Shown one piece after another: positions 1 to 64,000 of a stretch of 64,000 nt of DNA. The first letter of the stretch is position 1. The number at the start of each line of letters is the position of its first letter. A program made the position numbers and the translations under genes. The notes under the pieces were generated by a model that was not told the DNA's origin, did not search any database, and worked only from the letters and a program-made list of their open reading frames with translations. The DNA is taken from positions 1 through 64,000 of the forward strand of contig JAGXIO010000118.1 in assembly GCA_024635555.1 (NCBI GenBank), written 5' to 3'. Origin of the DNA: Saccharicrinis sp. (GTDB taxonomy: Bacteria > Bacteroidota > Bacteroidia > Bacteroidales > Marinilabiliaceae).

Positions 1-2
1 CT

Positions 3-347
3 CTGATAAATAAATGGATTAAGTCCTTACTGCCTGTTATTTTTGTGCTTTTACTCACCTCTTGCTATTCTATTCGCTTTAGGACTTCGCAAGGTGTGCC
101 CGAACCCGATCCCAACAACGATTGCGAATGCTATTATCGTAACATGAAAGTACACCAATTGGACACCGTGATAACCATAGGTGCCTTGGACAAGGATTTT
201 ACCATGTTGCTTAAAAACTGCAATTCTGGAGCAATTGCCATTGTTGAATGCCGAAATACCTTTGGCGGGTTGCTGCTGAGCGCCGTTACTTTTGGCAAAA
301 AAAGAAAGGTGAAGATTAAATATGTGTGTGATAAAACCTCAAATTAA
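3..347 (+). CDS. Small lipoprotein, 5' end outside the window
   Basis: The reading frame is open from base 3, so the gene starts upstream of the window; the first usable start inside (GTG at 45) would remove most of the signal peptide. The visible N-terminus is a basic stretch (N-K-W-I-K), a hydrophobic core and a lipobox L-T-S-C ending at about base 68, so the product is probably lipidated on Cys and anchored in the envelope. The mature part is about 90 residues, rich in Cys (C-E-C-Y-Y near its start and a few later) and has no family I recognise. It ends 6 bases before the next gene and may share its transcript. Confidence 0.6.
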   Translation: MINKWIKSLLPVIFVLLLTSCYSIRFRTSQGVPEPDPNNDCECYYRNMKVHQLDTVITIGALDKDFTMLLKNCNSGAIAIVECRNTFGGLLLSAVTFGKKRKVKIKYVCDKTSN

Positions 348-353
348 ATTATC

Positions 354-1955
354 ATGGCTAAAACAACTACACATAAAAAAACAGAATGGGATACACTACA
401 TAATAACGGCCCTTTTCCTCTCAAGTGGCTATATGTTACCGAGCTTGAACCCAAAGGTAATCTTCCGGGTAAAATAGATCGCTTTAATGATGCTGCCGAT
501 GAAATTAGACGATTGATCAAGGAGACTGCAGATGCGAGTCAAGGATTTCGGGCTTACGGATCGCGTTGGTCCTTGTCGCACATAGCACACCATAAAGACA
601 GGATGCACTTTAACGCTAATATGAACCTCCATGTTCCTTTGCTCGACGAAGATATACATGCTCAAAGCTTTTATAAAGACGAGAACTTGTTCTTTTTCCA
701 ATGTGGCAATACCATTAAAGAGCTCTCCAAAACATTGTCGGATTACGGAAAATCTTTAAAAAGTAGCGGAGCCAGCAACGGGCAAACCATTGCGGGCTGT
801 ATTTCGACCGGTGTGCATGGGGCAGCCATAGATGCAGGAGCCATAACTGATTATGTGGTTGGACTAAATTTAATTGTTGGCCCCGGGCTCAGGGATGTGG
901 TTTATATCGAAAGACACAGCAGGCCTGCCTTGAGCAATACGTTCGCACAAAAAATAAAGTCCAGGGTCATACGTCACGATGGCTTGTTTAATGCCGCGTT
1001 GGTGGGTCTGGGCTCCTTTGGTTTTATTCATGGAATAACCATTGAGGCCGAGGACAGGTATTTGTTGCGGCGATATGTGAGAAAGGTGGACAAAGATATT
1101 GCTCTGCATCTGTCAGATAGCATGGATTTTGAAAATTCTGCGTTTAAGATAGATGGGGAAGTAAATAATAATGGCAAGCCATTGCGCCCTTATCATTTTA
1201 AAGTTTTTATGAACCCTTATGCCGACGAGCAGAAGTATGTGGTAGAGATAATGTACAAGAAGCCTTATGCCATCCCTTATCCCGATCCTTTACCTGTAAT
1301 AAAAACTTCAATGTATCGCGATCTGATTCACCTGTTGATAAAGGTATCGGAGAAATGGCCCAAAAGAATCCCCTATTTTGTGCGCAAACTTCAAAAAGCA
1401 GTTTTACCACCTGTGGATATGGACATTACGGGTACCTTGGCCGAAATTTTTTGGGACGCATCGTATTTAGGGCCTGCCTTTGCATGTTCGGTGGGGGTGG
1501 ACCATACCCAATCGTCGAAGGCATTAAAAATACTTGCTAAGTTGGCCAATGACGAAGGTCCCATACCCGGAATGTACGCTATGCGTTTTGTGAAGCAAAC
1601 AGAAGCAACCCTTGGCTTCACTAAATTTCCGATAACCTGTGTTATCGAAATCGATGGTGTGCTTTGGAATAAAAGCAAAAAGCTGATGAGCCTGACGGAG
1701 TTTTCGCGGCGTATGATTGAAGTTTTGCAGGAGGCCGGGATTCCCTTTACCGTTCATTGGGGCAAAAACATGGATTGGCGTTTCCCCGGATTAATAAATT
1801 ATATGTATGGCGATAGAGTTAAAGAATGGAGGAAGTACAGGTGTGCCTTGTTGAGTGAAGAAATGGCTCACCTATTTTCGAACGATTTTCTGGAAACAAC
1901 AGGGTTGGCAGCGATAGAAGAAGATATCCCAGATGGATTAATCGATTTGCTTTAA
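354..1955 (+). CDS. FAD-linked sugar-lactone-oxidase-like protein (VAO family)
   Basis: A 533-residue protein of the vanillyl-alcohol-oxidase fold, close to aldonolactone oxidases such as L-gulono- or D-arabinono-lactone oxidase. The PCMH FAD-binding domain runs through about residue 270; S-T-G-V-H-G at 151-156 matches the family's G-T-H-G loop that contacts the flavin, and G-F-R-A-Y-G-S at 64-70 is the usual early block. Near the C-terminus H-W-G-K at 468-471 matches the H-W-x-K motif of ALO-type C-terminal domains. No signal peptide is seen, so it is probably cytoplasmic. The substrate cannot be read from sequence. It follows the preceding lipoprotein gene by 6 bases. Confidence 0.8.
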   Translation: MAKTTTHKKTEWDTLHNNGPFPLKWLYVTELEPKGNLPGKIDRFNDAADEIRRLIKETADASQGFRAYGSRWSLSHIAHHKDRMHFNANMNLHVPLLDEDIHAQSFYKDENLFFFQCGNTIKELSKTLSDYGKSLKSSGASNGQTIAGCISTGVHGAAIDAGAITDYVVGLNLIVGPGLRDVVYIERHSRPALSNTFAQKIKSRVIRHDGLFNAALVGLGSFGFIHGITIEAEDRYLLRRYVRKVDKDIALHLSDSMDFENSAFKIDGEVNNNGKPLRPYHFKVFMNPYADEQKYVVEIMYKKPYAIPYPDPLPVIKTSMYRDLIHLLIKVSEKWPKRIPYFVRKLQKAVLPPVDMDITGTLAEIFWDASYLGPAFACSVGVDHTQSSKALKILAKLANDEGPIPGMYAMRFVKQTEATLGFTKFPITCVIEIDGVLWNKSKKLMSLTEFSRRMIEVLQEAGIPFTVHWGKNMDWRFPGLINYMYGDRVKEWRKYRCALLSEEMAHLFSNDFLETTGLAAIEEDIPDGLIDLL

Positions 1956-2031
1956 CATTTTGTGATTAGTAGCAGTATAACCCGCTAAATTTTAAACCTA
2001 TGATTGCCATAGTTATTTAATAAATAATTAG

Positions 2032-2040
2032 TACTTTTGC
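2032..2040 (+). promoter_or_regulatory. Probable promoter -7 element of rpsA
   Basis: TACTTTTGC matches the Bacteroidota -7 consensus TAnnTTTG and lies 54 bases before the rpsA start. The nearest upstream TTG (2004-2006) is 25 bases away, longer than the usual 18-20, so the -33 element is uncertain. Confidence 0.5.
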
Positions 2041-2093
2041 GGCAGTTTTTATAAAATATAATGTCTAACTACTAGTAATTAATTGATTTTTAG

Positions 2094-4019
2094 ATGAGTG
2101 AAGTAAACGAAAACACACAGGAAGTAAACGAAACTCCTGAAGTAAACGAAACCCCTGTGGTAAACGAAACCCCAGAGGTAAAAGAAGAGACTCCTGAGGT
2201 AAAAGAAACTCCTAAGGTAAAAAAAGAGCCGATAGTAGCTACTGCAAATGCTTCTGACGAAAGTTTTGATTGGGACACGTTTGAGCAAGGCGAAGTATTC
2301 GGAAGTAAAAGTTCGAAACAAGAACTGGAGCAAATGTACGACAAAACCCTTTCTACCATTTCGGAAAAAGAAGTGATTGAAGGTGAGGTTATTGCCGTAA
2401 CAAAAAGAGAAGTTGTAATTAATATTGGTTTCAAATCAGACGGTATTGTCTCCAGAAACGAATTCCGTTACAACCCTGATTTGGCGGTTGGCGATACCGT
2501 AGAGGTATATGTTGAGAGCCAGGAAGACAAAAAAGGACAGCTGGTACTTTCGCACAAAAAAGCCCGTGCACTGCGTTCATGGGATCGTGTAAATGCTGCC
2601 TTAGAAAACGATGAGGTAATCAAAGGATACATCAAGTGCCGCACCAAAGGTGGCATGATTGTAGATGTATTCGGAATTGAGGCCTTTTTGCCAGGTTCGC
2701 AAATCGATGTGAAGCCTATCCGCGACTACGATATGTATGTTGGAAAAACAATGGAATTCAAAGTGGTTAAAATTAACCCTGAATTTAAAAACGTTGTTGT
2801 TTCGCACAAAGCACTTATTGAAGCCGAACTGGAGCAACAGAAAAAAGATATTATCTCGAAACTTGAAAAAGGACAAGTACTTGAGGGTACAGTTAAAAAC
2901 ATTACTTCCTACGGTGTATTTATCGACCTGGGCGGCGTAGATGGATTAATCCACATCACTGACCTATCATGGGGTCGTGTTTCTCATCCTGAAGAAGTGG
3001 TTGAGCTAGATCAAAAATTAAATGTCGTAATCCTTGATTTCGACGACGAGAAAAAACGTATTGCATTAGGCCTTAAGCAGCTTACAGCCCATCCATGGGA
3101 TTCGTTAAGCACCGAGCTTAAAGTAGGCGATGTGGTTAAAGGAAAAGTAGTGGTTATGGCCGACTATGGTGCTTTTGTTGAGATAGCAGCTGGCGTTGAA
3201 GGTTTGATACACGTTTCTGAAATGTCGTGGTCGCAGCACTTACGCAGCGCACAGGACTTCTTAAAAGTTGGCGAAGAGGTAGAAGCTACCATTCTTACTT
3301 TGGATCGCGACGAGCGTAAGATGTCACTTGGCATCAAGCAATTGAAAACAGATCCATGGGAAAAAATAGAACAAAGCTATTCTGTTGGTTCAAAGCACAA
3401 AGCCAAGGTTAGAAACTTTACCAACTTCGGTATTTTTGTTGAGATTGAAGAAGGTATCGATGGACTTATTCACATATCTGACCTTTCTTGGACTAAAAAG
3501 ATCAAGCATCCAGCCGAATTTACTTCAATAGGCGAAGATGTTGAGGTTGTAGTTTTGGAAATTGATAAGGAAAACAGACGTTTGAGCCTAGGCCACAAAC
3601 AATTGGAAGAGAATCCATGGGATGTTTTCGAAACATTGTTTACCGTAGATTCAATACACGAGGGAACTATCATCGAATTGTTCGATAAAGGCGCTGTTAT
3701 AGCACTTCCTTACGGTGTTGAAGGTTTCGCTACACCTCGTCATTTGGTTAAGGAAGATGGTTCACAAGCGAAAGCTGATGAAAAATTAGACTTTAAAGTA
3801 ATTGAATTCAACAAGTCGTCTAAACGCATAATACTTTCACATTCAAGAGTTTTTGAAGATGTGAAGCGTACTGCCGAAGTTACACAGAAAGACGAGGAGA
3901 CAAAAACTACCAAAAAAGGTGTAAAGAAGTTGAAAGATAACTTAGAAAAGACTACATTGGGTGATATTTCTGGCTTGCAGGCTCTGAAAGATAAAATGGA
4001 AGCCAACGAGAAGAACTAA
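2094..4019 (+). CDS. rpsA: 30S ribosomal protein S1
   Basis: A 641-residue protein with six S1/OB RNA-binding repeats at roughly 92-160, 177-245, 262-330, 347-415, 433-503 and 520-590. The third to fifth carry the typical G-V/A/I-F-V/I-x-I/L ... G-L-I-H-I/V-S/T-x-x-S-W pattern. S1 binds mRNA on the small ribosomal subunit and helps start translation, especially on transcripts with weak Shine-Dalgarno sites, as in Bacteroidota. Odd here is the N-terminus: residues 10-46 are a low-complexity run of E-V-[N/K]-E-T-P units encoded by an 18-base tandem repeat. The gene has its own promoter and is followed 40 bases later by a STAS gene and rnz. Confidence 0.96.
   Translation: MSEVNENTQEVNETPEVNETPVVNETPEVKEETPEVKETPKVKKEPIVATANASDESFDWDTFEQGEVFGSKSSKQELEQMYDKTLSTISEKEVIEGEVIAVTKREVVINIGFKSDGIVSRNEFRYNPDLAVGDTVEVYVESQEDKKGQLVLSHKKARALRSWDRVNAALENDEVIKGYIKCRTKGGMIVDVFGIEAFLPGSQIDVKPIRDYDMYVGKTMEFKVVKINPEFKNVVVSHKALIEAELEQQKKDIISKLEKGQVLEGTVKNITSYGVFIDLGGVDGLIHITDLSWGRVSHPEEVVELDQKLNVVILDFDDEKKRIALGLKQLTAHPWDSLSTELKVGDVVKGKVVVMADYGAFVEIAAGVEGLIHVSEMSWSQHLRSAQDFLKVGEEVEATILTLDRDERKMSLGIKQLKTDPWEKIEQSYSVGSKHKAKVRNFTNFGIFVEIEEGIDGLIHISDLSWTKKIKHPAEFTSIGEDVEVVVLEIDKENRRLSLGHKQLEENPWDVFETLFTVDSIHEGTIIELFDKGAVIALPYGVEGFATPRHLVKEDGSQAKADEKLDFKVIEFNKSSKRIILSHSRVFEDVKRTAEVTQKDEETKTTKKGVKKLKDNLEKTTLGDISGLQALKDKMEANEKN
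2100..2231 (+). repeat. Tandem 18-21 bp repeat inside rpsA
   Basis: About seven imperfect units of the form GAAGTAAACGAAACTCCT lie head to tail at the 5' end of rpsA. Most units are 18 bases and two are 21, always multiples of three, so unit gain or loss keeps the frame. The units encode E-V-N/K-E-T-P. Confidence 0.85.
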
Positions 4020-4059
4020 GTATCCTGACAGTGTAGTATTCAATAAAATTTTTTAACCG

Positions 4060-4413
4060 ATGGACTTTAAGATAGATAAATTAGATGATTTCACGCTTAT
4101 TCAGATCCTAAAGGAAAAGCTGGACACGCATGTAGCTCCTTCGCTAAAATCTGAACTTGTATTATTGTCTGGTAATGGAGAAAAAAATATTCTCCTTGAT
4201 CTGTCAAAATCAAGTTATTGTGATTCATCAGGTTTGAGTGCTATTCTTGTAGCTAACAGATTATGCAAAAATGCCGATGGTGCTTTTGTTTTATCAGGAT
4301 TACAACCAGCTGTAGAACGGTTAATTTCTGTTTCACAGTTAGATTCTGTGTTAACAATAGCTGCTAAAATGGAGGAAGGTGTTGAGTTAATGAGGAAAGC
4401 CATTGGAAAATAA
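4060..4413 (+). CDS. STAS-domain anti-sigma-factor antagonist-like protein
   Basis: A 117-residue single STAS domain. Residues 45-60 give the strand-turn-helix with D-S-S-G-L-S at 55-60. In SpoIIAA-type anti-anti-sigma factors the first serine of this motif is phosphorylated by a partner kinase, and Ser56 is the equivalent here. The downstream G-A-F-V-L-S-G-L and the helix before L-T-I fit the fold. Its TAA overlaps the ATG of rnz by one base (TAATG), so the two are translationally coupled. No partner kinase or phosphatase is nearby, so the signalling role is inferred only from the family. Confidence 0.85.
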   Translation: MDFKIDKLDDFTLIQILKEKLDTHVAPSLKSELVLLSGNGEKNILLDLSKSSYCDSSGLSAILVANRLCKNADGAFVLSGLQPAVERLISVSQLDSVLTIAAKMEEGVELMRKAIGK

Positions 4414-5336
4414 TGTCTAAATCGTTTACGATAACCATCCTAGGAAGCAGTTCGGCCTTGCCAACTTCTGACAGATATCCAACCGCTCAGGTGCTCAGTG
4501 CATCTGAGCGGTTTTTTTTGATTGATTGTGGCGAAGGTACCCAACGGCAGTTGCGCGTCAATAAAATTAGGTTTACCAAAATAGAGCATATTTTTATTTC
4601 GCACCTACATGGCGACCATTGCTTTGGCCTTATCGGACTTATATCCACCCTTGGTCTTTTGGGGCGTAAGGCTCCATTATACATCCATTCGCATTCTCAC
4701 CTCGAAAAACTACTCCAACCACAGTTAGATTATTTCTGTACTGATTTGCCCTTTCAGGTTGTATTTGATGCGTTCGATCCAAAACAAAAAACGTTGATTT
4801 ACGAAGATAAGGCTATACAAGTCGAAACTATCCCATTAAAACATCGCATTCCAACGGTAGGCTTCCTTTTTAAACAAAAACCTGAAGATCGAAAATTAAA
4901 AAAGGAATTTGTATTTACCCATCAGCCGGGCATTAAAGATATGGTTGCCATAAAAAATGGGGGTGATTACTTAAATAAAGATGGCGTTGTAATGCCCAAC
5001 GGGGAAATTACTTTAGACCCTCCAAAAACACTGTCGTATGCCTTTTGTACCGATACCAAATACAACGAAAACATCATCGAGCAAATTAAAGGGGTAGATG
5101 TACTCTATCACGAAGCCACTTTTGCTAGCGACAATGCCCAACTGGCAAAAAAAACATATCATTCCACTGCCGAGCAAGCCGCGCAAATAGCAACAAAAGC
5201 AGGAGCAGGCAAATTATTGATAGGTCATTTTTCTTCCCGGTATAAAAATCTTACCATACTTTTGGATGAAGCCAAAACCGTTTTCCCGAACACATTCCTC
5301 GCTAACGAAGGCAATGTGATAAAAGTGGGAGAGTAG
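4413..5336 (+). CDS. rnz: Ribonuclease Z (tRNA 3' endonuclease)
   Basis: A 307-residue metallo-beta-lactamase-fold enzyme that cuts pre-tRNA 3' trailers in the cytoplasm. The signature H-L-H-G-D-H is at residues 64-69, and other metal ligands are expected in the C-terminal half, where F-C-T-D-T and Y-H-E-A-T-F are present and I-G-H-F-S-S-R follows. The length matches the usual 300-310 residues of bacterial RNase Z. The start overlaps the stop of the STAS gene. Confidence 0.93.
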   Translation: MSKSFTITILGSSSALPTSDRYPTAQVLSASERFFLIDCGEGTQRQLRVNKIRFTKIEHIFISHLHGDHCFGLIGLISTLGLLGRKAPLYIHSHSHLEKLLQPQLDYFCTDLPFQVVFDAFDPKQKTLIYEDKAIQVETIPLKHRIPTVGFLFKQKPEDRKLKKEFVFTHQPGIKDMVAIKNGGDYLNKDGVVMPNGEITLDPPKTLSYAFCTDTKYNENIIEQIKGVDVLYHEATFASDNAQLAKKTYHSTAEQAAQIATKAGAGKLLIGHFSSRYKNLTILLDEAKTVFPNTFLANEGNVIKVGE

Positions 5337-5602
5337 GGAGTGTTTTAAACTTATTTGTCCTTTACAACATCCTCAATTTTATTATTTAGTACAATATTGT
5401 TGTATTTTCATCTTCAGTTGCTTAACCTCCGTTTTACTGAATTTGAACACGCACCAATCCGATATCGGGCTGTGGCTCGTTTGCAAGCAGCTCGCGAATG
5501 CGGTCGAATAGTTAGTTGTAAAAAGAGATTATCACCCGAAGAAAAAAAGCTTATTCATGTTATCCGTTAAAGAATAACCCTTAAAAACCCATGCGATATA
5601 TA

Positions 5603-5633
5603 TTGTATATTCCGTATATATTATATATATTTG
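5603..5633 (+). promoter_or_regulatory. Promoter of the RHH/RelE toxin-antitoxin pair
   Basis: TTG at 5603-5605 and TATATTTG at 5626-5633 are separated by 20 bases, a full match to the Bacteroidota promoter. The spacer and flanks are alternating TATATA sequence with local dyad symmetry, a plausible autoregulatory operator for an RHH antitoxin. The antitoxin ATG is 20 bases past the -7 box. Confidence 0.7.
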
Positions 5634-5652
5634 TTTTCTAAAACATTTGTTC

Positions 5653-5892
5653 ATGGAAACTAGGAAAAGGAAATTAATAGATTTAAATCCAAATACTTTT
5701 AGAATTTTGTCTATTAAAGCAGCAGAAAAAGGTACAAACCTGAAAGGTTTGATAGAGAAATCACTCGATACATTGGCAGACGATATTGAAGAATCAGAAA
5801 TGTATGCTTATCTGGTTAAGAACTATCCTGAAGGTAAAGAAATTATTTCCGCACAGGAAAAGAATGACTTTGAAAATTGGTTAAGTGTATGA
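5653..5892 (+). CDS. Ribbon-helix-helix-type antitoxin
   Basis: A 79-residue protein starting at ATG 5653; a TTG at 5647 in the same frame is less likely because the promoter -7 box ends at 5633 and ATG is the normal choice. The N-terminal basic strand (K-R-K-L-I-D-L-N), a helix (T-F-R-I-L-S-I-K-A-A-E-K-G) and a second helix after N-L-K-G-L-I-E-K-S-L look like an RHH/CopG-type DNA-binding fold, and the acidic C-terminus would be the toxin-binding part. Its stop overlaps the toxin start (ATGA), the usual arrangement of type II modules. Confidence 0.7.
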   Translation: METRKRKLIDLNPNTFRILSIKAAEKGTNLKGLIEKSLDTLADDIEESEMYAYLVKNYPEGKEIISAQEKNDFENWLSV

Positions 5893-6182
5893 ATATAGAG
5901 TATTCAAAAGCATTTACCAAAGTCGTAAAAAAACTTTCCGGAAAAGTTCTCGAGTCAGTTAAATTAGCGATAACGGAGGTCAAGAAAGCAGAGAGAATTG
6001 ATGAAATATCTGATTGTAAAAAATTGGTAGGCTTTCAAAATGTTTATCGTAAAAGAATTGGAGACTTAAGAGCTTTCATGTTATTGCATATACATATTGA
6101 AGGAAACACGGTTGTTTTTGAATATCTGATACCAAGAGGTCAGGCATATAATAAAAAAAACAATGGACAATCTTCGAAATAA
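5889..6182 (+). CDS. RelE/ParE-superfamily toxin
   Basis: A 97-residue basic protein. The ATG at 5889 overlaps the antitoxin TGA by 4 bases and was chosen over the TTG at 5877. The pattern Y-S-K-A-F-x-K-x-V-K-K-L, then K-L-V-G-F-Q-N-V-Y-R-K-R-I-G-D-L-R-A-F and V-V-F-E-Y-L-I-P-R-G fits RelE/HigB-like ribosome-dependent mRNA interferases or ParE gyrase poisons; the two cannot be separated here. It forms a module with the RHH antitoxin. The lysine-rich tail after Y-N-K-K is short and looks intact. Confidence 0.72.
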   Translation: MNIEYSKAFTKVVKKLSGKVLESVKLAITEVKKAERIDEISDCKKLVGFQNVYRKRIGDLRAFMLLHIHIEGNTVVFEYLIPRGQAYNKKNNGQSSK

Positions 6183-6450
6183 AGACAATTGAATTAATCC
6201 CCAAAAGGCATATATCATGAGCTAACCAATGGGTTATTATACACTCACTAAAAAAGTCTCACCAAACCCTCCTAAAATAAGAATTTGTAGTTCTGGTTAC
6301 TTGTCCGTCCGATCAGGCAGACTTTACTCCCAAGGTCACCCTTGACGATTACATTTCTTTTGGTTGTCTGTGGCTGCTATGGTTGTTATCTGAAGATGAT
6401 GGGATAGCACATTTACTACCCACCATTTCATTATTTCTACGTTATATTCA

Positions 6451-6675
6451 AAATATCAAGCTGTTTGGGCTAATGTCTGGCACCTTGGTTCCGTTTATTT
6501 TAGTAAGCGGCAAGGGCTTGCAGTTGGAGCAGTTCCTAAAAAAAATGTTTGCATTTTTCATTGACGGATTCGTGCGATTGATAATAAAAGATTGACAAAA
6601 AGAATTGGTGTTTTACCTGACGAACTGATGGAATTAGTGAAAGAGAACATTCAAATTGTGCTTGACCTTGAATAA
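6451..6675 (+). pseudogene. Decayed MazF/PemK-type toxin, C-terminal part
   Basis: Frame 1 from 6565 to the TAA at 6673-6675 encodes R-I-R-A-I-D-N-K-R-L followed by T-K-R-I-G-V-L-P-D-E-L and a V-L-D-L-E end. This matches the conserved C-terminus of MazF/PemK endoribonucleases (Q-I-R-x-I-D-x-x-R-L, then a helix and a hydrophobic end). The same frame continues upstream to about 6400 but is broken by TGA at 6562-6564, where the family normally has the residue before the I-R-x-I-D block. No start codon or N-terminal SH3-like barrel is visible, so it is a dead fragment. No antitoxin partner is seen. Confidence 0.55.
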
Positions 6676-6858
6676 TGCACGACACCACCGTACGTATGTT
6701 TATGACATAGCTTTCTCCGAAGTCCATTGCCTTATGCTTGCGCCAAAATTTCAGCTAAGGAGCTTGACGAAGGACTTAGCGGCACAGGGTTTGGCTTCGT
6801 TCACTCTCAAGGTTGCCCTTGGCAAGCTTGTCACTTACTAACGGTTCGGAGCAGCCTG

Positions 6859-6960
6859 CCCCGTAGATTTATCGTACGGGGTTACTTCCGCCCATGATAG
6901 CCTGTTCCGAAGTAGACTCGGAAGGAACCCTGTGAAATATTAGCAAGCTATTCCACGGGG
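6859..6960. other. Cluster of three stem-loops, possible structured RNA remnant
   Basis: CCCCGTA/TACGGGG pairs at 6859-6865 and 6875-6881. TTCCGA/TCGGAA pairs at 6905-6910 and 6918-6923. A longer imperfect stem pairs 6928-6940 with 6949-6960. The three stems follow each other almost without spacer, unlike ordinary intergenic DNA. A group II intron remnant is one possibility; I could not assign domains with confidence. Confidence 0.4.
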
Positions 6961-7039
6961 TTAACCCTCTGGATAAAATGCAAGCCCTTGGTTTATTGAG
7001 AATAGTTTGTATTTTTAAACTTTTTCAACAACTTCCGGC

Positions 7040-7070
7040 TGTGTGCACTGCTGCTCATGCAGGGCACACA
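7040..7070. repeat. Near-perfect hairpin
   Basis: TGTGTGC at 7040-7046 pairs with GCACACA at 7064-7070 and CTGC at 7048-7051 pairs with GCAG at 7059-7062, with a single A/G mismatch between them and a 7-base loop. There is no T-tract, so it is not a standard terminator. Confidence 0.6.
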
Positions 7071-7133
7071 CAATAAATAAATGGCATGGGCTTGCAGGGC
7101 TGTTTTTGAAGCCTTTGCTGCTTGAATAAGCAC

Positions 7134-7153
7134 GCCGAAGCTAAGGCTTCGGC
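7134..7153. repeat. Perfect 8-bp stem with TAAG loop
   Basis: GCCGAAGC at 7134-7141 pairs with GCTTCGGC at 7146-7153 around a 4-base loop. No T-tract follows. Confidence 0.6.
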
Positions 7154-7269
7154 TAGATAAAGTAATTAATTTATAACCAAACAAAAGCTTCGGTTCAGTG
7201 GTGGACTTTTGGTGGTTTGGCTTTTCAAATTAGCCCTCGACCCCCTAATTAGAGCGGTGAGCAATTGAA

Positions 7270-7890
7270 ATGATTAATTTATTGCAAATGAACTATTTAG
7301 AATATATAGCGGCTGACAAGAAATCTAAAATCTATTGGATTTCATTTTTCGTAATTATCTCTTTCATGTCCATTATCAATTTCATGATGAATGGAGAAAA
7401 TGAAGACGCTAATCTTATTTTATTTTTTATACCAATATTTACACTCTTCATTATTTATTTAGGATTTTATTTGTCTGGTTTTATAGCGTATTGCAAACAA
7501 CTGAAATATCGTGAATGGATTGAAGAAAAATTGAAAATTGGATTATTTGTTCCTCAAAAAGCTGAATTATATTTGGATTCATTTACTATTAAGCCGATAA
7601 GACAAAACCATGATGCAGTCATTCATATAAAACCAAAATCAGTCACATTTGAGGTGCTAGAATTAGAAGACACTATACTAATTCTAGGATATGTGTTTGA
7701 TTATGGAATATTCAAAAGACACATTAGACCAATAGTAATTTCAAAAAAACATCATAAAACATACCTAAAAGAAGGTGCTGTTTTACAAAATACCAATGAA
7801 ATTAAAAAACTAGATAATCAGATTAGAATAAATTTTGAGAAGTCTTTTGAAGGAATTAAAAGTTTGATTATAAAAAAAAGTGAAAATTAA
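7270..7890 (+). CDS. Unrecognised two-TM membrane protein
   Basis: A 206-residue, AT-rich gene whose product I do not recognise. Hydrophobic segments at about 23-41 (W-I-S-F-F-V-I-I-S-F) and 54-76 (I-L-F-F-I-P-I-F-T-L-F-I-I-Y-L-G) form two membrane helices, leaving about 130 mostly charged residues, presumably cytoplasmic. Two in-frame ATGs (7270 and 7288) are possible starts. It stands alone, 56 bases before the LRR gene, on the edge of the accessory patch. Confidence 0.55.
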   Translation: MINLLQMNYLEYIAADKKSKIYWISFFVIISFMSIINFMMNGENEDANLILFFIPIFTLFIIYLGFYLSGFIAYCKQLKYREWIEEKLKIGLFVPQKAELYLDSFTIKPIRQNHDAVIHIKPKSVTFEVLELEDTILILGYVFDYGIFKRHIRPIVISKKHHKTYLKEGAVLQNTNEIKKLDNQIRINFEKSFEGIKSLIIKKSEN

Positions 7891-7945
7891 CAAAAGCACA
7901 TATCATTATACTTTAATAATCTTACTTTAGCTAAAAAACAACAGT

Positions 7946-8416
7946 ATGAAAGCTATTACCTTTATTTTAATGTTTTTTCCTCTTATTGGGTTTTCGCAAA
8001 TGAATGACTCAATTATTGTATATCATGGGAATGGAGCCTTTGAAAGAAACATTATCGATTTAAGCAATAATAATTTAACAGAATTACCAGTGATTGACAG
8101 GGATGTTGAAATATTAATTCTTGACAATAATAATTTAATTGAAATTCCTAATTGGTTTGTAAACCTTAAAAATTTAAGATCTGTGTCAATTCGTAACAAT
8201 AATCTTATGGATGTGAGTGTTTTAATGTATTGTGAAAATTTGGAAGAATTATATTTATCAAACAATCCAAATCTTAACGACTTACCAAGTTTTAGTTTTT
8301 GTAAAAAACTAAAAATCATAGATGTTGTTAATACGAGAATTAACGAGCTCCCAATTTCAATAAGAGGCATGGAAAGTATTGCTTATTTTAAATATTCAGC
8401 GACTAAGAAAAAATAG
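7946..8416 (+). CDS. Secreted leucine-rich-repeat protein
   Basis: A 156-residue protein with a signal peptide (hydrophobic I-T-F-I-L-M-F-F-P-L-I-G-F-S ending near Q18). It has about four LRR units of the form L-x-x-L-x-L-x-N-N-x-L-x-x-I/L-P, for example around I-I-D-L-S-N-N-N-L-T-E-L-P and I-L-I-L-D-N-N-N-L. Such short exported LRR proteins usually bind other proteins; no partner can be read here. It is smaller than most LRR proteins but has a proper stop and no sign of truncation. AraC-type gene follows 34 bases later. Confidence 0.75.
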   Translation: MKAITFILMFFPLIGFSQMNDSIIVYHGNGAFERNIIDLSNNNLTELPVIDRDVEILILDNNNLIEIPNWFVNLKNLRSVSIRNNNLMDVSVLMYCENLEELYLSNNPNLNDLPSFSFCKKLKIIDVVNTRINELPISIRGMESIAYFKYSATKKK

Positions 8417-8450
8417 AAACAAACTTTTTAACTTGATTTTGCCAATTAAA

Positions 8451-9332
8451 ATGCCTGAAAACAACAAAATATATAGTCTTGATTTGCGATTCAATGGAGC
8501 ACCAGTGCCATTCGTAATGAAAACTATGGAAGAAATAGGCCAGGCATTTGGCGGTATTGCCGACAATCCGCATCGACATAGTTATTACACAGTAATTTGG
8601 TCGTTCTTAGCTACCGGGAAACATATCATTGATTTTAAAGAATATGAAATCCTCCCAAACCATATTTTCTTTGTAAGTCCCGAACAGGTTCATCAGGTAA
8701 TTACAAATCCAAATCCTACGGGTTATGTAATTCTTTTCACGTCCGAATTTCTAGAACAAAACAGCATCCGGCCCGATTTTATTTCGAACCTTAAGCTATT
8801 TCAAAAAAGCGACGAAACACCACCGCTCCCTATTGATTCGCAAATGGAGAACTCCCTAAAATTATTCGCCGCAAAAATGAATTCAGAATTTCATTCCTCG
8901 AACGAAATGCGGTATGAAACTATTGGAGCTTACCTAAAACTTTTTCTGATTGAATGCAACGGGCATTGTTCGCTTGCACCTCAAACCAATATGCAGTTTA
9001 TAGAAGTAGGAAAAACGATAGTGAAAAATTTAAAAAAAAACGTTGAAACTCATTTTACAACATTGCACCAGGTGCAAGAATACGCCGAAATGCTTAACGT
9101 TTCGCCCAACTATTTAAATGAAATTATAAAGTCATCGGTGCATATTTCTGCAAAAGAATTTATACAAAACCGAATAGCCCTCGAAGCCAAGAGAATGATT
9201 GTTTTTACCGATAAAAGCAGCAAAGAAATAGGTTTTGATTTGGGTTTCAATGATCCATCACATTTCAGCAAATTCGTTAAAAGCAAATTAGGACAGTCGT
9301 TACAGGAATTTCGCGACAGTCATTTAAAATAA
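8451..9332 (+). CDS. AraC-family transcriptional regulator
   Basis: A 293-residue regulator. The start is the ATG at 8451; the frame extends upstream to 8379 but would overlap the preceding gene. The N-terminal half is a cupin-type sensor (P-H-R-H-S-Y-Y-T-V-I-W, then F-V-S-P-E-Q-V-H-Q-V). The last 100 residues are two helix-turn-helix units, the first near V-Q-E-Y-A-E-M-L-N-V-S-P-N-Y-L-N and the second near S-S-K-E-I-G-F-D-L-G-F-N-D-P-S-H-F-S-K-F. The following yceI, pirin and FMN-reductase genes are natural candidate targets, which is inference from position. Confidence 0.9.
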   Translation: MPENNKIYSLDLRFNGAPVPFVMKTMEEIGQAFGGIADNPHRHSYYTVIWSFLATGKHIIDFKEYEILPNHIFFVSPEQVHQVITNPNPTGYVILFTSEFLEQNSIRPDFISNLKLFQKSDETPPLPIDSQMENSLKLFAAKMNSEFHSSNEMRYETIGAYLKLFLIECNGHCSLAPQTNMQFIEVGKTIVKNLKKNVETHFTTLHQVQEYAEMLNVSPNYLNEIIKSSVHISAKEFIQNRIALEAKRMIVFTDKSSKEIGFDLGFNDPSHFSKFVKSKLGQSLQEFRDSHLK

Positions 9333-9399
9333 TTCCCGATTCGATAATTTTTACCATACCTACCGTAATTCTTCCATTTCGGAGGCAGTTTCCACGACG

Positions 9400-9407
9400 T
9401 AACTTTG
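9400..9407 (+). promoter_or_regulatory. Probable promoter -7 element of yceI
   Basis: TAACTTTG fits TAnnTTTG and lies 30 bases before the yceI start. No clear TTG is seen at the expected -33 position, which could mean the promoter depends on an activator such as the adjacent AraC protein. Confidence 0.5.
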
Positions 9408-9437
9408 TATCATTAAAAACAATTAAAAATTAATGTC

Positions 9438-9983
9438 ATGGAAACTACTTCAAAAACAAAATGGACAATAGACCCTTCGCATAGCGAAATTTCGTTTAAA
9501 GCAAAACACCTGATGATAACCAATGTAAAGGGTGTTTTCAAAGAATTCGAAGGCACTGTTTACACGTCAGGAAAAGACTTTTTAACATCCGATATTGAGT
9601 TTAAAATGAATCCTGCATCAATCGACACAGGTGCTCCAGACCGCGATGGTCACTTAAAAAGTGCAGACTTTTTCGATATTGAAAACTTTAAAGAAGTTAC
9701 TTTTAAAGGAACCACCGTTGCTAAAAGCGATGACGAAAACTACAGCCTCACGGGCGACCTAAGCATTAAAGGGGTAACCCAAAAGGTAAAGCTCAATGTT
9801 GAATTTGGCGGGGTAATGAAAGACCCTTGGGGCAACGAAAAAGCGGGATACGCAATTTCAGGAAAAATAAACCGTAAAGATTTCGGACTTACCTGGAATG
9901 CAGCCCTTGAAACAGGAGGCGTTTTGGTTAGCGACGAAATTAAAATAAGTTGCGAAGTTCAATTGTTAAAACAAGCTAACTGA
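9438..9983 (+). CDS. YceI-family lipid-binding-type protein
   Basis: A 181-residue YceI lipocalin-like barrel: W-T-I-D-P-S-H-S-E-I-S-F at the N-terminus, D-R-D-G-H-L-K-S-A-D-F-F-D near 72-84, and G-V-T-Q-K-V then F-G-L-T-W-N-A-A-L-E-T-G-G near the end are the family's hallmark blocks. Members bind polyisoprenoid lipids; many are periplasmic, but no signal peptide is visible here, so this one is probably cytoplasmic. It follows an araC-type gene. Confidence 0.9.
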   Translation: METTSKTKWTIDPSHSEISFKAKHLMITNVKGVFKEFEGTVYTSGKDFLTSDIEFKMNPASIDTGAPDRDGHLKSADFFDIENFKEVTFKGTTVAKSDDENYSLTGDLSIKGVTQKVKLNVEFGGVMKDPWGNEKAGYAISGKINRKDFGLTWNAALETGGVLVSDEIKISCEVQLLKQAN

Positions 9984-10005
9984 AAACAAAATGAAACATC
10001 CATGA

Positions 10006-10170
10006 TAATTAGTGGCTATAAGCAAACGGAACAATCTCTCTTCTAAAAACCCTCGAACTCCCTAAAGGGAGAACCAGAACTCCCCGGCAAAAGCCAATTC
10101 CCCTTTAGGGGTTAGGGGTAATCACGGAGAGGTAATAATAAAAAAGAGGGTTTCTTAGATGAACTAATTA
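10006..10170 (-). pseudogene. Gene remnant sharing both ends with the 19.4-kb remnant
   Basis: The first 18 bases (TAATTAGTGGCTATAAG plus flank) and the last 21 bases match the segment at 19397-19561 almost exactly, at the same 165-base spacing. Read on the minus strand, the 10170 end encodes L-I-S-S-S-K-K, against L-I-S-A-S-K-K in the other copy, and the 10006 end carries the same stop context. The middle is not homologous and consists of the palindromic element at 10047-10153. It is therefore best read as a broken gene fragment with an insertion. Confidence 0.5.
10047..10153. mobile_element. MITE-like palindromic element
   Basis: The 107-base segment is bounded by AAACCCTC (10047-10054) and GAGGGTTT (10146-10153), an 8-base perfect terminal inverted repeat that extends imperfectly outward. 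Inside are two palindromes, CTCCCTAAAGGGAG (10058-10071) and CCCCTTTAGGGG (10100-10111). It has no ORF. Short CCCCTTTAGGGG repeats are common between genes in Bacteroidota. No clear target-site duplication could be defined. Confidence 0.5.
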
Positions 10171-10236
10171 GATTTAACACTCACTTTCACGATTATCTCA
10201 TGGATGTTGCATTTGTCCACTAAAAAAAATAATCAG

Positions 10237-10950
10237 ATGAAAACAATATTGCATAAATCAAACACCCGTGGTCATGCGAACCATGGGTGGCTCGACTCAC
10301 ATCACACATTTAGTTTTGCAAATTATTACAATCCCGAACGTCTTCATTTCGGGGCATTGCGAGTGCTAAACGATGATACCGTGGAAGCCGGAGAAGGTTT
10401 CGGAAAGCATCCGCACGACAATATGGAAATCATTTCGATACCTTTGGAAGGCGACTTGGAACACAAAGACAGCATGGGAAATGTGGCTGTAATTAAGGAA
10501 GGTGATGTACAGGTTATGAGTGCAGGAACAGGTATTTTTCACAGCGAATACAACAAAAACAAAGATCGGAGGGTCAAGTTTCTTCAGATTTGGGTATTCC
10601 CTAATCAAAAAAGTGTAACGCCGCATTACGATCAAATATCGATAAGAGATATTGAGAAAGCGAACGAGTTTTACCAGATATTGTCGCCCAATAAAGACGA
10701 TCAGGGAGTTTGGATCCATCAGGATGCCTGGTTTCATTTAGGTAAATTCGATGCTGGCAAGACAGCTTCCTACGCATTGAAAAATCCGGTAAATGGGGTT
10801 TATGCTTTTGTGTTGGAAGGCAATGTGCAAATTGAAGATCAAAAGCTAGCTCTACGAGATGGTATGGGCTTATGGGATATCAGCGAAATTCAATTCATTT
10901 CCGAAACATCCAGCAGAGTTCTTTTAATGGAAGTTCCAATGATTAAATAA
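10237..10950 (+). CDS. Pirin-family cupin protein
   Basis: A 237-residue protein from the ATG at 10237. Family members start at M-K-T-I-L-H-K-S, and the 11 extra codons from 10204 are unlikely. The bicupin metal site is visible as F-G-K-H-P-H-D-N-M-E-I-I-S near 56-68 and G-I-F-H-S-E-Y-N near 100-107. Pirins bind Fe and some, such as YhhW, act as quercetinases; the cellular role here is unknown. It is followed 7 bases later by the FMN reductase, so the two form an operon. Confidence 0.9.
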   Translation: MKTILHKSNTRGHANHGWLDSHHTFSFANYYNPERLHFGALRVLNDDTVEAGEGFGKHPHDNMEIISIPLEGDLEHKDSMGNVAVIKEGDVQVMSAGTGIFHSEYNKNKDRRVKFLQIWVFPNQKSVTPHYDQISIRDIEKANEFYQILSPNKDDQGVWIHQDAWFHLGKFDAGKTASYALKNPVNGVYAFVLEGNVQIEDQKLALRDGMGLWDISEIQFISETSSRVLLMEVPMIK

Positions 10951-10957
10951 TAATATT

Positions 10958-11491
10958 ATGAAGATAGTAGCCTTTGGTGCAAGTTCAAGCAAACATTCAA
11001 TAAATAAGCAGTTTGCAATATTTACGGCAAATCAATTTGACAATGCCGATATTGAAGTATTGGATTTAAACGATTTTCCATTACCCTTATTTAGTGTTGA
11101 TTTAGAAAGCGAAAAGGGGGTTCCTGAAAATGCAAAACAATTTTATTTCAAATTGCAGACTGCCGATTTAATTATTATATCGCTTTCGGAGCATAACGGA
11201 ACTTACACTGCGATATTTAAAAATTTGTTTGATTGGGTTTCGCGTTATAATGTAAATATGTTTACAGGTAAAAAATTGTTTTTACTTTCTACTTCTATAG
11301 GCATTCGTGGGGGTCTGGGAACAATGGAAGCCGCTTTGTCCAGATTTCCGCGACATGGTGCCGAAATTTTGGCACATTTCAGTTTGCCAAAATTTCATGA
11401 GTATTTTGATTCTATAAATGGGATTACAAACGAAGAATCAAAAGGTTCCTTTAACGAAAATTTAAATTTGGTCAAATCTTATTTTAACTAG
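10958..11491 (+). CDS. NADPH-dependent FMN reductase-like flavoprotein
   Basis: A 177-residue flavodoxin-fold reductase. The N-terminal M-K-I-V-A-F-G-A-S-S-S-K-H-S-I-N loop binds FMN phosphate and S-E-H-N-G-T-Y-T-A-I-F-K-N-L-F-D-W near 80-96 is the conserved dimer and FMN block of azoreductase/ArsH-like enzymes. It would reduce quinones or azo compounds in the cytoplasm with NAD(P)H. It is co-transcribed with the pirin gene, a common pairing in Bacteroidota. Confidence 0.87.
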   Translation: MKIVAFGASSSKHSINKQFAIFTANQFDNADIEVLDLNDFPLPLFSVDLESEKGVPENAKQFYFKLQTADLIIISLSEHNGTYTAIFKNLFDWVSRYNVNMFTGKKLFLLSTSIGIRGGLGTMEAALSRFPRHGAEILAHFSLPKFHEYFDSINGITNEESKGSFNENLNLVKSYFN

Positions 11492-11675
11492 TAAATACCC
11501 AGGGCAACCGCATTTAAACATTGAACCCCATTCAGGGTTCTATTGCAGGTGCTAAAATAGGCCAAGCAAAATTGTTCTCATTATTCTTTATGTCTTTAAG
11601 CCAAATATATTCCAATAGCAAGGCGGTTTAAACAATTATGTTATTTTTGTACAGATTAACTTTTTTAGGCTTGTT

Positions 11676-13664
11676 ATGGTGGTACATTTATATAAAATAT
11701 TATTAAAAGTTTGCTTTTCGGCACTTATTTTGGGTTTGGGGATTTCTGCTGATGCCCAAAAATTATCCACATCATCTAAAAAGGCAGCAAGCTTGTATAA
11801 AAAAGGATTGTCCTTTTATCAATCCCATAACTACGATTCGGCTAAAATCCCACTAAATCAGGCTATTAAAAAGGATGACGAGTTTATCGAAGCTTACCTT
11901 TTGCTGTCAGAAGTGTTTTTTGAACAGGAAAACTACCGTAGTCAGGTCGAGAATCTCAAAAAGGTGGTAGAGCTCGATTCCACATTTTTTGTTTACAGTT
12001 ATTATAGTTTGGGGGTAGCTAATTTCCATTTGGGCCAGTTTGACGAATCAATCCAATATTTCCAAGCTTATCACAAAAATACAAATAATAGCCAATCGAA
12101 ACTTAAAGCAGATGATTGGCTAACAAAAGCTAAATTCGCAAAAACATCGACGTCACAACCACGCCAGATTGAGCCGGTTAACTTGGGTGAAAAGATAAAT
12201 AGTAAAAATAACGAATACTGGCCCAGTATCACTGCCGATGAGCAGACCTTGGTTTATACCGTTCTGGTGGAACGGGATTCAATATTATCAAAAAAGCCTT
12301 ATGCCAACGCTATGGCTAATCATTTTCATGAAGATTTTTTTAGTTCGGTAAAAAATGCCCAAGGTGAATGGGAAGAGCGAAAACAGCTTCATCCACCTTT
12401 GAACAGTGCCAGCAACGAGGGTGCACAAACGCTTTCGTCCGATGGTAATTGGATGTTTTTTACAGCTTGTGGCAGATTGGATAGCAAGGGATCCTGCGAT
12501 ATTTATTTCAGCTACCGTACGTCCACGGGTTGGAGTTCTCCAAAAAATATAGGGTCTCCTGTAAATACGCCATATTGGGAATCACAGCCTTCTTTTTCGT
12601 CCGATGGCAGAACCTTGTATTTCTCGAGTAGCAGGCAGGGAGGCATTGGTGGTAACGATATTTGGCGGGCTACCATTTTTGGGCTTGATGCAACAGGAAC
12701 ACCTATCTTTGGAAGCCCCGAAAACCTGGGCGATAAGATTAACACTGCTTCAAACGAATTGTCACCTTTTATCCACCCCGACAATAGCACGCTGTATTTT
12801 GCTTCGGAGGGATGGGCCGGAATGGGAAAAGCCGATTTGTTCATGTCACGTATGACCAATGGTGTTTTTGTTGAGCCTCCGGTAAATCTTGGATACCCAA
12901 TCAACACGGCCGACGACGAGGTTGGTCTGGTGGTTACAGCCAATGGTCGTAAGGCCTATTTTTCTTCCGACGGATATGGAGACTCCTTTGGCGGTCGCGA
13001 TATTTACAGCTTCCATATGCCCACTGAAATAAGGCCTTTGCCCGTTTCGTACGTCAAAGGCAGGGTGTTCGATAGTCATACCAAGGAAAAACTCAAAGCA
13101 GCTTTCGAGCTCAAGGATATCAACAGCGGCAAAATGATAGTGGAGGCGATGTCAACGGATTTTTCAGGCGATTTTTTGGTGTGTTTGCCCATGGGTGGAT
13201 TATATGCCCTAAATGTTTCCAAAAAAGGCTATTTGTTTTATTCAGAGAGCTTTAAAATGGATTCCTTGTCATCCGCTGCCGATCCAAAAATTTTGGATAT
13301 CTACCTTAAACCCTTAAAAGTAGGCGAACAAATAGTGCTCAATAATATTTTTTTCGAAACAGATTCGTATCAATTGCGCATTGAGTCGGAGGTGGAGCTC
13401 CAAAAATTACTCCAGTTCCTAAACGAAAACGACCAAATAAAAATCCAGTTGCTGGGTTATACGGATAATGTGGGTTCGCCAGCATACAATCAAAAGTTGA
13501 GTATGCAACGGGCACAAGAAGTTTATCAGTATCTGATAAATGCCGGTATACCTGCTAACCGTTTATCGTTCAAAGGCGAAGGGATGAACGATCCAATTGA
13601 ATCAAACGAAACGGAAGCGGGTCGGGCTACAAATAGAAGAACCGAACTCAAAATTATTGAATAA
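11676..13664 (+). CDS. TPR-PD40-OmpA envelope protein, PorE-like
   Basis: A 662-residue exported protein. A signal peptide ends near A-D-A-Q at residue 28. TPR units fill about 36-160. Five PD40/WD40-like blocks follow (S-x-D-G-R-T-L-Y-F-S-S-type strands at roughly 183-450). Next comes a carboxypeptidase-regulatory-like domain near 455-545 (Y-V-K-G-R-V-F-D). The OmpA peptidoglycan-binding domain covers 553-662 (G-Y-T-D-N-V-G and R-A-T-N-R-R-T-E). The same domain order is known from PorE of the type 9 secretion system, though Bacteroidota encode many paralogues with it. A TATTTTTG box at 11642-11649 may be the promoter. Confidence 0.82.
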   Translation: MVVHLYKILLKVCFSALILGLGISADAQKLSTSSKKAASLYKKGLSFYQSHNYDSAKIPLNQAIKKDDEFIEAYLLLSEVFFEQENYRSQVENLKKVVELDSTFFVYSYYSLGVANFHLGQFDESIQYFQAYHKNTNNSQSKLKADDWLTKAKFAKTSTSQPRQIEPVNLGEKINSKNNEYWPSITADEQTLVYTVLVERDSILSKKPYANAMANHFHEDFFSSVKNAQGEWEERKQLHPPLNSASNEGAQTLSSDGNWMFFTACGRLDSKGSCDIYFSYRTSTGWSSPKNIGSPVNTPYWESQPSFSSDGRTLYFSSSRQGGIGGNDIWRATIFGLDATGTPIFGSPENLGDKINTASNELSPFIHPDNSTLYFASEGWAGMGKADLFMSRMTNGVFVEPPVNLGYPINTADDEVGLVVTANGRKAYFSSDGYGDSFGGRDIYSFHMPTEIRPLPVSYVKGRVFDSHTKEKLKAAFELKDINSGKMIVEAMSTDFSGDFLVCLPMGGLYALNVSKKGYLFYSESFKMDSLSSAADPKILDIYLKPLKVGEQIVLNNIFFETDSYQLRIESEVELQKLLQFLNENDQIKIQLLGYTDNVGSPAYNQKLSMQRAQEVYQYLINAGIPANRLSFKGEGMNDPIESNETEAGRATNRRTELKIIE

Positions 13665-13824
13665 GATTTGTTAGTAGACAGAACCATTTTTAGGCTTGCG
13701 TGTTTATAATTGGTATAATAAAAATCAAAAGATATGTAATGAGTAGGATATCTACCTTTTGTTCATAATTACTCAATAACTTTTATATCTTAGTATTTAA
13801 ACAAAATAGTTGATTGATAAAGTT

Positions 13825-13855
13825 TTGGTTTGGACTGAAACAATATATATATTTG
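13825..13855 (+). promoter_or_regulatory. Promoter of the oxoacid dehydrogenase operon
   Basis: TTG at 13825-13827, a 20-base spacer and TATATTTG at 13848-13855 match the Bacteroidota consensus; the E2 start is 34 bases downstream. Confidence 0.7.
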
Positions 13856-13889
13856 AATTACGCTTACATTAAAATAAAAAAACAACGAT

Positions 13890-15266
13890 ATGTCAACATT
13901 TGAAATTCTTATGCCCAAAATGGGTGAGAGCGTAGAAGAAGCAACGATTACAAAATGGTTCGTTTCCGTTGGTGATACCATCGAGGAAGACGATATATTA
14001 TTGGAGATAGCCACCGATAAAGTCGACTCCGAGATTCCATCACCCGTTGCAGGAATCGTGAAGGAAATCTTGTACGAAACCGACGCACTGGTACCCGTTG
14101 GAAAGCCTGTGGCAATCATTACACTGGAAGGCGATGAATCGGAAAGTGAAGAAAAAGCTAAGCCCACCAAGGCAAAAGATAGTGACGATAAAGAGAAAGG
14201 TGACGACACCCCGGTAGAAGTGGAAGGAAAGATCCAAAAAGGTAAAGAAGCTCCCGAGGAAGGCGGCAAAGAATCCGGCAAAGATAAATCCAACGAAGAA
14301 GACGAGGCTTCGCAAAGTTCCGACAAATTTTATTCTCCCTTAGTAAAAAGTATCGCCAAAGAAGAGGGCGTTTCTTTTAAGGAGCTGGATTCATTAAAGG
14401 GTAGCGGTCAAAATGAGCGTGTTACAAAAGCCGATATTCTGAGTTTTATAGAAAAAAGAGCTTCGGGCACTGCTACAGATAAGCAAACAACAAAGCCAAG
14501 TGATTCTCCCGCCAAGCCGGCAGAAAAAATTGCTAGACCTCCGGTTTCGGTGAATGCCGAGGATGAAATTGTTCAAATGGATCGTATGCGTAAGCTGATA
14601 GCCGATCATATGGTGATGTCAAAACAAGTGTCGCCGCACGTTACCGCTGTGGTAGAGGTGGATATGACCAATATTGTGATGTGGCGCAACAAAAACAAAG
14701 AGGCCTATCAGAAAAAACACAATGAAAAAATCACTTATACACCCATATTCTTCGAAGCAACAGCTAAGGCATTGCGCGATTTCCCGGGCGTAAACGCATC
14801 GGTTGACGGCGACAAGATTATTTATCGCAAAAATGTGAACATTGGTATGGCAGTAGCTTTGCCCAGTGGTAACCTAATTGTTCCTGTCATCAAAAATACA
14901 GATCATAAAAACCTCGTTGGTCTTACTTCCGACGTAAACAGGTTGGCAGGATTGGCGCGTAATAATAAGCTTTCGCCCGACGACATTCAAGGTGGAACTT
15001 TTACCATCACCAATTTTGGTTCATTTAAAAATATTCTCGGTACGCCTATCATCAACCAACCTCAAGTGGCCATTCTGGCGGTGGGTTCCATCGAGAAAAA
15101 ACCAGCAGTTATCGAAACGCCAAGTGGCGATGCCATAGCTATCCGCCATAAAATGTTCCTCTCTTTATCCTACGACCATCGTATCGTTGATGGCGCATTA
15201 GGTGGTAATTTCCTGCGAAGGATAGGTGATTATCTGGAACAATTTGATATCGACAGAACCATTTAG
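13890..15266 (+). CDS. 2-oxoacid dehydrogenase dihydrolipoamide acyltransferase (E2)
   Basis: A 458-residue E2 component. The lipoyl domain covers 1-80 with the lipoylated Lys44 in E-I-A-T-D-K-V-D-S. A highly charged linker of about 65 residues (K/E/D-rich) follows. The E3/E1-binding domain is at about 148-187 (S-P-L-V-K-S-I-A-K-E-E-G). The catalytic acyltransferase domain runs to the end with His430 and Asp434 in S-Y-D-H-R-I-V-D-G. With the adjacent fused E1 it probably forms a branched-chain oxoacid dehydrogenase; pyruvate cannot be excluded from sequence alone. It has its own promoter and is 34 bases ahead of the E1 gene. Confidence 0.93.
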   Translation: MSTFEILMPKMGESVEEATITKWFVSVGDTIEEDDILLEIATDKVDSEIPSPVAGIVKEILYETDALVPVGKPVAIITLEGDESESEEKAKPTKAKDSDDKEKGDDTPVEVEGKIQKGKEAPEEGGKESGKDKSNEEDEASQSSDKFYSPLVKSIAKEEGVSFKELDSLKGSGQNERVTKADILSFIEKRASGTATDKQTTKPSDSPAKPAEKIARPPVSVNAEDEIVQMDRMRKLIADHMVMSKQVSPHVTAVVEVDMTNIVMWRNKNKEAYQKKHNEKITYTPIFFEATAKALRDFPGVNASVDGDKIIYRKNVNIGMAVALPSGNLIVPVIKNTDHKNLVGLTSDVNRLAGLARNNKLSPDDIQGGTFTITNFGSFKNILGTPIINQPQVAILAVGSIEKKPAVIETPSGDAIAIRHKMFLSLSYDHRIVDGALGGNFLRRIGDYLEQFDIDRTI

Positions 15267-15300
15267 CTTTATACAGACATTTAATTAAAACTTGAGGACA

Positions 15301-17349
15301 ATGAAGTCAGACGTAAAAGAAATATATAAGATAAAGACGACAGAAAAGGATACGCTTCTAAAATGGTATCACCTCTTAAAGCTAGGGCGCAGTCTCGACG
15401 ATCGAGCGCCAAACTATCTAAAACAGGCCATAGGTTGGTCGTATCATGCGCCAGCTGCCGGACACGATGCCATACAGTTAGCCATTGGGCAGAATTTCGA
15501 CAGGAGCAAGGATCATCTTTTTCCCTATTACAGGGATTTGCAGACCTGTTTGTCGGCTGGCTTGACTGCCGAGGAAATTATTTTTAATGGTATATCTAAA
15601 GATACTGATGTGGCTGGGGGTGGACGACATATGTCGAACCATTTTGCCAAGCCAGAGTGGAATATACATAACGTTTCATCAGCTACGGGTAACCATACAC
15701 TTCATGCGGTGGGTATTGCGCGGGGCATCAAAACTTACAAGGCCAAAGGGGTAGCTATCAGCTCGCAGGGCGAATCATCGGTATCCGAGGGTTATGTTTA
15801 TGAGGCCATCAACGGGGCATCCAACGAACAGCTTCCGGTAGTTTTTGTGTTTCAGGATAATGGATATGGTATTTCCGTGCCCAAGGAAGATCAAACGGCC
15901 AATCGCAAAGTAGCCAAGAATTTCGAAGGGATGAAGAACCTGCGTATCATTTATTGTAACGGCAAGGATGTATTCGATTCGATGAATGCCATGGCCGAAG
16001 CGGTAAAATGGGCCGAAGAAGAACAAAAACCTGTTATCGTGCATGCCAACTGTGTGCGTATACATTCCCATTCTAATTCCGACAGACATGAGCTCTATCG
16101 CGATAAGGCTGAACTGAACTATGTACAGGAATACGATCCGCTGGCCAAGTACCGCAGGTTGTTGCTCAGGTACGAAAGAGCCACCGAGGAAGAATTAGAG
16201 GCCATAGATGCCAAGGTAAAAAACGAGGTGAAAGCTGCCCATAAAGCAGGTTTAGCCGCGCCTAATCCCAAGCCTGAAAGCGTGTACGACTTTGTTTATG
16301 CCCCTGCTTATGAACCAAAAAAATTTCCGGATGGCCTACACAATGAAACTGGCGAGCCAAAAAAACTCATAGAGGCACTTAACGGTACACTCAAGGAGGA
16401 GTTTAGACACAATCCGCATACCTATATGTGGGGACAGGATATGGCCAACAAAGAAAAGGGCGGTATCTTTAACGTTTCCAAGGGTATGCAGCAAGAATTC
16501 GGTAAAGAAAGGGTGTTCAATGCACCCATAGCCGAGGATTTTATCATGGGAACAGCCAATGGCATGTCTCGTTTTAACAAGGACATTCGAATTGTAATTG
16601 AAGGTGCAGAATTTGCCGATTATTTTTGGCCGGCCATGGAACAGTTTGTGGAAACTACCCATGAATACTGGCGAACCAAAGGACAGTTCTCACCCAATAT
16701 AACAGTTAGGTTGGCCTCCGGTGGATATATCGGTGGTGGACTCTACCATTCGCAAAACATTGAGGGCGCACTGACTACTTTCCCAGGTGTACGGGTGGTG
16801 TACCCTTCGTATGCTGATGATGCAGCTGGACTGTTGCGTACATCTATGCGATCCGAAGGCATGACCTTGTATTTGGAGCCAAAGGCCTTGTACAACTCGC
16901 CAAAAGCTGCCACGCCTATTCCCGAGGGTTTTGAAGTACCCTATGGTAAGGCACGAATTAGACGCGAAGGCACCGACCTTACTATCATAACCTACGGCAA
17001 TACCACACATATGTGCGTGGAAGCTGCCGAAGCGCTGAGTAAAGAAGGTAAAGGAAACATAGAGGTGATTGATTTGCGTTCTTTAATACCACTGGATAAG
17101 GAAACTATTTTGGCATCGATTAAAAAAACCTCGCGGGCACTAGTTGTGCACGAGGATAAGGTTTTTGCAGGTTTTGGTGCCGAGGTGTCGTCTATTATTA
17201 CCGAACTAGGGTTCGAGTACCTCGACGCACCTGTACGACGTGTGGGTTCGGCTTTTACACCAGTTGGTTTTAACCGTATACTGGAGGCCGAAACATTGCC
17301 TAATACACAAAAGATTAAAACTGCAGCAGCAGATTTATTGGCTTACTAA
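15301..17349 (+). CDS. 2-oxoacid dehydrogenase E1, fused alpha and beta subunits
   Basis: A 682-residue protein starting at ATG 15301 (a TTG 9 bases earlier is less likely). Residues 1-330 are the E1-alpha domain with the thiamine diphosphate region around G-E-S-S-V-S-E-G and Q-D-N-G-Y-G-I-S. From about 360 on is the E1-beta domain, with the conserved F-N-A-P-I-A-E and V-I-E-G-A-E-F-A-D-Y stretches and the C-terminal transketolase domain (V-V-H-E-D-K-V-F-A-G-F-G-A-E). The alpha-beta fusion is typical of Bacteroidota branched-chain enzymes. It decarboxylates the 2-oxoacid and passes the acyl group to the E2 next door. Confidence 0.92.
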   Translation: MKSDVKEIYKIKTTEKDTLLKWYHLLKLGRSLDDRAPNYLKQAIGWSYHAPAAGHDAIQLAIGQNFDRSKDHLFPYYRDLQTCLSAGLTAEEIIFNGISKDTDVAGGGRHMSNHFAKPEWNIHNVSSATGNHTLHAVGIARGIKTYKAKGVAISSQGESSVSEGYVYEAINGASNEQLPVVFVFQDNGYGISVPKEDQTANRKVAKNFEGMKNLRIIYCNGKDVFDSMNAMAEAVKWAEEEQKPVIVHANCVRIHSHSNSDRHELYRDKAELNYVQEYDPLAKYRRLLLRYERATEEELEAIDAKVKNEVKAAHKAGLAAPNPKPESVYDFVYAPAYEPKKFPDGLHNETGEPKKLIEALNGTLKEEFRHNPHTYMWGQDMANKEKGGIFNVSKGMQQEFGKERVFNAPIAEDFIMGTANGMSRFNKDIRIVIEGAEFADYFWPAMEQFVETTHEYWRTKGQFSPNITVRLASGGYIGGGLYHSQNIEGALTTFPGVRVVYPSYADDAAGLLRTSMRSEGMTLYLEPKALYNSPKAATPIPEGFEVPYGKARIRREGTDLTIITYGNTTHMCVEAAEALSKEGKGNIEVIDLRSLIPLDKETILASIKKTSRALVVHEDKVFAGFGAEVSSIITELGFEYLDAPVRRVGSAFTPVGFNRILEAETLPNTQKIKTAAADLLAY

Positions 17350-17360
17350 ATAATTAAGAG

Positions 17361-17864
17361 ATGAAAAAAATAGGTTTATTCTATAGTTTTAATTCTGTCA
17401 AAACACGGCAGCAGGCCGAAAAGATTATAAAGCATCTTGGCGAAAAAAATATAGAGAAGGTAAACGTTGAGGAAGCTACCCAAGAGCAGTTTATGGGCTT
17501 TACAAATTATATTCTTGCCGTACCTACTTGGTTCGATGGTGAATTACCTAACTACTGGGACGAGTTTTTACCCTCAGTAGAAGACGATTCGCTAAAAGGA
17601 AAAACATTTGCGCTGTATGGCGGTGGCGATCAAAAGGGATATCCTGAAAATTTCGTCGATGGTCTTGGCCATTTGGCCGATTTTATCGAGGCCAGAGGCG
17701 GTAAAATTGTCGGTTTCACTTCTACAGAAGGATATGAATTTGAAAGTTCAAGGGCACAGAGAGGTGATAAATTTGTAGGGCTTGCACTGGATATCGAAAA
17801 TCAGGCTGCATTATCCAACGAAAGAATCGAAAAATGGGTAGAAAATATCAAGAAGGAATTCTGA
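17361..17864 (+). CDS. Flavodoxin
   Basis: A 167-residue long-chain flavodoxin, an electron carrier binding FMN. The aromatic FMN-sandwiching loops are seen as P-T-W-F-D-G-E-L-P-N-Y-W and A-L-Y-G-G-G-D-Q-K-G-Y. The phosphate-binding loop is unusual: the normal S/T-x-T-G-x-T is replaced by S-F-N-S-V-K-T at residues 9-15. It lies 11 bases after the E1 gene and is closed by a strong terminator, so it belongs to the oxoacid dehydrogenase transcript. Confidence 0.88.
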   Translation: MKKIGLFYSFNSVKTRQQAEKIIKHLGEKNIEKVNVEEATQEQFMGFTNYILAVPTWFDGELPNYWDEFLPSVEDDSLKGKTFALYGGGDQKGYPENFVDGLGHLADFIEARGGKIVGFTSTEGYEFESSRAQRGDKFVGLALDIENQAALSNERIEKWVENIKKEF

Positions 17865-17900
17865 TTAGAATATCTAATTTAAATATCTAATGTATTAATA

Positions 17901-17930
17901 GGTCCTGTGTTCTGCACAGGGCCTTTTTTT
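17901..17930 (+). terminator. Rho-independent terminator after flavodoxin
   Basis: GGTCCTGTG (17901-17909) pairs with CACAGGGCC (17915-17923) with one G-T wobble, followed by seven T residues. It closes the E2-E1-flavodoxin operon. Confidence 0.9.
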
Positions 17931-18110
17931 ATTTTCAAACTGTGAATCCTGGCCTAACATAATTAACCCGCTTAGATTTGGATATATCGAACGTTGCTCA
18001 TGATATGGGTGTGTATCGGCAGCTTTAACTTTCGCACTTATTTCTTAATCAATACATCTTCAGATTATAAAAAAGGAAGGTTCATCATCTTACAATAAAA
18101 TGTCATCTAA

Positions 18111-18122
18111 TTACATATGTAA
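18111..18122. promoter_or_regulatory. Palindromic operator candidate TTACATATGTAA
   Basis: A perfect palindrome, extending to 14 bases with flanking A and T (18110-18123). It is of the same form as 18153-18164 and the site downstream of the pyrK promoter. Confidence 0.5.
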
Positions 18123-18152
18123 TCTACAAATAAGGAGTGAATTCCACATTAA

Positions 18153-18164
18153 TTACACTTGTAA
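18153..18164. promoter_or_regulatory. Palindromic operator candidate TTACACTTGTAA
   Basis: Arms TTACA and TGTAA around a 2-base centre, 42 bases (four helical turns) after the site at 18111. Confidence 0.5.
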
Positions 18165-18905
18165 CATGCAGTTTGCGTGTTTATTTATTTCAAATAGGGT
18201 AGGAGTGGGCACTTTTGTAAACATTTATTCATACGCCTACATAACACATACCTATATTAGAATTAAGTAATTAACGTAAATTTACATACTATATAAAATG
18301 CTAATATTGTGATAGTTATATAGTCTATCTAATTTAAAAATACAATAAATAACCCTTGTCAATCCAATCGACGCACAATATTGAAGTTTACTGCCTAAAT
18401 AAAAGACTTATAATGCTCATAATAAATACGATACAAGCATTACATAAAGCTTTAGATTGCTATCGTAGTGTTATAACTGTAATCAATTAATTATCAGCTT
18501 ATTACGATATTTGCGGATGTATAAACGAAGCATTTTACACTATAAAATCCCTTTTATTATATTCCTATTCGCACAATAATAACTCATTAAGTCATTATTA
18601 TATAGTTTTATACTGCATATATCTAAAGTATATATTGCCTCTAATTATATATAACGCAATTATAGCCAAAAACGAAGCATGATATATTCTTTTCCATAGA
18701 AAATATTGAAAGCTTAATGGCTATCATTTTGAATAAATATGCACTGAGCACATTTGTCATATGTAAATAATTATTACATTTGTATAGATATTAAAACTAT
18801 ATGTTATTTGTAATCAAAAACGGCAGTTATTGTTTGCAGATGTAACGACTTGTTTCGTATCAGATTTAATTTCCAAATGTAAACGATGCTATTTTATTAG
18901 AGTTT

Positions 18906-19403
18906 ATGAAACATAGATTAGAAACCATATTGGCTGCCGAAAAATTAGCCTCCTCAAAATTTGCTGATATATTAGGAGTAAACAGGTCGAGTATTTCACA
19001 TTTATTATCTGGGCGCAACAATCCAGGGCTTGATTTCTTGCAGAAAGTTCTCGTTAAGTTTCCACATATTAATCCCGATTGGCTATTATTGGGTCAGGGT
19101 GCTATGTATCGTAATGCAAAAAGCGATGCAGCAACACCATTTATTAACCCCAATTTATTTGACGAAGTGCCAGATGAAGAAGAAAAGACACCAAAACAGG
19201 CGAAAACAGAGGTTAATAAAGAGCCCGAACAGGAATCACCAAACTTGATTGTAGAGCATAAAGAAGATGCGCCTAATGCCCTTAAAAATGATAGAAATAT
19301 ATACAGCGAATCAATACTTCCAAAACAAGCGGAACGAATCGTGTTTTTCTACGGAGATGGTACTTTTGATACCTATATACCCAATAATCATCAAAATAAT
19401 TAG
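18906..19403 (+). CDS. XRE-type helix-turn-helix protein
   Basis: A 165-residue DNA-binding protein. Residues 8-60 form an XRE/Cro HTH (F-A-D-I-L-G-V-N-R-S-S-I-S-H-L-L-S-G-R-N-N-P-G). The block P-D-W-L-L-L-G-Q-G-A-M-Y-R that follows is typical of a Bacteroidota family of small XRE regulators. The middle is a charged, flexible linker rich in K, E and P, and the conserved tail R-I-V-F-F-Y-G-D-G-T-F-D-T-Y ends the protein. The target is unknown; the palindromes upstream and near pyrK are candidates by position only. Confidence 0.8.
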   Translation: MKHRLETILAAEKLASSKFADILGVNRSSISHLLSGRNNPGLDFLQKVLVKFPHINPDWLLLGQGAMYRNAKSDAATPFINPNLFDEVPDEEEKTPKQAKTEVNKEPEQESPNLIVEHKEDAPNALKNDRNIYSESILPKQAERIVFFYGDGTFDTYIPNNHQNN

Positions 19404-19406
19404 TGG

Positions 19407-19586
19407 CTATAAGAAAACGCCAAATACTGCGTTATTCTCATCTTGAAAACAGTCATTTACAAAAGTAAACTCCTTGATTTTCAAGATTTCAAAAGCCTTG
19501 TCTTTGGCTTTTTTTATCGAGCCACACAAAACTATCCGAGTTTTCTTAGAAGCACTAATTAGCAAATAATCGATGTTTTTCGGCTG
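19407..19586 (-). pseudogene. Start-less gene fragment, 59 codons
   Basis: On the minus strand a frame runs from after a TAG at 19587-19589 to the TAG at 19407-19409 without a start codon. It encodes a plausible protein end (D-Y-L-L-I-S-A-S-K-K-T-R-I-V-L-C-G-S, then K-A-K-D-K-A-F-E-I-L, ending N-N-A-V-F-G-V-F-L). Coding-like sequence continues upstream in another frame (L-L-P-F-W-S-V-A-A-E-K near 19600), suggesting a frameshift. A related remnant is at 10006-10170. The fold resembles a STAS-type C-terminal half only loosely; I do not assign a function. Confidence 0.45.
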
Positions 19587-19689
19587 CTACAGACCAAAAA
19601 GGCAACAATTTATTATTATAAATCAATGGTGTCTGGTATACCTTTTTTAAAAACTTCTCCAACCTAATGTTTTAAAAGTGTTGAAAAAT

Positions 19690-19911
19690 TTTCAATTAGA
19701 GTTGGGCTTACTTCCGCCTCAGAGAATTTCCGTAAATAAAATCAGGATAGGTGGCGTCAAAAAATCCGGGCTGTTTGAGCGTAGCGAGTTTCTGGATTTT
19801 AGCCAACTAAACTTATTTTTAGGAAATTATCTGCAGCGGCGGCCTTTTTTGCTTACTTTTTGGGGCTGTAGCCAAAAAGTAAGAGCCCGTGCGGCTGTAG
19901 CACTAAATTAA
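19690..19911. repeat. Dispersed-type Bacteroidota intergenic repeat
   Basis: The segment contains the phrase CTGTTTGAGCGTAGCGAGTT and the hairpin CTTACTTTTTGG/CCAAAAAGTAAG (19852-19863 with 19872-19883). From general familiarity, both are common in intergenic repeats of this phylum. A 77-codon frame crosses it on the plus strand but has no sensible start or domain and is not called as a gene. Confidence 0.5.
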
Positions 19912-20080
19912 GAAACGAATGTTTCATCGGACAATAATGATTATAAACCTTTTAATAGATCTTAATTGCGGTAAGTCTCCTGGAAGTCTGCATCACTAGC
20001 TGTTAAAAAAAAATGAACCTCAAGGAATTGACAGTTCCCGTTTATCTGCTGAAAAGCTGTGATTGTCTTTGTCTGTAATA

Positions 20081-20110
20081 TTGGCATTTACTTTGATTTA
20101 TCTATATTTG
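20081..20110 (+). promoter_or_regulatory. Promoter of pyrK-pyrD
   Basis: TTG at 20081-20083, a 19-base spacer and TATATTTG at 20103-20110 match the Bacteroidota consensus. PyrK starts 55 bases downstream. Confidence 0.72.
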
Positions 20111-20129
20111 TAGCATAAAATAGAGTTGT

Positions 20130-20141
20130 TTACAAATGTAA
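20130..20141. promoter_or_regulatory. Palindromic operator candidate TTACAAATGTAA
   Basis: TTACA and TGTAA arms around AA, about 20 bases past the -7 box of the pyr promoter, so binding here would block early transcription. It is the same palindrome as upstream of the HTH gene. Confidence 0.5.
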
Positions 20142-20165
20142 CATCGTATGGCGTGATTTTAGGAT

Positions 20166-20939
20166 ATGAAAAAAAGAGTTGAATTGTTTACGGTTACACG
20201 AAACCGTAGGATTAATAATGAATATATCGTGCTCTATGCCAAGCCCGACGGAAAACTCCCCGATATTGCTCCAGGCGAGTTTGTAGAAATAAAGGTAGAA
20301 AACGGCCCCAACACCTTTCTGCGGAGGCCTATTTCAATACATGAGGTAAATAAAGATTCCAACGAAATGCTTTTGCTGATTCAAGAGGTGGGCGAAGGCA
20401 CGCGTTTGATGGTTGATTTGCAGCCTGGCGATAAGTTGGATTTGATTTATCCTTTAGGCAATAGTTTTACCGTACCAAAACGGGGAAAAATGCTGCTCGT
20501 AGGCGGTGGTGTGGGTGTTGCTCCACTACTTATATTAGGCCGACGTTTGCGAGAGGAAGGTGCCGAGGTCAACTTTTTGTTGGGAGCGCGTAATCGCGAA
20601 ATTCTGATGGATCTTACTGATTATAAACAGTATGGTCCCATTGGGGTTACCACCGAGGATGGGTCGGCAGGGGTTAAAGGATTTGTAACAGACCATCCTT
20701 TGCTAAAAGAGAGACTTAAGGATATGGACAGGGTTTATACTTGTGGCCCTGATGCCATGATGCGAGCTGTGGCCACTGCCGCAAAAGGAGCTGGAATCGC
20801 TTGTGAGGTGTCGTTGGAAAATATGATGGCATGTGGTTTTGGTGCATGCTTGTGCTGCGTGGTAGAAACCAAATCTGGAAACAAGAATACTTGCACCGAA
20901 GGACCGGTATTTAATATTGAAGATTTGAAAGGATGGTAA
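20166..20939 (+). CDS. pyrK: Dihydroorotate dehydrogenase electron transfer subunit
   Basis: A 257-residue PyrK. It carries FAD and a [2Fe-2S] cluster and passes electrons from PyrD to NAD+ in pyrimidine synthesis. The FAD motif R-R-P-I-S-I is near residue 57, the NAD-binding G-G-G-V-G-V-A-P-L near 116, and the cluster cysteines appear in C-G-F-G-A-C-L-C-C with a later N-T-C. It overlaps pyrD by 7 bases, so the subunits are made together. Confidence 0.95.
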
Positions 20940-21847
20940 ATTTAGCAGTAAATATAAACGGATATTCACTCAAAAACCCAGTGATGACTGCATCAGGGAC
21001 CTTTGGGTTTGGCGAAGAGTATGAGGATTTCATCGATATAAGCGCATTGGGTGGCATTGTAGTTAAAGGTACCACCTTGCATCATCGCGAGGGAAATCCC
21101 TATCCCAGAATGGCCGAAACAGCTTCGGGGATGCTTAATGCGGTAGGATTGCAAAACAAAGGTGTGGATTATTTTGTCGAAAACATCTATCCACGCATCA
21201 AACATTATGATACAGGCATCTTCGTCAACGTGTCGGGCTCTACCATTGAGGAGTACGTACAAACCGCCGAAAAGCTTAACGATCTGGAAAAGATTCCCGG
21301 AATCGAGCTCAATATTTCCTGTCCCAATGTTAAAGAGGGCGGTATGTCGTTTGGGGTGCATTGTCCTTCTGCCATTGCAGTTACATCCGCAGTACGCGAC
21401 GTTTACAAAGGTCATTTAATGGTAAAACTATCCCCGAACGTTACAGATGTAACCGAAATGGCCAGGGGGGTGGAGGGAGCTGGAGCCGATTCCATTTCTT
21501 TAATCAATACCTTGTTGGGCATGGCCATTAATGCCGAGAAGCGCCGTCCCTTGCTTTCTACCATAACCGGTGGATTATCTGGGCCTTGCATAAAACCAGT
21601 AGCGTTACGTATGGTCTGGCAGGTGTACAATGCAGTAAAAATACCCATAATAGGTATGGGGGGCATTATGAACGCCACGGATGCCATAGAGTTTATGCTG
21701 GCAGGTTCTACAGCAATACAGGTGGGTACGGCTAATTTTATTGATCCAACAATATCGGTAAAAATAATAGAGGGCATAAAAGAATATATGCAACGCCATA
21801 ACATTACAGATGTAAACAGTCTGATTGGAGGTATGTTGATAGATTAA
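20933..21847 (+). CDS. pyrD: Dihydroorotate dehydrogenase, class 1B catalytic subunit
   Basis: A 304-residue FMN enzyme that oxidises dihydroorotate to orotate. T-A-S-G-T-F-G-F-G, the catalytic Cys in [15 protein letters not shown] and the phosphate-binding G-M-G-G-I and Q-V-G-T-A are all in place. The cysteine in the active-site loop and the adjacent pyrK identify class 1B (NAD-linked) rather than membrane-bound class 2. The ATG at 20933 lies inside pyrK. A terminator follows. Confidence 0.96.
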
Positions 21848-21879
21848 AGTATATGTTTTGTTTTAACAATTTCATACTA

Positions 21880-21907
21880 AAAGGCTGCCTAAATGGTGGC
21901 CTTTTTT
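21880..21907 (+). terminator. Rho-independent terminator after pyrD
   Basis: A-tract plus GGCTGCC pairs with GGTGGCC plus T-tract, with two G-T wobbles in the stem, a 5-base loop and six T residues. Confidence 0.82.
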
Positions 21908-21954
21908 ATGCTTTAAAATTAGTGCTTATCCCAGTCGGAATGGATAAAAATCAT

Positions 21955-23118
21955 TTAAGCCCATTTCTGAGTCTGCCGATTCCCATTAACGGTAACATTG
22001 ATAATGGTTCTGAAATTGTTTTTTACAAAACTCCAGTTTTCAGGATACTTCATAAAAAGCGTATTAATCGAATCCTTATTTTTGCTTATAAAGTCAGATA
22101 AAGCGGGTGCAGACACCGCTTGCGGTTTCATAGCATGGCCAATATTAGAACCAGTCAACTTTTGTTCATTACGATCCGCTTCAATGGCAGCTGCCTCTAA
22201 TCTATTTAAATATTCGTATACACGATGCTGACGAGCAGTTAAATTACGTGGTGTATTATGCGATTCATGCAATGTATTTATGTTGTTTTCATTTGTAAAC
22301 AATTCAATATATTCAGCTTGTATTTCTTTGTTTACACCTGTAACTATTGTTTTTGTATAGTCTATAGCTTCTTGTAATGCTTTTTCGAGATGCTTAAACT
22401 CACCGGAGTATTTTTTTATCTTTTCTATCGCATTCTCACTATAAACATAATTAACGCCGTCAGAATCGCTGCATTCGGCTAAAAACGCATTGGCCCACGA
22501 ACAGATGAAGTCTTCAAGTTCTCTTTTTCGTGTATCTGTCAGATTATCTATTCGTTGCTGCTCGAGTATGCGCTTTGTTTTAATGGCAAATAGTTGCAAA
22601 TGCTCTTTTTCCTTCCAATATAGTTTACAAAATGAATGGATAGAACCAGAAAGCAAATGTGCAATGATAGTTTTGTTATCGGTGCTCAGCGGAGAATTCT
22701 GATGTTGCACACCAAAGGTGTTAAATTGATCCTTAAAATACACAATAAGAATATCCTTTTCCAACTGTTTGCTGCCCGGAAGCGTTATGAGCAAAGCAAG
22801 ATGCTTGCTTTCATCAAAGATATTCAGTTGTGCTTGGCCGCTATCGGCAGTATCAAATGGAAGTTGCGATTTTTGAAGCCATCGGTGTTTATTATTTGTC
22901 CTTCTTAATGCCGATAGCGACTCACCTAATCCTGCAAAATTCATTTTATGCTCTTGTAGTCTATGGTTGGTGTATTGTAAAGTTATACCGCATATTTCTC
23001 CTGTTTCGGGATGGTTGTATATACCGATTATTTTTTCCACTCCCGCAACCATATCACATACATGGTCGATAAGGGAAAAAATCAGGTCTTCCGATAATAT
23101 GTGAGTAAAACTGGACAT
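21955..23118 (-). CDS. Unrecognised 387-residue protein
   Basis: I do not recognise the family. The start is taken at M-S-S-F-T-H (23118), because a TATCTTTG promoter box sits 22 bases upstream and would overlap a longer N-terminus. There is no signal peptide or membrane segment. The N-terminal third (about 1-120) looks globular, 160-300 is helical and charged with coiled-coil character, and the C-terminus (L-S-D-F-I-S-K-N-K-D then F-V-K-N-N-F-R-T-I-I-N) could be a small helical bundle. It diverges from the 23326 gene across the ATTAAG repeats. Confidence 0.6.
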   Translation of the reverse strand: MSSFTHILSEDLIFSLIDHVCDMVAGVEKIIGIYNHPETGEICGITLQYTNHRLQEHKMNFAGLGESLSALRRTNNKHRWLQKSQLPFDTADSGQAQLNIFDESKHLALLITLPGSKQLEKDILIVYFKDQFNTFGVQHQNSPLSTDNKTIIAHLLSGSIHSFCKLYWKEKEHLQLFAIKTKRILEQQRIDNLTDTRKRELEDFICSWANAFLAECSDSDGVNYVYSENAIEKIKKYSGEFKHLEKALQEAIDYTKTIVTGVNKEIQAEYIELFTNENNINTLHESHNTPRNLTARQHRVYEYLNRLEAAAIEADRNEQKLTGSNIGHAMKPQAVSAPALSDFISKNKDSINTLFMKYPENWSFVKNNFRTIINVTVNGNRQTQKWA

Positions 23119-23139
23119 TGTGTAAAAAAGTATTAAGTA

Positions 23140-23147
23140 CAAAGATA
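23140..23147 (-). promoter_or_regulatory. Promoter -7 element for the minus-strand gene
   Basis: On the minus strand this is TATCTTTG, 22 bases before the ATG. No TTG is found at the -33 position; the phased ATTAAG repeats begin there instead. Confidence 0.5.
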
Positions 23148-23164
23148 AGCGAAACGAGTTAATA

Positions 23165-23205
23165 ATTAAGTCATTATTAAGTAAATTATTAAGTTATAAT
23201 TAAGC
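23165..23205. repeat. Four helically phased ATTAAG direct repeats
   Basis: ATTAAGT or ATTAAGC begins at 23165, 23176, 23188 and 23199, i.e. every 11-12 bases. A further ATTAAGT is at 23318, just before the ATG at 23326, and CTTAA half-sites occur around 23219, 23244 and 23249. The array lies between two divergent genes. Confidence 0.75.
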
Positions 23206-23325
23206 AAACCGAAGCCGCTTAAATTTGATTTAATTATGGCTTAATATACTTAAAAGCTTATTATACAACAAATAAAGGTGATAGATTTGTGTTGTAATTA
23301 TTTATATCATCAAAATTATTAAGTT

Positions 23326-23676
23326 ATGGAAGCAATGAAATTAAGCATTGTAGCATTACTATTTAAGTGGGCATCGTATTGTGTAGATTGGTTTATGGAC
23401 TTTTTTGCCGAACCCGAAAATTATTGGGTAGCAGAAACTTACCCTTCAGGTGCTCCTACAATTGCGATGGCTAGAGCTATTAACACTAGAGTTAAAAGTC
23501 TACCAAAGTTTTCTATCTGGCTAAAAGAGCAATTAAATAATCCTTTTATTATTGCACGAAAAAACTTTAACCAAGTAGTTTTAAACCTTTGCGAGGTTTG
23601 TACAGCCACATATTATCGTGTATTTGTTAATTTACAAATGGTTTTGCATAAAGATGCTGTACCAATAATGGTTTAG
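23326..23676 (+). CDS. Small unrecognised protein
   Basis: A 116-residue product with no family I can name. A weakly hydrophobic N-terminus (L-S-I-V-A-L-L-F-K-W-A-S-Y-C-V-D-W-F) is followed by a central P-S-G-A-P-T-I-A-M-A-R-A-I-N segment and an aromatic, basic C-terminal half with several Cys. ATTAAGT ends one base before the ATG, so the start codon abuts the repeat. Whether it is expressed is uncertain, but the frame is clean and codon use resembles its neighbours. Confidence 0.5.
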   Translation: MEAMKLSIVALLFKWASYCVDWFMDFFAEPENYWVAETYPSGAPTIAMARAINTRVKSLPKFSIWLKEQLNNPFIIARKNFNQVVLNLCEVCTATYYRVFVNLQMVLHKDAVPIMV

Positions 23677-23703
23677 ATAGTTTTTTGGCCTTTCCAATTT
23701 GTT

Positions 23704-23712
23704 TATATTTGC
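23704..23712 (+). promoter_or_regulatory. Probable promoter -7 of the Lnb-like gene
   Basis: TATATTTGC, 15 bases before the ATG at 23728. A TTG at 23685-23687 gives a 16-base spacer, slightly short. Confidence 0.5.
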
Positions 23713-23727
23713 GACAAATTGGAATTT

Positions 23728-24894
23728 ATGTCACGAATTATTTACATAAGTGCTTTTCTGCTGTTTTTTACTGCAACTTTAGGTGCGCAGAAAGTGTTAT
23801 CTGCCGATTCAAAGATATCGGTACTAACATGTTCCGATGGTGAGGAGCTATATTCAGCTTTTGGGCACAGTGCCATTAGAGTTTCGGATGCTACCAATAA
23901 CATCGACTGGGTGTTCAATTATGGCACCTTTGATTTTAACACACCCTGGTTTTATTTGAAGTTTGCCAACGGAAATCTCGATTACTTGCTGAGTATTAGT
24001 GAGTATAAACATTTTTTGGCTCAATATTTCAGAGACAATCGCAGTGTTACTGAGCAAGTGCTTAACCTAAACCTAAACGACAGGCAAAGGCTGTTCGATG
24101 CCTTGTTAATAAACTATAAACCCGAAAATCGTAATTACAGATACGATTTTTTTTATGACAACTGTGCTACCAGGATTACGGACATAGTAAGCGATAATGT
24201 AAAGAGTGTTATCGTTTTTAGCCCTATTGAACCCAACAAACGTATTTCGTTTAGGTCAATGCTACACCATTATTTGTATAGCTCGCCTTGGACAGAAATG
24301 GGTTTGGCTATGATTCTGGGTTTGCCTGCCGACAAAATTCCTACGGTTAGAGAATCCACCTTTTTACCATACTTTTTGATGCAAGCTTTTGACCAAGCCA
24401 CGTATACAACTTCAGACGGACAAAGCATGCCCTTAATAAAAGAAAAAGTAGCGATTCTCGATTTTCCTAAAGGGCTTATTTCTTCCATATGGAGCCCGGT
24501 ACTATTTTTTTGGCTTTTGTTAATCTTGTCGTTTGTGTTGGTTTTTTTCGCAAACATTAATATAATCAGGCTTTTCGACGGTTTGTTATTTCTTTCGACC
24601 GGTATAGTAGGGGTTTTTATCTCTTTTTTGTGGTTTGTATCCAACCATAGTGTAACAGGCAATAATTGGAATCTACTTTGGGCCATGCCTACTTTTTTAT
24701 TTTTAGCCTTTGCAAACCACAAAAGCAAGGTGTCGGTAATAATCATGTTTTTCAACCTTTTTTGCCTTGGTGTGTTTTTAATAGGTTGGAAGTTGATTCC
24801 ACAGGCATTTCCGCTTGCCACCATTCCCATGGCGCTACTGTTGGGCTCCAGGATGATTCTATTACTATATAGGCAGCGTAAAATAGGAATTTAA
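23728..24894 (+). CDS. DUF4105/Lnb-type membrane protein
   Basis: A 388-residue protein starting at ATG 23728. An N-terminal signal or anchor segment is followed by a periplasmic domain with F-G-H-S-A-I-R-V near 47-54 and Y-D-N-C-A-T-R near 137-143; the His and Cys are the candidate catalytic pair of the DUF4105 (Lnb N-terminal) family. Several membrane helices fill the last 140 residues. Lnb of Bacteroides has been reported as an alternative lipoprotein N-acyltransferase; this assignment rests on family resemblance. A TlpA-like gene follows 10 bases later. Confidence 0.75.
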   Translation: MSRIIYISAFLLFFTATLGAQKVLSADSKISVLTCSDGEELYSAFGHSAIRVSDATNNIDWVFNYGTFDFNTPWFYLKFANGNLDYLLSISEYKHFLAQYFRDNRSVTEQVLNLNLNDRQRLFDALLINYKPENRNYRYDFFYDNCATRITDIVSDNVKSVIVFSPIEPNKRISFRSMLHHYLYSSPWTEMGLAMILGLPADKIPTVRESTFLPYFLMQAFDQATYTTSDGQSMPLIKEKVAILDFPKGLISSIWSPVLFFWLLLILSFVLVFFANINIIRLFDGLLFLSTGIVGVFISFLWFVSNHSVTGNNWNLLWAMPTFLFLAFANHKSKVSVIIMFFNLFCLGVFLIGWKLIPQAFPLATIPMALLLGSRMILLLYRQRKIGI

Positions 24895-24904
24895 CAAATT
24901 AACA

Positions 24905-25408
24905 ATGTTTGCAATGAATAGAAAAATATCCAGTATTATATTATTTTTTCTACTTGTACCCATTACCGCCATTTATGCACAAAATGTATCCGCAAAAAAA
25001 ATAAGTTTTCGACAGCTTCAGGAACGGATGGAAACAACAAGTGTCGATACTATACTTGTGATAAATTTTTGGGCTACTTGGTGTAAGCCTTGTATAGAAG
25101 AAATGCCAGTTTTAGAAGAAATACCCACTATGTACAAGGGAACAGCAGTCAAAGTGTTACTGGTGAGTCTGGATTTCACAGATCAAATAGAACAAAAGGT
25201 AAGACCTTTTATTAAAAAAAATGGAATTGTTAACGAGGTGGTTGTTTTGGATGAATCCAATCCCAATGACTGGATACCAAAAGTTGATCCTCAATGGAGT
25301 GGCGCTATACCGGCCTGTTTGTTCCAATATAAAACAATGTCATTATTTCATGAGGGAAAGGTAACTCTTGCCACTATACAATCCTCAATGAACCAATTAA
25401 TGCCATAA
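24905..25408 (+). CDS. TlpA-like thioredoxin-fold protein
   Basis: A 167-residue exported thiol-disulfide protein. The signal peptide (S-S-I-I-L-F-F-L-L-V-P-I-T) ends near A-Q-N. The active site W-C-K-P-C follows N-F-W-A-T, and the cis-Pro region is A-I-P-A. It probably works in the periplasm on cysteines of envelope proteins, possibly including the Cys-dependent Lnb-like protein encoded just upstream. Two starts (24905 and 24914) are possible. Confidence 0.85.
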   Translation: MFAMNRKISSIILFFLLVPITAIYAQNVSAKKISFRQLQERMETTSVDTILVINFWATWCKPCIEEMPVLEEIPTMYKGTAVKVLLVSLDFTDQIEQKVRPFIKKNGIVNEVVVLDESNPNDWIPKVDPQWSGAIPACLFQYKTMSLFHEGKVTLATIQSSMNQLMP

Positions 25409-25480
25409 GTGTTTACTTGTTATTAATTTACACAGTAATTATAGATCAATTACTTTTTCCATTAATTAACAATTTGCACT

Positions 25481-26074
25481 ATGAACAAGAAGATATCCTT
25501 TTTATTATTACTGTCATTGGTAGCCCTTACTGCACCTTCACAGTTGAAGATTGGTGACACAGCTCCCGGTTTCAAACTCAAAAACATTGACAAAAGTTAC
25601 ATCTCTCTCGATCAGTATAACAAGGAAAAGGGAGTCATACTAATATTTACATGTAACCATTGCCCATATGCTAAGCTTTACGAAGACCGAATCGTGGCCT
25701 TGGACATTAAATACAAAAAGAAAGGATTTCCTGTTGTGGCACTCAATCCCAATAATCCTGATATTTCGGAAGAGGATTCTTTTGATGAAATGATTATCAG
25801 ATCCGCAGACAAAGGCTTCACGTTTCCATATTTAGTAGATAATGTGGGTATTTATAAAGCCTATGGAGCTACCAAGACGCCACATGTTTATCTACTTCAA
25901 AACGAAAATTCGCATTTCACTATAAGGTATATTGGGGCTATCGACGATTCTGCCAGAGATGAGAATAGCGTGAAACAAACATATTTGGCGAATTCCATAG
26001 ATGCGCTACTGGCTGGTAACGAAATTCAGCTAAAAGAAACAAAAGCTATAGGGTGCAGTATAAAACCTTATTGA
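25481..26074 (+). CDS. Exported redoxin (AhpC/TSA-like)
   Basis: A 197-residue protein with a signal peptide ending near A-P-S-Q. It has the peroxiredoxin-like block I-G-D-T-A-P-G-F-K-L and a C-N-H-C-P-Y-A active site in place of thioredoxin W-C-G-P-C. This C-x-x-C-P type is a known redoxin subfamily of uncertain substrate. The neighbour upstream is also a thiol protein. Confidence 0.82.
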   Translation: MNKKISFLLLLSLVALTAPSQLKIGDTAPGFKLKNIDKSYISLDQYNKEKGVILIFTCNHCPYAKLYEDRIVALDIKYKKKGFPVVALNPNNPDISEEDSFDEMIIRSADKGFTFPYLVDNVGIYKAYGATKTPHVYLLQNENSHFTIRYIGAIDDSARDENSVKQTYLANSIDALLAGNEIQLKETKAIGCSIKPY

Positions 26075-26153
26075 TTTTTTTGCGTATATAAACTCAATTA
26101 AAGTATTTTGGCATGTTTAAGCACAAATTGGGTAAATTTTAACTCATTTTGTT

Positions 26154-26161
26154 TAATTTTG
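26154..26161 (+). promoter_or_regulatory. Probable promoter -7 of the serine hydrolase gene
   Basis: TAATTTTG, 22 bases before the ATG; the nearest TTG (26128-26130) leaves a long 23-base spacer. Confidence 0.45.
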
Positions 26162-26183
26162 CTGCTATTAAATATAAAAATAG

Positions 26184-27509
26184 ATGAAGTTTATATATAA
26201 AACCGGTTTTGCCTTATTAGGCGTGGTTTCTCTAGGTATTGCTAATTTAACCTATTTTAATTCTGGAGACTCCTTCGGTGGGGACTTTGTGCCTCCGGCG
26301 CCAGCAGTTTCTTCACATAGGATAGCAAATACCTTTTCCGATCAAGATAGGTTTGAAGTAATCGACGCCAATGTAACCCGTTTCCTTAGTCGAAACAATA
26401 TGGTGGGCGCTTCGCTATCCGTAGTTAAGGATGGAAAGTTAGTATTTACCAAAGGTTATGGTTATGCCGACAAAGAAAAGTCCATCGAAGTGCAGCCGTT
26501 TAACCTGTTTAGAATTGCCAGTGTTTCTAAGCTGATTACCGCAGTTGCAATTATGAAATTGGTGGAAGAGGGAAAATTATCGCTCGACACGCAGGTTTTT
26601 GGACACGAAGGAATTCTAAATGATTCTATTTATTTGGATTACCGGGATCGTAAGGTCGAAAAAATCACGGTGAAACAACTTCTCAACCATTCTGCCGGTT
26701 TTACCAACCGATATGGCGATCCGATGTTTATTCCCCAAGTTATCGCAAAAAAAATGCATGTGGAATATCCCGTTCAAAAACAGGATATTATCCAATTTAT
26801 GCTTAACAAAACTTTGCATTATCCACCAGGTACCATGTCATCATACAGTAACTTAGGCTATGCAATTTTGGAGGAAGTAATCGAAAAAGTTTCAGGAATG
26901 AATTACGAGCTATTTGTAAAAACCGACGTACTTTATCCATTAGAGATTTTTGATATGCAAATTGGAGGTAGCTATAGTTCCGAAAGGCTCGATATGGAAG
27001 TTAAATATTACGAGCCGGACGATTCTTATCTTGTTAAGGATTACATGGATGACGAAAAAGACGTTCCACGAAGTTATGGTGGTAATGATATTAAGACCTT
27101 AGGTGCCGCTGGTGGTTGGATAGCCTCCACAACCGATCTGCTCAGATTGGTTGTAGCCATAGATGGTTTTGAAAAGCCTGCCGACATACTTTCTTCTAAT
27201 AGTATTCACGAAATGAGCACCACTGAACTCTTAGGTGGAAGTCCTTTGGGATGGCGTGGTGTTAGGCCGGGTTACTGGTACAGAACTGGCACGCTAGCCG
27301 GCACATCGGCTTTGGTTGTACGTCAGGACGATGGACTGTCATATGCCATTGTATTTAATTGCAACTCATGGAAAGGTCCCAGCTTTGCCAATGATATTAA
27401 ATATATGATGGATCGTACCTTAGCCAAGGTAGAAGACTGGCCTGACTACAATTTATTTGAACTCAAAAACAAAATTAAACCACTTCTCCGCAAGTCTATT
27501 GTTTTCTAA
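26184..27509 (+). CDS. Serine hydrolase of the class C beta-lactamase/esterase family
   Basis: A 441-residue exported protein. The S-x-x-K motif is S-V-S-K in R-I-A-S-V-S-K-L-I-T near 112-121, and Y-S-N in S-S-Y-S-N-L-G-Y near 219-226 is the second catalytic element. The third, normally K/H-x-G, may lie in W-Y-R-T-G-T-L-A-G. Such proteins can be esterases, D-aminopeptidases or penicillin-binding proteins; nothing here says it confers antibiotic resistance. The N-terminal hydrophobic segment is a signal peptide or anchor. Confidence 0.87.
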   Translation: MKFIYKTGFALLGVVSLGIANLTYFNSGDSFGGDFVPPAPAVSSHRIANTFSDQDRFEVIDANVTRFLSRNNMVGASLSVVKDGKLVFTKGYGYADKEKSIEVQPFNLFRIASVSKLITAVAIMKLVEEGKLSLDTQVFGHEGILNDSIYLDYRDRKVEKITVKQLLNHSAGFTNRYGDPMFIPQVIAKKMHVEYPVQKQDIIQFMLNKTLHYPPGTMSSYSNLGYAILEEVIEKVSGMNYELFVKTDVLYPLEIFDMQIGGSYSSERLDMEVKYYEPDDSYLVKDYMDDEKDVPRSYGGNDIKTLGAAGGWIASTTDLLRLVVAIDGFEKPADILSSNSIHEMSTTELLGGSPLGWRGVRPGYWYRTGTLAGTSALVVRQDDGLSYAIVFNCNSWKGPSFANDIKYMMDRTLAKVEDWPDYNLFELKNKIKPLLRKSIVF

Positions 27510-27595
27510 ACATTTTGAGTGTCTTAGTGTTCTTTCTTCTATGCCAAAAGAACTTTAAACTAATTGTATTTGGCTGCGATAAAAGGATTAAAACA

Positions 27596-28078
27596 ATGGA
27601 TATTACACAATTTAAGATTACAGAAATGCCTTTTGGTCTAAGACTAAGAAGTTTAGGACCTGATATGACGATATTTGATTATCTGAAAGAAGAAGGTGTG
27701 CGCAGAATGGTGAATGACCATTACGAGCTATTGGTAGAAAGTTCTATAAAAGATTTGTTTCCACCCAGAGGTGAATTACTTGAAGGAGCCAAAAACCGTT
27801 CTGCTGATTTTTTTGTACAGCGTTTGGGTGGTCCACAGTATTATAAAATCTCACGTGGTAATCCAATGCTGGCTAATCGACATTTGCCCTTTAAAATTAC
27901 TCCAAAATCAAGAATTGTATGGCTGGATTGTTACAGATTGGTGCTGTCAAAATTTGAAGGTATTCCAGATGATTTGATTTTGTCTTTTTGGAAATGGCTC
28001 GATGAGTTTTCAAACTGGATGGTTAATCAGCATGATGAGCCACAGTTTAGGATGAATATTAAGATTCCTCGTCAGTAA
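27596..28078 (+). CDS. Truncated hemoglobin-like globin
   Basis: A 160-residue protein from ATG 27596; the frame extends upstream to 27515 without a credible start. The pattern L-L-V-E-S-S-I-K-D-L-F-P-P, D-F-F-V-Q-R-L-G-G-P-Q-Y-Y and N-R-H-L-P-F-K-I-T matches bacterial group 2-like truncated globins, with the His in R-H-L-P-F as the heme ligand. These bind O2 or NO in the cytoplasm. It is a single gene facing a bidirectional terminator. Confidence 0.82.
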   Translation: MDITQFKITEMPFGLRLRSLGPDMTIFDYLKEEGVRRMVNDHYELLVESSIKDLFPPRGELLEGAKNRSADFFVQRLGGPQYYKISRGNPMLANRHLPFKITPKSRIVWLDCYRLVLSKFEGIPDDLILSFWKWLDEFSNWMVNQHDEPQFRMNIKIPRQ

Positions 28079-28210
28079 ATACAAATATTTTGTTTAAAGT
28101 TTCAATTTCATTTTATGAATGTATAAAGTTTGCCGGATCTTGAAAAGACTGACAATATTTAAATAATAACATTTGTCTTATAGTTGTTATTATGTTATTT
28201 TTGTAGATAT

Positions 28211-28245
28211 AAAAATATCCGAATCTTTCAATCCGGATATTTTTT
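28211..28245. terminator. Bidirectional terminator between convergent genes
   Basis: AAAAATATCCG (28211-28221) pairs with CGGATATTTTTT (28234-28245) around a 12-base loop; A- and T-tracts on both sides serve both strands. Confidence 0.88.
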
Positions 28246-28279
28246 CTTTGTGATAATAGATGAATCCTATAAGGTAATT

Positions 28280-29443
28280 CTATAGGCCTTTTAATTTCTC
28301 GTCAATTTCTTTGTATTTGTCCATCATTTCAAAACGATAGTATAACGTTTTAAGACTTTCCATTACAGCAACATCATCTGGATTTACTTCTAATGCTTTT
28401 TCAAAATATGGTAGTGCTTGCTTAAAGGTTGTTTCAGCTACCGTTTTCTTAGCTTCAAACTTTTTAAAGTCAGTTTCAGCATTGGCTAAATTCATTTCTT
28501 CTACCGCCTTATTAAAATACATTACACCAACATTGTACAACGCATTAAAATATTCAGGATCGTGTTCCAACGCTTTTTCGTAATTAACCATTGCTTCATC
28601 AAAGTTTTTACTACTATCGTATAGTACTCCTCTGGCGTAATAAAAAGAAGGATTTGTCTGGTCGCTTTCGATGGCTTTATTCAAGTAATCCAGTGCTTTA
28701 TCGTTTTGTTTTGTTTCAAGATAAAAGTTGATCAACTGTGTTAAAATTCGATTATCTTCAGGATAAGTTTCAAAACCTCTCATTAAATTTGCACCCATCT
28801 TTGCAGAATCACCTTGCTCAACGTACATCTGATGCATCAACAAAATAACATCACCATCACCATATTTTAAATCAACGGACTGGTCGAAATATTTTTCGGC
28901 AATGGGCCAGTTTTTTCCATTATAGGCAGCCACACCCGCATTGAAAATGATGGCAGTATCTACCTTTTCACCTTGAATATCCACAAGATACTCATTGGCA
29001 TTTAGTTTTAAAAGACCATCGAAAGCTGATACAGCTGTCTCAAAATCATTTTTATTAAATGCTTCTACACCAGCATTTGTCAATTCATTACTAAAGAGTA
29101 ACAGTGCTTGTCCAATTTCTTTTTTGTATTTCCCAACTTGCTTACCCTTCTCATTACCTTTTTTATCCAACTCAATGGCTTTTTGGTAATACTCGAAGGC
29201 CTTAATAACACCTTTATCGTCCTTACCCTTTTGATAGAGCTTGTGATAAACGTTTGCTGCTACGATATAGGTCTTTGGCCAGGTGTTACTTTTTTCATGC
29301 TCCATAGCTAGGTCAATAGCCTCTTTAGCTTTAACGGGATCACCCTGTTCAAGCAATGTGGTGGCAGTTGTTACCTTACCTTTTTGGGCTATCGCTCCAG
29401 ATAACGTAAATACAGCTGCTAAAAATAAAATTGTTTTTTTCAT
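28280..29443 (-). CDS. Exported TPR protein
   Basis: A 387-residue protein with a signal peptide (K-K-T-I-L-F-L-A-A-V-F-T-L-S-G-A-I-A) and about eight tetratricopeptide units, e.g. N-P-S-F-Y-Y-A-R-G-V-L-Y and A-L-E-H-D-P-E-Y-F-N-A-L-Y. TPRs hold protein complexes together; the partner is unknown. Its start is only 51 bases after the gyrA stop, so it may be read from the gyrA transcript, an association worth noting because neither gene needs the other. Confidence 0.82.
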   Translation of the reverse strand: MKKTILFLAAVFTLSGAIAQKGKVTTATTLLEQGDPVKAKEAIDLAMEHEKSNTWPKTYIVAANVYHKLYQKGKDDKGVIKAFEYYQKAIELDKKGNEKGKQVGKYKKEIGQALLLFSNELTNAGVEAFNKNDFETAVSAFDGLLKLNANEYLVDIQGEKVDTAIIFNAGVAAYNGKNWPIAEKYFDQSVDLKYGDGDVILLMHQMYVEQGDSAKMGANLMRGFETYPEDNRILTQLINFYLETKQNDKALDYLNKAIESDQTNPSFYYARGVLYDSSKNFDEAMVNYEKALEHDPEYFNALYNVGVMYFNKAVEEMNLANAETDFKKFEAKKTVAETTFKQALPYFEKALEVNPDDVAVMESLKTLYYRFEMMDKYKEIDEKLKGL

Positions 29444-29494
29444 CTTACTGAGTTTTTATTGTGTGGATTTTAGTCCTCAAAAATAATATTATTT

Positions 29495-32074
29495 TTATTC
29501 TTGATCGTTATTATTATTCTCGTTATTTTCTTGATCTGGATTTTCTTTTTCAGAAGGGTTATTTTCGTCATTCATCTGGTCTGTAATTATCGTTTCCACA
29601 TCTGAATCCGCTTCTATAATTTCCTCTTCTTTAAAGGCTGACACTTTGGCCACCGAGGCAATTTGATCACCATTCCTTAGGTTGATTACCTTTACTCCCT
29701 GTGTTGCTCTGCCAGTAGTTCGCATGGCCGACAGTGCCAAACGAATGGTTATTCCAGATTTGTTAATGATCATCAGGTCGTTGTCGTCGGTAACATTTTT
29801 AATGGTAATTAATGCACCTGTTTTGTCGGTAATACGCATTGTTTTTACTCCTTTACCGCCCCGATTGGTGATGCGATAGTCTTCGATTTTAGATTTTTTT
29901 CCAAAACCATTTTCGCTCACCACCAGTACTTCTTCCTGCTCTATGTCTTCAACACATATCATGCCAACCACTTCATCATTTTTTGTATCTAAGGCTATCC
30001 CCTTGACACCCTGTCCGGTACGGCCAATGCATCTAACTTTGGTTTCGTTAAATCGGATGGCTCTACCCGATTTTGTGGCCATCAGAATTTCAGCTTGACC
30101 ATTGGTTAGCCTTGCTTGTATCAGTTCATCCTCCTCCTTGATGGTAATGGCATTGACACCATTTACACGTGGACGAGAATAATCGGCCAATAAGGACTTT
30201 TTAATCACCCCTTTTTTGGTTCCCATTATGATATAATGGTTATTTATATAGTCCTGTTCGTTTAGACCCTTTACTTTGATAAAGGCTTTTACTTTATCGT
30301 CGGCTTCTATGTTTAACAAGTTTTGTATTGCTCTTCCCTTGGTGTTTTTTCCGCCTTCGGGTATTTCGTACACCTTTAACCAAAAGCATCGTCCTTTAGC
30401 TGTAAAAAATAGCATGGTGTTGTGCATGGTTGCCGGGTATAGGTGTTCGATGAAATCCTCGTCGCGCGTGGTGCTTCCTTTGGATCCTACTCCTCCCCTA
30501 GACTGTGTTCTGAACTCTGCCAATGGGGTACGTTTTATGTAACCCATATGTGAGATGGTAATTACCATTTCGTCGTCAGCATAAAAATCTTCAGGATTAA
30601 ATTCTTCTGATGAGTACACTATTTCCGTTCTTCTGGCGTCGCCATATTTGTCCCTGATTTGAATCAATTCCCCGGTTATGATCTCCATACGTCGAGGTTC
30701 ATTAGCCAATATATCTTTCAAATCGGCAATTACAATCAACAGTTCATTATACTCGCTTCGCAGTTTGTCTTGCTCTAGTCCTGTAAGCTGGCGCAAGCGC
30801 ATATCAACGATGGCTCGTGCCTGAATATCTGACAACTCAAACCTTTCTATCAGTTTTTCGCGTGCTTCATCCGGACTGGATGCAGCTCTTATTATTTTTA
30901 TGACCTCATCAATATTATCACTGGCAATAATAAGCCCGTCAAGAATGTGGGCACGTTTTTCTGCCTGCTCTAATTCGTATTGCGTGCGTCGGATTACTAC
31001 ATCGTGGCGGTGCTCTACAAAGTTACTTATCAAACCTTTAAGGTTAAGCATTTGCGGACGACCCTTTACGAGAGCGATATTATTTACACTGAAAGAGGAT
31101 TGTAAAGCAGTGAGCTTGTAGAGGTTGTTTAGAACCACGTTGGCAATAGCATCGCGTTTAAGGTCAACTACGATACGCATCCCGTCTCTATCCGACTCAT
31201 CATTGACATTGGAAATGCCTTCAATTTTTTTCTCGTTTACCAGGTCGGCTATTTTAATAATAAGCTCCGCCTTGTTCACCATATAAGGAATCTCGGTGAC
31301 AATGATCTTATCCCTGCCACTATTGTCAGTTTCCACTTCAGCTTTGGCACGTACAACTACCCGTCCCCTACCCGTTTCAAAGGCATCTTTTACACCTTTA
31401 TAACCATATATGGTTCCGCCGGTGGGAAAATCGGGAGCCTTTACGTACTCCAAAAGTCCGTCGATATCGATATCGTTATTTTCGATATAGGCGACCGTAG
31501 CATTAATGATTTCCGTTAAATTATGCGGAGGCATGTTGGTGGCCATACCTACAGCGATACCAGATGCACCGTTCACCAAAAGGTTGGGTATGCGGGTAGG
31601 TAAAACGGTAGGCTCCTGCAAGGAATCATCAAAGTTTAACCTAAAATCTACCGTTCTCTTGTCTATATCGATTAATGTTTCCTCGGCTATCTTATTTAAA
31701 CGGGCTTCGGTATAACGCATTGCCGCAGGACTGTCTCCATCCACTGAGCCAAAGTTTCCTTGTCCATCGACCAAGGGATATCGTAAGGACCAAGGTTGAG
31801 CCATACGAACCATTGCATAATAAACAGAGGAGTCACCATGAGGGTGGTACTTACCTAAAACCTCACCCACTATCCTTGCCGATTTTTTATAAGGTTTATT
31901 GGAAGCAAGCCCCAAATCGCTCATCGCATACAGAACACGTCGATGCACGGGCTTAAATCCGTCCCTAACGTCGGGCAAAGCCCTAGAAACAATTACCGAC
32001 ATCGAATAATCGATGTAGGCCGATTTCATTTCTTCCTCAATATTAATCTTTATAATTCTTTCTCCTTCAGCCAT
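29495..32074 (-). CDS. gyrA: DNA gyrase subunit A
   Basis: An 859-residue type IIA topoisomerase subunit that cuts and rejoins DNA. The N-terminal half has [16 protein letters not shown] and the catalytic Tyr in A-A-M-R-Y-T-E-A-R. The C-terminal beta-pinwheel follows, with the GyrA-box-like Q-S-R-G-G-V-G and several repeated blade motifs ([15 protein letters not shown]). An acidic N/E/D-rich tail of about 35 residues ends the protein, as in other Bacteroidota. The first residues M-A-E-G-E-R-I support the chosen start. Confidence 0.97.
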
Positions 32075-32108
32075 TTATATTTAAATTATGAATTAGAATA
32101 TACATACG

Positions 32109-32136
32109 AAAACAGGCCTTGTATAGCCTGTTTTTT
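32109..32136. terminator. Hairpin with T-tract upstream of gyrA
   Basis: AAAACAGGC pairs with GCCTGTTTT around CTTGTATA. T-tracts are present on both strands (TTTTTT on plus). On the gyrA transcript it lies in the leader, about 35-60 bases before the start codon, so it may act as a leader structure rather than an end of transcript. Confidence 0.5.
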
Positions 32137-32250
32137 GGACGGCCTAATTTAGTCATTTATGCGCTAATTATAAAACGAAAGTGAACACAATTTATAAACA
32201 AGGTACAAACATTCTGAAATACGCATATTTATTGTTATTTTTATCCCGCG

Positions 32251-32269
32251 TTACACCGTAAACGTGTAA
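32251..32269. promoter_or_regulatory. Dyad TTACAC-N7-GTGTAA between gyrA and clpC
   Basis: Six-base perfect inverted arms with a 7-base spacer in the divergent control region; a candidate protein-binding site of unknown owner. Confidence 0.4.
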
Positions 32270-32418
32270 AATAAACAATACTTTTAATTACGTGTTTAAA
32301 GCTTTAGCGATAGGATGATGTCGGCAAAAATGACGTATTTTTTGCCTTTGCTCTGTTGAATTGTCAGTATTTGTATGAATTGCACGAAAATTGCTACCCT
32401 AAGTAAAAAATATATCGC

Positions 32419-34953
32419 ATGAACTTGAATTATTCACAAAGGATTAATGATGTAATAGGTTTTTCGAAAGAAGAAGCCGAACGCCTCGGGAATCCATATA
32501 TATTGCCCGAACACCTTTTGCTTGGACTATTGAGAGAAGGTAAAGGTACAGCAATTGAGGTGCTAGGTCAGCTGGGAATTAACTTGCATCATCTAAAGCA
32601 TACCATTGAACTTAGAATTAAAACAAACACCGTGCTGGAGCACAGCGACCATATTCCACTACTTAAATCGTCGGAAAGGATTTTGAGATTGATTTATTTG
32701 GAGGCACGAGCGGTGAAAAGTAAAAAAATAAATACCGGACATTTGCTTTTGGCATTATTGAAGGACAACCAAGGATTAATACCTGAACTTATGGAAGAAA
32801 AAAAATTAAATTACGAAAAAGTAAAGGCTTTACTGACCAACAACCAACCATTGGCCAAAGCAGATATGCCGGAGGATGATGATCAGGACAGTCCTTTTTC
32901 GTCGGGTGGCGGTTCGGATGCAACTCGTTCGGCCGCTGGACCAAAAGGGTCGGACACACCTGTGCTCGATAATTTCGGCATTGACATAACCCAAGCTGCC
33001 GAAGAAGGTAAGCTAGATCCAATTGTGGGACGTGAAAAGGAGATTGAACGATTGGCTCAGATTTTAAGCCGCCGAAAGAAAAACAACCCCATCTTAATTG
33101 GTGAGCCCGGTGTGGGCAAGTCGGCCATAGCCGAAGGATTAGCGCTGCGCATACAAGAAAAAAAAGTATCGCGTGTGCTGTTCGACAAAAGAGTAGTAAC
33201 CCTTGACTTGGCTTCTATAGTAGCGGGAACCAAATACAGGGGGCAATTTGAAGAACGCATGAAGGCTATTTTAAATGAGCTTTCAAAAAATCATAATATT
33301 ATTCTTTTCATTGACGAGATACATACTATTGTAGGTGCGGGTGGTGCAACGGGATCCTTAGATGCGGCCAACATGCTAAAACCAGCCTTAGCACGGGGCG
33401 ATATTCAATGTATTGGTGCCACCACGTTGGATGAATACCGTCAACACATCGAGAAAGATGGTGCATTGGAAAGAAGGTTTCAAAAAATTATGGTAGAACC
33501 CACCAGTATTGATGAGACGATTCAGATACTCAATAATATAAAAGAAAAGTATGAGGATCACCATAATGTAACTTTTACCCCAGAAGCCATAGAAGCATGT
33601 GTTAAACTGACTGACAGGTATATAACCGACCGTAACTTGCCCGATAAGGCAATTGATGCGTTGGACGAAGCGGGTTCACGTGTTCATATCTCGAACATTA
33701 TTGTGCCTGAGACCATATTGAAACTGGAGGAACAGATTGAAGAAACGAAAGACAATAAGATAAAGGCAGTAAAAGCACAAAATTTTGAACTGGCTGCGAG
33801 TTTCAGAGATAAGGAAAAAACGTATCTGGAAGACCTTAACCATGCCAAATCGAAATGGGAAAAGGATCTTCAACAAAACCGAGAGATTGTTGACGTTGAA
33901 AAAGTAGCCGAAGTTGTTGCCATGATGACTGGTATCCCTGTACAGCGGGTTGCCCAAGCCGAAGGTTTTAGGTTACTGAAAATGGGCAGCGAAATGCAGG
34001 GTCGTGTGATTGGCCAAGAGGATGCGATTCAAAAAATAGTGAAGGCTATTCAACGGAATCGGGCTGGACTTAAAGATCCCAGCCGTCCCATCGGGTCATT
34101 TGTATTTTTAGGACCCACAGGAGTAGGAAAAACACATTTGGCAAAAGTGTTGGCCACCTACCTATTTGACTCAACAGATGCGCTTATCCGTATTGATATG
34201 AGTGAGTACATGGAAAAATTTTCGGTATCACGTTTGGTGGGTGCACCTCCGGGATATGTGGGGTATGAGGAAGGTGGGCAGCTGACGGAAAAAGTGAGAC
34301 GCAGACCCTATTCTGTTGTTCTTTTGGACGAAATAGAAAAAGCGCATCCCGATGTTTTTAACTTGTTGCTCCAGGTGCTTGATGAAGGTAGGTTAACCGA
34401 CAGCATGGGTCGCAGGGTTGATTTTAAAAACACTATTATCATTATGACCTCCAACATTGGAAGCCGCGAACTAAAAGATTTTGGTCGTGGGGTAGGTTTT
34501 CAGCCTAGCAGCAAAGAGTCGGATGCCGACCATGCCCGCCATGTTATCCAAAAGGCCATGAAAAAAGCATTTGCTCCGGAATTTATCAACCGAATTGATG
34601 ATGTGGTAGTTTTCAACTCTTTGGATAAAGAACATATCTTCAAAATTATAGATATTGAGCTTAAAGGGCTATATGCTCGTGTGGAATCATTGGGTTACAA
34701 ACTTTTGCTCACAGAAAAGGCAAAGGATTATATCGCAACCAAGGGCTTTGATACCAGCTTTGGTGCACGTCCGTTAAAAAGAGCCATACAAAAATATCTC
34801 GAAGACGAAATGGCAGAGATAATTATTCAAGCCAGCATATCAGAAGGAGATATTATAAAAGTTGATTTCAACGAAGAAGAGGTGAAGATTTTTACTTCGA
34901 TAGAGAAAGAACCGATGAAAGCGTTGAAAGATTCTAAACCGAGCGAAAACTAA
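32419..34953 (+). CDS. clpC: ATP-dependent Clp protease ATPase subunit ClpC
   Basis: An 844-residue AAA+ unfoldase. The double Clp-N domain covers about 1-150, the first AAA+ has Walker A G-E-P-G-V-G-K-S near 225 and Walker B L-F-I-D-E-I-H, a UVR-like/coiled-coil middle segment (F-R-D-K-E-K) follows, and the second AAA+ has G-P-T-G-V-G-K-T and [10 protein letters not shown]. The UVR-like middle and Clp-N order separate ClpC from ClpA/ClpB. It would feed substrates to ClpP, which is not in this window. Confidence 0.94.
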
Positions 34954-34970
34954 GTCTATTGACTTAGAAC

Positions 34971-35008
34971 AAAAAAAGGATGAACCTTACAAGGTTCATC
35001 CTTTTTTT
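34971..35008. terminator. Strong bidirectional terminator after clpC
   Basis: An 18-base perfect stem (A7-GGATGAACCTT with AAGGTTCATCC-T7) and 2-base loop; works for clpC on plus and the TPR gene on minus. Confidence 0.93.
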
Positions 35009-35033
35009 TTGTAATTTATAAGTGCTATTTTTA

Positions 35034-35681
35034 TTAGCTCTTCATTAACTCGTCAATTTTAGTTTTAATAGTTGTTGCAGGTTTGTTCTTTGCATCATAT
35101 ATTAAGGTTTTGTCGGCAAGCTCAATGGCTTGGTCAAACTCAATCTTTGCTTTTTCCTTGATGGCATCCCACTCTTCACGGTTACCATCAACTCGGGAGT
35201 TCAGTAATGTAATTCCATTCATGAAAAAATCATTGGCTTGCTTCACATAGTATGTACCTAACTCTTTTTTCATGTAACCGATATACTTGCTGTTCGGAAA
35301 TTCTTCAATGCCACCCAACAAAACTTTTTCCATTTCTTCGTCGTTGCCCATATCTTTATGCGCCATTCCCATATAAAAGGTTGCCACATCCTCTCTATAG
35401 CCCAACTCTTTTGATTGTGCATAATACTGTAGGGCTTTTTTGTTGTTGTCGATCTTACGTGCACATGTTGCTGTGTTATATACCATGGCAGCATCCATGT
35501 CTTCAGTTTCGTCCCAAGCACTAATAGCTGCTTCAAAGGAAGCGAGGGCAGCTTTGTAATTTTTGGCTTCTAAGGCAGAATTTCCTTCATTTTTTAATAT
35601 TGCCGCACTCTTCTCCTCCTGAGCTTGGTTAGCTCCCAACATGGTAAACAACAATAATGTAACTGATAAAATGTACTTCAT
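35034..35681 (-). CDS. Exported TPR protein
   Basis: A 215-residue protein with a signal peptide ending near A-N-Q-A-Q and three to four TPR-like units (N-E-G-N-S-A-L-E-A-K-N-Y-K-A-A-L, M-V-Y-N-T-A-T-C-A-R-K). It resembles the longer TPR protein at 28280 in architecture but is shorter. A minus-strand TAATTTTG box at 35731-35738 may be its promoter. Function unknown beyond protein binding. Confidence 0.78.
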   Translation of the reverse strand: MKYILSVTLLLFTMLGANQAQEEKSAAILKNEGNSALEAKNYKAALASFEAAISAWDETEDMDAAMVYNTATCARKIDNNKKALQYYAQSKELGYREDVATFYMGMAHKDMGNDEEMEKVLLGGIEEFPNSKYIGYMKKELGTYYVKQANDFFMNGITLLNSRVDGNREEWDAIKEKAKIEFDQAIELADKTLIYDAKNKPATTIKTKIDELMKS

Positions 35682-35748
35682 GATTTTTGTTTTAATAATT
35701 ATATGATTGGTGTATATTTATATGAATAGACAAAATTAACTTTTTTTT

Positions 35749-35786
35749 AAAAACCACGAAACGATTGTGAAATGTTTCATGGTTTT
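35749..35786 (-). terminator. Candidate terminator of the thr operon
   Basis: On the minus strand AAAACCATGAAAC and GTTTCGTGGTTTTT pair with one mismatch, about 25 bases after the thrC stop, followed by a short T-tract that belongs to the stem. Confidence 0.6.
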
Positions 35787-35809
35787 ACGATAATTAACAA
35801 TAACTGTGC

Positions 35810-37108
35810 CTATTTTAACAGGAATCTTTTTAACTCGTCTAAATTAGCTTTTATTGCTATACTTTTTGCTTCACCTTTCATAAAGGCTTGCAGCCTAAGA
35901 GGCACATCTATCTTACGCCCAATTGCGGGTTCTATCACTTCCGGAAATTTGGCAGGATGCGCTGTTTCTAGAAAAACGCCTATTTTATTACTTGTCAATA
36001 TTTTTTCTAAAGCCAAATACCCCGTGGTTCCATGCGGATCCATCACATAGTTAAAGGTTTGATCGACACGCCTCACCCCTTCTCTAATTTCATCGTCGGT
36101 AAATGCAATACCTTCTATTTTTGATTTCACCAGGTTATGGTCGGAGGCAAAAATATCGAGAATACGCACAAAATTACTGGGGTCGCCAACGTCCATAGCA
36201 TTAGCTACGGTACTTTTAGAAGGTGTCGGCACATACAAACCGGTTTGCAAATATTGGGGTACGATATCGTTGATATTGGTAGCAGCGATAAACCGTTTGA
36301 TGGGAAGCCCCATAGCCTGTGCTAATAGTCCGGCTGTTAAATTGCCAAAATTACCACTGGGCACACAAAAAACAATATCGTCTTTTATCCCTGCCTTTTG
36401 CATTTGTGCGTAGGCATAATAATAATATACAGATTGGGGTAAAAGACGTGCCAAGTTGATGGAGTTAGCCGAGGTGAGAACTAATTTTTCGTTCAGCTCA
36501 GAATCCATAAACGCTTCCTTAACTATACGCTGGCAATCGTCAAAAGTACCTTCCACTTCCAAAGAGGTAATGTTATGCCCCAAGGTTGTAAATTGTTTTT
36601 CTTGCACCTGGCTCACCATTCCCTTTGGGTAAAGTACCTGCACTTTTATCCCTGGCACCTTATAAAAACCATTAGCCACAGCACTTCCTGTATCGCCAGA
36701 AGTGGCCACCAAAACATTGATCTCCTCATTGCGACCTTTGGCAAAGTGCGATAAGATACGCGCCATAAAACGAGCTCCTACATCCTTAAAAGCCAAAGTA
36801 GGGCCATGGAAAAGTTCAAGTGAGTATATGTTTTTGCTCACCTTTACTATAGGAATATCGAAGTTAAGTGACTCTTGTACTATTGTTTTAAACGTTTCCT
36901 CGGGTATATCCGGGCAAAAGAAGGGCTTGAGGACTTCAAAACCTATTTCGGGTAATGATTTTTGGCCTATACTTGCAAAGAAAGAGGCATTCAATGTGGG
37001 GATTGTTTCAGGCATGTATAAGCCTTTATCAGGTGCAAGCCCCCGAAGCACAGCCTCCTTTAGGCTAACTTTTGTATCGGGTGAATTGGTGCTGTAATAT
37101 TGCATCAT
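35810..37108 (-). CDS. thrC: Threonine synthase
   Basis: A 432-residue PLP enzyme, last step of threonine synthesis (O-phosphohomoserine to threonine). The PLP lysine is in L-A-F-K-D-V-G-A-R-F near residue 109, preceded by the N-terminal Y-Y-S-T-N. A-T-S-G-D-T-G-S-A and P-S-G-N-F-G-N-L-T-A-G hold the cofactor phosphate and substrate. It is the third gene of the thr operon, 18 bases after the kinase gene. Confidence 0.95.
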   Translation of the reverse strand: MMQYYSTNSPDTKVSLKEAVLRGLAPDKGLYMPETIPTLNASFFASIGQKSLPEIGFEVLKPFFCPDIPEETFKTIVQESLNFDIPIVKVSKNIYSLELFHGPTLAFKDVGARFMARILSHFAKGRNEEINVLVATSGDTGSAVANGFYKVPGIKVQVLYPKGMVSQVQEKQFTTLGHNITSLEVEGTFDDCQRIVKEAFMDSELNEKLVLTSANSINLARLLPQSVYYYYAYAQMQKAGIKDDIVFCVPSGNFGNLTAGLLAQAMGLPIKRFIAATNINDIVPQYLQTGLYVPTPSKSTVANAMDVGDPSNFVRILDIFASDHNLVKSKIEGIAFTDDEIREGVRRVDQTFNYVMDPHGTTGYLALEKILTSNKIGVFLETAHPAKFPEVIEPAIGRKIDVPLRLQAFMKGEAKSIAIKANLDELKRFLLK

Positions 37109-37126
37109 TTAAAATTTAAAAAATAA

Positions 37127-38332
37127 TCACTTCAACAGTAACTTCATAAACTCTGGGCCATATAATTTTCCGTAGCCGCCAGCCTTGGCTGATTCTTCGT
37201 CATATTGCATTACGCCATCAGGTTTTTGACCAGGTTTTTTGATAAAAAACGGAACGGCGTCCCTGGTATGGGTTCTGAGGGCGCAGGGCGTAGGATGATC
37301 GGGAAGCAAGGCAATGGTAACTGGCTCGTCCATTTTTTCAATCTCTTCGACCAAATATTTAACCACCCTCTGATCCAAGTACTCTATTGTTTTGGTTTTA
37401 AGCACATAATCACCTTCATGCCCTGCTTCGTCGCTGGCCTCGATATGCAGGAATACGTACTGATTTTGCTTTAATGCTTCGATGGCTGCTTTGGCTTTGC
37501 CTTCGTAATTGGTATCGTAAAGACCTGTTGAACCCTCTACATGCACACCTTTGAGGCCTGCATATGCACCCAATCCGTATATCAGATCCACCGCCGAGAT
37601 AACCACGCCAGATTCAATTCCATATAAGTCTTTGAGTGTAGGCATATCGGGGGTATTTCCTGCCGACCAGGGCCAAATCATGTCGGCAGCAGGTTTGCCA
37701 GCCTTTCTCCTTTTCACGTTTAAGGGATGATCTTTCAATAAATCTATTGATTTTAGCATCAACTCGCTTACTATGTTTACTGTATCTTGAGCAGCTTCTT
37801 CCAGGGCTTTAGGCATCACTTCTTTAAAAGGTGTGCCGATAACGTCGTGGGGAGGTATACAGTTTATTTTGTCGCTTCCTCCGCCCAGTACCAGAAGATG
37901 GCGATAGCTGACACCGGGATAAAAGCTCACTTTCTCTGTGCCCAGTTTATCCTGTAAAAACAGCATCAATTCTTTGGCTTCGGCCGTTGAAATATGCCCA
38001 GCAGAATGGTTTAATATTTTTTGATCTTCTAGTGAGATCAGGTTGCAGCGAAACACCAAATCGGAGAGTGAGGTCTTCACTCCCATCGATGCAGCTTCGA
38101 GCACACCGCGGCCTCTGTAATATTTGGCGGCATCGTATCCCATTACCATCATATTGGCAACCTCGCTACCGGGATGCAATGAGGGTGGAACTGTATCCAA
38201 AAGGCCCGAAACTGCTTCAGAGCATAATTTATCGATGTAAGGCGTGTGGGCAGCCATCAATGGTGTTTTATTTCCTAATTCTTTGATGGGTTCATCAGAA
38301 GCCCCATCTGCTAATATAACTAAGTATTTCAT
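37127..38332 (-). CDS. ApgM-type kinase/mutase, probable homoserine kinase
   Basis: A 401-residue alkaline-phosphatase-superfamily protein. Homology is to archaeal cofactor-independent phosphoglycerate mutase. The start is M-K-Y-L-V-I-L-A-D-G at 38332; 11 upstream codons are unlikely. Metal and nucleophile motifs L-A-D-G-A-S-D-E, G-S-E-V-A-N-M, E-A-S-D-E-A-G-H-E-G-D and L-L-P-D-H-P-T-P are present. No thrB-type GHMP homoserine kinase is seen between thrA and thrC, and this family replaces it in Bacteroidota. It therefore most likely phosphorylates homoserine rather than interconverting phosphoglycerates. Confidence 0.85.
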   Translation of the reverse strand: MKYLVILADGASDEPIKELGNKTPLMAAHTPYIDKLCSEAVSGLLDTVPPSLHPGSEVANMMVMGYDAAKYYRGRGVLEAASMGVKTSLSDLVFRCNLISLEDQKILNHSAGHISTAEAKELMLFLQDKLGTEKVSFYPGVSYRHLLVLGGGSDKINCIPPHDVIGTPFKEVMPKALEEAAQDTVNIVSELMLKSIDLLKDHPLNVKRRKAGKPAADMIWPWSAGNTPDMPTLKDLYGIESGVVISAVDLIYGLGAYAGLKGVHVEGSTGLYDTNYEGKAKAAIEALKQNQYVFLHIEASDEAGHEGDYVLKTKTIEYLDQRVVKYLVEEIEKMDEPVTIALLPDHPTPCALRTHTRDAVPFFIKKPGQKPDGVMQYDEESAKAGGYGKLYGPEFMKLLLK

Positions 38333-38342
38333 ATGTTTAAAA

Positions 38343-38377
38343 TTAGATAATAGACTGATAGACATTAGATAAGAGAC
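38343..38377. repeat. TTAGATAAKAGAC repeat pair in the apgM-type gene leader
   Basis: Two copies (38343-38355 and 38365-38377), one of which is identical to the copy at 43292. Both loci lie within about 45 bases upstream of a minus-strand start codon preceded by the same TTTAAAATTAG stretch. Confidence 0.6.
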
Positions 38378-38431
38378 TGTTTAACAAATCTAATATTCAG
38401 TATTTGTATGTGAATTAATAACTGAATCATA

Positions 38432-40864
38432 CTACTGATTGGCTACTTTAATGATGTCGCCAAAAACACCTGCGGCAGTAACCTCGGCACCTGCTCCGTA
38501 ACCCTTTATTTGCATTGGGTGTTCCTTATAATGCTCCGAGTTGATTAAAATGATATTATTGCTTCCTTCCAGATCGTAAAAAGGATGCTGACTATCTACC
38601 TCGATAAAACCCACGGAAGCTTTTCCGTTTTCGAGTTTGGCAGCGTACCTCAGCTTTTTACCCTTAGCTACGAGTTCCTTACGGTATTCTTCAAAGTCAG
38701 CATCATACTGTTTTATGTTATTCATAAACTGTTCTATGGTATGTGCATCCATGTATTTTTGCGGAACAAATGGTGTGACCTCAATATCGCTTTGCTCCAT
38801 GGGATAGCCGGACTCCCTAGCTAGAATTAAAATTTTTCGTACCACATCGATACCGCTAAGATCTAGCCTTGGGTCGGGTTCGGTAAAACCTTTATCTCTG
38901 GCCTCCTGAATTACAGCAGACAGAGGTTTGCTTTGACCTACGGTGTTTACGATAAAATTTAAACTACCTGAAAGCACTGCCTCTAGCTTTAAAATTTTAT
39001 CGCCGCTCATCACCATGCTATTCAATGGGGCAATAATAGGCAACCCCGCTCCTACGTTGGTTTCAAACAAGAATTTGACACCTTTGTTCAGTGCTGTTGA
39101 TTTAAGTTTTTGGTAGAGCACAAACGCTGATGAGCTCGCAATTTTATTGGCCGTAACTACCGAGACGTTAGATTCCAACATGCTTTGATATACTGAGGCC
39201 ACGGCGGCATTGGCGGTACAATCCACCAATACACTGTTGGCAAGGTTATATCGGATGATATGTTCTTTAAACACCTCTAAGTTGGCTTTTTCGCCCTGTC
39301 CTGTTAAGTCGTCAAAAAGTGTTTTTACGTTCAATCCTTGCAAATCGAGCAACATTTTACGGCTGTTGCTTATTCCAGCCACCCTGATTTTAAGTTTGTT
39401 ATGCTCTGCAAGTTTTTCGGTTTGTGCTATTATTTTTTCAATCAACATTTTACCCACAGTACCCGTACCCACCAAAAATAAATTGACTACCGCATACTGG
39501 GAAAGGAAAAAAGCTTCGTGTGCTGCATTGAGACCTTTTTTTAAATCCTTGTCTTTTACCACAAAAGAGATATTTAGCTCGGATGCTCCCTGCGCAATGG
39601 CAAAAATATTGATACCATTTTTTCCCATGCTCTCGAACAGTGTTCCGGAGATTCCTGTTGTTCGTTTCATGTTTTCGCCTACGATGGCAATAATGGCCAT
39701 ATCCGTTTCTACGGATATATTATTTATCTGATTTAGTGCTATTTCGGGTGAAAATTCTAATTTGACCATATCAACGGCACTCTCGGCGGTAGGTGTGTCT
39801 ATAACTACGCTAATAGAGTTTTCGGAGGAAGCCTGCGAAATAAGGATTACATTGATATCTTTTTGCGCCAGCGATTTAAATAAACGCATGGCAATACCTG
39901 TAACACCTATCATACCAATACCCTGAACCGTAAGCAGTGACACATCCTTAACGGAAGAGATACCCTTAATTTTTTTACCGTTCACAGGTAATGCCTGATT
40001 ACTTATTAAAGTACCTACTGCGTCGGGGTTAAATGTGTTTTTAATACGTATGGGAATGTTTTTTTTATACACCGGCAATATGGTGGGTGGAAAAATCACC
40101 TTAGCTCCAAAATGCGAAAGCTCCATGGCCTCGGAGTATGTGAGGCTATCAATACAATAGGCACGGCTTATAATTTTAGGATCGGCGGTCATAAAACCGT
40201 TTACATCAGTCCATATTTCCAATATAGATGCATCATAGGTAGCAGCAATAATAGCTGCGGTATAATCGGAGCCACCTCGACCTAAGGTGGTTATCTCATT
40301 TTTTTGGTTAGAAGCAATAAATCCAGGAAAAACGCTGATTTTACCCAGGTTATCCTTTAAAGTATTTAGATTTTTTTCCGTTAATTCAATATTAACAGCT
40401 TCCTTACCAAAAACTTTATCGGTAATAATAAAGTTTTGCGACTCAATGAGTGAGGCTTCAACAATAACTTCGGAAAGAATGAACGACGATATCCTTTCGC
40501 CAAAGCTTGAAATAATAGCCTTGCTCTTATAGGTCATCTCTTTAAGCATGAACACTCCTTTAACAATGGTGCTCAGTTCATCAAAAAGTTGATCGACTTT
40601 AAATTTAATGTTGCGGGCTTCATTAAGCGGAAACAGCTCACTTATTATTTTATAGTGCTTTTCCTTTATTTCGCTATAAATATCAAAACACTCCTGATTG
40701 CCTTGCTGAGCCATTTCGGCAGCTCGGATTAGTGCATCGGTTACACCGCCCACAGCAGAAACTACAACAATAACTTGCTCTTGCTGTGACTCTACAATTC
40801 TTTTTACCAATAGGATGCTATCTGAGGAACCTACAGATGTACCTCCAAATTTTAATACCTTCAT
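38432..40864 (-). CDS. thrA: Bifunctional aspartokinase / homoserine dehydrogenase
   Basis: An 810-residue fused enzyme catalysing the first and third steps towards threonine and methionine. The kinase domain starts with M-K-V-L-K-F-G-G-T-S-V-G; two ACT regulatory domains lie near 310-460 (V-Q-G-I-G-M-I-G-V-T-G-I-A, A-I-V-G-E-N-M). The homoserine dehydrogenase NAD(P) motif is F-L-V-G-T-G-T-V-G near 465 and its catalytic segment L-D-L-S-G-I-D-V-V-R-K is near 695. It is the first structural gene after the Thr-rich leader. Confidence 0.95.
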   Translation of the reverse strand: MKVLKFGGTSVGSSDSILLVKRIVESQQEQVIVVVSAVGGVTDALIRAAEMAQQGNQECFDIYSEIKEKHYKIISELFPLNEARNIKFKVDQLFDELSTIVKGVFMLKEMTYKSKAIISSFGERISSFILSEVIVEASLIESQNFIITDKVFGKEAVNIELTEKNLNTLKDNLGKISVFPGFIASNQKNEITTLGRGGSDYTAAIIAATYDASILEIWTDVNGFMTADPKIISRAYCIDSLTYSEAMELSHFGAKVIFPPTILPVYKKNIPIRIKNTFNPDAVGTLISNQALPVNGKKIKGISSVKDVSLLTVQGIGMIGVTGIAMRLFKSLAQKDINVILISQASSENSISVVIDTPTAESAVDMVKLEFSPEIALNQINNISVETDMAIIAIVGENMKRTTGISGTLFESMGKNGINIFAIAQGASELNISFVVKDKDLKKGLNAAHEAFFLSQYAVVNLFLVGTGTVGKMLIEKIIAQTEKLAEHNKLKIRVAGISNSRKMLLDLQGLNVKTLFDDLTGQGEKANLEVFKEHIIRYNLANSVLVDCTANAAVASVYQSMLESNVSVVTANKIASSSAFVLYQKLKSTALNKGVKFLFETNVGAGLPIIAPLNSMVMSGDKILKLEAVLSGSLNFIVNTVGQSKPLSAVIQEARDKGFTEPDPRLDLSGIDVVRKILILARESGYPMEQSDIEVTPFVPQKYMDAHTIEQFMNNIKQYDADFEEYRKELVAKGKKLRYAAKLENGKASVGFIEVDSQHPFYDLEGSNNIILINSEHYKEHPMQIKGYGAGAEVTAAGVFGDIIKVANQ

Positions 40865-41058
40865 ACCAATGCAAATATATTTACTATTATGATTGCGAAT
40901 AAAACGTCTTATGTTTTTAGTGATTTTTATTTATCGTTACCGTTGCTGATAACGGAAATAAAGAACGGTACTATTTCTGATAATTTTTCATTCAGAAAGG
41001 GGGTTCAAGGTCAATCAAATAATTAAGTATTGACAACCTGAATACGGAAGAATAATAG
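40865..41058 (-). promoter_or_regulatory. Attenuator-like leader of the thr operon
   Basis: The minus-strand RNA of this 194-base gap can fold in competing ways. GGTAACGAT (plus 40933-40941) is perfectly complementary to ATCGTTACC in the leader ORF (plus 41089-41097); the same segment also pairs with the nearby ACCGTT (plus 40975-40980). GGGGGTT at the leader end pairs with AACCCCC (plus 40999-41005), and TTTCTGA/TCAGAAA forms a local hairpin. I do not see a classic stem followed by a T-tract, so the mechanism (termination or ribosome access) is open. Confidence 0.55.
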
Positions 41059-41127
41059 TTAAACCCCCCCAGGGGTAATGGTAGAAGAGGTAACGATGGT
41101 GACGGTATAGCGTAATTTGCAAATCAT
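41059..41127 (-). CDS. thrL: Threonine operon leader peptide
   Basis: A 22-codon ORF from ATG (41127-41125) to TAA (41061-41059). Residues 8-18 read T-V-T-I-V-T-S-S-T-I-T: five Thr and two Ile codons, the amino acids that control thr operons in enterobacteria, where thrL is similarly Thr/Ile-rich. All five Thr codons are ACC. It lies 36 bases after a good promoter and 194 bases before thrA. The sequence carries a C7 run near its end. It is not homologous to enterobacterial thrL; the gene symbol is by function and position. Confidence 0.78.
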   Translation of the reverse strand: MICKLRYTVTIVTSSTITPGGV

Positions 41128-41162
41128 AAGCTATTATTGTGTTTTTCTTATAAACTATAATG

Positions 41163-41191
41163 CAAAAATAGACATTTATTTAAATTTTCAA
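41163..41191 (-). promoter_or_regulatory. Promoter of the thr operon
   Basis: On the minus strand TTG (41191-41189), an 18-base spacer and TATTTTTG (41170-41163) match the Bacteroidota consensus; the leader ATG is 35 bases downstream. Confidence 0.75.
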
Positions 41192-41240
41192 AATAAAGGA
41201 TGATTTATAGCATGCTTTTAATGCTGAATAAAGGGCTGTT

Positions 41241-42131
41241 TCATCTTTTTGTTGCCTTTTCGAAGTTATATTTTGAAATACTTCTGTAATAATTAGGTGA
41301 TTCCTCCACAAAATAATACAGTCCACCCCAATTGTGTTTAACTTTATAAAAAACTTTTTGAAAGGCGCCATTTTTTATTATTACACGAGTAATTACCTTA
41401 GCTTTTAATGGGTACACCTCGATGAATTTACCATCAGTATAATTTTTTTTTAAAGGGGGCAATCCAAACTGGTTCTTATTGTCGATAACAGGTACTTTTA
41501 AATTGTGCGTGACTTTGGATTGAGCCGAAGTGGAAGCCATGGAATTTTTTGTTTCTACATTTTTTTGATAATGAAGTGCTTTTGCTTCCTGTGCTTTTGT
41601 GATACTATTATTTGTAAGCTTTTTTTGGGGCACTGCTTGTTTACGCCATGCATAGTATTGCTTCTGGAATGTGTTAATTTTTTCTTTCACTATCAGCAAG
41701 TAGTCGAGGTCGTATTCAAAATCGTTTATTTTGTTTGAATAGGTGATTTTGGCCACCGGGTTTTTAAAAAAAGTAGTATCGGCATTTGGAAAGGTGGAAA
41801 ATAGCTCAACAAGTATTTCGTACGGGTAGATATTTTTTTTTTCGATATCGCCGGGGACAGTGGTTGAAAAATTAATTTTCTTACCAACATAGCCCGGCTT
41901 TGAAAAATAAAATTGATAATTTTTATCCCAATCCAAATAAGTTGTAAAATTACCGTCAATATCCACGGGAATTCTTGTTGTTTTTTGGTCGAGTAAAATA
42001 GATAAGCTGACTTTTGATGCTTTCCCATCCCTTACAAACACAGTACCCCGCACGGGATATTTGTCCTGTGATTTGAGCATGCCCATACCAAGTACTAAGA
42101 TGAGTAGGATAAGTACGCATCTCTTCATCAT
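41241..42131 (-). CDS. Exported protein of unknown function
   Basis: A 296-residue protein with a signal peptide ending near K-S-Q-D. The first 110 residues look like a carboxypeptidase-regulatory-like beta domain (V-R-G-T-V-F-V-R-D-G-K, D-I-D-G-N-F-T-T-Y). The rest is lysine-rich and low in recognisable motifs, with a short Y/K/F-rich end. Related in plan to TonB-plug-like envelope proteins, but no partner is visible. Terminates 50 bases before the thr promoter. Confidence 0.6.
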   Translation of the reverse strand: MMKRCVLILLILVLGMGMLKSQDKYPVRGTVFVRDGKASKVSLSILLDQKTTRIPVDIDGNFTTYLDWDKNYQFYFSKPGYVGKKINFSTTVPGDIEKKNIYPYEILVELFSTFPNADTTFFKNPVAKITYSNKINDFEYDLDYLLIVKEKINTFQKQYYAWRKQAVPQKKLTNNSITKAQEAKALHYQKNVETKNSMASTSAQSKVTHNLKVPVIDNKNQFGLPPLKKNYTDGKFIEVYPLKAKVITRVIIKNGAFQKVFYKVKHNWGGLYYFVEESPNYYRSISKYNFEKATKR

Positions 42132-42165
42132 GTAGTTAAGGTATTAGCATTGAACATGGGCAACT

Positions 42166-43281
42166 TTATGAATGAAAAACTAACAAAGGCGTAGTGGAAT
42201 GAAATAACATTTTTTTGGCTATGGATGGGTTCAACAGTCGGGAAATTAAATTGCGCTTAAACGTGGTAAATGATAATATCTCAATATTTTCGGACTGCAC
42301 AAAACTCTCTACGCCTACCCAAAAATCTTCATTTTGAATCAATTTGAACTCCAAGGTTGCATTGATTTTGCTTCTATTAAAATGATCGATTAGACCGTCC
42401 ATTTTAACCTGATCGGACTCCATATTTTTACCGGAGGTTATATGCGCACATTTCACTTTCACATCAAAAGATCCCAAGATACCTGAAAGCTTTTCAATGG
42501 ACTGGAAATCGCTTTGACCAAAAACCGACAGATATCCTACGGTCTTTAATTTGTCCAGGCCTTGGTAATCAAAACTTTCGGGTATGGCCAAAACTGGCAC
42601 TTTGGCACCGTCAATTATTTCGGCTGTAACACTTCCTATCAGGTCAACCGCTTTTTTATCACTTCCTCGGGTACCCATCACTATCAAAGAAGGATTGTAT
42701 GATTCGCTAAAAGCCAGAATTTCATGTTCGGCGATTCCACGTCGCAATTCGGTACGTACAGTTACATTTTCTATTTTTTCATCTGCTATTCTTTTTTCCA
42801 ATCCTTTTTTAAGCAATTGTATTTTTTTCTCGCTCTCCTCTTTCAGTTCAAAACTTATCTGATCCGAATTAATATCGTACACAAACGATTCGCCAAATGG
42901 GAGACCCGAACTAAGGGGCGAATAAAAAGCATTAAATAGGGTGAGTTCACCAGTGCCCTGTGCCACCCAATCGAATGCCATATCCACGGCTTTTTGCGAA
43001 TATTCCGAAAAATCGACCGGCACCAATACCTTTATACCCTTAACAGTTTTTGAGGGAGGTTTGGTTGTTTCGTAATCGGATTCGCTGATTGAATCGAAAA
43101 CAATTAAGGCCTCTTTAAAATCAGCTTCCTTGATACGCACCTTCACCCCGGTAGAAACGGCACCCTGAATAAGGTTCACATGCTCCAAAAAGCATTCTAC
43201 CCCTTCGTTTGCCAATAGGGATTTAACCACTTGGGCTTTCCCATAATTAAGTGTTGCTAAGGTAATAATGTTGTCTTTCAT
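42166..43281 (-). CDS. DUF2007-like plus tandem universal stress protein
   Basis: A 371-residue cytoplasmic protein. Residues 5-65 resemble the DUF2007 signal-transducing domain (Y-G-K-A-Q-V-V-K-S-L-L-A-N-E-G). Two Usp domains follow: the first (about 83-230) has V-L-V-P-V-D-F-S-E-Y and the ATP-loop G-T-R-G-S-x-x-x-x-x-x-x-G-S-V-T, while the second (about 235-371) is degenerate. Usp proteins respond to starvation or stress; the ligand is not known here. Confidence 0.75.
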   Translation of the reverse strand: MKDNIITLATLNYGKAQVVKSLLANEGVECFLEHVNLIQGAVSTGVKVRIKEADFKEALIVFDSISESDYETTKPPSKTVKGIKVLVPVDFSEYSQKAVDMAFDWVAQGTGELTLFNAFYSPLSSGLPFGESFVYDINSDQISFELKEESEKKIQLLKKGLEKRIADEKIENVTVRTELRRGIAEHEILAFSESYNPSLIVMGTRGSDKKAVDLIGSVTAEIIDGAKVPVLAIPESFDYQGLDKLKTVGYLSVFGQSDFQSIEKLSGILGSFDVKVKCAHITSGKNMESDQVKMDGLIDHFNRSKINATLEFKLIQNEDFWVGVESFVQSENIEILSFTTFKRNLISRLLNPSIAKKMLFHSTTPLLVFHS

Positions 43282-43533
43282 ATTTTTAAAATTAGATAAG
43301 AGACAAAGAGATAAGAGACGGTTAGATAATAGACAATGAACACAACTTGTTCCGCCTAAGCGGAAGGGGCACTGAGACGCAGGTTTTTTTCTTTTAATTC
43401 CCGTTATACTGAACTACCTACCTTAATGCTTTATGAATGATTGTTAGAAACCTAATCCTGAAAACTTCAAGGGTGTTTCACATACTCAACAAAAGTTTAA
43501 ATTACTATGCAAGTGTGTTTTGCAATACTCGAT
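43282..43533. other. Gap with TTAGATAAGAGAC repeats and a hairpin
   Basis: The leader of the minus-strand Usp gene has three units TTAGATAAGAGAC, AGAGATAAGAGAC and TTAGATAATAGAC at 43292-43334, similar to 38343-38377, and a perfect TTCCGC-CTAA-GCGGAA hairpin at 43350-43365. No gene. Confidence 0.6.
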
Positions 43534-44691
43534 TTATTCAGGACGTTGATAAACATTCCAAAAATCAGGATCTTTGGCCTCGTTATTAAAATATTGACGT
43601 TGGGTAATATTATCGTCCTGTGGGCCCACTTCGATTACCTTTAAGTATGTCGACTTATTTTTATTGCCAGCTTGTTTTTCTATATAATTAATAGTGCTCA
43701 ATACATATTTCCCTTTGTAAGATTTGTAGGTGGTTTCCACAGAGTACGTGAATTTTTCGGTACTTTTTTGCGCATTGTAAAAGCTGTTACCATGTCGAAA
43801 CACACCATTGCGTATGGCAGTAAAGCTATTTTTAAGCACCTGATAGTTGTTCGTCGCAATCCAAATTTTGCCCTCATACTCCATCAATTCCGGATCGCCT
43901 GTGTTTTGGACGGTGGGATTTTTGCAATTATAGGAAATTACCCACACCGAATCATTATCCAATACTTCGCGACCAAGTACCTGTACGTCAAACTCATTAA
44001 TAGCCTGTACCGATAAAATGTTACCCGGGTTTCGCACAATATCCTGACTTAACAAGTTATCTATGGTGACTAACCCTTCTTTTAACAGTCGAGTTTGAAT
44101 ATGTGGATTATTTTCCTGAATACGGTAATTAATGTTTTGAAATGCCCCGGCAAACGACCGTTCGCCATAGCCCTCCTTGTCGCTTATGATAAATATAGCT
44201 TCATCCTGCACGTTTGATTCCTTATCGCTAGCAAGTGTTTGCAAATAGCACTTATACGAATATGGTTGAGTTAGGTAATTATCCTTAATTAAGTTTGACG
44301 CTGCCCTAATTATGCCATATCCCACCTTTGATTGTGCCTCAACATTAACTTCCGAAATACCATAATTCATTGGTTGTAACTGAATTATCAATCCTTGTTT
44401 ACCTTTTAAACTGCCTACACTATTGGTTTTTGTTTTGTATCCCACAGCCGATACGCTTACCTGTTTTTCAATTAGGACTTGCGAAAGTATTATTTCAAAG
44501 TTTCCGTTCACATCGGATGCTGTTCCTAGATACGTACCTTCTACCCCTATATTGGCAAACTCTACGGCCAAGCCAGTTTCGGCATTGATTACCGTACCGG
44601 TAACAGTAAAGTTTTGAGCATGAACAGCTGATTCTATTGCAAAACTCAATACAAATATTAATGTAAAAAAAACGATGGATGTTAACTTCAT
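43534..44691 (-). CDS. Carboxypeptidase-regulatory-like envelope protein
   Basis: A 385-residue exported protein. After a signal peptide ending near A-V-H-A-Q, residues 30-110 are a CarboxypepD-reg-like beta sandwich (V-T-G-T-V-I-N-A-E-T-G-L-A-V-E-F-A-N-I). The remaining part is unassigned; it has motifs similar to outer-membrane DUF-type proteins (A-F-Q-N-I-N-Y, I-W-I-A-T-N-N-Y). It may sit near TonB-dependent receptors, but none is next to it. Confidence 0.68.
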   Translation of the reverse strand: MKLTSIVFFTLIFVLSFAIESAVHAQNFTVTGTVINAETGLAVEFANIGVEGTYLGTASDVNGNFEIILSQVLIEKQVSVSAVGYKTKTNSVGSLKGKQGLIIQLQPMNYGISEVNVEAQSKVGYGIIRAASNLIKDNYLTQPYSYKCYLQTLASDKESNVQDEAIFIISDKEGYGERSFAGAFQNINYRIQENNPHIQTRLLKEGLVTIDNLLSQDIVRNPGNILSVQAINEFDVQVLGREVLDNDSVWVISYNCKNPTVQNTGDPELMEYEGKIWIATNNYQVLKNSFTAIRNGVFRHGNSFYNAQKSTEKFTYSVETTYKSYKGKYVLSTINYIEKQAGNKNKSTYLKVIEVGPQDDNITQRQYFNNEAKDPDFWNVYQRPE

Positions 44692-44837
44692 AATTAATCT
44701 GGTTTAAGGTATAAATGTAAGAATAAAATCGTTTAAACGGAACAATGCGTCGGACACATTATATGTGCTTCTATATTAGGAAATGCCCATCTCTTACTTT
44801 ATAGCCCGATTATAAGGTGTAATAGTGAAAACTTTGT

Positions 44838-44845
44838 TACTTTTG
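44838..44845 (+). promoter_or_regulatory. Probable promoter -7 of the coiled-coil lipoprotein gene
   Basis: TACTTTTG, 26 bases before the ATG. No TTG at the expected -33 distance. Confidence 0.5.
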
Positions 44846-44871
44846 GAATTGTTACTAAAATTTTAATACGC

Positions 44872-45567
44872 ATGAGATTATTCATATTACTTGCGATAAG
44901 TGCCACCCTTTTAAGTGGTTGTGTTGTTTCGAAAAAAAAATACGAGGCTTCACTTGGAGAAATACGTTTGTTACAAAAGGAAAACGGTGAATTGGATAAA
45001 GCGTTAAATGCCAATATATCCGATTTTGAAACCATGAAAAACGAATTACATCTGAGCAATGCCGTAAAATCGGACGAACTGAGTGAATTATTGCTAAAAG
45101 TAACCCAGCTTACGGATTCGAACGATGCCCTGGAAAATAAATTGGAACAAACTGCTTCGATGTACCAGTCGCAAAAGCAGACTAGCCAGTCTACCGCCAA
45201 TGAGCTAAAAGATCTTAGGTCTGATAATCTCAAACTAAAACGCGATACGGCCAGCATCAAGTATGCTTTGGACCTTCAGAAAGAAAGGTTTGCAAAACTT
45301 GAAGACGAATTGGGTACGCAAAAAAATAAGTATAGCAGCCTAGTGGCCGAAAATCGTAAAACGACCGCAGAAATGGAAGTGAACAAGCAAAAACTGGCCT
45401 CGTTTGAACAACAATTGGTGCGTAACAAGGAAAAAATGGAAGCCATATCTGCGGCACTCATTGAACTACGAAAAGAAATGCTTTCGGCACAATCGGCCAG
45501 TAAGAGCATAGACCCCAATAAAAACAAGCACATTGATAAAATGGCCAAGGAACTAGGGCATTATTGA
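44872..45567 (+). CDS. Coiled-coil lipoprotein
   Basis: A 231-residue protein with an ideal lipoprotein signal: R-L-F-I-L-L then L-L-S-G-C at 13-17. Almost all of the mature part is predicted coiled coil (heptads of L/I with E/K/Q, e.g. L-G-E-I-R-L-L-Q-K-E-N-G-E-L-D, L-K-R-D-T-A-S). Such proteins may bridge membrane and periplasm; the function cannot be read further. Monocistronic as far as seen. Confidence 0.75.
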   Translation: MRLFILLAISATLLSGCVVSKKKYEASLGEIRLLQKENGELDKALNANISDFETMKNELHLSNAVKSDELSELLLKVTQLTDSNDALENKLEQTASMYQSQKQTSQSTANELKDLRSDNLKLKRDTASIKYALDLQKERFAKLEDELGTQKNKYSSLVAENRKTTAEMEVNKQKLASFEQQLVRNKEKMEAISAALIELRKEMLSAQSASKSIDPNKNKHIDKMAKELGHY

Positions 45568-45580
45568 TTGGCAGATAGCT

Positions 45581-45698
45581 TCCCGCCAAAATTATATTTA
45601 AGGTGGCGGGATGTCGCTTCGCTCCAAATGGCTTGCCACTAAAAATTAAGTGACTGGATATCGCTTCCTACTTACGGACAGGTAGGCGTTCCAAATGG
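45581..45698. repeat. Intergenic repeat with hairpins
   Basis: TCCCGCC/GGCGGGA (45581-45611) forms a hairpin. GGATGTCGCTTC...CCAAATGG (from 45609) is repeated from 45656 as GGATATCGCTTC...CCAAATGG, with a CCTAC/GTAGG stem inserted in the second copy. This lies between two plus-strand genes; a dispersed repeat family of this type is likely. Confidence 0.5.
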
Positions 45699-45728
45699 TT
45701 AATAGCGCATAAAACGAGAGCACACAAA

Positions 45729-46934
45729 TTGGAACTTGAAACATTGGTGAGAAGAAATATCGAATCGAATATAAATAAACTCTACATCATTAAAATAGCC
45801 AAGTGGTTTATGCTTACCATGCCTATTTTAATGCTTTTTTATAAGGATATGGGGTTCACGGATCGTGAATCTTTTCAGCTCAAAGCTTTTTATTCCATCG
45901 CCATAGTTATCTTCGAGATACCATCGGGCTATCTGGCGGATGTACTGGGTAGACGAAAAACCCTAATAATTGGCTCTATACTGGGTACATTGGGTTTTTT
46001 GGTGTACTCTACCACATCGGGATATTACTGGTTTTTGGTTGCAGAGCTCATATTGGGCATAGGACAAAGCTTTGTTTCAGGAGCCGACTCAGCCATCATG
46101 TACGATTCGCTGAAGCACATGGGGCGCGAGGGAGAATACGTGAAATTCGAAGGCCGTAACTTTACGGTAGGAAACTATTCTGAGGCCCTGGCCGGATTAA
46201 TTGGTGGAACACTCGCCGCCATCAACATGCGTTATCCTTTTATATTTCAGACTGGCATTGCCTTTATGGCTGTTCCGGCATCAATCATGTTGGTAGAGCC
46301 GTTCACTAGCTTGAAGCGCAGCAAACCTGGGATAAAAGATGTTTTGAACGTGGTATGGTACGCCACGGTAAAGAACGCCAAACTAAGATATAACCTATTG
46401 TTTTCGAGCATACTGGGTACAGCCACCCTCACCATGGCCTGGATGTATCAATTGTATCTGAACGATATCGGATTTACAGAATATGCTATCGGGGCCACCC
46501 ATACCGTTTTAAACTTAATTGTTGGAACCACCACCCTATTTGCTTATAAAATAGAGGCCAAGCTCAAACCCAAGGCAACCATATGGCTTACCTCCATTAT
46601 TATTACAGGTAGTTATATTATATCGGGTTTTATAGAATCGGCATGGATATTACCTGTTCTGGCTATCTTTTATTTTAGCCGCGGCATTGCTACCCCAGTG
46701 CTCAAAGATTATATAAACCGAATTACCTCCGACGATATGCGAGCCACGGTGCTGTCGATACGCAGCCTTATCATCCGTGCCTTCTTTGCGATAATAGCTC
46801 CCTTTATTGGGTATTTATCTGATAACCATACCCGAGCGTATTCGCTAAAAGTGATAGGTATTGTTTTTACCGTTCTGGTGGGTTCGTCTATTTTTCTATT
46901 TTTGAGGTCGATAGTTGAAAGTGAGGAAAGGTGA
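45729..46934 (+). CDS. MFS transporter
   Basis: A 401-residue membrane protein with about 11-12 hydrophobic segments. The early G-Y-L-A-D-V-L-G-R-R-K-T block between helices 2 and 3 is the MFS signature loop. The likely start is TTG at 45729, because family members begin ahead of the N-I-x-K-L-Y-I-I-K block; the alternative ATG at 45808 would delete the first helix. The substrate is unknown. No regulator or enzyme gene next to it gives a hint. Confidence 0.8.
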   Translation: MELETLVRRNIESNINKLYIIKIAKWFMLTMPILMLFYKDMGFTDRESFQLKAFYSIAIVIFEIPSGYLADVLGRRKTLIIGSILGTLGFLVYSTTSGYYWFLVAELILGIGQSFVSGADSAIMYDSLKHMGREGEYVKFEGRNFTVGNYSEALAGLIGGTLAAINMRYPFIFQTGIAFMAVPASIMLVEPFTSLKRSKPGIKDVLNVVWYATVKNAKLRYNLLFSSILGTATLTMAWMYQLYLNDIGFTEYAIGATHTVLNLIVGTTTLFAYKIEAKLKPKATIWLTSIIITGSYIISGFIESAWILPVLAIFYFSRGIATPVLKDYINRITSDDMRATVLSIRSLIIRAFFAIIAPFIGYLSDNHTRAYSLKVIGIVFTVLVGSSIFLFLRSIVESEER

Positions 46935-47042
46935 AAGACGTTTATACGCACTTTGACAAAAGAGTAAAATATAGTAGATTGCAACAAAAGAGCAGAAAGC
47001 TTTTGTAAAGGTATAACCGCATTAACATCAACGATAAATCCA

Positions 47043-48563
47043 ATGACTATGAATGCACAGTTAAATTACAAAAAACTACAAAACGGCTCCGACATACGTG
47101 GGGTAGCTATGGAAGGCATTAAGGGAGAAGAGGTAAATCTATCGACTGAAGTGGCTGAAAAATTGGGGAACGCATTTGCGCATTGGTTGAAACAAAAAAA
47201 GCAGACTCATGCCAAACTAAGCGTTGCTGTTGGAATGGATTCGCGATTGACTGGTACTAAACTGAAAGATGCGTTTGCAAACGGACTTACAAATATGGGC
47301 TTGGATGTATTTGATTGTGGCATAGCCTCTACACCCGCCATGTTTATGGCCACGGTGGATAAAAAATATAGTATTGATGCGGGCGTTATGCTCACTGCGA
47401 GTCACCTTCCATTTAACCGTAACGGATTAAAATTTTTTACTGCCGAAGGGGGTCTCAATAAAAGTGATATAAGCGCGATACTCGAATTGGCGGAGAAAGA
47501 CAGTCTGGAATCTTTAGCCGATAAGGGAAAAGTAAAACCATTGAATTATATTTCGGATTATGCCAGCCATTTGGTAGATGCCATACGCGCGGGTGTCAGC
47601 GACAGGGTAGATAAAAGTCAACCCCTTAGAGGACTCAAGATAATACTGGATGCCGGAAACGGTGCAGGCGGATTTTTTGCCCATAAGGTATTGATGCCTT
47701 TGGGTGCTGACATAAGTGGAAGCCAGTTTCTGGAGCCCGACGGCCATTTTCCGAACCACGTGCCCAACCCCGAAGACGCAGAAGCTATGGCCTCGATATG
47801 TAAGGCCGTAAAACGCGAAAAAGCTGACTTGGGAATTATCTTCGATACCGATGTGGACAGATCCGCAATCGTAGATAAAAATGGAAACCCCATCAATCGT
47901 AACGAGCTTATCGCCCTGATATCATCTGTAGTGTTGAAAGAGCATCTTGGAAGCACCATTGTGACCGACTCGGTAACCTCCGACGGTTTGGCATGGTTTA
48001 TCGAAACCCATTTAAAAGGAGTACACCATCGCTTTAAGCGAGGTTATAAAAATGTGATAGACGAGTCTATTCGATTAAATAAGGAGGGCACTGCAAGCTG
48101 GCTGGCCATTGAAACCAGTGGACATGCCGCTTTAAAAGAAAACTACTTTTTAGATGATGGCGCCTTTTTGGTGGCCAAGTTGCTGATTACAATGGCCGAT
48201 TTGAGATTGGAGAACAAAGATTTATCGCAGTTAATTGAAGTTCTACCCCGACCAACGGAGAGTAAGGAATATAGATTAAAAATTACTAGTGATGATTTTG
48301 TGCCTTACGGACAGCGAATGATAGGCGAGCTGCAAAATAATTTGGCCAAGGGATGGCAGAAAGTACCAGAAAATCATGAAGGCATTAGGGTACAATGCAC
48401 AGATGCAAGTGAGGAAGGATGGTTTTTGATGCGGTTATCGCTGCACGATCCGGTTATACCCATAAACATAGAATCGAATGTTCCGGGAGGTGTGGATAAG
48501 ATAGCAGGTAAATTAAAAGCTATCCTGCAGGATTATGCGCAACTGGATGTTTCGGGTTTTTAA
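47043..48563 (+). CDS. Phosphomannomutase/phosphoglucomutase-type enzyme
   Basis: A 506-residue alpha-D-phosphohexomutase. The catalytic phosphoserine loop is T-A-S-H-L-P-F-N-R-N-G (Ser in T-A-S-H), the metal-binding loop D-T-D-V-D-R-S-A, and the sugar-binding segment is present in the C-terminal half (I-E-T-S-G-H-A-A-L, with E-x-S-G-H). It would interconvert mannose or glucose 6- and 1-phosphates for glycan precursors; which hexose is not decidable. In place between the transporter and a TA pair. Confidence 0.9.
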   Translation: MTMNAQLNYKKLQNGSDIRGVAMEGIKGEEVNLSTEVAEKLGNAFAHWLKQKKQTHAKLSVAVGMDSRLTGTKLKDAFANGLTNMGLDVFDCGIASTPAMFMATVDKKYSIDAGVMLTASHLPFNRNGLKFFTAEGGLNKSDISAILELAEKDSLESLADKGKVKPLNYISDYASHLVDAIRAGVSDRVDKSQPLRGLKIILDAGNGAGGFFAHKVLMPLGADISGSQFLEPDGHFPNHVPNPEDAEAMASICKAVKREKADLGIIFDTDVDRSAIVDKNGNPINRNELIALISSVVLKEHLGSTIVTDSVTSDGLAWFIETHLKGVHHRFKRGYKNVIDESIRLNKEGTASWLAIETSGHAALKENYFLDDGAFLVAKLLITMADLRLENKDLSQLIEVLPRPTESKEYRLKITSDDFVPYGQRMIGELQNNLAKGWQKVPENHEGIRVQCTDASEEGWFLMRLSLHDPVIPINIESNVPGGVDKIAGKLKAILQDYAQLDVSGF

Positions 48564-48610
48564 TTACTCAGTAAGCACCTGTCAATATAAAAAGGGATAT
48601 GTATGGCCGA

Positions 48611-48649
48611 GTTCTTTGTGAACATGGTAGTAAAAAAACCACAAAGAAC
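48611..48649. repeat. Perfect 10-bp inverted repeat
   Basis: GTTCTTTGTG (48611-48620) and CACAAAGAAC (48640-48649) with a 19-base loop, in the gap between two convergent genes. It may work as a terminator or belong to a dispersed repeat family. Confidence 0.55.
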
Positions 48650-48677
48650 ACGATGAATGCACTTTTTTATGTGGGCA

Positions 48678-49136
48678 TTATTTATTGTCGTATTTTTCAA
48701 CAATCATTTGAATCAATTTATCAGAAAGTCTAAAACCCATATTAGTCAATTGTAGCATTGTACCAATGACATCATTAATCAAACCTTTTTTATTGGCAAG
48801 TAGTATTATTCCAATAGTGCCAATTATTTCAACATTTAATGATCTTGCAATTTTTCTTCCTTTGATTTCATCAATAATCAAAATGGAATTATCACTTTCC
48901 ATCGCCAATGCAATGGCACTAGACTCTCCCTTATCAAGTCGTTTTTCTAATTCTTGTTGTGTGACTTTGTTTTTATGCTCCCTAATTAAAATCCAATTTG
49001 GCAGTGTGCTACCAAACTCTTGATATACATCTGTGCTAATAACTATCTCTTGGTACAAATCCCTTAATAAATCAAGTTTGCCAATTTTTGTTAATGCGAT
49101 TAAACAACTCGTGTCAGAAATAATAACCTTATCCAT
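48678..49136 (-). CDS. DUF3368-type PIN-domain toxin
   Basis: A 152-residue PIN-fold nuclease-like protein. The acidic metal-binding residues are D in I-S-D-T-S near residue 8, E in K-G-E-S-S-A and D in I-I-D-E-I-K-G-R. DUF3368 PIN proteins pair with UPF0175 antitoxins, and such a gene is here: the antitoxin overlaps its start by 8 bases. It probably cleaves RNA when released; activity is not established from sequence. Confidence 0.8.
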   Translation of the reverse strand: MDKVIISDTSCLIALTKIGKLDLLRDLYQEIVISTDVYQEFGSTLPNWILIREHKNKVTQQELEKRLDKGESSAIALAMESDNSILIIDEIKGRKIARSLNVEIIGTIGIILLANKKGLINDVIGTMLQLTNMGFRLSDKLIQMIVEKYDNK

Positions 49137-49347
49137 TTATTATTTTTTTCAAATCATCTATACTCTCTCCAAATATAGACACTCCGTATTGGCCTACAGT
49201 TTCGATGAATTCTCTTTTTGAGATGCCAATAAAATCGGCGGCTTGACCAGAGGACATAATCCCTTTATCATAAAAGAATGCTGCAAGTTGCATTTTTACT
49301 TCTTTTTCATCAACTGTATCTGGTATTTGTAATGTTAATGTTTTCAT
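49129..49347 (-). CDS. UPF0175-family antitoxin
   Basis: A 72-residue protein of the UPF0175 family: L-Q-I-P-D-T-V near the start, and the HTH-like region G-I-M-S-S-G-Q-A-A-D-F-I-G-I-S-K-R-E-F-I. Members neutralise PIN toxins. It precedes and overlaps the PIN gene on the minus strand, and has its own promoter (49370-49398). Confidence 0.82.
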   Translation of the reverse strand: MKTLTLQIPDTVDEKEVKMQLAAFFYDKGIMSSGQAADFIGISKREFIETVGQYGVSIFGESIDDLKKIING

Positions 49348-49369
49348 ATCGATTGTATTTGTCTAATTA

Positions 49370-49398
49370 CAAAGATACTTAAAAAACCCGTTTAACAA
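49370..49398 (-). promoter_or_regulatory. Promoter of the UPF0175/PIN pair
   Basis: On the minus strand TTG (49398-49396), an 18-base spacer and TATCTTTG (49377-49370), 22 bases before the antitoxin ATG. The -33 element lies inside the arm of the acs terminator, so the terminator and promoter overlap. Confidence 0.7.
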
Positions 49399-49423
49399 GT
49401 GCTTATAAACACCTGCTAAACGG
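49381..49423 (-). terminator. Terminator of acs, overlapping the TA promoter
   Basis: On the minus strand CCGTTTAGCAGGTG (plus 49410-49423) and CACTTGTTAAACGG (plus 49388-49401) pair at 12 of 14 positions around an 8-base loop and are followed by GTTTTTT. It closes acs, which ends at 49496. Confidence 0.8.
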
Positions 49424-49495
49424 ATAAGAAATCATCGTTATAATAAACTAACCCTTAACACAAGCTATTGCTAAGCTGCAATAATACTTTGTGCT

Positions 49496-51448
49496 TTATT
49501 TTGCATTTCTAAGCTCTATCAGCTTTTCTACAATACTAGGATCGGCGAGGGTAGAAATATCGCCCAAATCATCGGTTTGATTGGCAGCAATCTTCCTTAG
49601 TATCCGACGCATTATCTTGCCCGATCGGGTTTTGGGCAATCCGGGCGTAATAATAATTCTATCGGGGGTAGCTATCGGTCCAATTCGTCTTCGCACCTCG
49701 TTGCGCAGTTCACCTATTAGGTCGGTATTTGAATCTGAATCTTCACCTTCGTGCATAATAACGTAAGCAAATATCCCCTCCCCTTTTATATCATGTGGGA
49801 AGCCCACCACGGCGGCTTCGGCACAGTATGGATGCGATACCAGTGCACCTTCTATCTCGGCAGAACCAATTCTGTGCCCTGAAACATTCATCACATCATC
49901 CACCCTTCCTGTGAGCCAGTAATATCCGTCTTTGTCGCGCATGGCACCATCGCCAGTCATGTAATACCCTTTATTATCCGTCAGATAAGTTTTTAAAAAG
50001 CGTTGGTGGTCGCCCTGAATGGTACGTGCCATGCCCGGCCATGGTTTCTTTATGGCCAACAGACCCGAAACCCCGTTTCCCTGCACTTCTTGTCCTTCGG
50101 GGCTGATGAGTACCGGCTCTATGCCAAAGAAGGGAAGCGTTGCCGAGCCCGGTTTTGTTGGTGTTGCTCCGGGTAGTGGCGAGATAAGTATGCCGCCGGT
50201 CTCCGTTTGCCACCAGGTATCTACTATGGAGCAACGCCCCTCTCCTACTACTTCGTAATACCATCTCCAGGTATCCGGACTAATAGGTTCGCCGACAGTT
50301 CCCAGCACACGCAGACTGCTACGGTCGTATTTTTTAACGTATTTGTCACCTTCGCGTTGTATGGCACGGATAGCGGTTGGTGCAGTATAAAACTGATTGA
50401 TCTTTAAACGTTCCACCATTTCCCAGTACCGGCCTGCATCAGGATAACTTGGTATGCTCTCAAAAATAACGGTTGTGCCACCGTTTAGCAAGGGGCCGTA
50501 AACCACATAAGTATGTCCGGTAACCCATCCTATGTCAGCCACACAGGCGTACACATCATCGGGTTGTATATCAAAAACATATTTATGTGTGAGGGCGGCA
50601 AAGAGCAGATAACCTGCCGTAGTGTGTGCCAGCCCTTTAGGTTGACCGGTACTTCCAGAAGTATAAAGCAAAAACAAAGTATCTTCCGAATCCATATGCT
50701 CAATAGGGCAATAAGGTCTTTCGGCTTCCATGGCACGGTTCAACCACACGTCGCGAGGCTCGTAAAAAGGTACTTTATTTGCTGTCCGTTCGGCCACAAA
50801 TACATGTTTTATGGTAGGACATGCCATCACAGCCTCGTCAACAATCCGTTTGAGGGGGATAATACGTTTGCCGCGCAAGCCTTCGTTTGCCGTAATCACT
50901 GCCGTACACTTTGCATCGTTAATTCTGTCGCGCAAAGCTTCTGCACTAAAGCCGGCAAACACCACAGAGTGAACAGCTCCTATTCTGGCACAGGCCAACA
51001 TGGCATACACCGCTTCGGGTATCATAGGCATGTAAAGCGCTACCCTATCGCCCTTTCTGATTCCATGATGGCGCAGCACATTGGCCAGCTTCGAAACCTG
51101 CCTTAAAAGCTCTTTATAGGTAATCCTTTTTTCCTGACCGGGTTCATCCGCTTCCCAGATAAGCGCAATTTTATCGCCATTTTCACGAGCATGTCTATCC
51201 ACGCAATTTTCACAGGCATTTAATTTTCCTCCAAGAAACCACGAAATCATACCTTCCTCCAAATCGCAATTGCTTACCTCCTCAAAATTATGTTGCCATC
51301 GCAATGTCTCTTTGGCTTGTTTTTTCCAGAAAGCTTCGTTGTTTTCAATGCTCTCCTTGTACAAAGCATGGTACTCGTCCATACCTGAAATTACTGCATT
51401 TTTAAAATTTTCTTTCACAGGATGGTAGATGTCCTTATTTTTTTCCAT
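49496..51448 (-). CDS. acs: Acetyl-CoA synthetase
   Basis: A 650-residue ANL-family enzyme (acetate + ATP + CoA to acetyl-CoA). Motifs: Y-T-S-G-S-T-G-Q-P-K-G (P-loop-like), T-W-W-Q-T-E-T-G, T-G-R-V-D-D-V-M-N-V-S-G-H-R, and the catalytic, acetylatable Lys in R-S-G-K-I-M-R-R-I-L near the end. Length fits Acs. It lies directly after the SusCD block but is separated by a terminator, so it is its own unit. Confidence 0.95.
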   Translation of the reverse strand: MEKNKDIYHPVKENFKNAVISGMDEYHALYKESIENNEAFWKKQAKETLRWQHNFEEVSNCDLEEGMISWFLGGKLNACENCVDRHARENGDKIALIWEADEPGQEKRITYKELLRQVSKLANVLRHHGIRKGDRVALYMPMIPEAVYAMLACARIGAVHSVVFAGFSAEALRDRINDAKCTAVITANEGLRGKRIIPLKRIVDEAVMACPTIKHVFVAERTANKVPFYEPRDVWLNRAMEAERPYCPIEHMDSEDTLFLLYTSGSTGQPKGLAHTTAGYLLFAALTHKYVFDIQPDDVYACVADIGWVTGHTYVVYGPLLNGGTTVIFESIPSYPDAGRYWEMVERLKINQFYTAPTAIRAIQREGDKYVKKYDRSSLRVLGTVGEPISPDTWRWYYEVVGEGRCSIVDTWWQTETGGILISPLPGATPTKPGSATLPFFGIEPVLISPEGQEVQGNGVSGLLAIKKPWPGMARTIQGDHQRFLKTYLTDNKGYYMTGDGAMRDKDGYYWLTGRVDDVMNVSGHRIGSAEIEGALVSHPYCAEAAVVGFPHDIKGEGIFAYVIMHEGEDSDSNTDLIGELRNEVRRRIGPIATPDRIIITPGLPKTRSGKIMRRILRKIAANQTDDLGDISTLADPSIVEKLIELRNAK

Positions 51449-51573
51449 AGTGCAAATTTTAAGGATTAATTTATAGAGTTCTTCTTAATAACATTGATAT
51501 CAAGATATTGTTGAATATGAGCCCCCTTTAGTTCAGCAATAAATCATTTTAGCATTTCTTTTGAAAGTTTTAG

Positions 51574-51612
51574 AAAAAAGAAAAGCCGGATCTCTTTTGA
51601 AAATCCGGCTTT
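51574..51612 (-). terminator. Terminator at the end of the SusCD block
   Basis: On the minus strand AAAGCCGGAT and ATCCGGCTTT form a 10-base perfect stem with TTTTCTTTTTT after it, just past the stop at 51632. Confidence 0.85.
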
Positions 51613-51631
51613 ATAAAAAAATGAAATTCTA

Positions 51632-52510
51632 TTAATAAATGGCTCTTACAACAACATTCCTTAAAAGTAAAGCGTCTTCGTTGGTACAATTACCATGAAC
51701 AAATCCTACGTACACTTTCTTGCCTTTGTAGGCGGTCAAGTCAACTTTGGTAGCCACAAAGGTAGAGCTATTATACTCGTCGGTAAGCGTAAAATAAGGC
51801 TTGACGGTAGTTGCGTTTGAGGCGTTATCAATTGTGATTGGCTGCTCCGAGGCAATAACTTTATAGGCCTCTCTATAATACCCAGGATACCTGGCGGCCA
51901 CTTCAAAGGTGAGTTCAACACTAACGGCATCGTCGGGGATGGTTAACTCTGGCGAAATCAAATAGTTTTCGGGGGTTAACGCTTTATCCGACGCAACATC
52001 AAACGACTTTGAATAGACATAGCCATAGGTAGGGGAATATGTCCAATCAAAACCATCTCCGTCCTTGTCGATATTTCCCCATGTTGTTGGAAGCTCATCC
52101 TCAAAACTCTCGCTTATTATCACAAGGTTTGGTTTAGGTGACTTAAAAATGCGCGAAGAGGAATATGTAATACCATTTTTGTTTTGAGCATAGGCTCTTA
52201 CATAATACTTGGTGCCACTTTCAATGTCTATTGTGGCTTTAAAATCCTGTTCTGCTGGTATATCAACTTTAGGGCCTTCGATGGTAGGATTGTTCTCGGT
52301 GCCATAACAGAATCCTTTGGATGTAACTGCTGCACCTCCATCTGTAATAACGGTTGCTTCAACATTTACCGATAAAAATGATATATCCGTAACAGATGTA
52401 AAATCTACCACCAATAAATTGGGTGACTCATCATCCTCTGAGCAACTTGCTAAAAGCAAGGCAATAATAGGAATAATGGCTAACTTTTTAATATAATGAA
52501 ATCTTTTCAT
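51632..52510 (-). CDS. Choice-of-anchor-J-like outer lipoprotein
   Basis: A 292-residue lipoprotein with lipobox L-L-A-S-C at about 19-23. An Ig/FN3-like region (about 30-125: T-D-G-G-A-A-V-T-S-K-G-F-C-Y-G) is followed by a jelly-roll region with L-T-P-E-N-Y-L-I-S-P-E-L-T and Y-K-G-K-K-V-Y-V-G-F-V-H-G, typical of choice-of-anchor J domains. It holds the SusE-like position downstream of SusD, so it is probably a surface-exposed ligand-binding lipoprotein. Confidence 0.75.
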   Translation of the reverse strand: MKRFHYIKKLAIIPIIALLLASCSEDDESPNLLVVDFTSVTDISFLSVNVEATVITDGGAAVTSKGFCYGTENNPTIEGPKVDIPAEQDFKATIDIESGTKYYVRAYAQNKNGITYSSSRIFKSPKPNLVIISESFEDELPTTWGNIDKDGDGFDWTYSPTYGYVYSKSFDVASDKALTPENYLISPELTIPDDAVSVELTFEVAARYPGYYREAYKVIASEQPITIDNASNATTVKPYFTLTDEYNSSTFVATKVDLTAYKGKKVYVGFVHGNCTNEDALLLRNVVVRAIY

Positions 52511-52542
52511 TTTGAATAATTTTTAATTTTTGATTTGTTTAA

Positions 52543-52573
52543 GCAGGGCTCTTAATAAAAATAACAGCCCTGC
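52543..52573. other. Hairpin between SusD and the downstream lipoprotein
   Basis: GCAGGGCT (52543-52550) and AGCCCTGC (52566-52573) form an 8-base perfect stem. Little T-tract; it may stabilise or partly attenuate the transcript between susD and the next gene. Confidence 0.55.
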
Positions 52574-52606
52574 ATATACACTTTTGCAACTACTAAGCAA
52601 ACAGCA

Positions 52607-54352
52607 CTATTGATTCCATCCGGGGTTTTGAGTCAAATCAACACCTTCGGATTTATACAATGTGATTTCATTCAAAGGAATGGAATTCAGATAGTTTTTA
52701 GGCGCTTCAAACGCACGCTGCAAGGTATAAGGCTTAATAAAGCCATCAGCATTCACATTGGTGTTCGACAGGGTTACACCAACCAATTTGGCACCCAAAG
52801 CAACATCGGGGTTTAGCGATGAGTCAAGATATTGACCTCGATGCCAACGCATCAAGTCGTAATAACGTATAAATGTCCAAGACATCAATTCAGCGCGTCT
52901 ATCACGACGGATTTCCCAGATGAGCGATGATACAGGAGAGCTTCCATTGCTCGATTCAAGCGTGCTTGTGCGCTTAGGGTCGTTAATAACGGTTCCGTTT
53001 ACGGCAACATCATTACCCGATAGGGTAAGATTTGGCAAACCTGCATGTTTTGTTCTAAGCACATTGATAGATTTATCCAAGTCGGCTTGGGTGCAACTCC
53101 CGAGTTCGGCACATGCCTCGGCATAATTTAACAGTACTTCGGCATAGGTAAAAACAGGCGCATCGATGTGGTTTTGTGCAATGGTGGTAACATCGCTACC
53201 CGGCAACGTGGGTGGCACCCAATTGTTATACAAATTAAAAATGTAACCCGTGGATGATGTGAGTCCTTGCACAGGTTTGTCGGCATAACCGTATTCACGA
53301 CTATCCACCACTGCCAAAAGACGAGCATCGCGTCTAGTCAAGACATCGCTTAACGAATTGTCGCCTTTATATAAAGGTGATTGTGCAATAGGCAAACCAT
53401 CAGTGCAATTATAACTCTCTACGGCAAATTTAGTTATGCCATTAATTACACTTGAAGAATTGGTATAGGCCTGAATGGAGTGTGTTAGCACCGCGGGCAT
53501 ATATTTTTTGAATAAAATAATTTCCTTATTACCACTCAAGTCAATCGAATTATAAATTGATTTAAAATTACTTTCGATTGAATATTTACCACTAGTCATA
53601 ATAGCGTCCGATGCATTTTTGGCAACGGTGAGAAGGGCATTTGCATCTCCGGATAAGCCGTGATACTTCATAAATGTGCCTTCGAACAGAGCCGCACGAG
53701 ACAGCAGAGCCAATGCGCTGTACTTATTAATTGCATAAGCACCATCATTTTCGCGCAAATTTTCTACTGCGTAGTTTAAATCCTCAAATACCTTAGCCAT
53801 AACCTGAGCCCTTGGCATACGTGGACTATAAATATAACTGGTCTCATTGGTTTTTGCAGGCCTATCATAATAGGGCACATCGCCAAACCTTTGTACCAAG
53901 TAAAAATATGACATTCCTCTGAAAAAGCGGCCTACACCTTCCCAGTGTTTAGCGTTTTTATCAGGCATCGAAATACCTGGCAGCTCTTCCAACATCACAT
54001 TTATGGATCGAATATCTTCATACGCATCATTCCATTGCGAATTTGTTGTTACAGAGTTGCTGTTATACTTCAGAAAGGAGCCATTGGCCAAATCATCGGA
54101 TATGTTGATGCATCCCGAAGATGGAGAGAATTGAAAATAAAACTCTGAGGAGGTACCGGAACCGTTTCCATATCCTAGAAACATATCGTAAAACTTCCAT
54201 GAGTATAGTTGAACATTTGCTTCGGATTGCCAGTAGTTATCTTTCGTGAACTGGTCGTCCGGATTGATGGTCAGAAAGTCGTCACAGCTTACAAAAGATA
54301 TCATGACGGCAATCCCCACAATGACTTGAAATTTATTTAGTATTTTTTTCAT
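52607..54352 (-). CDS. SusD/RagB-family outer-membrane lipoprotein
   Basis: A 581-residue lipoprotein. Lipobox F-V-S-C at about 21-24, then D-D-F-L-T-I-N-P-D-D-Q, the usual SusD start, TPR-like helices in the first half, and conserved L-I-W-E-I-R-R-D-R-R-A-E-L near residue 485. It forms the lid on the SusC channel and binds the ligand outside the cell. It is encoded 130 bases after SusC. Confidence 0.93.
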   Translation of the reverse strand: MKKILNKFQVIVGIAVMISFVSCDDFLTINPDDQFTKDNYWQSEANVQLYSWKFYDMFLGYGNGSGTSSEFYFQFSPSSGCINISDDLANGSFLKYNSNSVTTNSQWNDAYEDIRSINVMLEELPGISMPDKNAKHWEGVGRFFRGMSYFYLVQRFGDVPYYDRPAKTNETSYIYSPRMPRAQVMAKVFEDLNYAVENLRENDGAYAINKYSALALLSRAALFEGTFMKYHGLSGDANALLTVAKNASDAIMTSGKYSIESNFKSIYNSIDLSGNKEIILFKKYMPAVLTHSIQAYTNSSSVINGITKFAVESYNCTDGLPIAQSPLYKGDNSLSDVLTRRDARLLAVVDSREYGYADKPVQGLTSSTGYIFNLYNNWVPPTLPGSDVTTIAQNHIDAPVFTYAEVLLNYAEACAELGSCTQADLDKSINVLRTKHAGLPNLTLSGNDVAVNGTVINDPKRTSTLESSNGSSPVSSLIWEIRRDRRAELMSWTFIRYYDLMRWHRGQYLDSSLNPDVALGAKLVGVTLSNTNVNADGFIKPYTLQRAFEAPKNYLNSIPLNEITLYKSEGVDLTQNPGWNQ

Positions 54353-54415
54353 CTCATTATTATTATTTGTTCATATATGGTATTCGATGGAACTCGCCAA
54401 TGATGTTTCCCCTAT

Positions 54416-54433
54416 ATGAGAGGCTACTCTCAT
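54416..54433. other. Hairpin between SusC and SusD
   Basis: ATGAGAG (54416-54422) and CTCTCAT (54427-54433) pair perfectly around GCTA. It lies in the susC-susD gap, a position where mRNA structure often shapes the relative amounts of the two products. Confidence 0.5.
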
Positions 54434-54482
54434 GGCTCGTTTCATTTTTATCAATTTTATATGATAGACATTGTTTTAATAA

Positions 54483-57400
54483 TTAAAAAGTTACCTGTAC
54501 ACCAACGGAATAGGTCCGAGTAAATGGATAGGTGCGTCCCCAGCTTGCTTCTTTGTCGTCAATCTCAGGATCTACCGGCAATTTACTGTCAACTATCTCG
54601 GCCAGGTTTTGTCCGCTAAAATAAATACGGGCTTTTTGCAGATTAATTTTTTCAGTAATACTTTTAGGAATGGTATAACCAACTGTGAGATTTTTTAGCC
54701 TCAGGTATGACATGTTTAGCAGGTAACGTGATTGGGTAACAAAGTTATTGGAACCCTCCGTTCCCGCAGACAATACATTAGAAGCATGGCCGGGGTAAGG
54801 ACGAGGAAAAAAAGCATCCGTATTGTCCAACGACCAATAATCGCTTTGGTTTTGGTACATGGCATCGGTTCTGTTGTAGAATGGCAGAATTAAATCGGAC
54901 GAAGCCCAATAATCGCGTTTACCAACGCCCTGGAAGAACATATCCAAATCAAATCCATAAAAATCACCACCAAGGCGTATGCCATATAGATAACGCGGGG
55001 TTGTATTGCCAATTTTCTTCAAGTCGCCATGGTCATCAGCCAGTCTTTTTCCGGCATCAATAACACCACTTTTATCCAAATCTTTATACATTACATCACC
55101 AGGGCCATAGGAAAATGAACCTTTGCTTAAGCCACTTTGATTCGCGTAGCCTTCTTTCAATATCCATTGCTTGGTTTGAACATCGTAACCTTCAAAATCG
55201 GACTCTTGATATAGTCGGTCGGTTTCGAGTCCCCAAATTTCGCCAGCTTCCATACCCGAATAATAATAGGCTGAAGATGTTCCAAGGGCTTTGGATGGGT
55301 TGTTCCATTTTGTCACTACCGTTTTGGCATCGGATAGCGATAAATTTGCATAAACAGCAATTTTATTGCTGATAGACTTGTTAAAGTCGAGTGCAATTTC
55401 AAATCCTCGGTTTCTTAGATTTCCTGCATTCGAAAGCGGCGCAACGGAACCAAAAACACTGGGCAATCCCTTTTCTACAGCAAACATACCTTCGGTTTCT
55501 CTTTGGAACCAATCAAAAGTAAGTCCAAACATATCAATCAACCTAAGGTCAACACCAATATTTGTGGTAACAACCGTTTCCCAAGTAAGAGATGGATCTA
55601 CCACGTCGGGCTGTTCGGCCGTCAGCACTTGTTTTTCGCCATTTATCCAGTTGGCCTTATAGGTATCCATTAACGGTAAAAACCTGAAACGACCTACGTT
55701 TTGGTTACCGATGGCTCCATAGGATGCCCTAAACTTAACATCGTTTAGAATATTACGAATATCGCCTTGCATAAAATCTTCTTCGGTTAAGCGATAACCT
55801 ACCGAAGCCGATGGGAAAAAGCCCCACAATTGTGTTCCTGGGAAACTTGATGATCCGTCTAAACGGCCATTGATTTCCAACAAATATTTTCCTTGATAAT
55901 CGTAATTTACCCTACCAAAAAAACCCGCATTGGCCGTATTATAAACTAAAGGAGTAAATCTATCGGTTCTGGAGGTAACAAATTGATCACCATAGGCCAA
56001 ATTAAACTCTGGCATATCTCTGTCCATCAAGCCTCTGGCTTCGCTAAAAGTTCGATCGTAATTGTACCACTCAATGTTGGTTCCTGCTACAGCCTTAAAG
56101 TTGTGTGCGTTATTGAGTGATTTTGCAAAAGTAACGTATGAGTTATAAACGTTTGTTTTGGAAACGTAGCGGCGTTCGGCTACTCGATCATCCGACGAGA
56201 GCGGTCCATAAATAAAAGGAGGGGTATCAGTTTCGATGGTTGCGGCATTCATAGGCCCCCATGAATTCCAGAGTTTCACTGTTCCACCATTAACCCTTGT
56301 TTGGTCATTGTTGGTGGTTATGCTATATTCGTTTCTCCAAGTTAAATCCTTGGCCAGCTCTGCTTCTAAAGCAGCACTAAATCTTACCGAAGTTGTTTTA
56401 TATTCATTCATATTGGCGTTGGCCAAAAAGCCAGGCGCATGCCTAAAATAGGTATCACGGTATGTTCCATAAGGAAAAAAGCTGCCCCAACGCATGTAGT
56501 AACCAAAATATCCGTTGGCTTCTTCGCCATATACTCCCGGGCCATAATAATTGTATGGCTCTTCCAATTTAGAATCCGTTGCATACACTTTAAACTCTCC
56601 CTTCAACCAACTATTCAATTGGGTGTTAAGCCCAAAATTGACCGTGTATTTCTGGTTGGTTTCGGTATTTATATTCATAATGCCTTTTTCGTTTATATAT
56701 CCCACGGAAGCTATAAACGAAGCATTTTCGCCCAGCGAACCTGATGCTTGCAGGTTATGTGTAGTTTGTGGCGATGATGATTTAAGCATTTCTTTATGTG
56801 GATCCCAAACTCGATAGAAATAGGGACGATTATTAATGATCTCCCAATCTTCGCCATATACCATTTCGTTGCTTTGGCGATTGTTAGCGTACTTTTCTTT
56901 CCAGTTTATGATACCCGGCAACAAGGTTTTGTACAACATACCAAACGATTCTGCATTCGCATTTCCGGCACGTTCCTGAGCGGCAATCATCACAGGAAGC
57001 TCCTTTGTGGGATCCATAAAATCAACAAGTTTGGATGGGCTATTAAAACCAACATTGCCACTGTAAGAGATATTTATCCTATCGGACTTTGTACCGGTTT
57101 TGGTTGTAATTAAAATAACACCATAAGCTGCACGTGCACCATAAATAGAGGCAGATGCGGCATCTTTTAAAACCGAGATGTTGGCTACGTCTTCAGGGTT
57201 TACCAAGTCCAACGATGAAGGTATCCCGTCCACTAAAACCAATGGTTCGGCATCGCTTGTTAAGGTACCTACTCCCCTGATATTGAGTTTAGATGTTGCA
57301 CCCGGTCTTCCGTTTTTGAAGCTGATAGACAATCCTGGCGCTACGCCCTGCAATCCTTTTGAAAGCGAGGTGACAGGTTTTCCTTCAAGTGCTTTTCCTG

Positions 57401-57779
57401 CATCTATGGAGGTTACAGCTCCTGTTAAGTTTTCTTTTCTCTGGCTTCCAAAGCCAACAACTACAACGTCTTGCAACGAAATATCTTCCGACTCGAGCAA
57501 AATATTATAGTTATTACCCGAAACCAGTTCCTTAGTTTGGGTTTTAAATCCTATAAATGAAAACATCACTTTCACCGAGTTTTCTGTCATAGGAAGCTCA
57601 AATCTACCATCCATATCAGTAATGGTGCCTCCGGTTTTGCCAATAATAGCAATGTTAACACCCGGTATGGGATCGTTAGTGTCTTTGTCACGAACAATGC
57701 CTGATGTGACCTGTCCAATGGCAGAGGCTGCCATCCAACAGAAAAACATCGTCATAAAAATTTTACTTTTTGTCATCAT
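54483..57779 (-). CDS. SusC/RagA-family TonB-dependent transporter
   Basis: A 1098-residue outer-membrane transporter. After a signal peptide comes a CarboxypepD-like domain (about 24-110, G-I-V-R-D-K-D-T-N-D-P-I-P-G-V), then the plug domain (V-V-V-V-G-F-G-S-Q-R-K-E-N-L-T-G-A-V-T, the SusC hallmark), then the 22-strand barrel ending T-R-T-Y-S-V-G-V-Q-V-T-F. SusC transporters import glycans or peptides with TonB energy; the ligand is not visible. It is preceded on the strand by the M23 peptidase gene, 80 bases away. Confidence 0.95.
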   Translation of the reverse strand: MMTKSKIFMTMFFCWMAASAIGQVTSGIVRDKDTNDPIPGVNIAIIGKTGGTITDMDGRFELPMTENSVKVMFSFIGFKTQTKELVSGNNYNILLESEDISLQDVVVVGFGSQRKENLTGAVTSIDAGKALEGKPVTSLSKGLQGVAPGLSISFKNGRPGATSKLNIRGVGTLTSDAEPLVLVDGIPSSLDLVNPEDVANISVLKDAASASIYGARAAYGVILITTKTGTKSDRINISYSGNVGFNSPSKLVDFMDPTKELPVMIAAQERAGNANAESFGMLYKTLLPGIINWKEKYANNRQSNEMVYGEDWEIINNRPYFYRVWDPHKEMLKSSSPQTTHNLQASGSLGENASFIASVGYINEKGIMNINTETNQKYTVNFGLNTQLNSWLKGEFKVYATDSKLEEPYNYYGPGVYGEEANGYFGYYMRWGSFFPYGTYRDTYFRHAPGFLANANMNEYKTTSVRFSAALEAELAKDLTWRNEYSITTNNDQTRVNGGTVKLWNSWGPMNAATIETDTPPFIYGPLSSDDRVAERRYVSKTNVYNSYVTFAKSLNNAHNFKAVAGTNIEWYNYDRTFSEARGLMDRDMPEFNLAYGDQFVTSRTDRFTPLVYNTANAGFFGRVNYDYQGKYLLEINGRLDGSSSFPGTQLWGFFPSASVGYRLTEEDFMQGDIRNILNDVKFRASYGAIGNQNVGRFRFLPLMDTYKANWINGEKQVLTAEQPDVVDPSLTWETVVTTNIGVDLRLIDMFGLTFDWFQRETEGMFAVEKGLPSVFGSVAPLSNAGNLRNRGFEIALDFNKSISNKIAVYANLSLSDAKTVVTKWNNPSKALGTSSAYYYSGMEAGEIWGLETDRLYQESDFEGYDVQTKQWILKEGYANQSGLSKGSFSYGPGDVMYKDLDKSGVIDAGKRLADDHGDLKKIGNTTPRYLYGIRLGGDFYGFDLDMFFQGVGKRDYWASSDLILPFYNRTDAMYQNQSDYWSLDNTDAFFPRPYPGHASNVLSAGTEGSNNFVTQSRYLLNMSYLRLKNLTVGYTIPKSITEKINLQKARIYFSGQNLAEIVDSKLPVDPEIDDKEASWGRTYPFTRTYSVGVQVTF

Positions 57780-57859
57780 AATTTTAAATTTAGTGTGATT
57801 TTTTTTAAGAGTCTGACATTTAATTATATACTTATTTTATTCTGCATTTCATTTTGTAT

Positions 57860-58759
57860 CTAATTCAAAAACTTATGCAACAAAACAGACTTTGATGTTT
57901 GGATTTTGCAGAGCAAAAAACCTTTTTTAAAGTCACTTTTTATCACAATTTCATCAGATTGGTTCAATAAGTTTTCCTCATAGAGTTTACAACCTTTTAA
58001 ATCGTAAATATTAATACGTACATGGCCACTTTTCCCATTTGGAATTTTTACCACTATGTTTCCAGAATCGCTTTGCTTATATATTTTCAATGATTCTTCC
58101 TTAATATCATCGTCCACCGCTGTTTTTGTTTTGTATTGGAGTTGGTTTGGATTAAAAACATAATCAAAGTTCTGCGACATACCGCAGGCATCAAAGTCCC
58201 CGTAAAATGTTCCCAATTCAAAATGCAAATGTCTTACTTCACTCCTACCTGAATTTCCCATTGCAGCAATTATATTCCCACCTTCTACCACATCGCCAAC
58301 TTTTACGTGTGCCGAGTTATTGGTAAGGTGTGCGTAGCGAGTATATACATTAGAACCATGCTTTACTACCACATGGTTTCCCCATCCGGCGCCACATTCG
58401 CGATTGGAATTATTGTGCGAGAAAACAGAACTTTCAGGACATCCTTCCCTCACGTAGACCACCGTGCCTGATGATGCGGCCAATACGTTAACTTGAGGAA
58501 CTGTACTGTCGTCGTGTATATAATCTACCCCTTCATGCGAAGCTTTATTGCCGGCAACACCGCTAAAGCCCCCTGTTCTGGTATATTTAGCCGGGAAGAA
58601 CCATTCCAAGTCCTTTGCATAGCTAGGCAAAGTAGTACCTGTAAACTGTGCAGGGCCGGGATCCTCGCGCGAAGAAATCACCTTGTCGCAATCGCTTTGC
58701 CCTGATAAAGTGCAGGCTAAAAATAGCATTGGTATAATTATGGTGTATTTATATTTCAT
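57860..58759 (-). CDS. M23-family peptidase with T9SS sorting domain
   Basis: A 299-residue exported protein. Start ATG at 58759; an in-frame TTG upstream would overlap the preceding gene. Signal peptide ends near L-S-G-Q. Lysostaphin-type zinc site: His in H-E-G-V-D-Y and H-L-H-F-E-L-G, with G-N-H-V-V-V-K-H-G between. The last 75 residues (V-R-I-N-I-Y-D-L-K-G then H-K-F-L-N) form a type 9 secretion C-terminal domain, so it should act at the surface or outside, where it would cut peptidoglycan cross-bridges or other peptides. Confidence 0.87.
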   Translation of the reverse strand: MKYKYTIIIPMLFLACTLSGQSDCDKVISSREDPGPAQFTGTTLPSYAKDLEWFFPAKYTRTGGFSGVAGNKASHEGVDYIHDDSTVPQVNVLAASSGTVVYVREGCPESSVFSHNNSNRECGAGWGNHVVVKHGSNVYTRYAHLTNNSAHVKVGDVVEGGNIIAAMGNSGRSEVRHLHFELGTFYGDFDACGMSQNFDYVFNPNQLQYKTKTAVDDDIKEESLKIYKQSDSGNIVVKIPNGKSGHVRINIYDLKGCKLYEENLLNQSDEIVIKSDFKKGFLLCKIQTSKSVLLHKFLN

Positions 58760-58764
58760 TTTTA

Positions 58765-61593
58765 TCAATCTTTATCAATTTTGCCCGTGGCCTTATCCAC
58801 CAAAAACAAAATAGATTTATAATTTAATCCGCTATGCAGCGAAAGGCCTATTTCACAAGTACGACTGGTGCTGTAACCTGCTACGGCGCGTTCGGGGATT
58901 TCATCTTTTAAGTATTTAAGGGCACTGGCGTTTAAGGCCGGGAGATTAAAGCCTTTGTCGCCAGCCCATCCGCAGCAGCCAGTTTTTTCGGGTTTTATCA
59001 CTTCGGTGGCACAAAGGCTAGCTAGTTCAACCAACTTATCGTCGAGCCCCATTTTGGTGGAGCTGCAGGTAGAGTGTACCATCACCGTTTCGTTTTGTGG
59101 TGCAAAAACCAATTTATCCTTTAAATAATCCAAGGTAAATGCTATGGGCTCGTACAAGCTCAATCTTTTATCCATCAGTTCTTGCATGCGCAACAAGCAA
59201 GGACTCATATCGCAAAGCACAGGTATGGTACCTTGCTCGGATATTTTTAATAGCTCTTTTTCGAGCTCGTGCAACTTATTTTTGCCTTCCTCCTTAAAGC
59301 CTTTGCTATCGAAGGCCATACCACAGCAGAGGTTTTTCATATTATTGGGATAGATGATTTGATATCCTGCCTTTTGCAACAGGTTTTGGGTAACCTGTGA
59401 TAGCGCTGCCTTGTCTCTCTCACTCATATCGTTTCCGAACATGCGATTGATACATGCTGGGAAATACACAACTTTGTGAGGAGATTCAAAATTGCTAAGG
59501 GTATTCACCAACGGTGCTCCTTTGGGCATATTCCGATTCCATAGTGGTATGCTTCTGCCCGATATTTTATGCAGCAACATCCCTCCTTTTTTCATCAGTG
59601 ATTCGGGCAAAATGCGCTGCAGAACATGCACTCCGTTTAAAGAATGACGTGCTATGGAAGTTAGCGTGCCAAAGTGATGGGCCATAAAACCTGCCGTGTG
59701 CTTGCCGAACTTGGTTTTTTGTTCAAAACGCAAATCTTTAATCATTTTGCCGGTATCGATGCCAACCGGACAATTTAGAGCACAAAGTCCATCAGTGGCG
59801 CAACTTTCGTCGCCTTTATAGTCAAATGCCTTTTGCAGTTCCTTCATTTGTGGCGAAGGAGTTCCCTGATTGCGCATCATCTCTCGGAACACCGTAATCC
59901 GTTGGCGTGGGGTCAAGGTTAAATTTTGCGAGGGACAACTGCTTTCGCAAAAACCGCACTCAATACATTTATCAATGATGGGATGTGCCAAAGGCAAGGG
60001 TTTGATGTTTTTTACGTACACATCAGGATCGTTGTTTATGAGCACTCCTGGGTTCAATATATTTTGGGGATCAAAGGCATTTTTTACTTTTTTCATCAAG
60101 CTATATATCTCACTGCCCCACTCGTACTCCACAAACGGCGCCATATTTCGTCCTGTGCCGTGCTCACCTTTTAAACTGCCGTTAAACCGATCCACTACCA
60201 AATGTACTAGGTTGTTCATAAACGACTTGTAATTTTGGAGCTGACCCTGTTTGTCAAAATCGGGCATTACCAAAAAGTGGATGTTACCATCAAGTAAATG
60301 GCCCCAAGTCACGGAACCTGTGTATCCGTGCTGATCCATTAGTTGCTGTATTGCGGGCAATGCTTCTTCCAAACGTTCGCCAGGGAAGGTTACATCTTCT
60401 ATGATGCATGTAGTTCCGTTGGGACGTGTGGCGGCTGCCGAGGTAAACAGGCCTTTTCGCACTTTCCAATAGATATTATAATCCTTTGCATTATCGGTAA
60501 AGGAAATCGGAAATAAGGTAATTATATCTGCTAACTTTTCGATAATCTCTTCCTTTTGTAGCAGCAGTTGCTCCTTGTTTTCTGCCGATGTCTCCACTAA
60601 TAATGCCGTGGCACCTTCAGGTAAATCCTTTAACAGCGAGGGTAATCCTTCCACATCTTCCACAGCCCGAAGAGCATTACGATCCATCAGTTCACCGGCA
60701 CTCACCCGGCATTGTCGAAGGGGAAGGATTGTTTTGGCCGCCTCCTTCATATCAGGCAAAAACAAAAGGGCACATGTTTTTTGAGGATAGTCTTTTATGG
60801 TTTTTAAACTTACCTCCGATAAAAAACCGAGCGTTCCTTCGGAGCCCACCATCAAATGGGCGATAATATCTACAGGATCGTTAAAATCTAAAAAGGAATT
60901 CATACCATAACCAGTGGTGTTTTTTATACGATACTTGTTTTGGATTTTTTCCGATATTTCCGGCGAACGAACAATATGCTCTTTTAAATCTGATATTTCG
61001 CGAAGCAGATGAGCATGAGTAGTTTGGAACGCAAGCCTACTATTTTGGTCAGCCGTATCCAACACCGTTCCATCCACCATAACAATGCGCATGGACTGTA
61101 TGGTGTTATAACTGTTGGTAACAATACCATAGCTGGCTCCGCTGGCGTTATTGGCTACGATGCCACCTATTTTGGCCGCATTGATAGATGCCGGACTGGG
61201 ACCTATTTTATATCCGTATTTAGCCAGTTGCATGTTAGCAAAGCCTCCACGTACACCAGGTTGCAACACAATTTTCGCTCCTTCTTCCTCAATCGTATAT
61301 TTATTAAAATCGGGACCTATCTCTATCAAAACAGAATCACTGATTGTTTGTCCACTCAAACTGGTTCCGCCGGCTTTAAAGGTTACGGGAATCTGCATGG
61401 TTTGCGTGAGCTGAAGTATCTTTACGATTTCCTGTTCGTTATTGGCTACTACTACTAATTGCGGTATAAGCCTATAAAAACCAGCATCGGTACCTTTTGC
61501 CAGCCTATCGATATATTGATCGAAAACCTGCCCATGGGGCAATATGGCTTCCAGTTTTATTTTTAATGCCTTTATCATTGTTTCAATCATCAC
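58765..61593 (-). CDS. FAD/Fe-S oxidoreductase (D-2-hydroxyacid dehydrogenase type)
   Basis: A 942-residue protein: FAD-binding domain (about 40-180, with F-K-A-G-G-T-S-L-S-G-Q), FAD-oxidase C-terminal domain (about 230-490), a ferredoxin-type part with C-I-E-C-G-F-C-E-S-S-C-P and C-A-L-N-C-P near 530-625, and a CCG cysteine domain (C-C-G-M-A-F, C-C-G-W-A-G) near the end. This is the GlcD+GlcF-type fusion of YdiJ and related D-lactate or D-2-hydroxyglutarate dehydrogenases. Substrate undetermined. It is in a tight operon with the epimerase and peptidase genes. Confidence 0.86.
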   Translation of the reverse strand: MMIETMIKALKIKLEAILPHGQVFDQYIDRLAKGTDAGFYRLIPQLVVVANNEQEIVKILQLTQTMQIPVTFKAGGTSLSGQTISDSVLIEIGPDFNKYTIEEEGAKIVLQPGVRGGFANMQLAKYGYKIGPSPASINAAKIGGIVANNASGASYGIVTNSYNTIQSMRIVMVDGTVLDTADQNSRLAFQTTHAHLLREISDLKEHIVRSPEISEKIQNKYRIKNTTGYGMNSFLDFNDPVDIIAHLMVGSEGTLGFLSEVSLKTIKDYPQKTCALLFLPDMKEAAKTILPLRQCRVSAGELMDRNALRAVEDVEGLPSLLKDLPEGATALLVETSAENKEQLLLQKEEIIEKLADIITLFPISFTDNAKDYNIYWKVRKGLFTSAAATRPNGTTCIIEDVTFPGERLEEALPAIQQLMDQHGYTGSVTWGHLLDGNIHFLVMPDFDKQGQLQNYKSFMNNLVHLVVDRFNGSLKGEHGTGRNMAPFVEYEWGSEIYSLMKKVKNAFDPQNILNPGVLINNDPDVYVKNIKPLPLAHPIIDKCIECGFCESSCPSQNLTLTPRQRITVFREMMRNQGTPSPQMKELQKAFDYKGDESCATDGLCALNCPVGIDTGKMIKDLRFEQKTKFGKHTAGFMAHHFGTLTSIARHSLNGVHVLQRILPESLMKKGGMLLHKISGRSIPLWNRNMPKGAPLVNTLSNFESPHKVVYFPACINRMFGNDMSERDKAALSQVTQNLLQKAGYQIIYPNNMKNLCCGMAFDSKGFKEEGKNKLHELEKELLKISEQGTIPVLCDMSPCLLRMQELMDKRLSLYEPIAFTLDYLKDKLVFAPQNETVMVHSTCSSTKMGLDDKLVELASLCATEVIKPEKTGCCGWAGDKGFNLPALNASALKYLKDEIPERAVAGYSTSRTCEIGLSLHSGLNYKSILFLVDKATGKIDKD

Positions 61594-61601
61594 TTTATCT
61601 A

Positions 61602-62738
61602 TTACAACTTCACAACCCCAATCCCGGGTTTATCATTCAAAGTTATTTTACCATTCACCACTTTAACCCCATCATACATATCGTTTGATATCAAAAGGTT
61701 TCCATCCAAATCGGCCCAATCCACCAGAGGCGAAAGTTGTGCCGCTGCCGATATAGGGCACGAAGTTGCTGTCATGCACCCTATCATTACCTTCATATCC
61801 AGCGCCCGGGCAATGGTTATCATTTTTAGGGCAGACCGCAATCCACCACATTTCATCAGTTTAATATTGATGCCCGAATAAACCCCTTTCATCGGTAAAA
61901 CATCTCCTAAGGTTTGCAGTGCTTCGTCGGCAATGGTGGGCAGTGGACTATTTTGGGTGAGCCAAGCCATATCATCGATAGCCGTTTTAGGCATGGGCTG
62001 TTCAACAAACACCACTCCTTTTTCTTTGAGCCAAAAAATAATATCCAACGCTTCCTGCCTGTCTGTCCATCCCTGGTTAACATCCACGCACAAAGGAACA
62101 TCCGTGACTGAACGTATGGCTTGTATCATCTCTTTATCATTGCTTCTACCCAACTTCACCTTTAAAATATTGTAGGCCGATGCCTCTTTCACTTTTTCGA
62201 TGACTATCTCCGGCGTATCGATACCGATGGTAAAACTGGTGTTGGGTGTTTTTGTAGGGTTTAAACCCCAAAGTTTATGCAATGGCTGGTTTACTAGTTT
62301 CCCTAACAGATCGTGCAAGGCAATATCCACCGATGCTTTGGCGGCATAATTGCCGGGTGCTATATTCTCCACATAATCCAATATATCCTCCAGTAAAAAG
62401 GGGTTAGCAAACTGACTGAGATTTACTTGTTGCAAAAATTTTGTTGCCGTTTGGTGCGATTCGCCTAGATAGGGAGGCATGGCCGCTTCGCCATATCCCA
62501 GTACACCATCATATTCCACCTGCACCAACATTACTGGCGTTGTTGTTCTGGAACTTGAAGCAATGGTAAAAACATGTTTTAATTGAAGGTCGAACGGCTT
62601 ATAGGACAGTTTCATCATTGAATTGGAAATTGTTTTAATGTTCTTATCAAAGTTACTACACGCATTAACAGAAGATCCGACGAGGGCAGCACCCGCCATT
62701 AAACCAGTATTTTTAAGGAATTGTCTTCTATTGGTCAT
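61602..62738 (-). CDS. Dipeptide epimerase (enolase superfamily) with Tat-like signal
   Basis: A 378-residue member of the muconate-lactonizing/L-Ala-D/L-Glu epimerase group. The acid/base lysine is in L-K-V-K-L-G, the metal ligands appear in V-D-V-N-Q-G-W, F-V-E-Q-P-M and I-A-D-E-A, with a second lysine in I-K-L-M-K-C-G-G. The start is M-T-N-R-R-Q-F-L-K at 62738. This end is a twin-arginine signal with a possible lipobox (V-N-A-C), which suggests export, unusual because known L-Ala-D/L-Glu epimerases are cytoplasmic. It is 14 bases after the peptidase gene. Confidence 0.85.
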   Translation of the reverse strand: MTNRRQFLKNTGLMAGAALVGSSVNACSNFDKNIKTISNSMMKLSYKPFDLQLKHVFTIASSSRTTTPVMLVQVEYDGVLGYGEAAMPPYLGESHQTATKFLQQVNLSQFANPFLLEDILDYVENIAPGNYAAKASVDIALHDLLGKLVNQPLHKLWGLNPTKTPNTSFTIGIDTPEIVIEKVKEASAYNILKVKLGRSNDKEMIQAIRSVTDVPLCVDVNQGWTDRQEALDIIFWLKEKGVVFVEQPMPKTAIDDMAWLTQNSPLPTIADEALQTLGDVLPMKGVYSGINIKLMKCGGLRSALKMITIARALDMKVMIGCMTATSCPISAAAQLSPLVDWADLDGNLLISNDMYDGVKVVNGKITLNDKPGIGVVKL

Positions 62739-62752
62739 TTTAGTGCCATTAA

Positions 62753-63931
62753 TTACATTTTTATTTCGCTTTTGCTCACATACCAAGGATGAAGGCTTAC
62801 GGGCATTATTCCATCTTGTAAGTCTTGCCCCATATATCTACGCACACCCAACCAAGTACTTGCTCGATAATCGCTATAATTGGTACGGGTAGAATCGAGG
62901 CTGTTTACCATCACCCGTGCCGAGGCATGAATAAATTCAGTATCGCCGATATACATGCCAACATGGGTTACTTTTTTCGATTTGATATTACCAAAGAACA
63001 GGAGATCACCTTTTTGGAGTACGGGCAGCTTCTTATCCACTTGCAATCCGTAATTAACCTGTTGAGATGCATCACGGGCAAGGATATACCCGTTTAAAAA
63101 ATAAATATTTTTCATAAAACCACTACAATCCAGCCCTTTTGAAGAAGTTCCACCCCATAGGTAAGGCAAACCCATAAACTCAAATGCAGTATCTACCAAT
63201 TTATCTTTTTGCAAGATATTTTGGTTAGCCCATGTGTCAAAGTCCCAATACGCTGCTTTTTGAATGTAACCCCACCGTCCATCTGGGAGAGATACTTTTG
63301 AAAATTCGGCACTGTCGCTTAATACCTGCACAATACTTCCGGGTACCAAATCTGAAACTCTTTTACCATTAGGATCTAAAACCCATGCATCACTATTCAG
63401 GACAGCCCGAAGCGTATTTTTCCAGTTCGTAAATTCTTGGGGAATTAAAAAATGTAGCGAAGATGAGTTTATCCAACCAATATATTTGTCAGGGCATTGA
63501 ATAAGAACCCATCCCTGCTGCTCCTTTAAAATTTTGACGGGGGTGCCCATGATAAGCTGCGACACCAACTGGGCGGCATAACGGGGTTTATCGCGAAGGT
63601 TGGCTGCGCTCACGGTAACCAAAGCCCAAGGCTGCTGCACCTGGTTTAAGTCTGGTAAAAGCTTAACACTATCTGTAAAGGGGATGTTATTTTTTTGTAG
63701 AGAAGAAATAAGCGCTTTTTTTGCATCCTGAATAGTGGTTTCTCCAGCTACAATAACGGATCCTTTGTCACCTTTGCTCACATGCACATCAAAAACTGCC
63801 ACTCTATTGTCGGAAACATATTTACTCTTTATCCTTTCTACTTCCATTATACTCTTATCAACTTGGTTTGCACATCCCATAGAAAAGAGAATTAAAGCAG
63901 AAATAAAATAAGATTTAATTGTTTGAGGCAT
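62753..63931 (-). CDS. SH3b plus NlpC/P60 murein-peptide endopeptidase (YkfC-like)
   Basis: A 392-residue exported protein with lipoprotein-like signal (S-M-G-C at 17-20). Two SH3b-like domains lie at about 105-158 and 180-228, then the NlpC/P60 domain with the catalytic Cys269 in L-D-C-S-G-F-M, a His in V-T-H-V-G-M-Y and a later polar residue in I-H-A-S-A-R. The order matches YkfC-type gamma-D-glutamyl endopeptidases that cut murein peptides. It is the first gene of the block and has a strong promoter. Confidence 0.88.
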   Translation of the reverse strand: MPQTIKSYFISALILFSMGCANQVDKSIMEVERIKSKYVSDNRVAVFDVHVSKGDKGSVIVAGETTIQDAKKALISSLQKNNIPFTDSVKLLPDLNQVQQPWALVTVSAANLRDKPRYAAQLVSQLIMGTPVKILKEQQGWVLIQCPDKYIGWINSSSLHFLIPQEFTNWKNTLRAVLNSDAWVLDPNGKRVSDLVPGSIVQVLSDSAEFSKVSLPDGRWGYIQKAAYWDFDTWANQNILQKDKLVDTAFEFMGLPYLWGGTSSKGLDCSGFMKNIYFLNGYILARDASQQVNYGLQVDKKLPVLQKGDLLFFGNIKSKKVTHVGMYIGDTEFIHASARVMVNSLDSTRTNYSDYRASTWLGVRRYMGQDLQDGIMPVSLHPWYVSKSEIKM

Positions 63932-63962
63932 AATGGTATGTTGTATTACATCTTATAAATGC

Positions 63963-63992
63963 CAAATATATGGAATGTATTAACAAATACAA
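63963..63992 (-). promoter_or_regulatory. Promoter of the murein-peptide block
   Basis: On the minus strand TTG (63992-63990), a 19-base spacer and TATATTTG (63970-63963), 31 bases before the peptidase ATG. It is likely to drive at least the first four genes. Confidence 0.75.
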
Positions 63993-64000
63993 ACATTTTT

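Follow-up and report, generated by a model that had tools for sequence, protein, structure and literature searches.

A threonine- and isoleucine-rich leader ORF closed by a stop-codon hairpin upstream of the thr operon in Bacteroidota

Upstream of thrA in the window, by which we mean the whole 64,000-nucleotide stretch of DNA analysed, lies a short leader open reading frame (ORF) rich in threonine and isoleucine codons. Judged from sequence comparison, this leader ORF is real, and we consider it rather probable that the element acts as a leader-peptide regulator of the thr operon with a transcriptional readout. As far as the sequences tell, the design of the regulator is not that of a textbook attenuator: threonine and isoleucine, and elsewhere also methionine, would be sensed, and the leader ends at a short GC hairpin, named P1. 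The part that we regard as new is this stop-codon hairpin without a conserved terminator.

Results

A leader ORF upstream of thrA

The thr operon of the window and its leader region comprise the following features.

35810..37108, minus strand: thrC, threonine synthase (TIGR00260)
37127..38365, minus strand: proposed homoserine kinase (TIGR02535; phosphoglycerate-mutase models also fit the same protein)
38432..40864, minus strand: thrA, bifunctional aspartate kinase / homoserine dehydrogenase I, the first gene of the operon
41006..41040, minus strand: P2, a second hairpin, conserved within the genus in position and not in sequence
41059..41127, minus strand: leader ORF MICKLRYTVTIVTSSTITPGGV plus stop, with its ATG at 41127 and its TAA ending at 41059; position conserved
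41063..41076, minus strand: P1, GC hairpin ACCCC-UGGG-GGGGU closing the leader ORF, with the stop codon directly after it; conserved core
41163..41191, minus strand: putative promoter TTG-N18-TATTTTTG, which fits the Bacteroidota -7 box TAnnTTTG

The operon has the order thrA–homoserine kinase–thrC. The initial annotation had described a 22-codon ORF with five threonine codons, all ACC, together with isoleucine codons, a promoter ahead of it (41191..41163) and a gap of 194 bases between the leader stop and thrA, and all of these are present in the sequence. Isoleucine stands at residues 11 and 17 and also at residue 2, and the leader holds no Trp codon. When the region was shuffled 5,000 times with its dinucleotide composition kept, 23 of the shuffles (0.46%) contained an ATG ORF of 12-30 codons encoding five or more Thr, and across the whole window at least five Thr were found in 2 of 507 ATG ORFs of this length. 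The shuffle rate is modest on its own, and it is conservation that settles the leader ORF as more than chance.

Conservation and distribution of the leader

The upstream regions of 146 genes for fused aspartokinase–homoserine dehydrogenase were collected, with loci numbered from L001 onward. This count omits the pattern-search loci L049-L087, the trp loci L168-L171, the duplicates L098 and L116, which were the only duplicates removed, and the loci L048, L107, L176 and L182, in which the thrA start was not recognised. All nine genomes of the window's genus that were examined have an ATG ORF at the same place ending in the same core; eight of these leaders contain at least four Thr codons, and the ninth (L009) has one Thr and three Ile codons and keeps P1. 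Across the collection, an in-frame leader with the conserved core was found in 43 of the 146 regions, or 44 with L131, a P1-type leader lost from the 43 through a length filter. By core pattern, a leader of the P1 type is absent from 103 of the 146 regions and from 12 of the 30 same-family loci L001-L030, and both numbers, like the single Thr codon of L009, count against the regulator reading.

Pairwise comparison of the seven ungapped genus leaders over codons 1-17 gave 108, 70 and 152 differences at codon positions 1, 2 and 3, respectively, whereas a downstream noncoding control gave 232, 207 and 222. Threonine is retained in the genus leaders across exchanges among ACC, ACT, ACA and ACG. 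These codon-position changes indicate that the leader ORF is probably translated, and the earlier proposal of a Thr/Ile-rich ORF before the thr operon extends to the relatives, in which place, codon pattern and promoter are kept. Of the 43 leaders, 35 have a TAnnTTTG box at a distance of 8-90 nt ahead of their ATG, against 7.9% of shuffles; this sequence is the consensus given in PMC9723704.

When 393 genomes of the order were scanned with the narrower pattern AYNACCCCTTRGGGG, 36 of them matched, at 36 places in all, compared with 17 matches of the reversed control pattern. Of the 35 places inspected, 29 are upstream of thr genes (27 thrA and 2 thrB) and 6 elsewhere; the 36th is the earlier locus L032. 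The 27 thrA places are those within 500 nt upstream of thrA; four were already among the earlier loci, and one, L217, is missing the in-frame ATG. The two thrB places, L212 and L213, have the same Thr-run leader and stop-codon hairpin before thrB (homoserine kinase) and not before thrA, about 110 nt upstream of the genes at 1612 and 1616; their Thr runs are about 8 and 11 codons long. A profile identified the L212 gene as a homoserine kinase, and the L213 gene was assigned from its likeness to L212. Since both thrA and thrB are preceded by the element, it appears to track threonine genes and no single particular gene, and its spread suggests that it is old within the Bacteroidota. Some relatives (L097, L106, L114, L133 and L210) have Met codons near the leader end, which fits because the fused aspartate kinase / homoserine dehydrogenase also serves methionine and isoleucine synthesis.

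A hairpin at the leader stop codon

The conserved P1 core reads ACCCC-UNN-GGGG, mostly followed by GU or U, and either holds the leader stop codon or just precedes it, as in ACC CCU UGG GGG GUC UAG and ACC CCU UAG GGG GU. Pro in the core is followed by Trp, Gly, Arg, Leu, Val or a stop, and with such variation the constraint here seems to act on the RNA and not on the peptide. Since the core-based leader set had been found by the core itself, a separate test was made with leaders chosen by Thr content alone. Among the 23 of 146 regions that qualified, 17 have a strong hairpin with a loop of 3-5 nt at the stop codon; for random windows drawn from these regions, the figure is 92 of 4,209. The window's own leader falls just below the Thr-content threshold and is not among the 23. 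The six remaining regions comprise L122, which has a weaker hairpin, L029, whose P1 lies outside the measured stretch, L045 and L187, which are of the textbook type described below, and L163 and L191, which are probably not leaders. Pairing is also kept in two arm-swapped forms of P1 whose loop contains the stop codon, namely ACGGG-GUAA-CCCGU (L177) and ACGGG-GUGA-CCCGU (L184), and a further variant, ACCCUG-UAA-CAGGGU, is found in L046. P1 is absent from the minimum-energy folds of both the window and L002, where the G-run pairs downstream instead, and this counts against the regulator reading.

The pattern ACCCCTNDGGGGG gave 35 matches in 61 genomes, 20 of them upstream of thrA, with 7 for the reversed control. 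P1 was also considered as a general signal of amino-acid operons, and this idea was rejected: none of the 15 matches away from thrA in these genomes is like a short Thr leader, nine of them overlap open frames of at least 400 nt, and the 15 look like chance. The pattern ACCCCTNNGGGGGNT was a poor choice that failed to find the majority of sites, and another early pattern was too strict (1 of 41 genomes).

The RNA between P1 and thrA

For the RNA downstream of P1, 63 P1-type leaders were collapsed to 60. L002, a near copy of L001, was omitted from the profile of the leaders with the core pattern and from the Thr-codon helix test on 42 leaders described below. At +10..+14 after P1, the 60 leaders contain 56% U and 4% G. 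In order after P1 come an A/U-rich, nearly G-free tract, a C-richer stretch and then often GGU (41055-41033 in the window, and the equivalent positions elsewhere). GGU occurs at +18..+31 in 21 of 60 leaders and at +27..+40 in 14 of 60, compared with 2 of 60 and 3 of 60 in the two preceding windows and 2 of 58 at +45. The G-poor A/U tract would fit a hairpin-stabilised pause of the polymerase, and tract and GGU together could be a pause or loading signal.

P2 had a mean fold z of -3.9 over the nine genus genomes at +33..+75 from the P1 start, an interval that was picked after viewing the folds; regular 45-nt windows gave -1.9 at +40 and otherwise values between -0.9 and +0.3. For the window's leader as a whole, the fold energy does not stand out (z -1.67). 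In five Bacteroidales loci, L097, L106, L114, L173 and L174, P1 is followed at about 15-55 nt by a second hairpin in which a sequence around TTTCTACGTGA recurs, slightly changed in L174.

A strict scan for intrinsic terminators found none in the window's leader. Such a terminator lies between P1 and the gene in 12 of the 63 P1-type leaders, and three of the 12 belong to the window's genus. Among shuffled sequences the count was 20 of 189, so that P1-type leaders show no clear excess. P1 was rejected as an intrinsic terminator itself, as at least five T in the 7 nt after P1 were present in only 2 of 63. No conserved antiterminator exclusive with a terminator was found among the P1-type leaders.

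The initial annotation had proposed an attenuator based on two pairings, whose segments are as follows.

41089..41097, minus strand: ATCGTTACC, a 9-base segment inside the Thr codons; its partner is lost in L002
40933..40941, minus strand: GGTAACGAT, the complement of ATCGTTACC; not conserved
41059..41070, minus strand: 5' arm of a helix specific to the window, GGGGGGGUUUAA : UUGAACCCCC, which extends the GGGGGTT pairing; a shorter form occurs in L002, and it is otherwise not conserved
40999..41008, minus strand: 3' arm of the same helix; contains AACCCCC (41005..40999)

The 9-base complementarity is present in the window but broken in L002, the nearest relative (thrA 95% identical), which keeps ATCGTTACC and has lost GGTAACGAT; alone it is unremarkable, since an arithmetic estimate gives about 0.2 such 9-mer pairs per 330 bases. 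The pairing of GGGGGTT with AACCCCC is also present and extends to 10-11 bp, dominates the window's minimum-energy fold and is above chance in the window sequence, where about 1% of 300 shuffles were as good, but it is not conserved. As a conserved antiterminator half, the 3' arm of P1 was rejected: over 33 leaders, its partner beats 95% of shuffles in one, the window itself, and the mean fraction of shuffles as good was 0.60. What stands of the attenuation reading is a Thr/Ile leader, to all appearances translated, before the thr operon; the specific attenuator pairings are not conserved.

A candidate helix that pairs the Thr codons with RNA 15-40 nt past P1 gave p 0.0008 in 42 leaders as the best of 15 combinations. 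On 21 independent loci, those that remained of the 35 scan loci once repeated or near-identical ones and those not next to thr genes had been dropped, it gave p 0.58, with p 0.013 combined, and this candidate is unproven and was set aside.

Textbook-type attenuators elsewhere in the phylum

Five loci picked by eye (L187, L188, L189, L190 and L045), from other Bacteroidota families, resemble the window in having a Thr/Ile(/Met) leader before a fused thrA. Unlike the window, they carry a strong terminator and a candidate antiterminator at the leader end, and the P1 pattern is not matched in them. Their hairpins, of -17 to -23 kcal/mol, run into T-rich sequence, which is weakest in L188 (TTCTTC); the leader of this locus, read by eye, is MTTIMSIMGDVQSWR. 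An upstream complement to the 5' side of the terminator was equalled by 7, 5, 40, 31 and 7 of 500 shuffles in L187, L188, L189, L190 and L045, respectively.

Discussion

Proposed mechanism and alternatives

Threonine is probably sensed through translation of the leader, a view that the comparison of relatives supports well, and we infer that P1 is read out by pausing, by Rho or by other means. When charged Thr-tRNA is scarce, a ribosome would stall at the Thr codons that directly precede P1, and the 5' arm of P1 would stay unpaired. When threonine is plentiful, the ribosome would enter P1, terminate there and leave, and P1 would fold. The folded hairpin might then hold RNA polymerase over the following A/U-rich tract or expose G-poor RNA to Rho, and fewer transcripts would reach thrA; in the window's genus, P2 is positioned where a terminator could act. 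In a further reading, the thr operon of Bacteroidota would have a leader switch without an intrinsic terminator of its own, in which the stop-codon hairpin reports completion of the peptide and a pause or Rho brings about premature termination. We put this last reading forward tentatively, as one possibility that deserves to be taken seriously.

A closely related explanation gives the decisive role to Rho alone: a stalled ribosome would hide the RNA and, once the ribosome has left at P1, Rho would load on the G-poor RNA and stop transcription before thrA. It draws on the lack of a clear terminator excess among P1-type leaders and on seven loci (L011, L012, L018, L024, L025, L027 and L044) in which only 60-71 nt separate the leader stop from thrA, apparently too little for a terminator hairpin; the putative Rho site, however, rests on composition, a weak argument in an A/T-rich genome, and we regard this version as possible but somewhat doubtful. 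A textbook four-segment attenuator, in which the Thr-codon segment or the G-run pairs downstream in competition with a terminator hairpin, would agree with the presence of both pairings in the window, with the strong 10-11 bp G-run helix of its minimum-energy fold and with the five thr examples found elsewhere in the phylum. Against it stand the strict scan, which finds no terminator in the window's leader, the 9-base pairing broken in L002 and the G-run partner, which among 33 leaders is better than 95% of shuffles in the window alone; together they make it improbable here.

It is very improbable that P1 is a binding site for a protein, on DNA or RNA, which the Thr-rich ORF overlaps by coincidence. 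The CCCC/GGGG core is nearly invariant, beyond the needs of a hairpin, and this would suit such a site, although it is so partly by construction because the set was picked by the core. The arm-swapped forms keep pairing and location on the stop codon, Thr codons are kept by synonymous change, and the core matches away from thrA come without a Thr leader and look like chance, all of which speak against such a site. Hardly any credence is left for a chance ORF without function: the shuffle frequency means that the window alone is no proof, but position, peptide, promoter and P1 are conserved across families.

Comparison with known leaders

The thrL attenuator of the enterobacterial thrABC operon, named Thr_leader in Rfam, encodes a leader peptide rich in Thr and Ile, and the position of the ribosome senses charged tRNA. 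The window shares with it a Thr/Ile-rich leader before a threonine operon, and ribosome sensing would be a further likeness. Unlike thrL, P1-type leaders have no conserved terminator/antiterminator pair, and their stop lies in or beside a short GC hairpin. No match at the gathering score was found among 4,227 Rfam families for the window and 20 related loci, and 40850..41250 gave only two chance-level matches (E 3 and 8.6). The leader may be a version independent of the enterobacterial one, as the initial annotation suggested.

A leader at this place would be of interest since Bacteroidota are abundant in the gut and the environment and RNA-level amino-acid sensing is little described in the literature found for them; their mRNAs mostly have no Shine-Dalgarno sequences. 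A leader that is conserved, carries a hairpin at its stop codon and shows no terminator would offer a compact test case for the coupling of translation and transcription, and annotators could mark a small ORF that is widespread and unlabelled.

For Flavobacterium psychrophilum, PMC9723704 reports clues for leader-peptide attenuation before amino-acid operons, and pheA and hisG are among the conserved structured 5' elements that it lists; no thr leader is named in the passages covered. The phylum and the general idea are shared with the leader described here. Other sources describe small ORFs of B. thetaiotaomicron reminiscent of leader peptides (PMC7366714), list Bacteroid-trp (PMC2864571) and count leader genes near start codons (PMC4833913). 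The literature search found no description of a Bacteroidota thr leader in the portions of the sources available. A comparative attenuation study of 2004 by Vitreschak and colleagues is said to have perhaps mentioned some Bacteroidetes operons, so that priority for the bare idea is uncertain.

The Bacteroid-trp family (RF01692) resembles the thr leader in that its peptide abounds in the amino acid that the operon makes, and it is represented in the same phylum and in a genome of the same genus. Its model gave no match at the thr locus of the window. By eye and in folds, the trp leaders L168-L171 have a long hairpin that runs into a T-run, whereas nothing comparable follows the thr leaders of the same genus. 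The textbook thr and trp attenuators in relatives imply that the phylum uses such attenuators, yet the thr leader of the window seems to be differently built. In L170 (G003, from the window's genus), a Trp-run leader MTKIMNNTWWWHWLFSKEKR at 1520 on its own minus strand is followed by a T-run terminator, and the locus scored 45.6 bits against RF01692, where the cut-off is 49. Across 31 relatives the Bacteroid-trp model gave four matches at E 0.001 and one above the cut-off, so the model may miss family members in these relatives.
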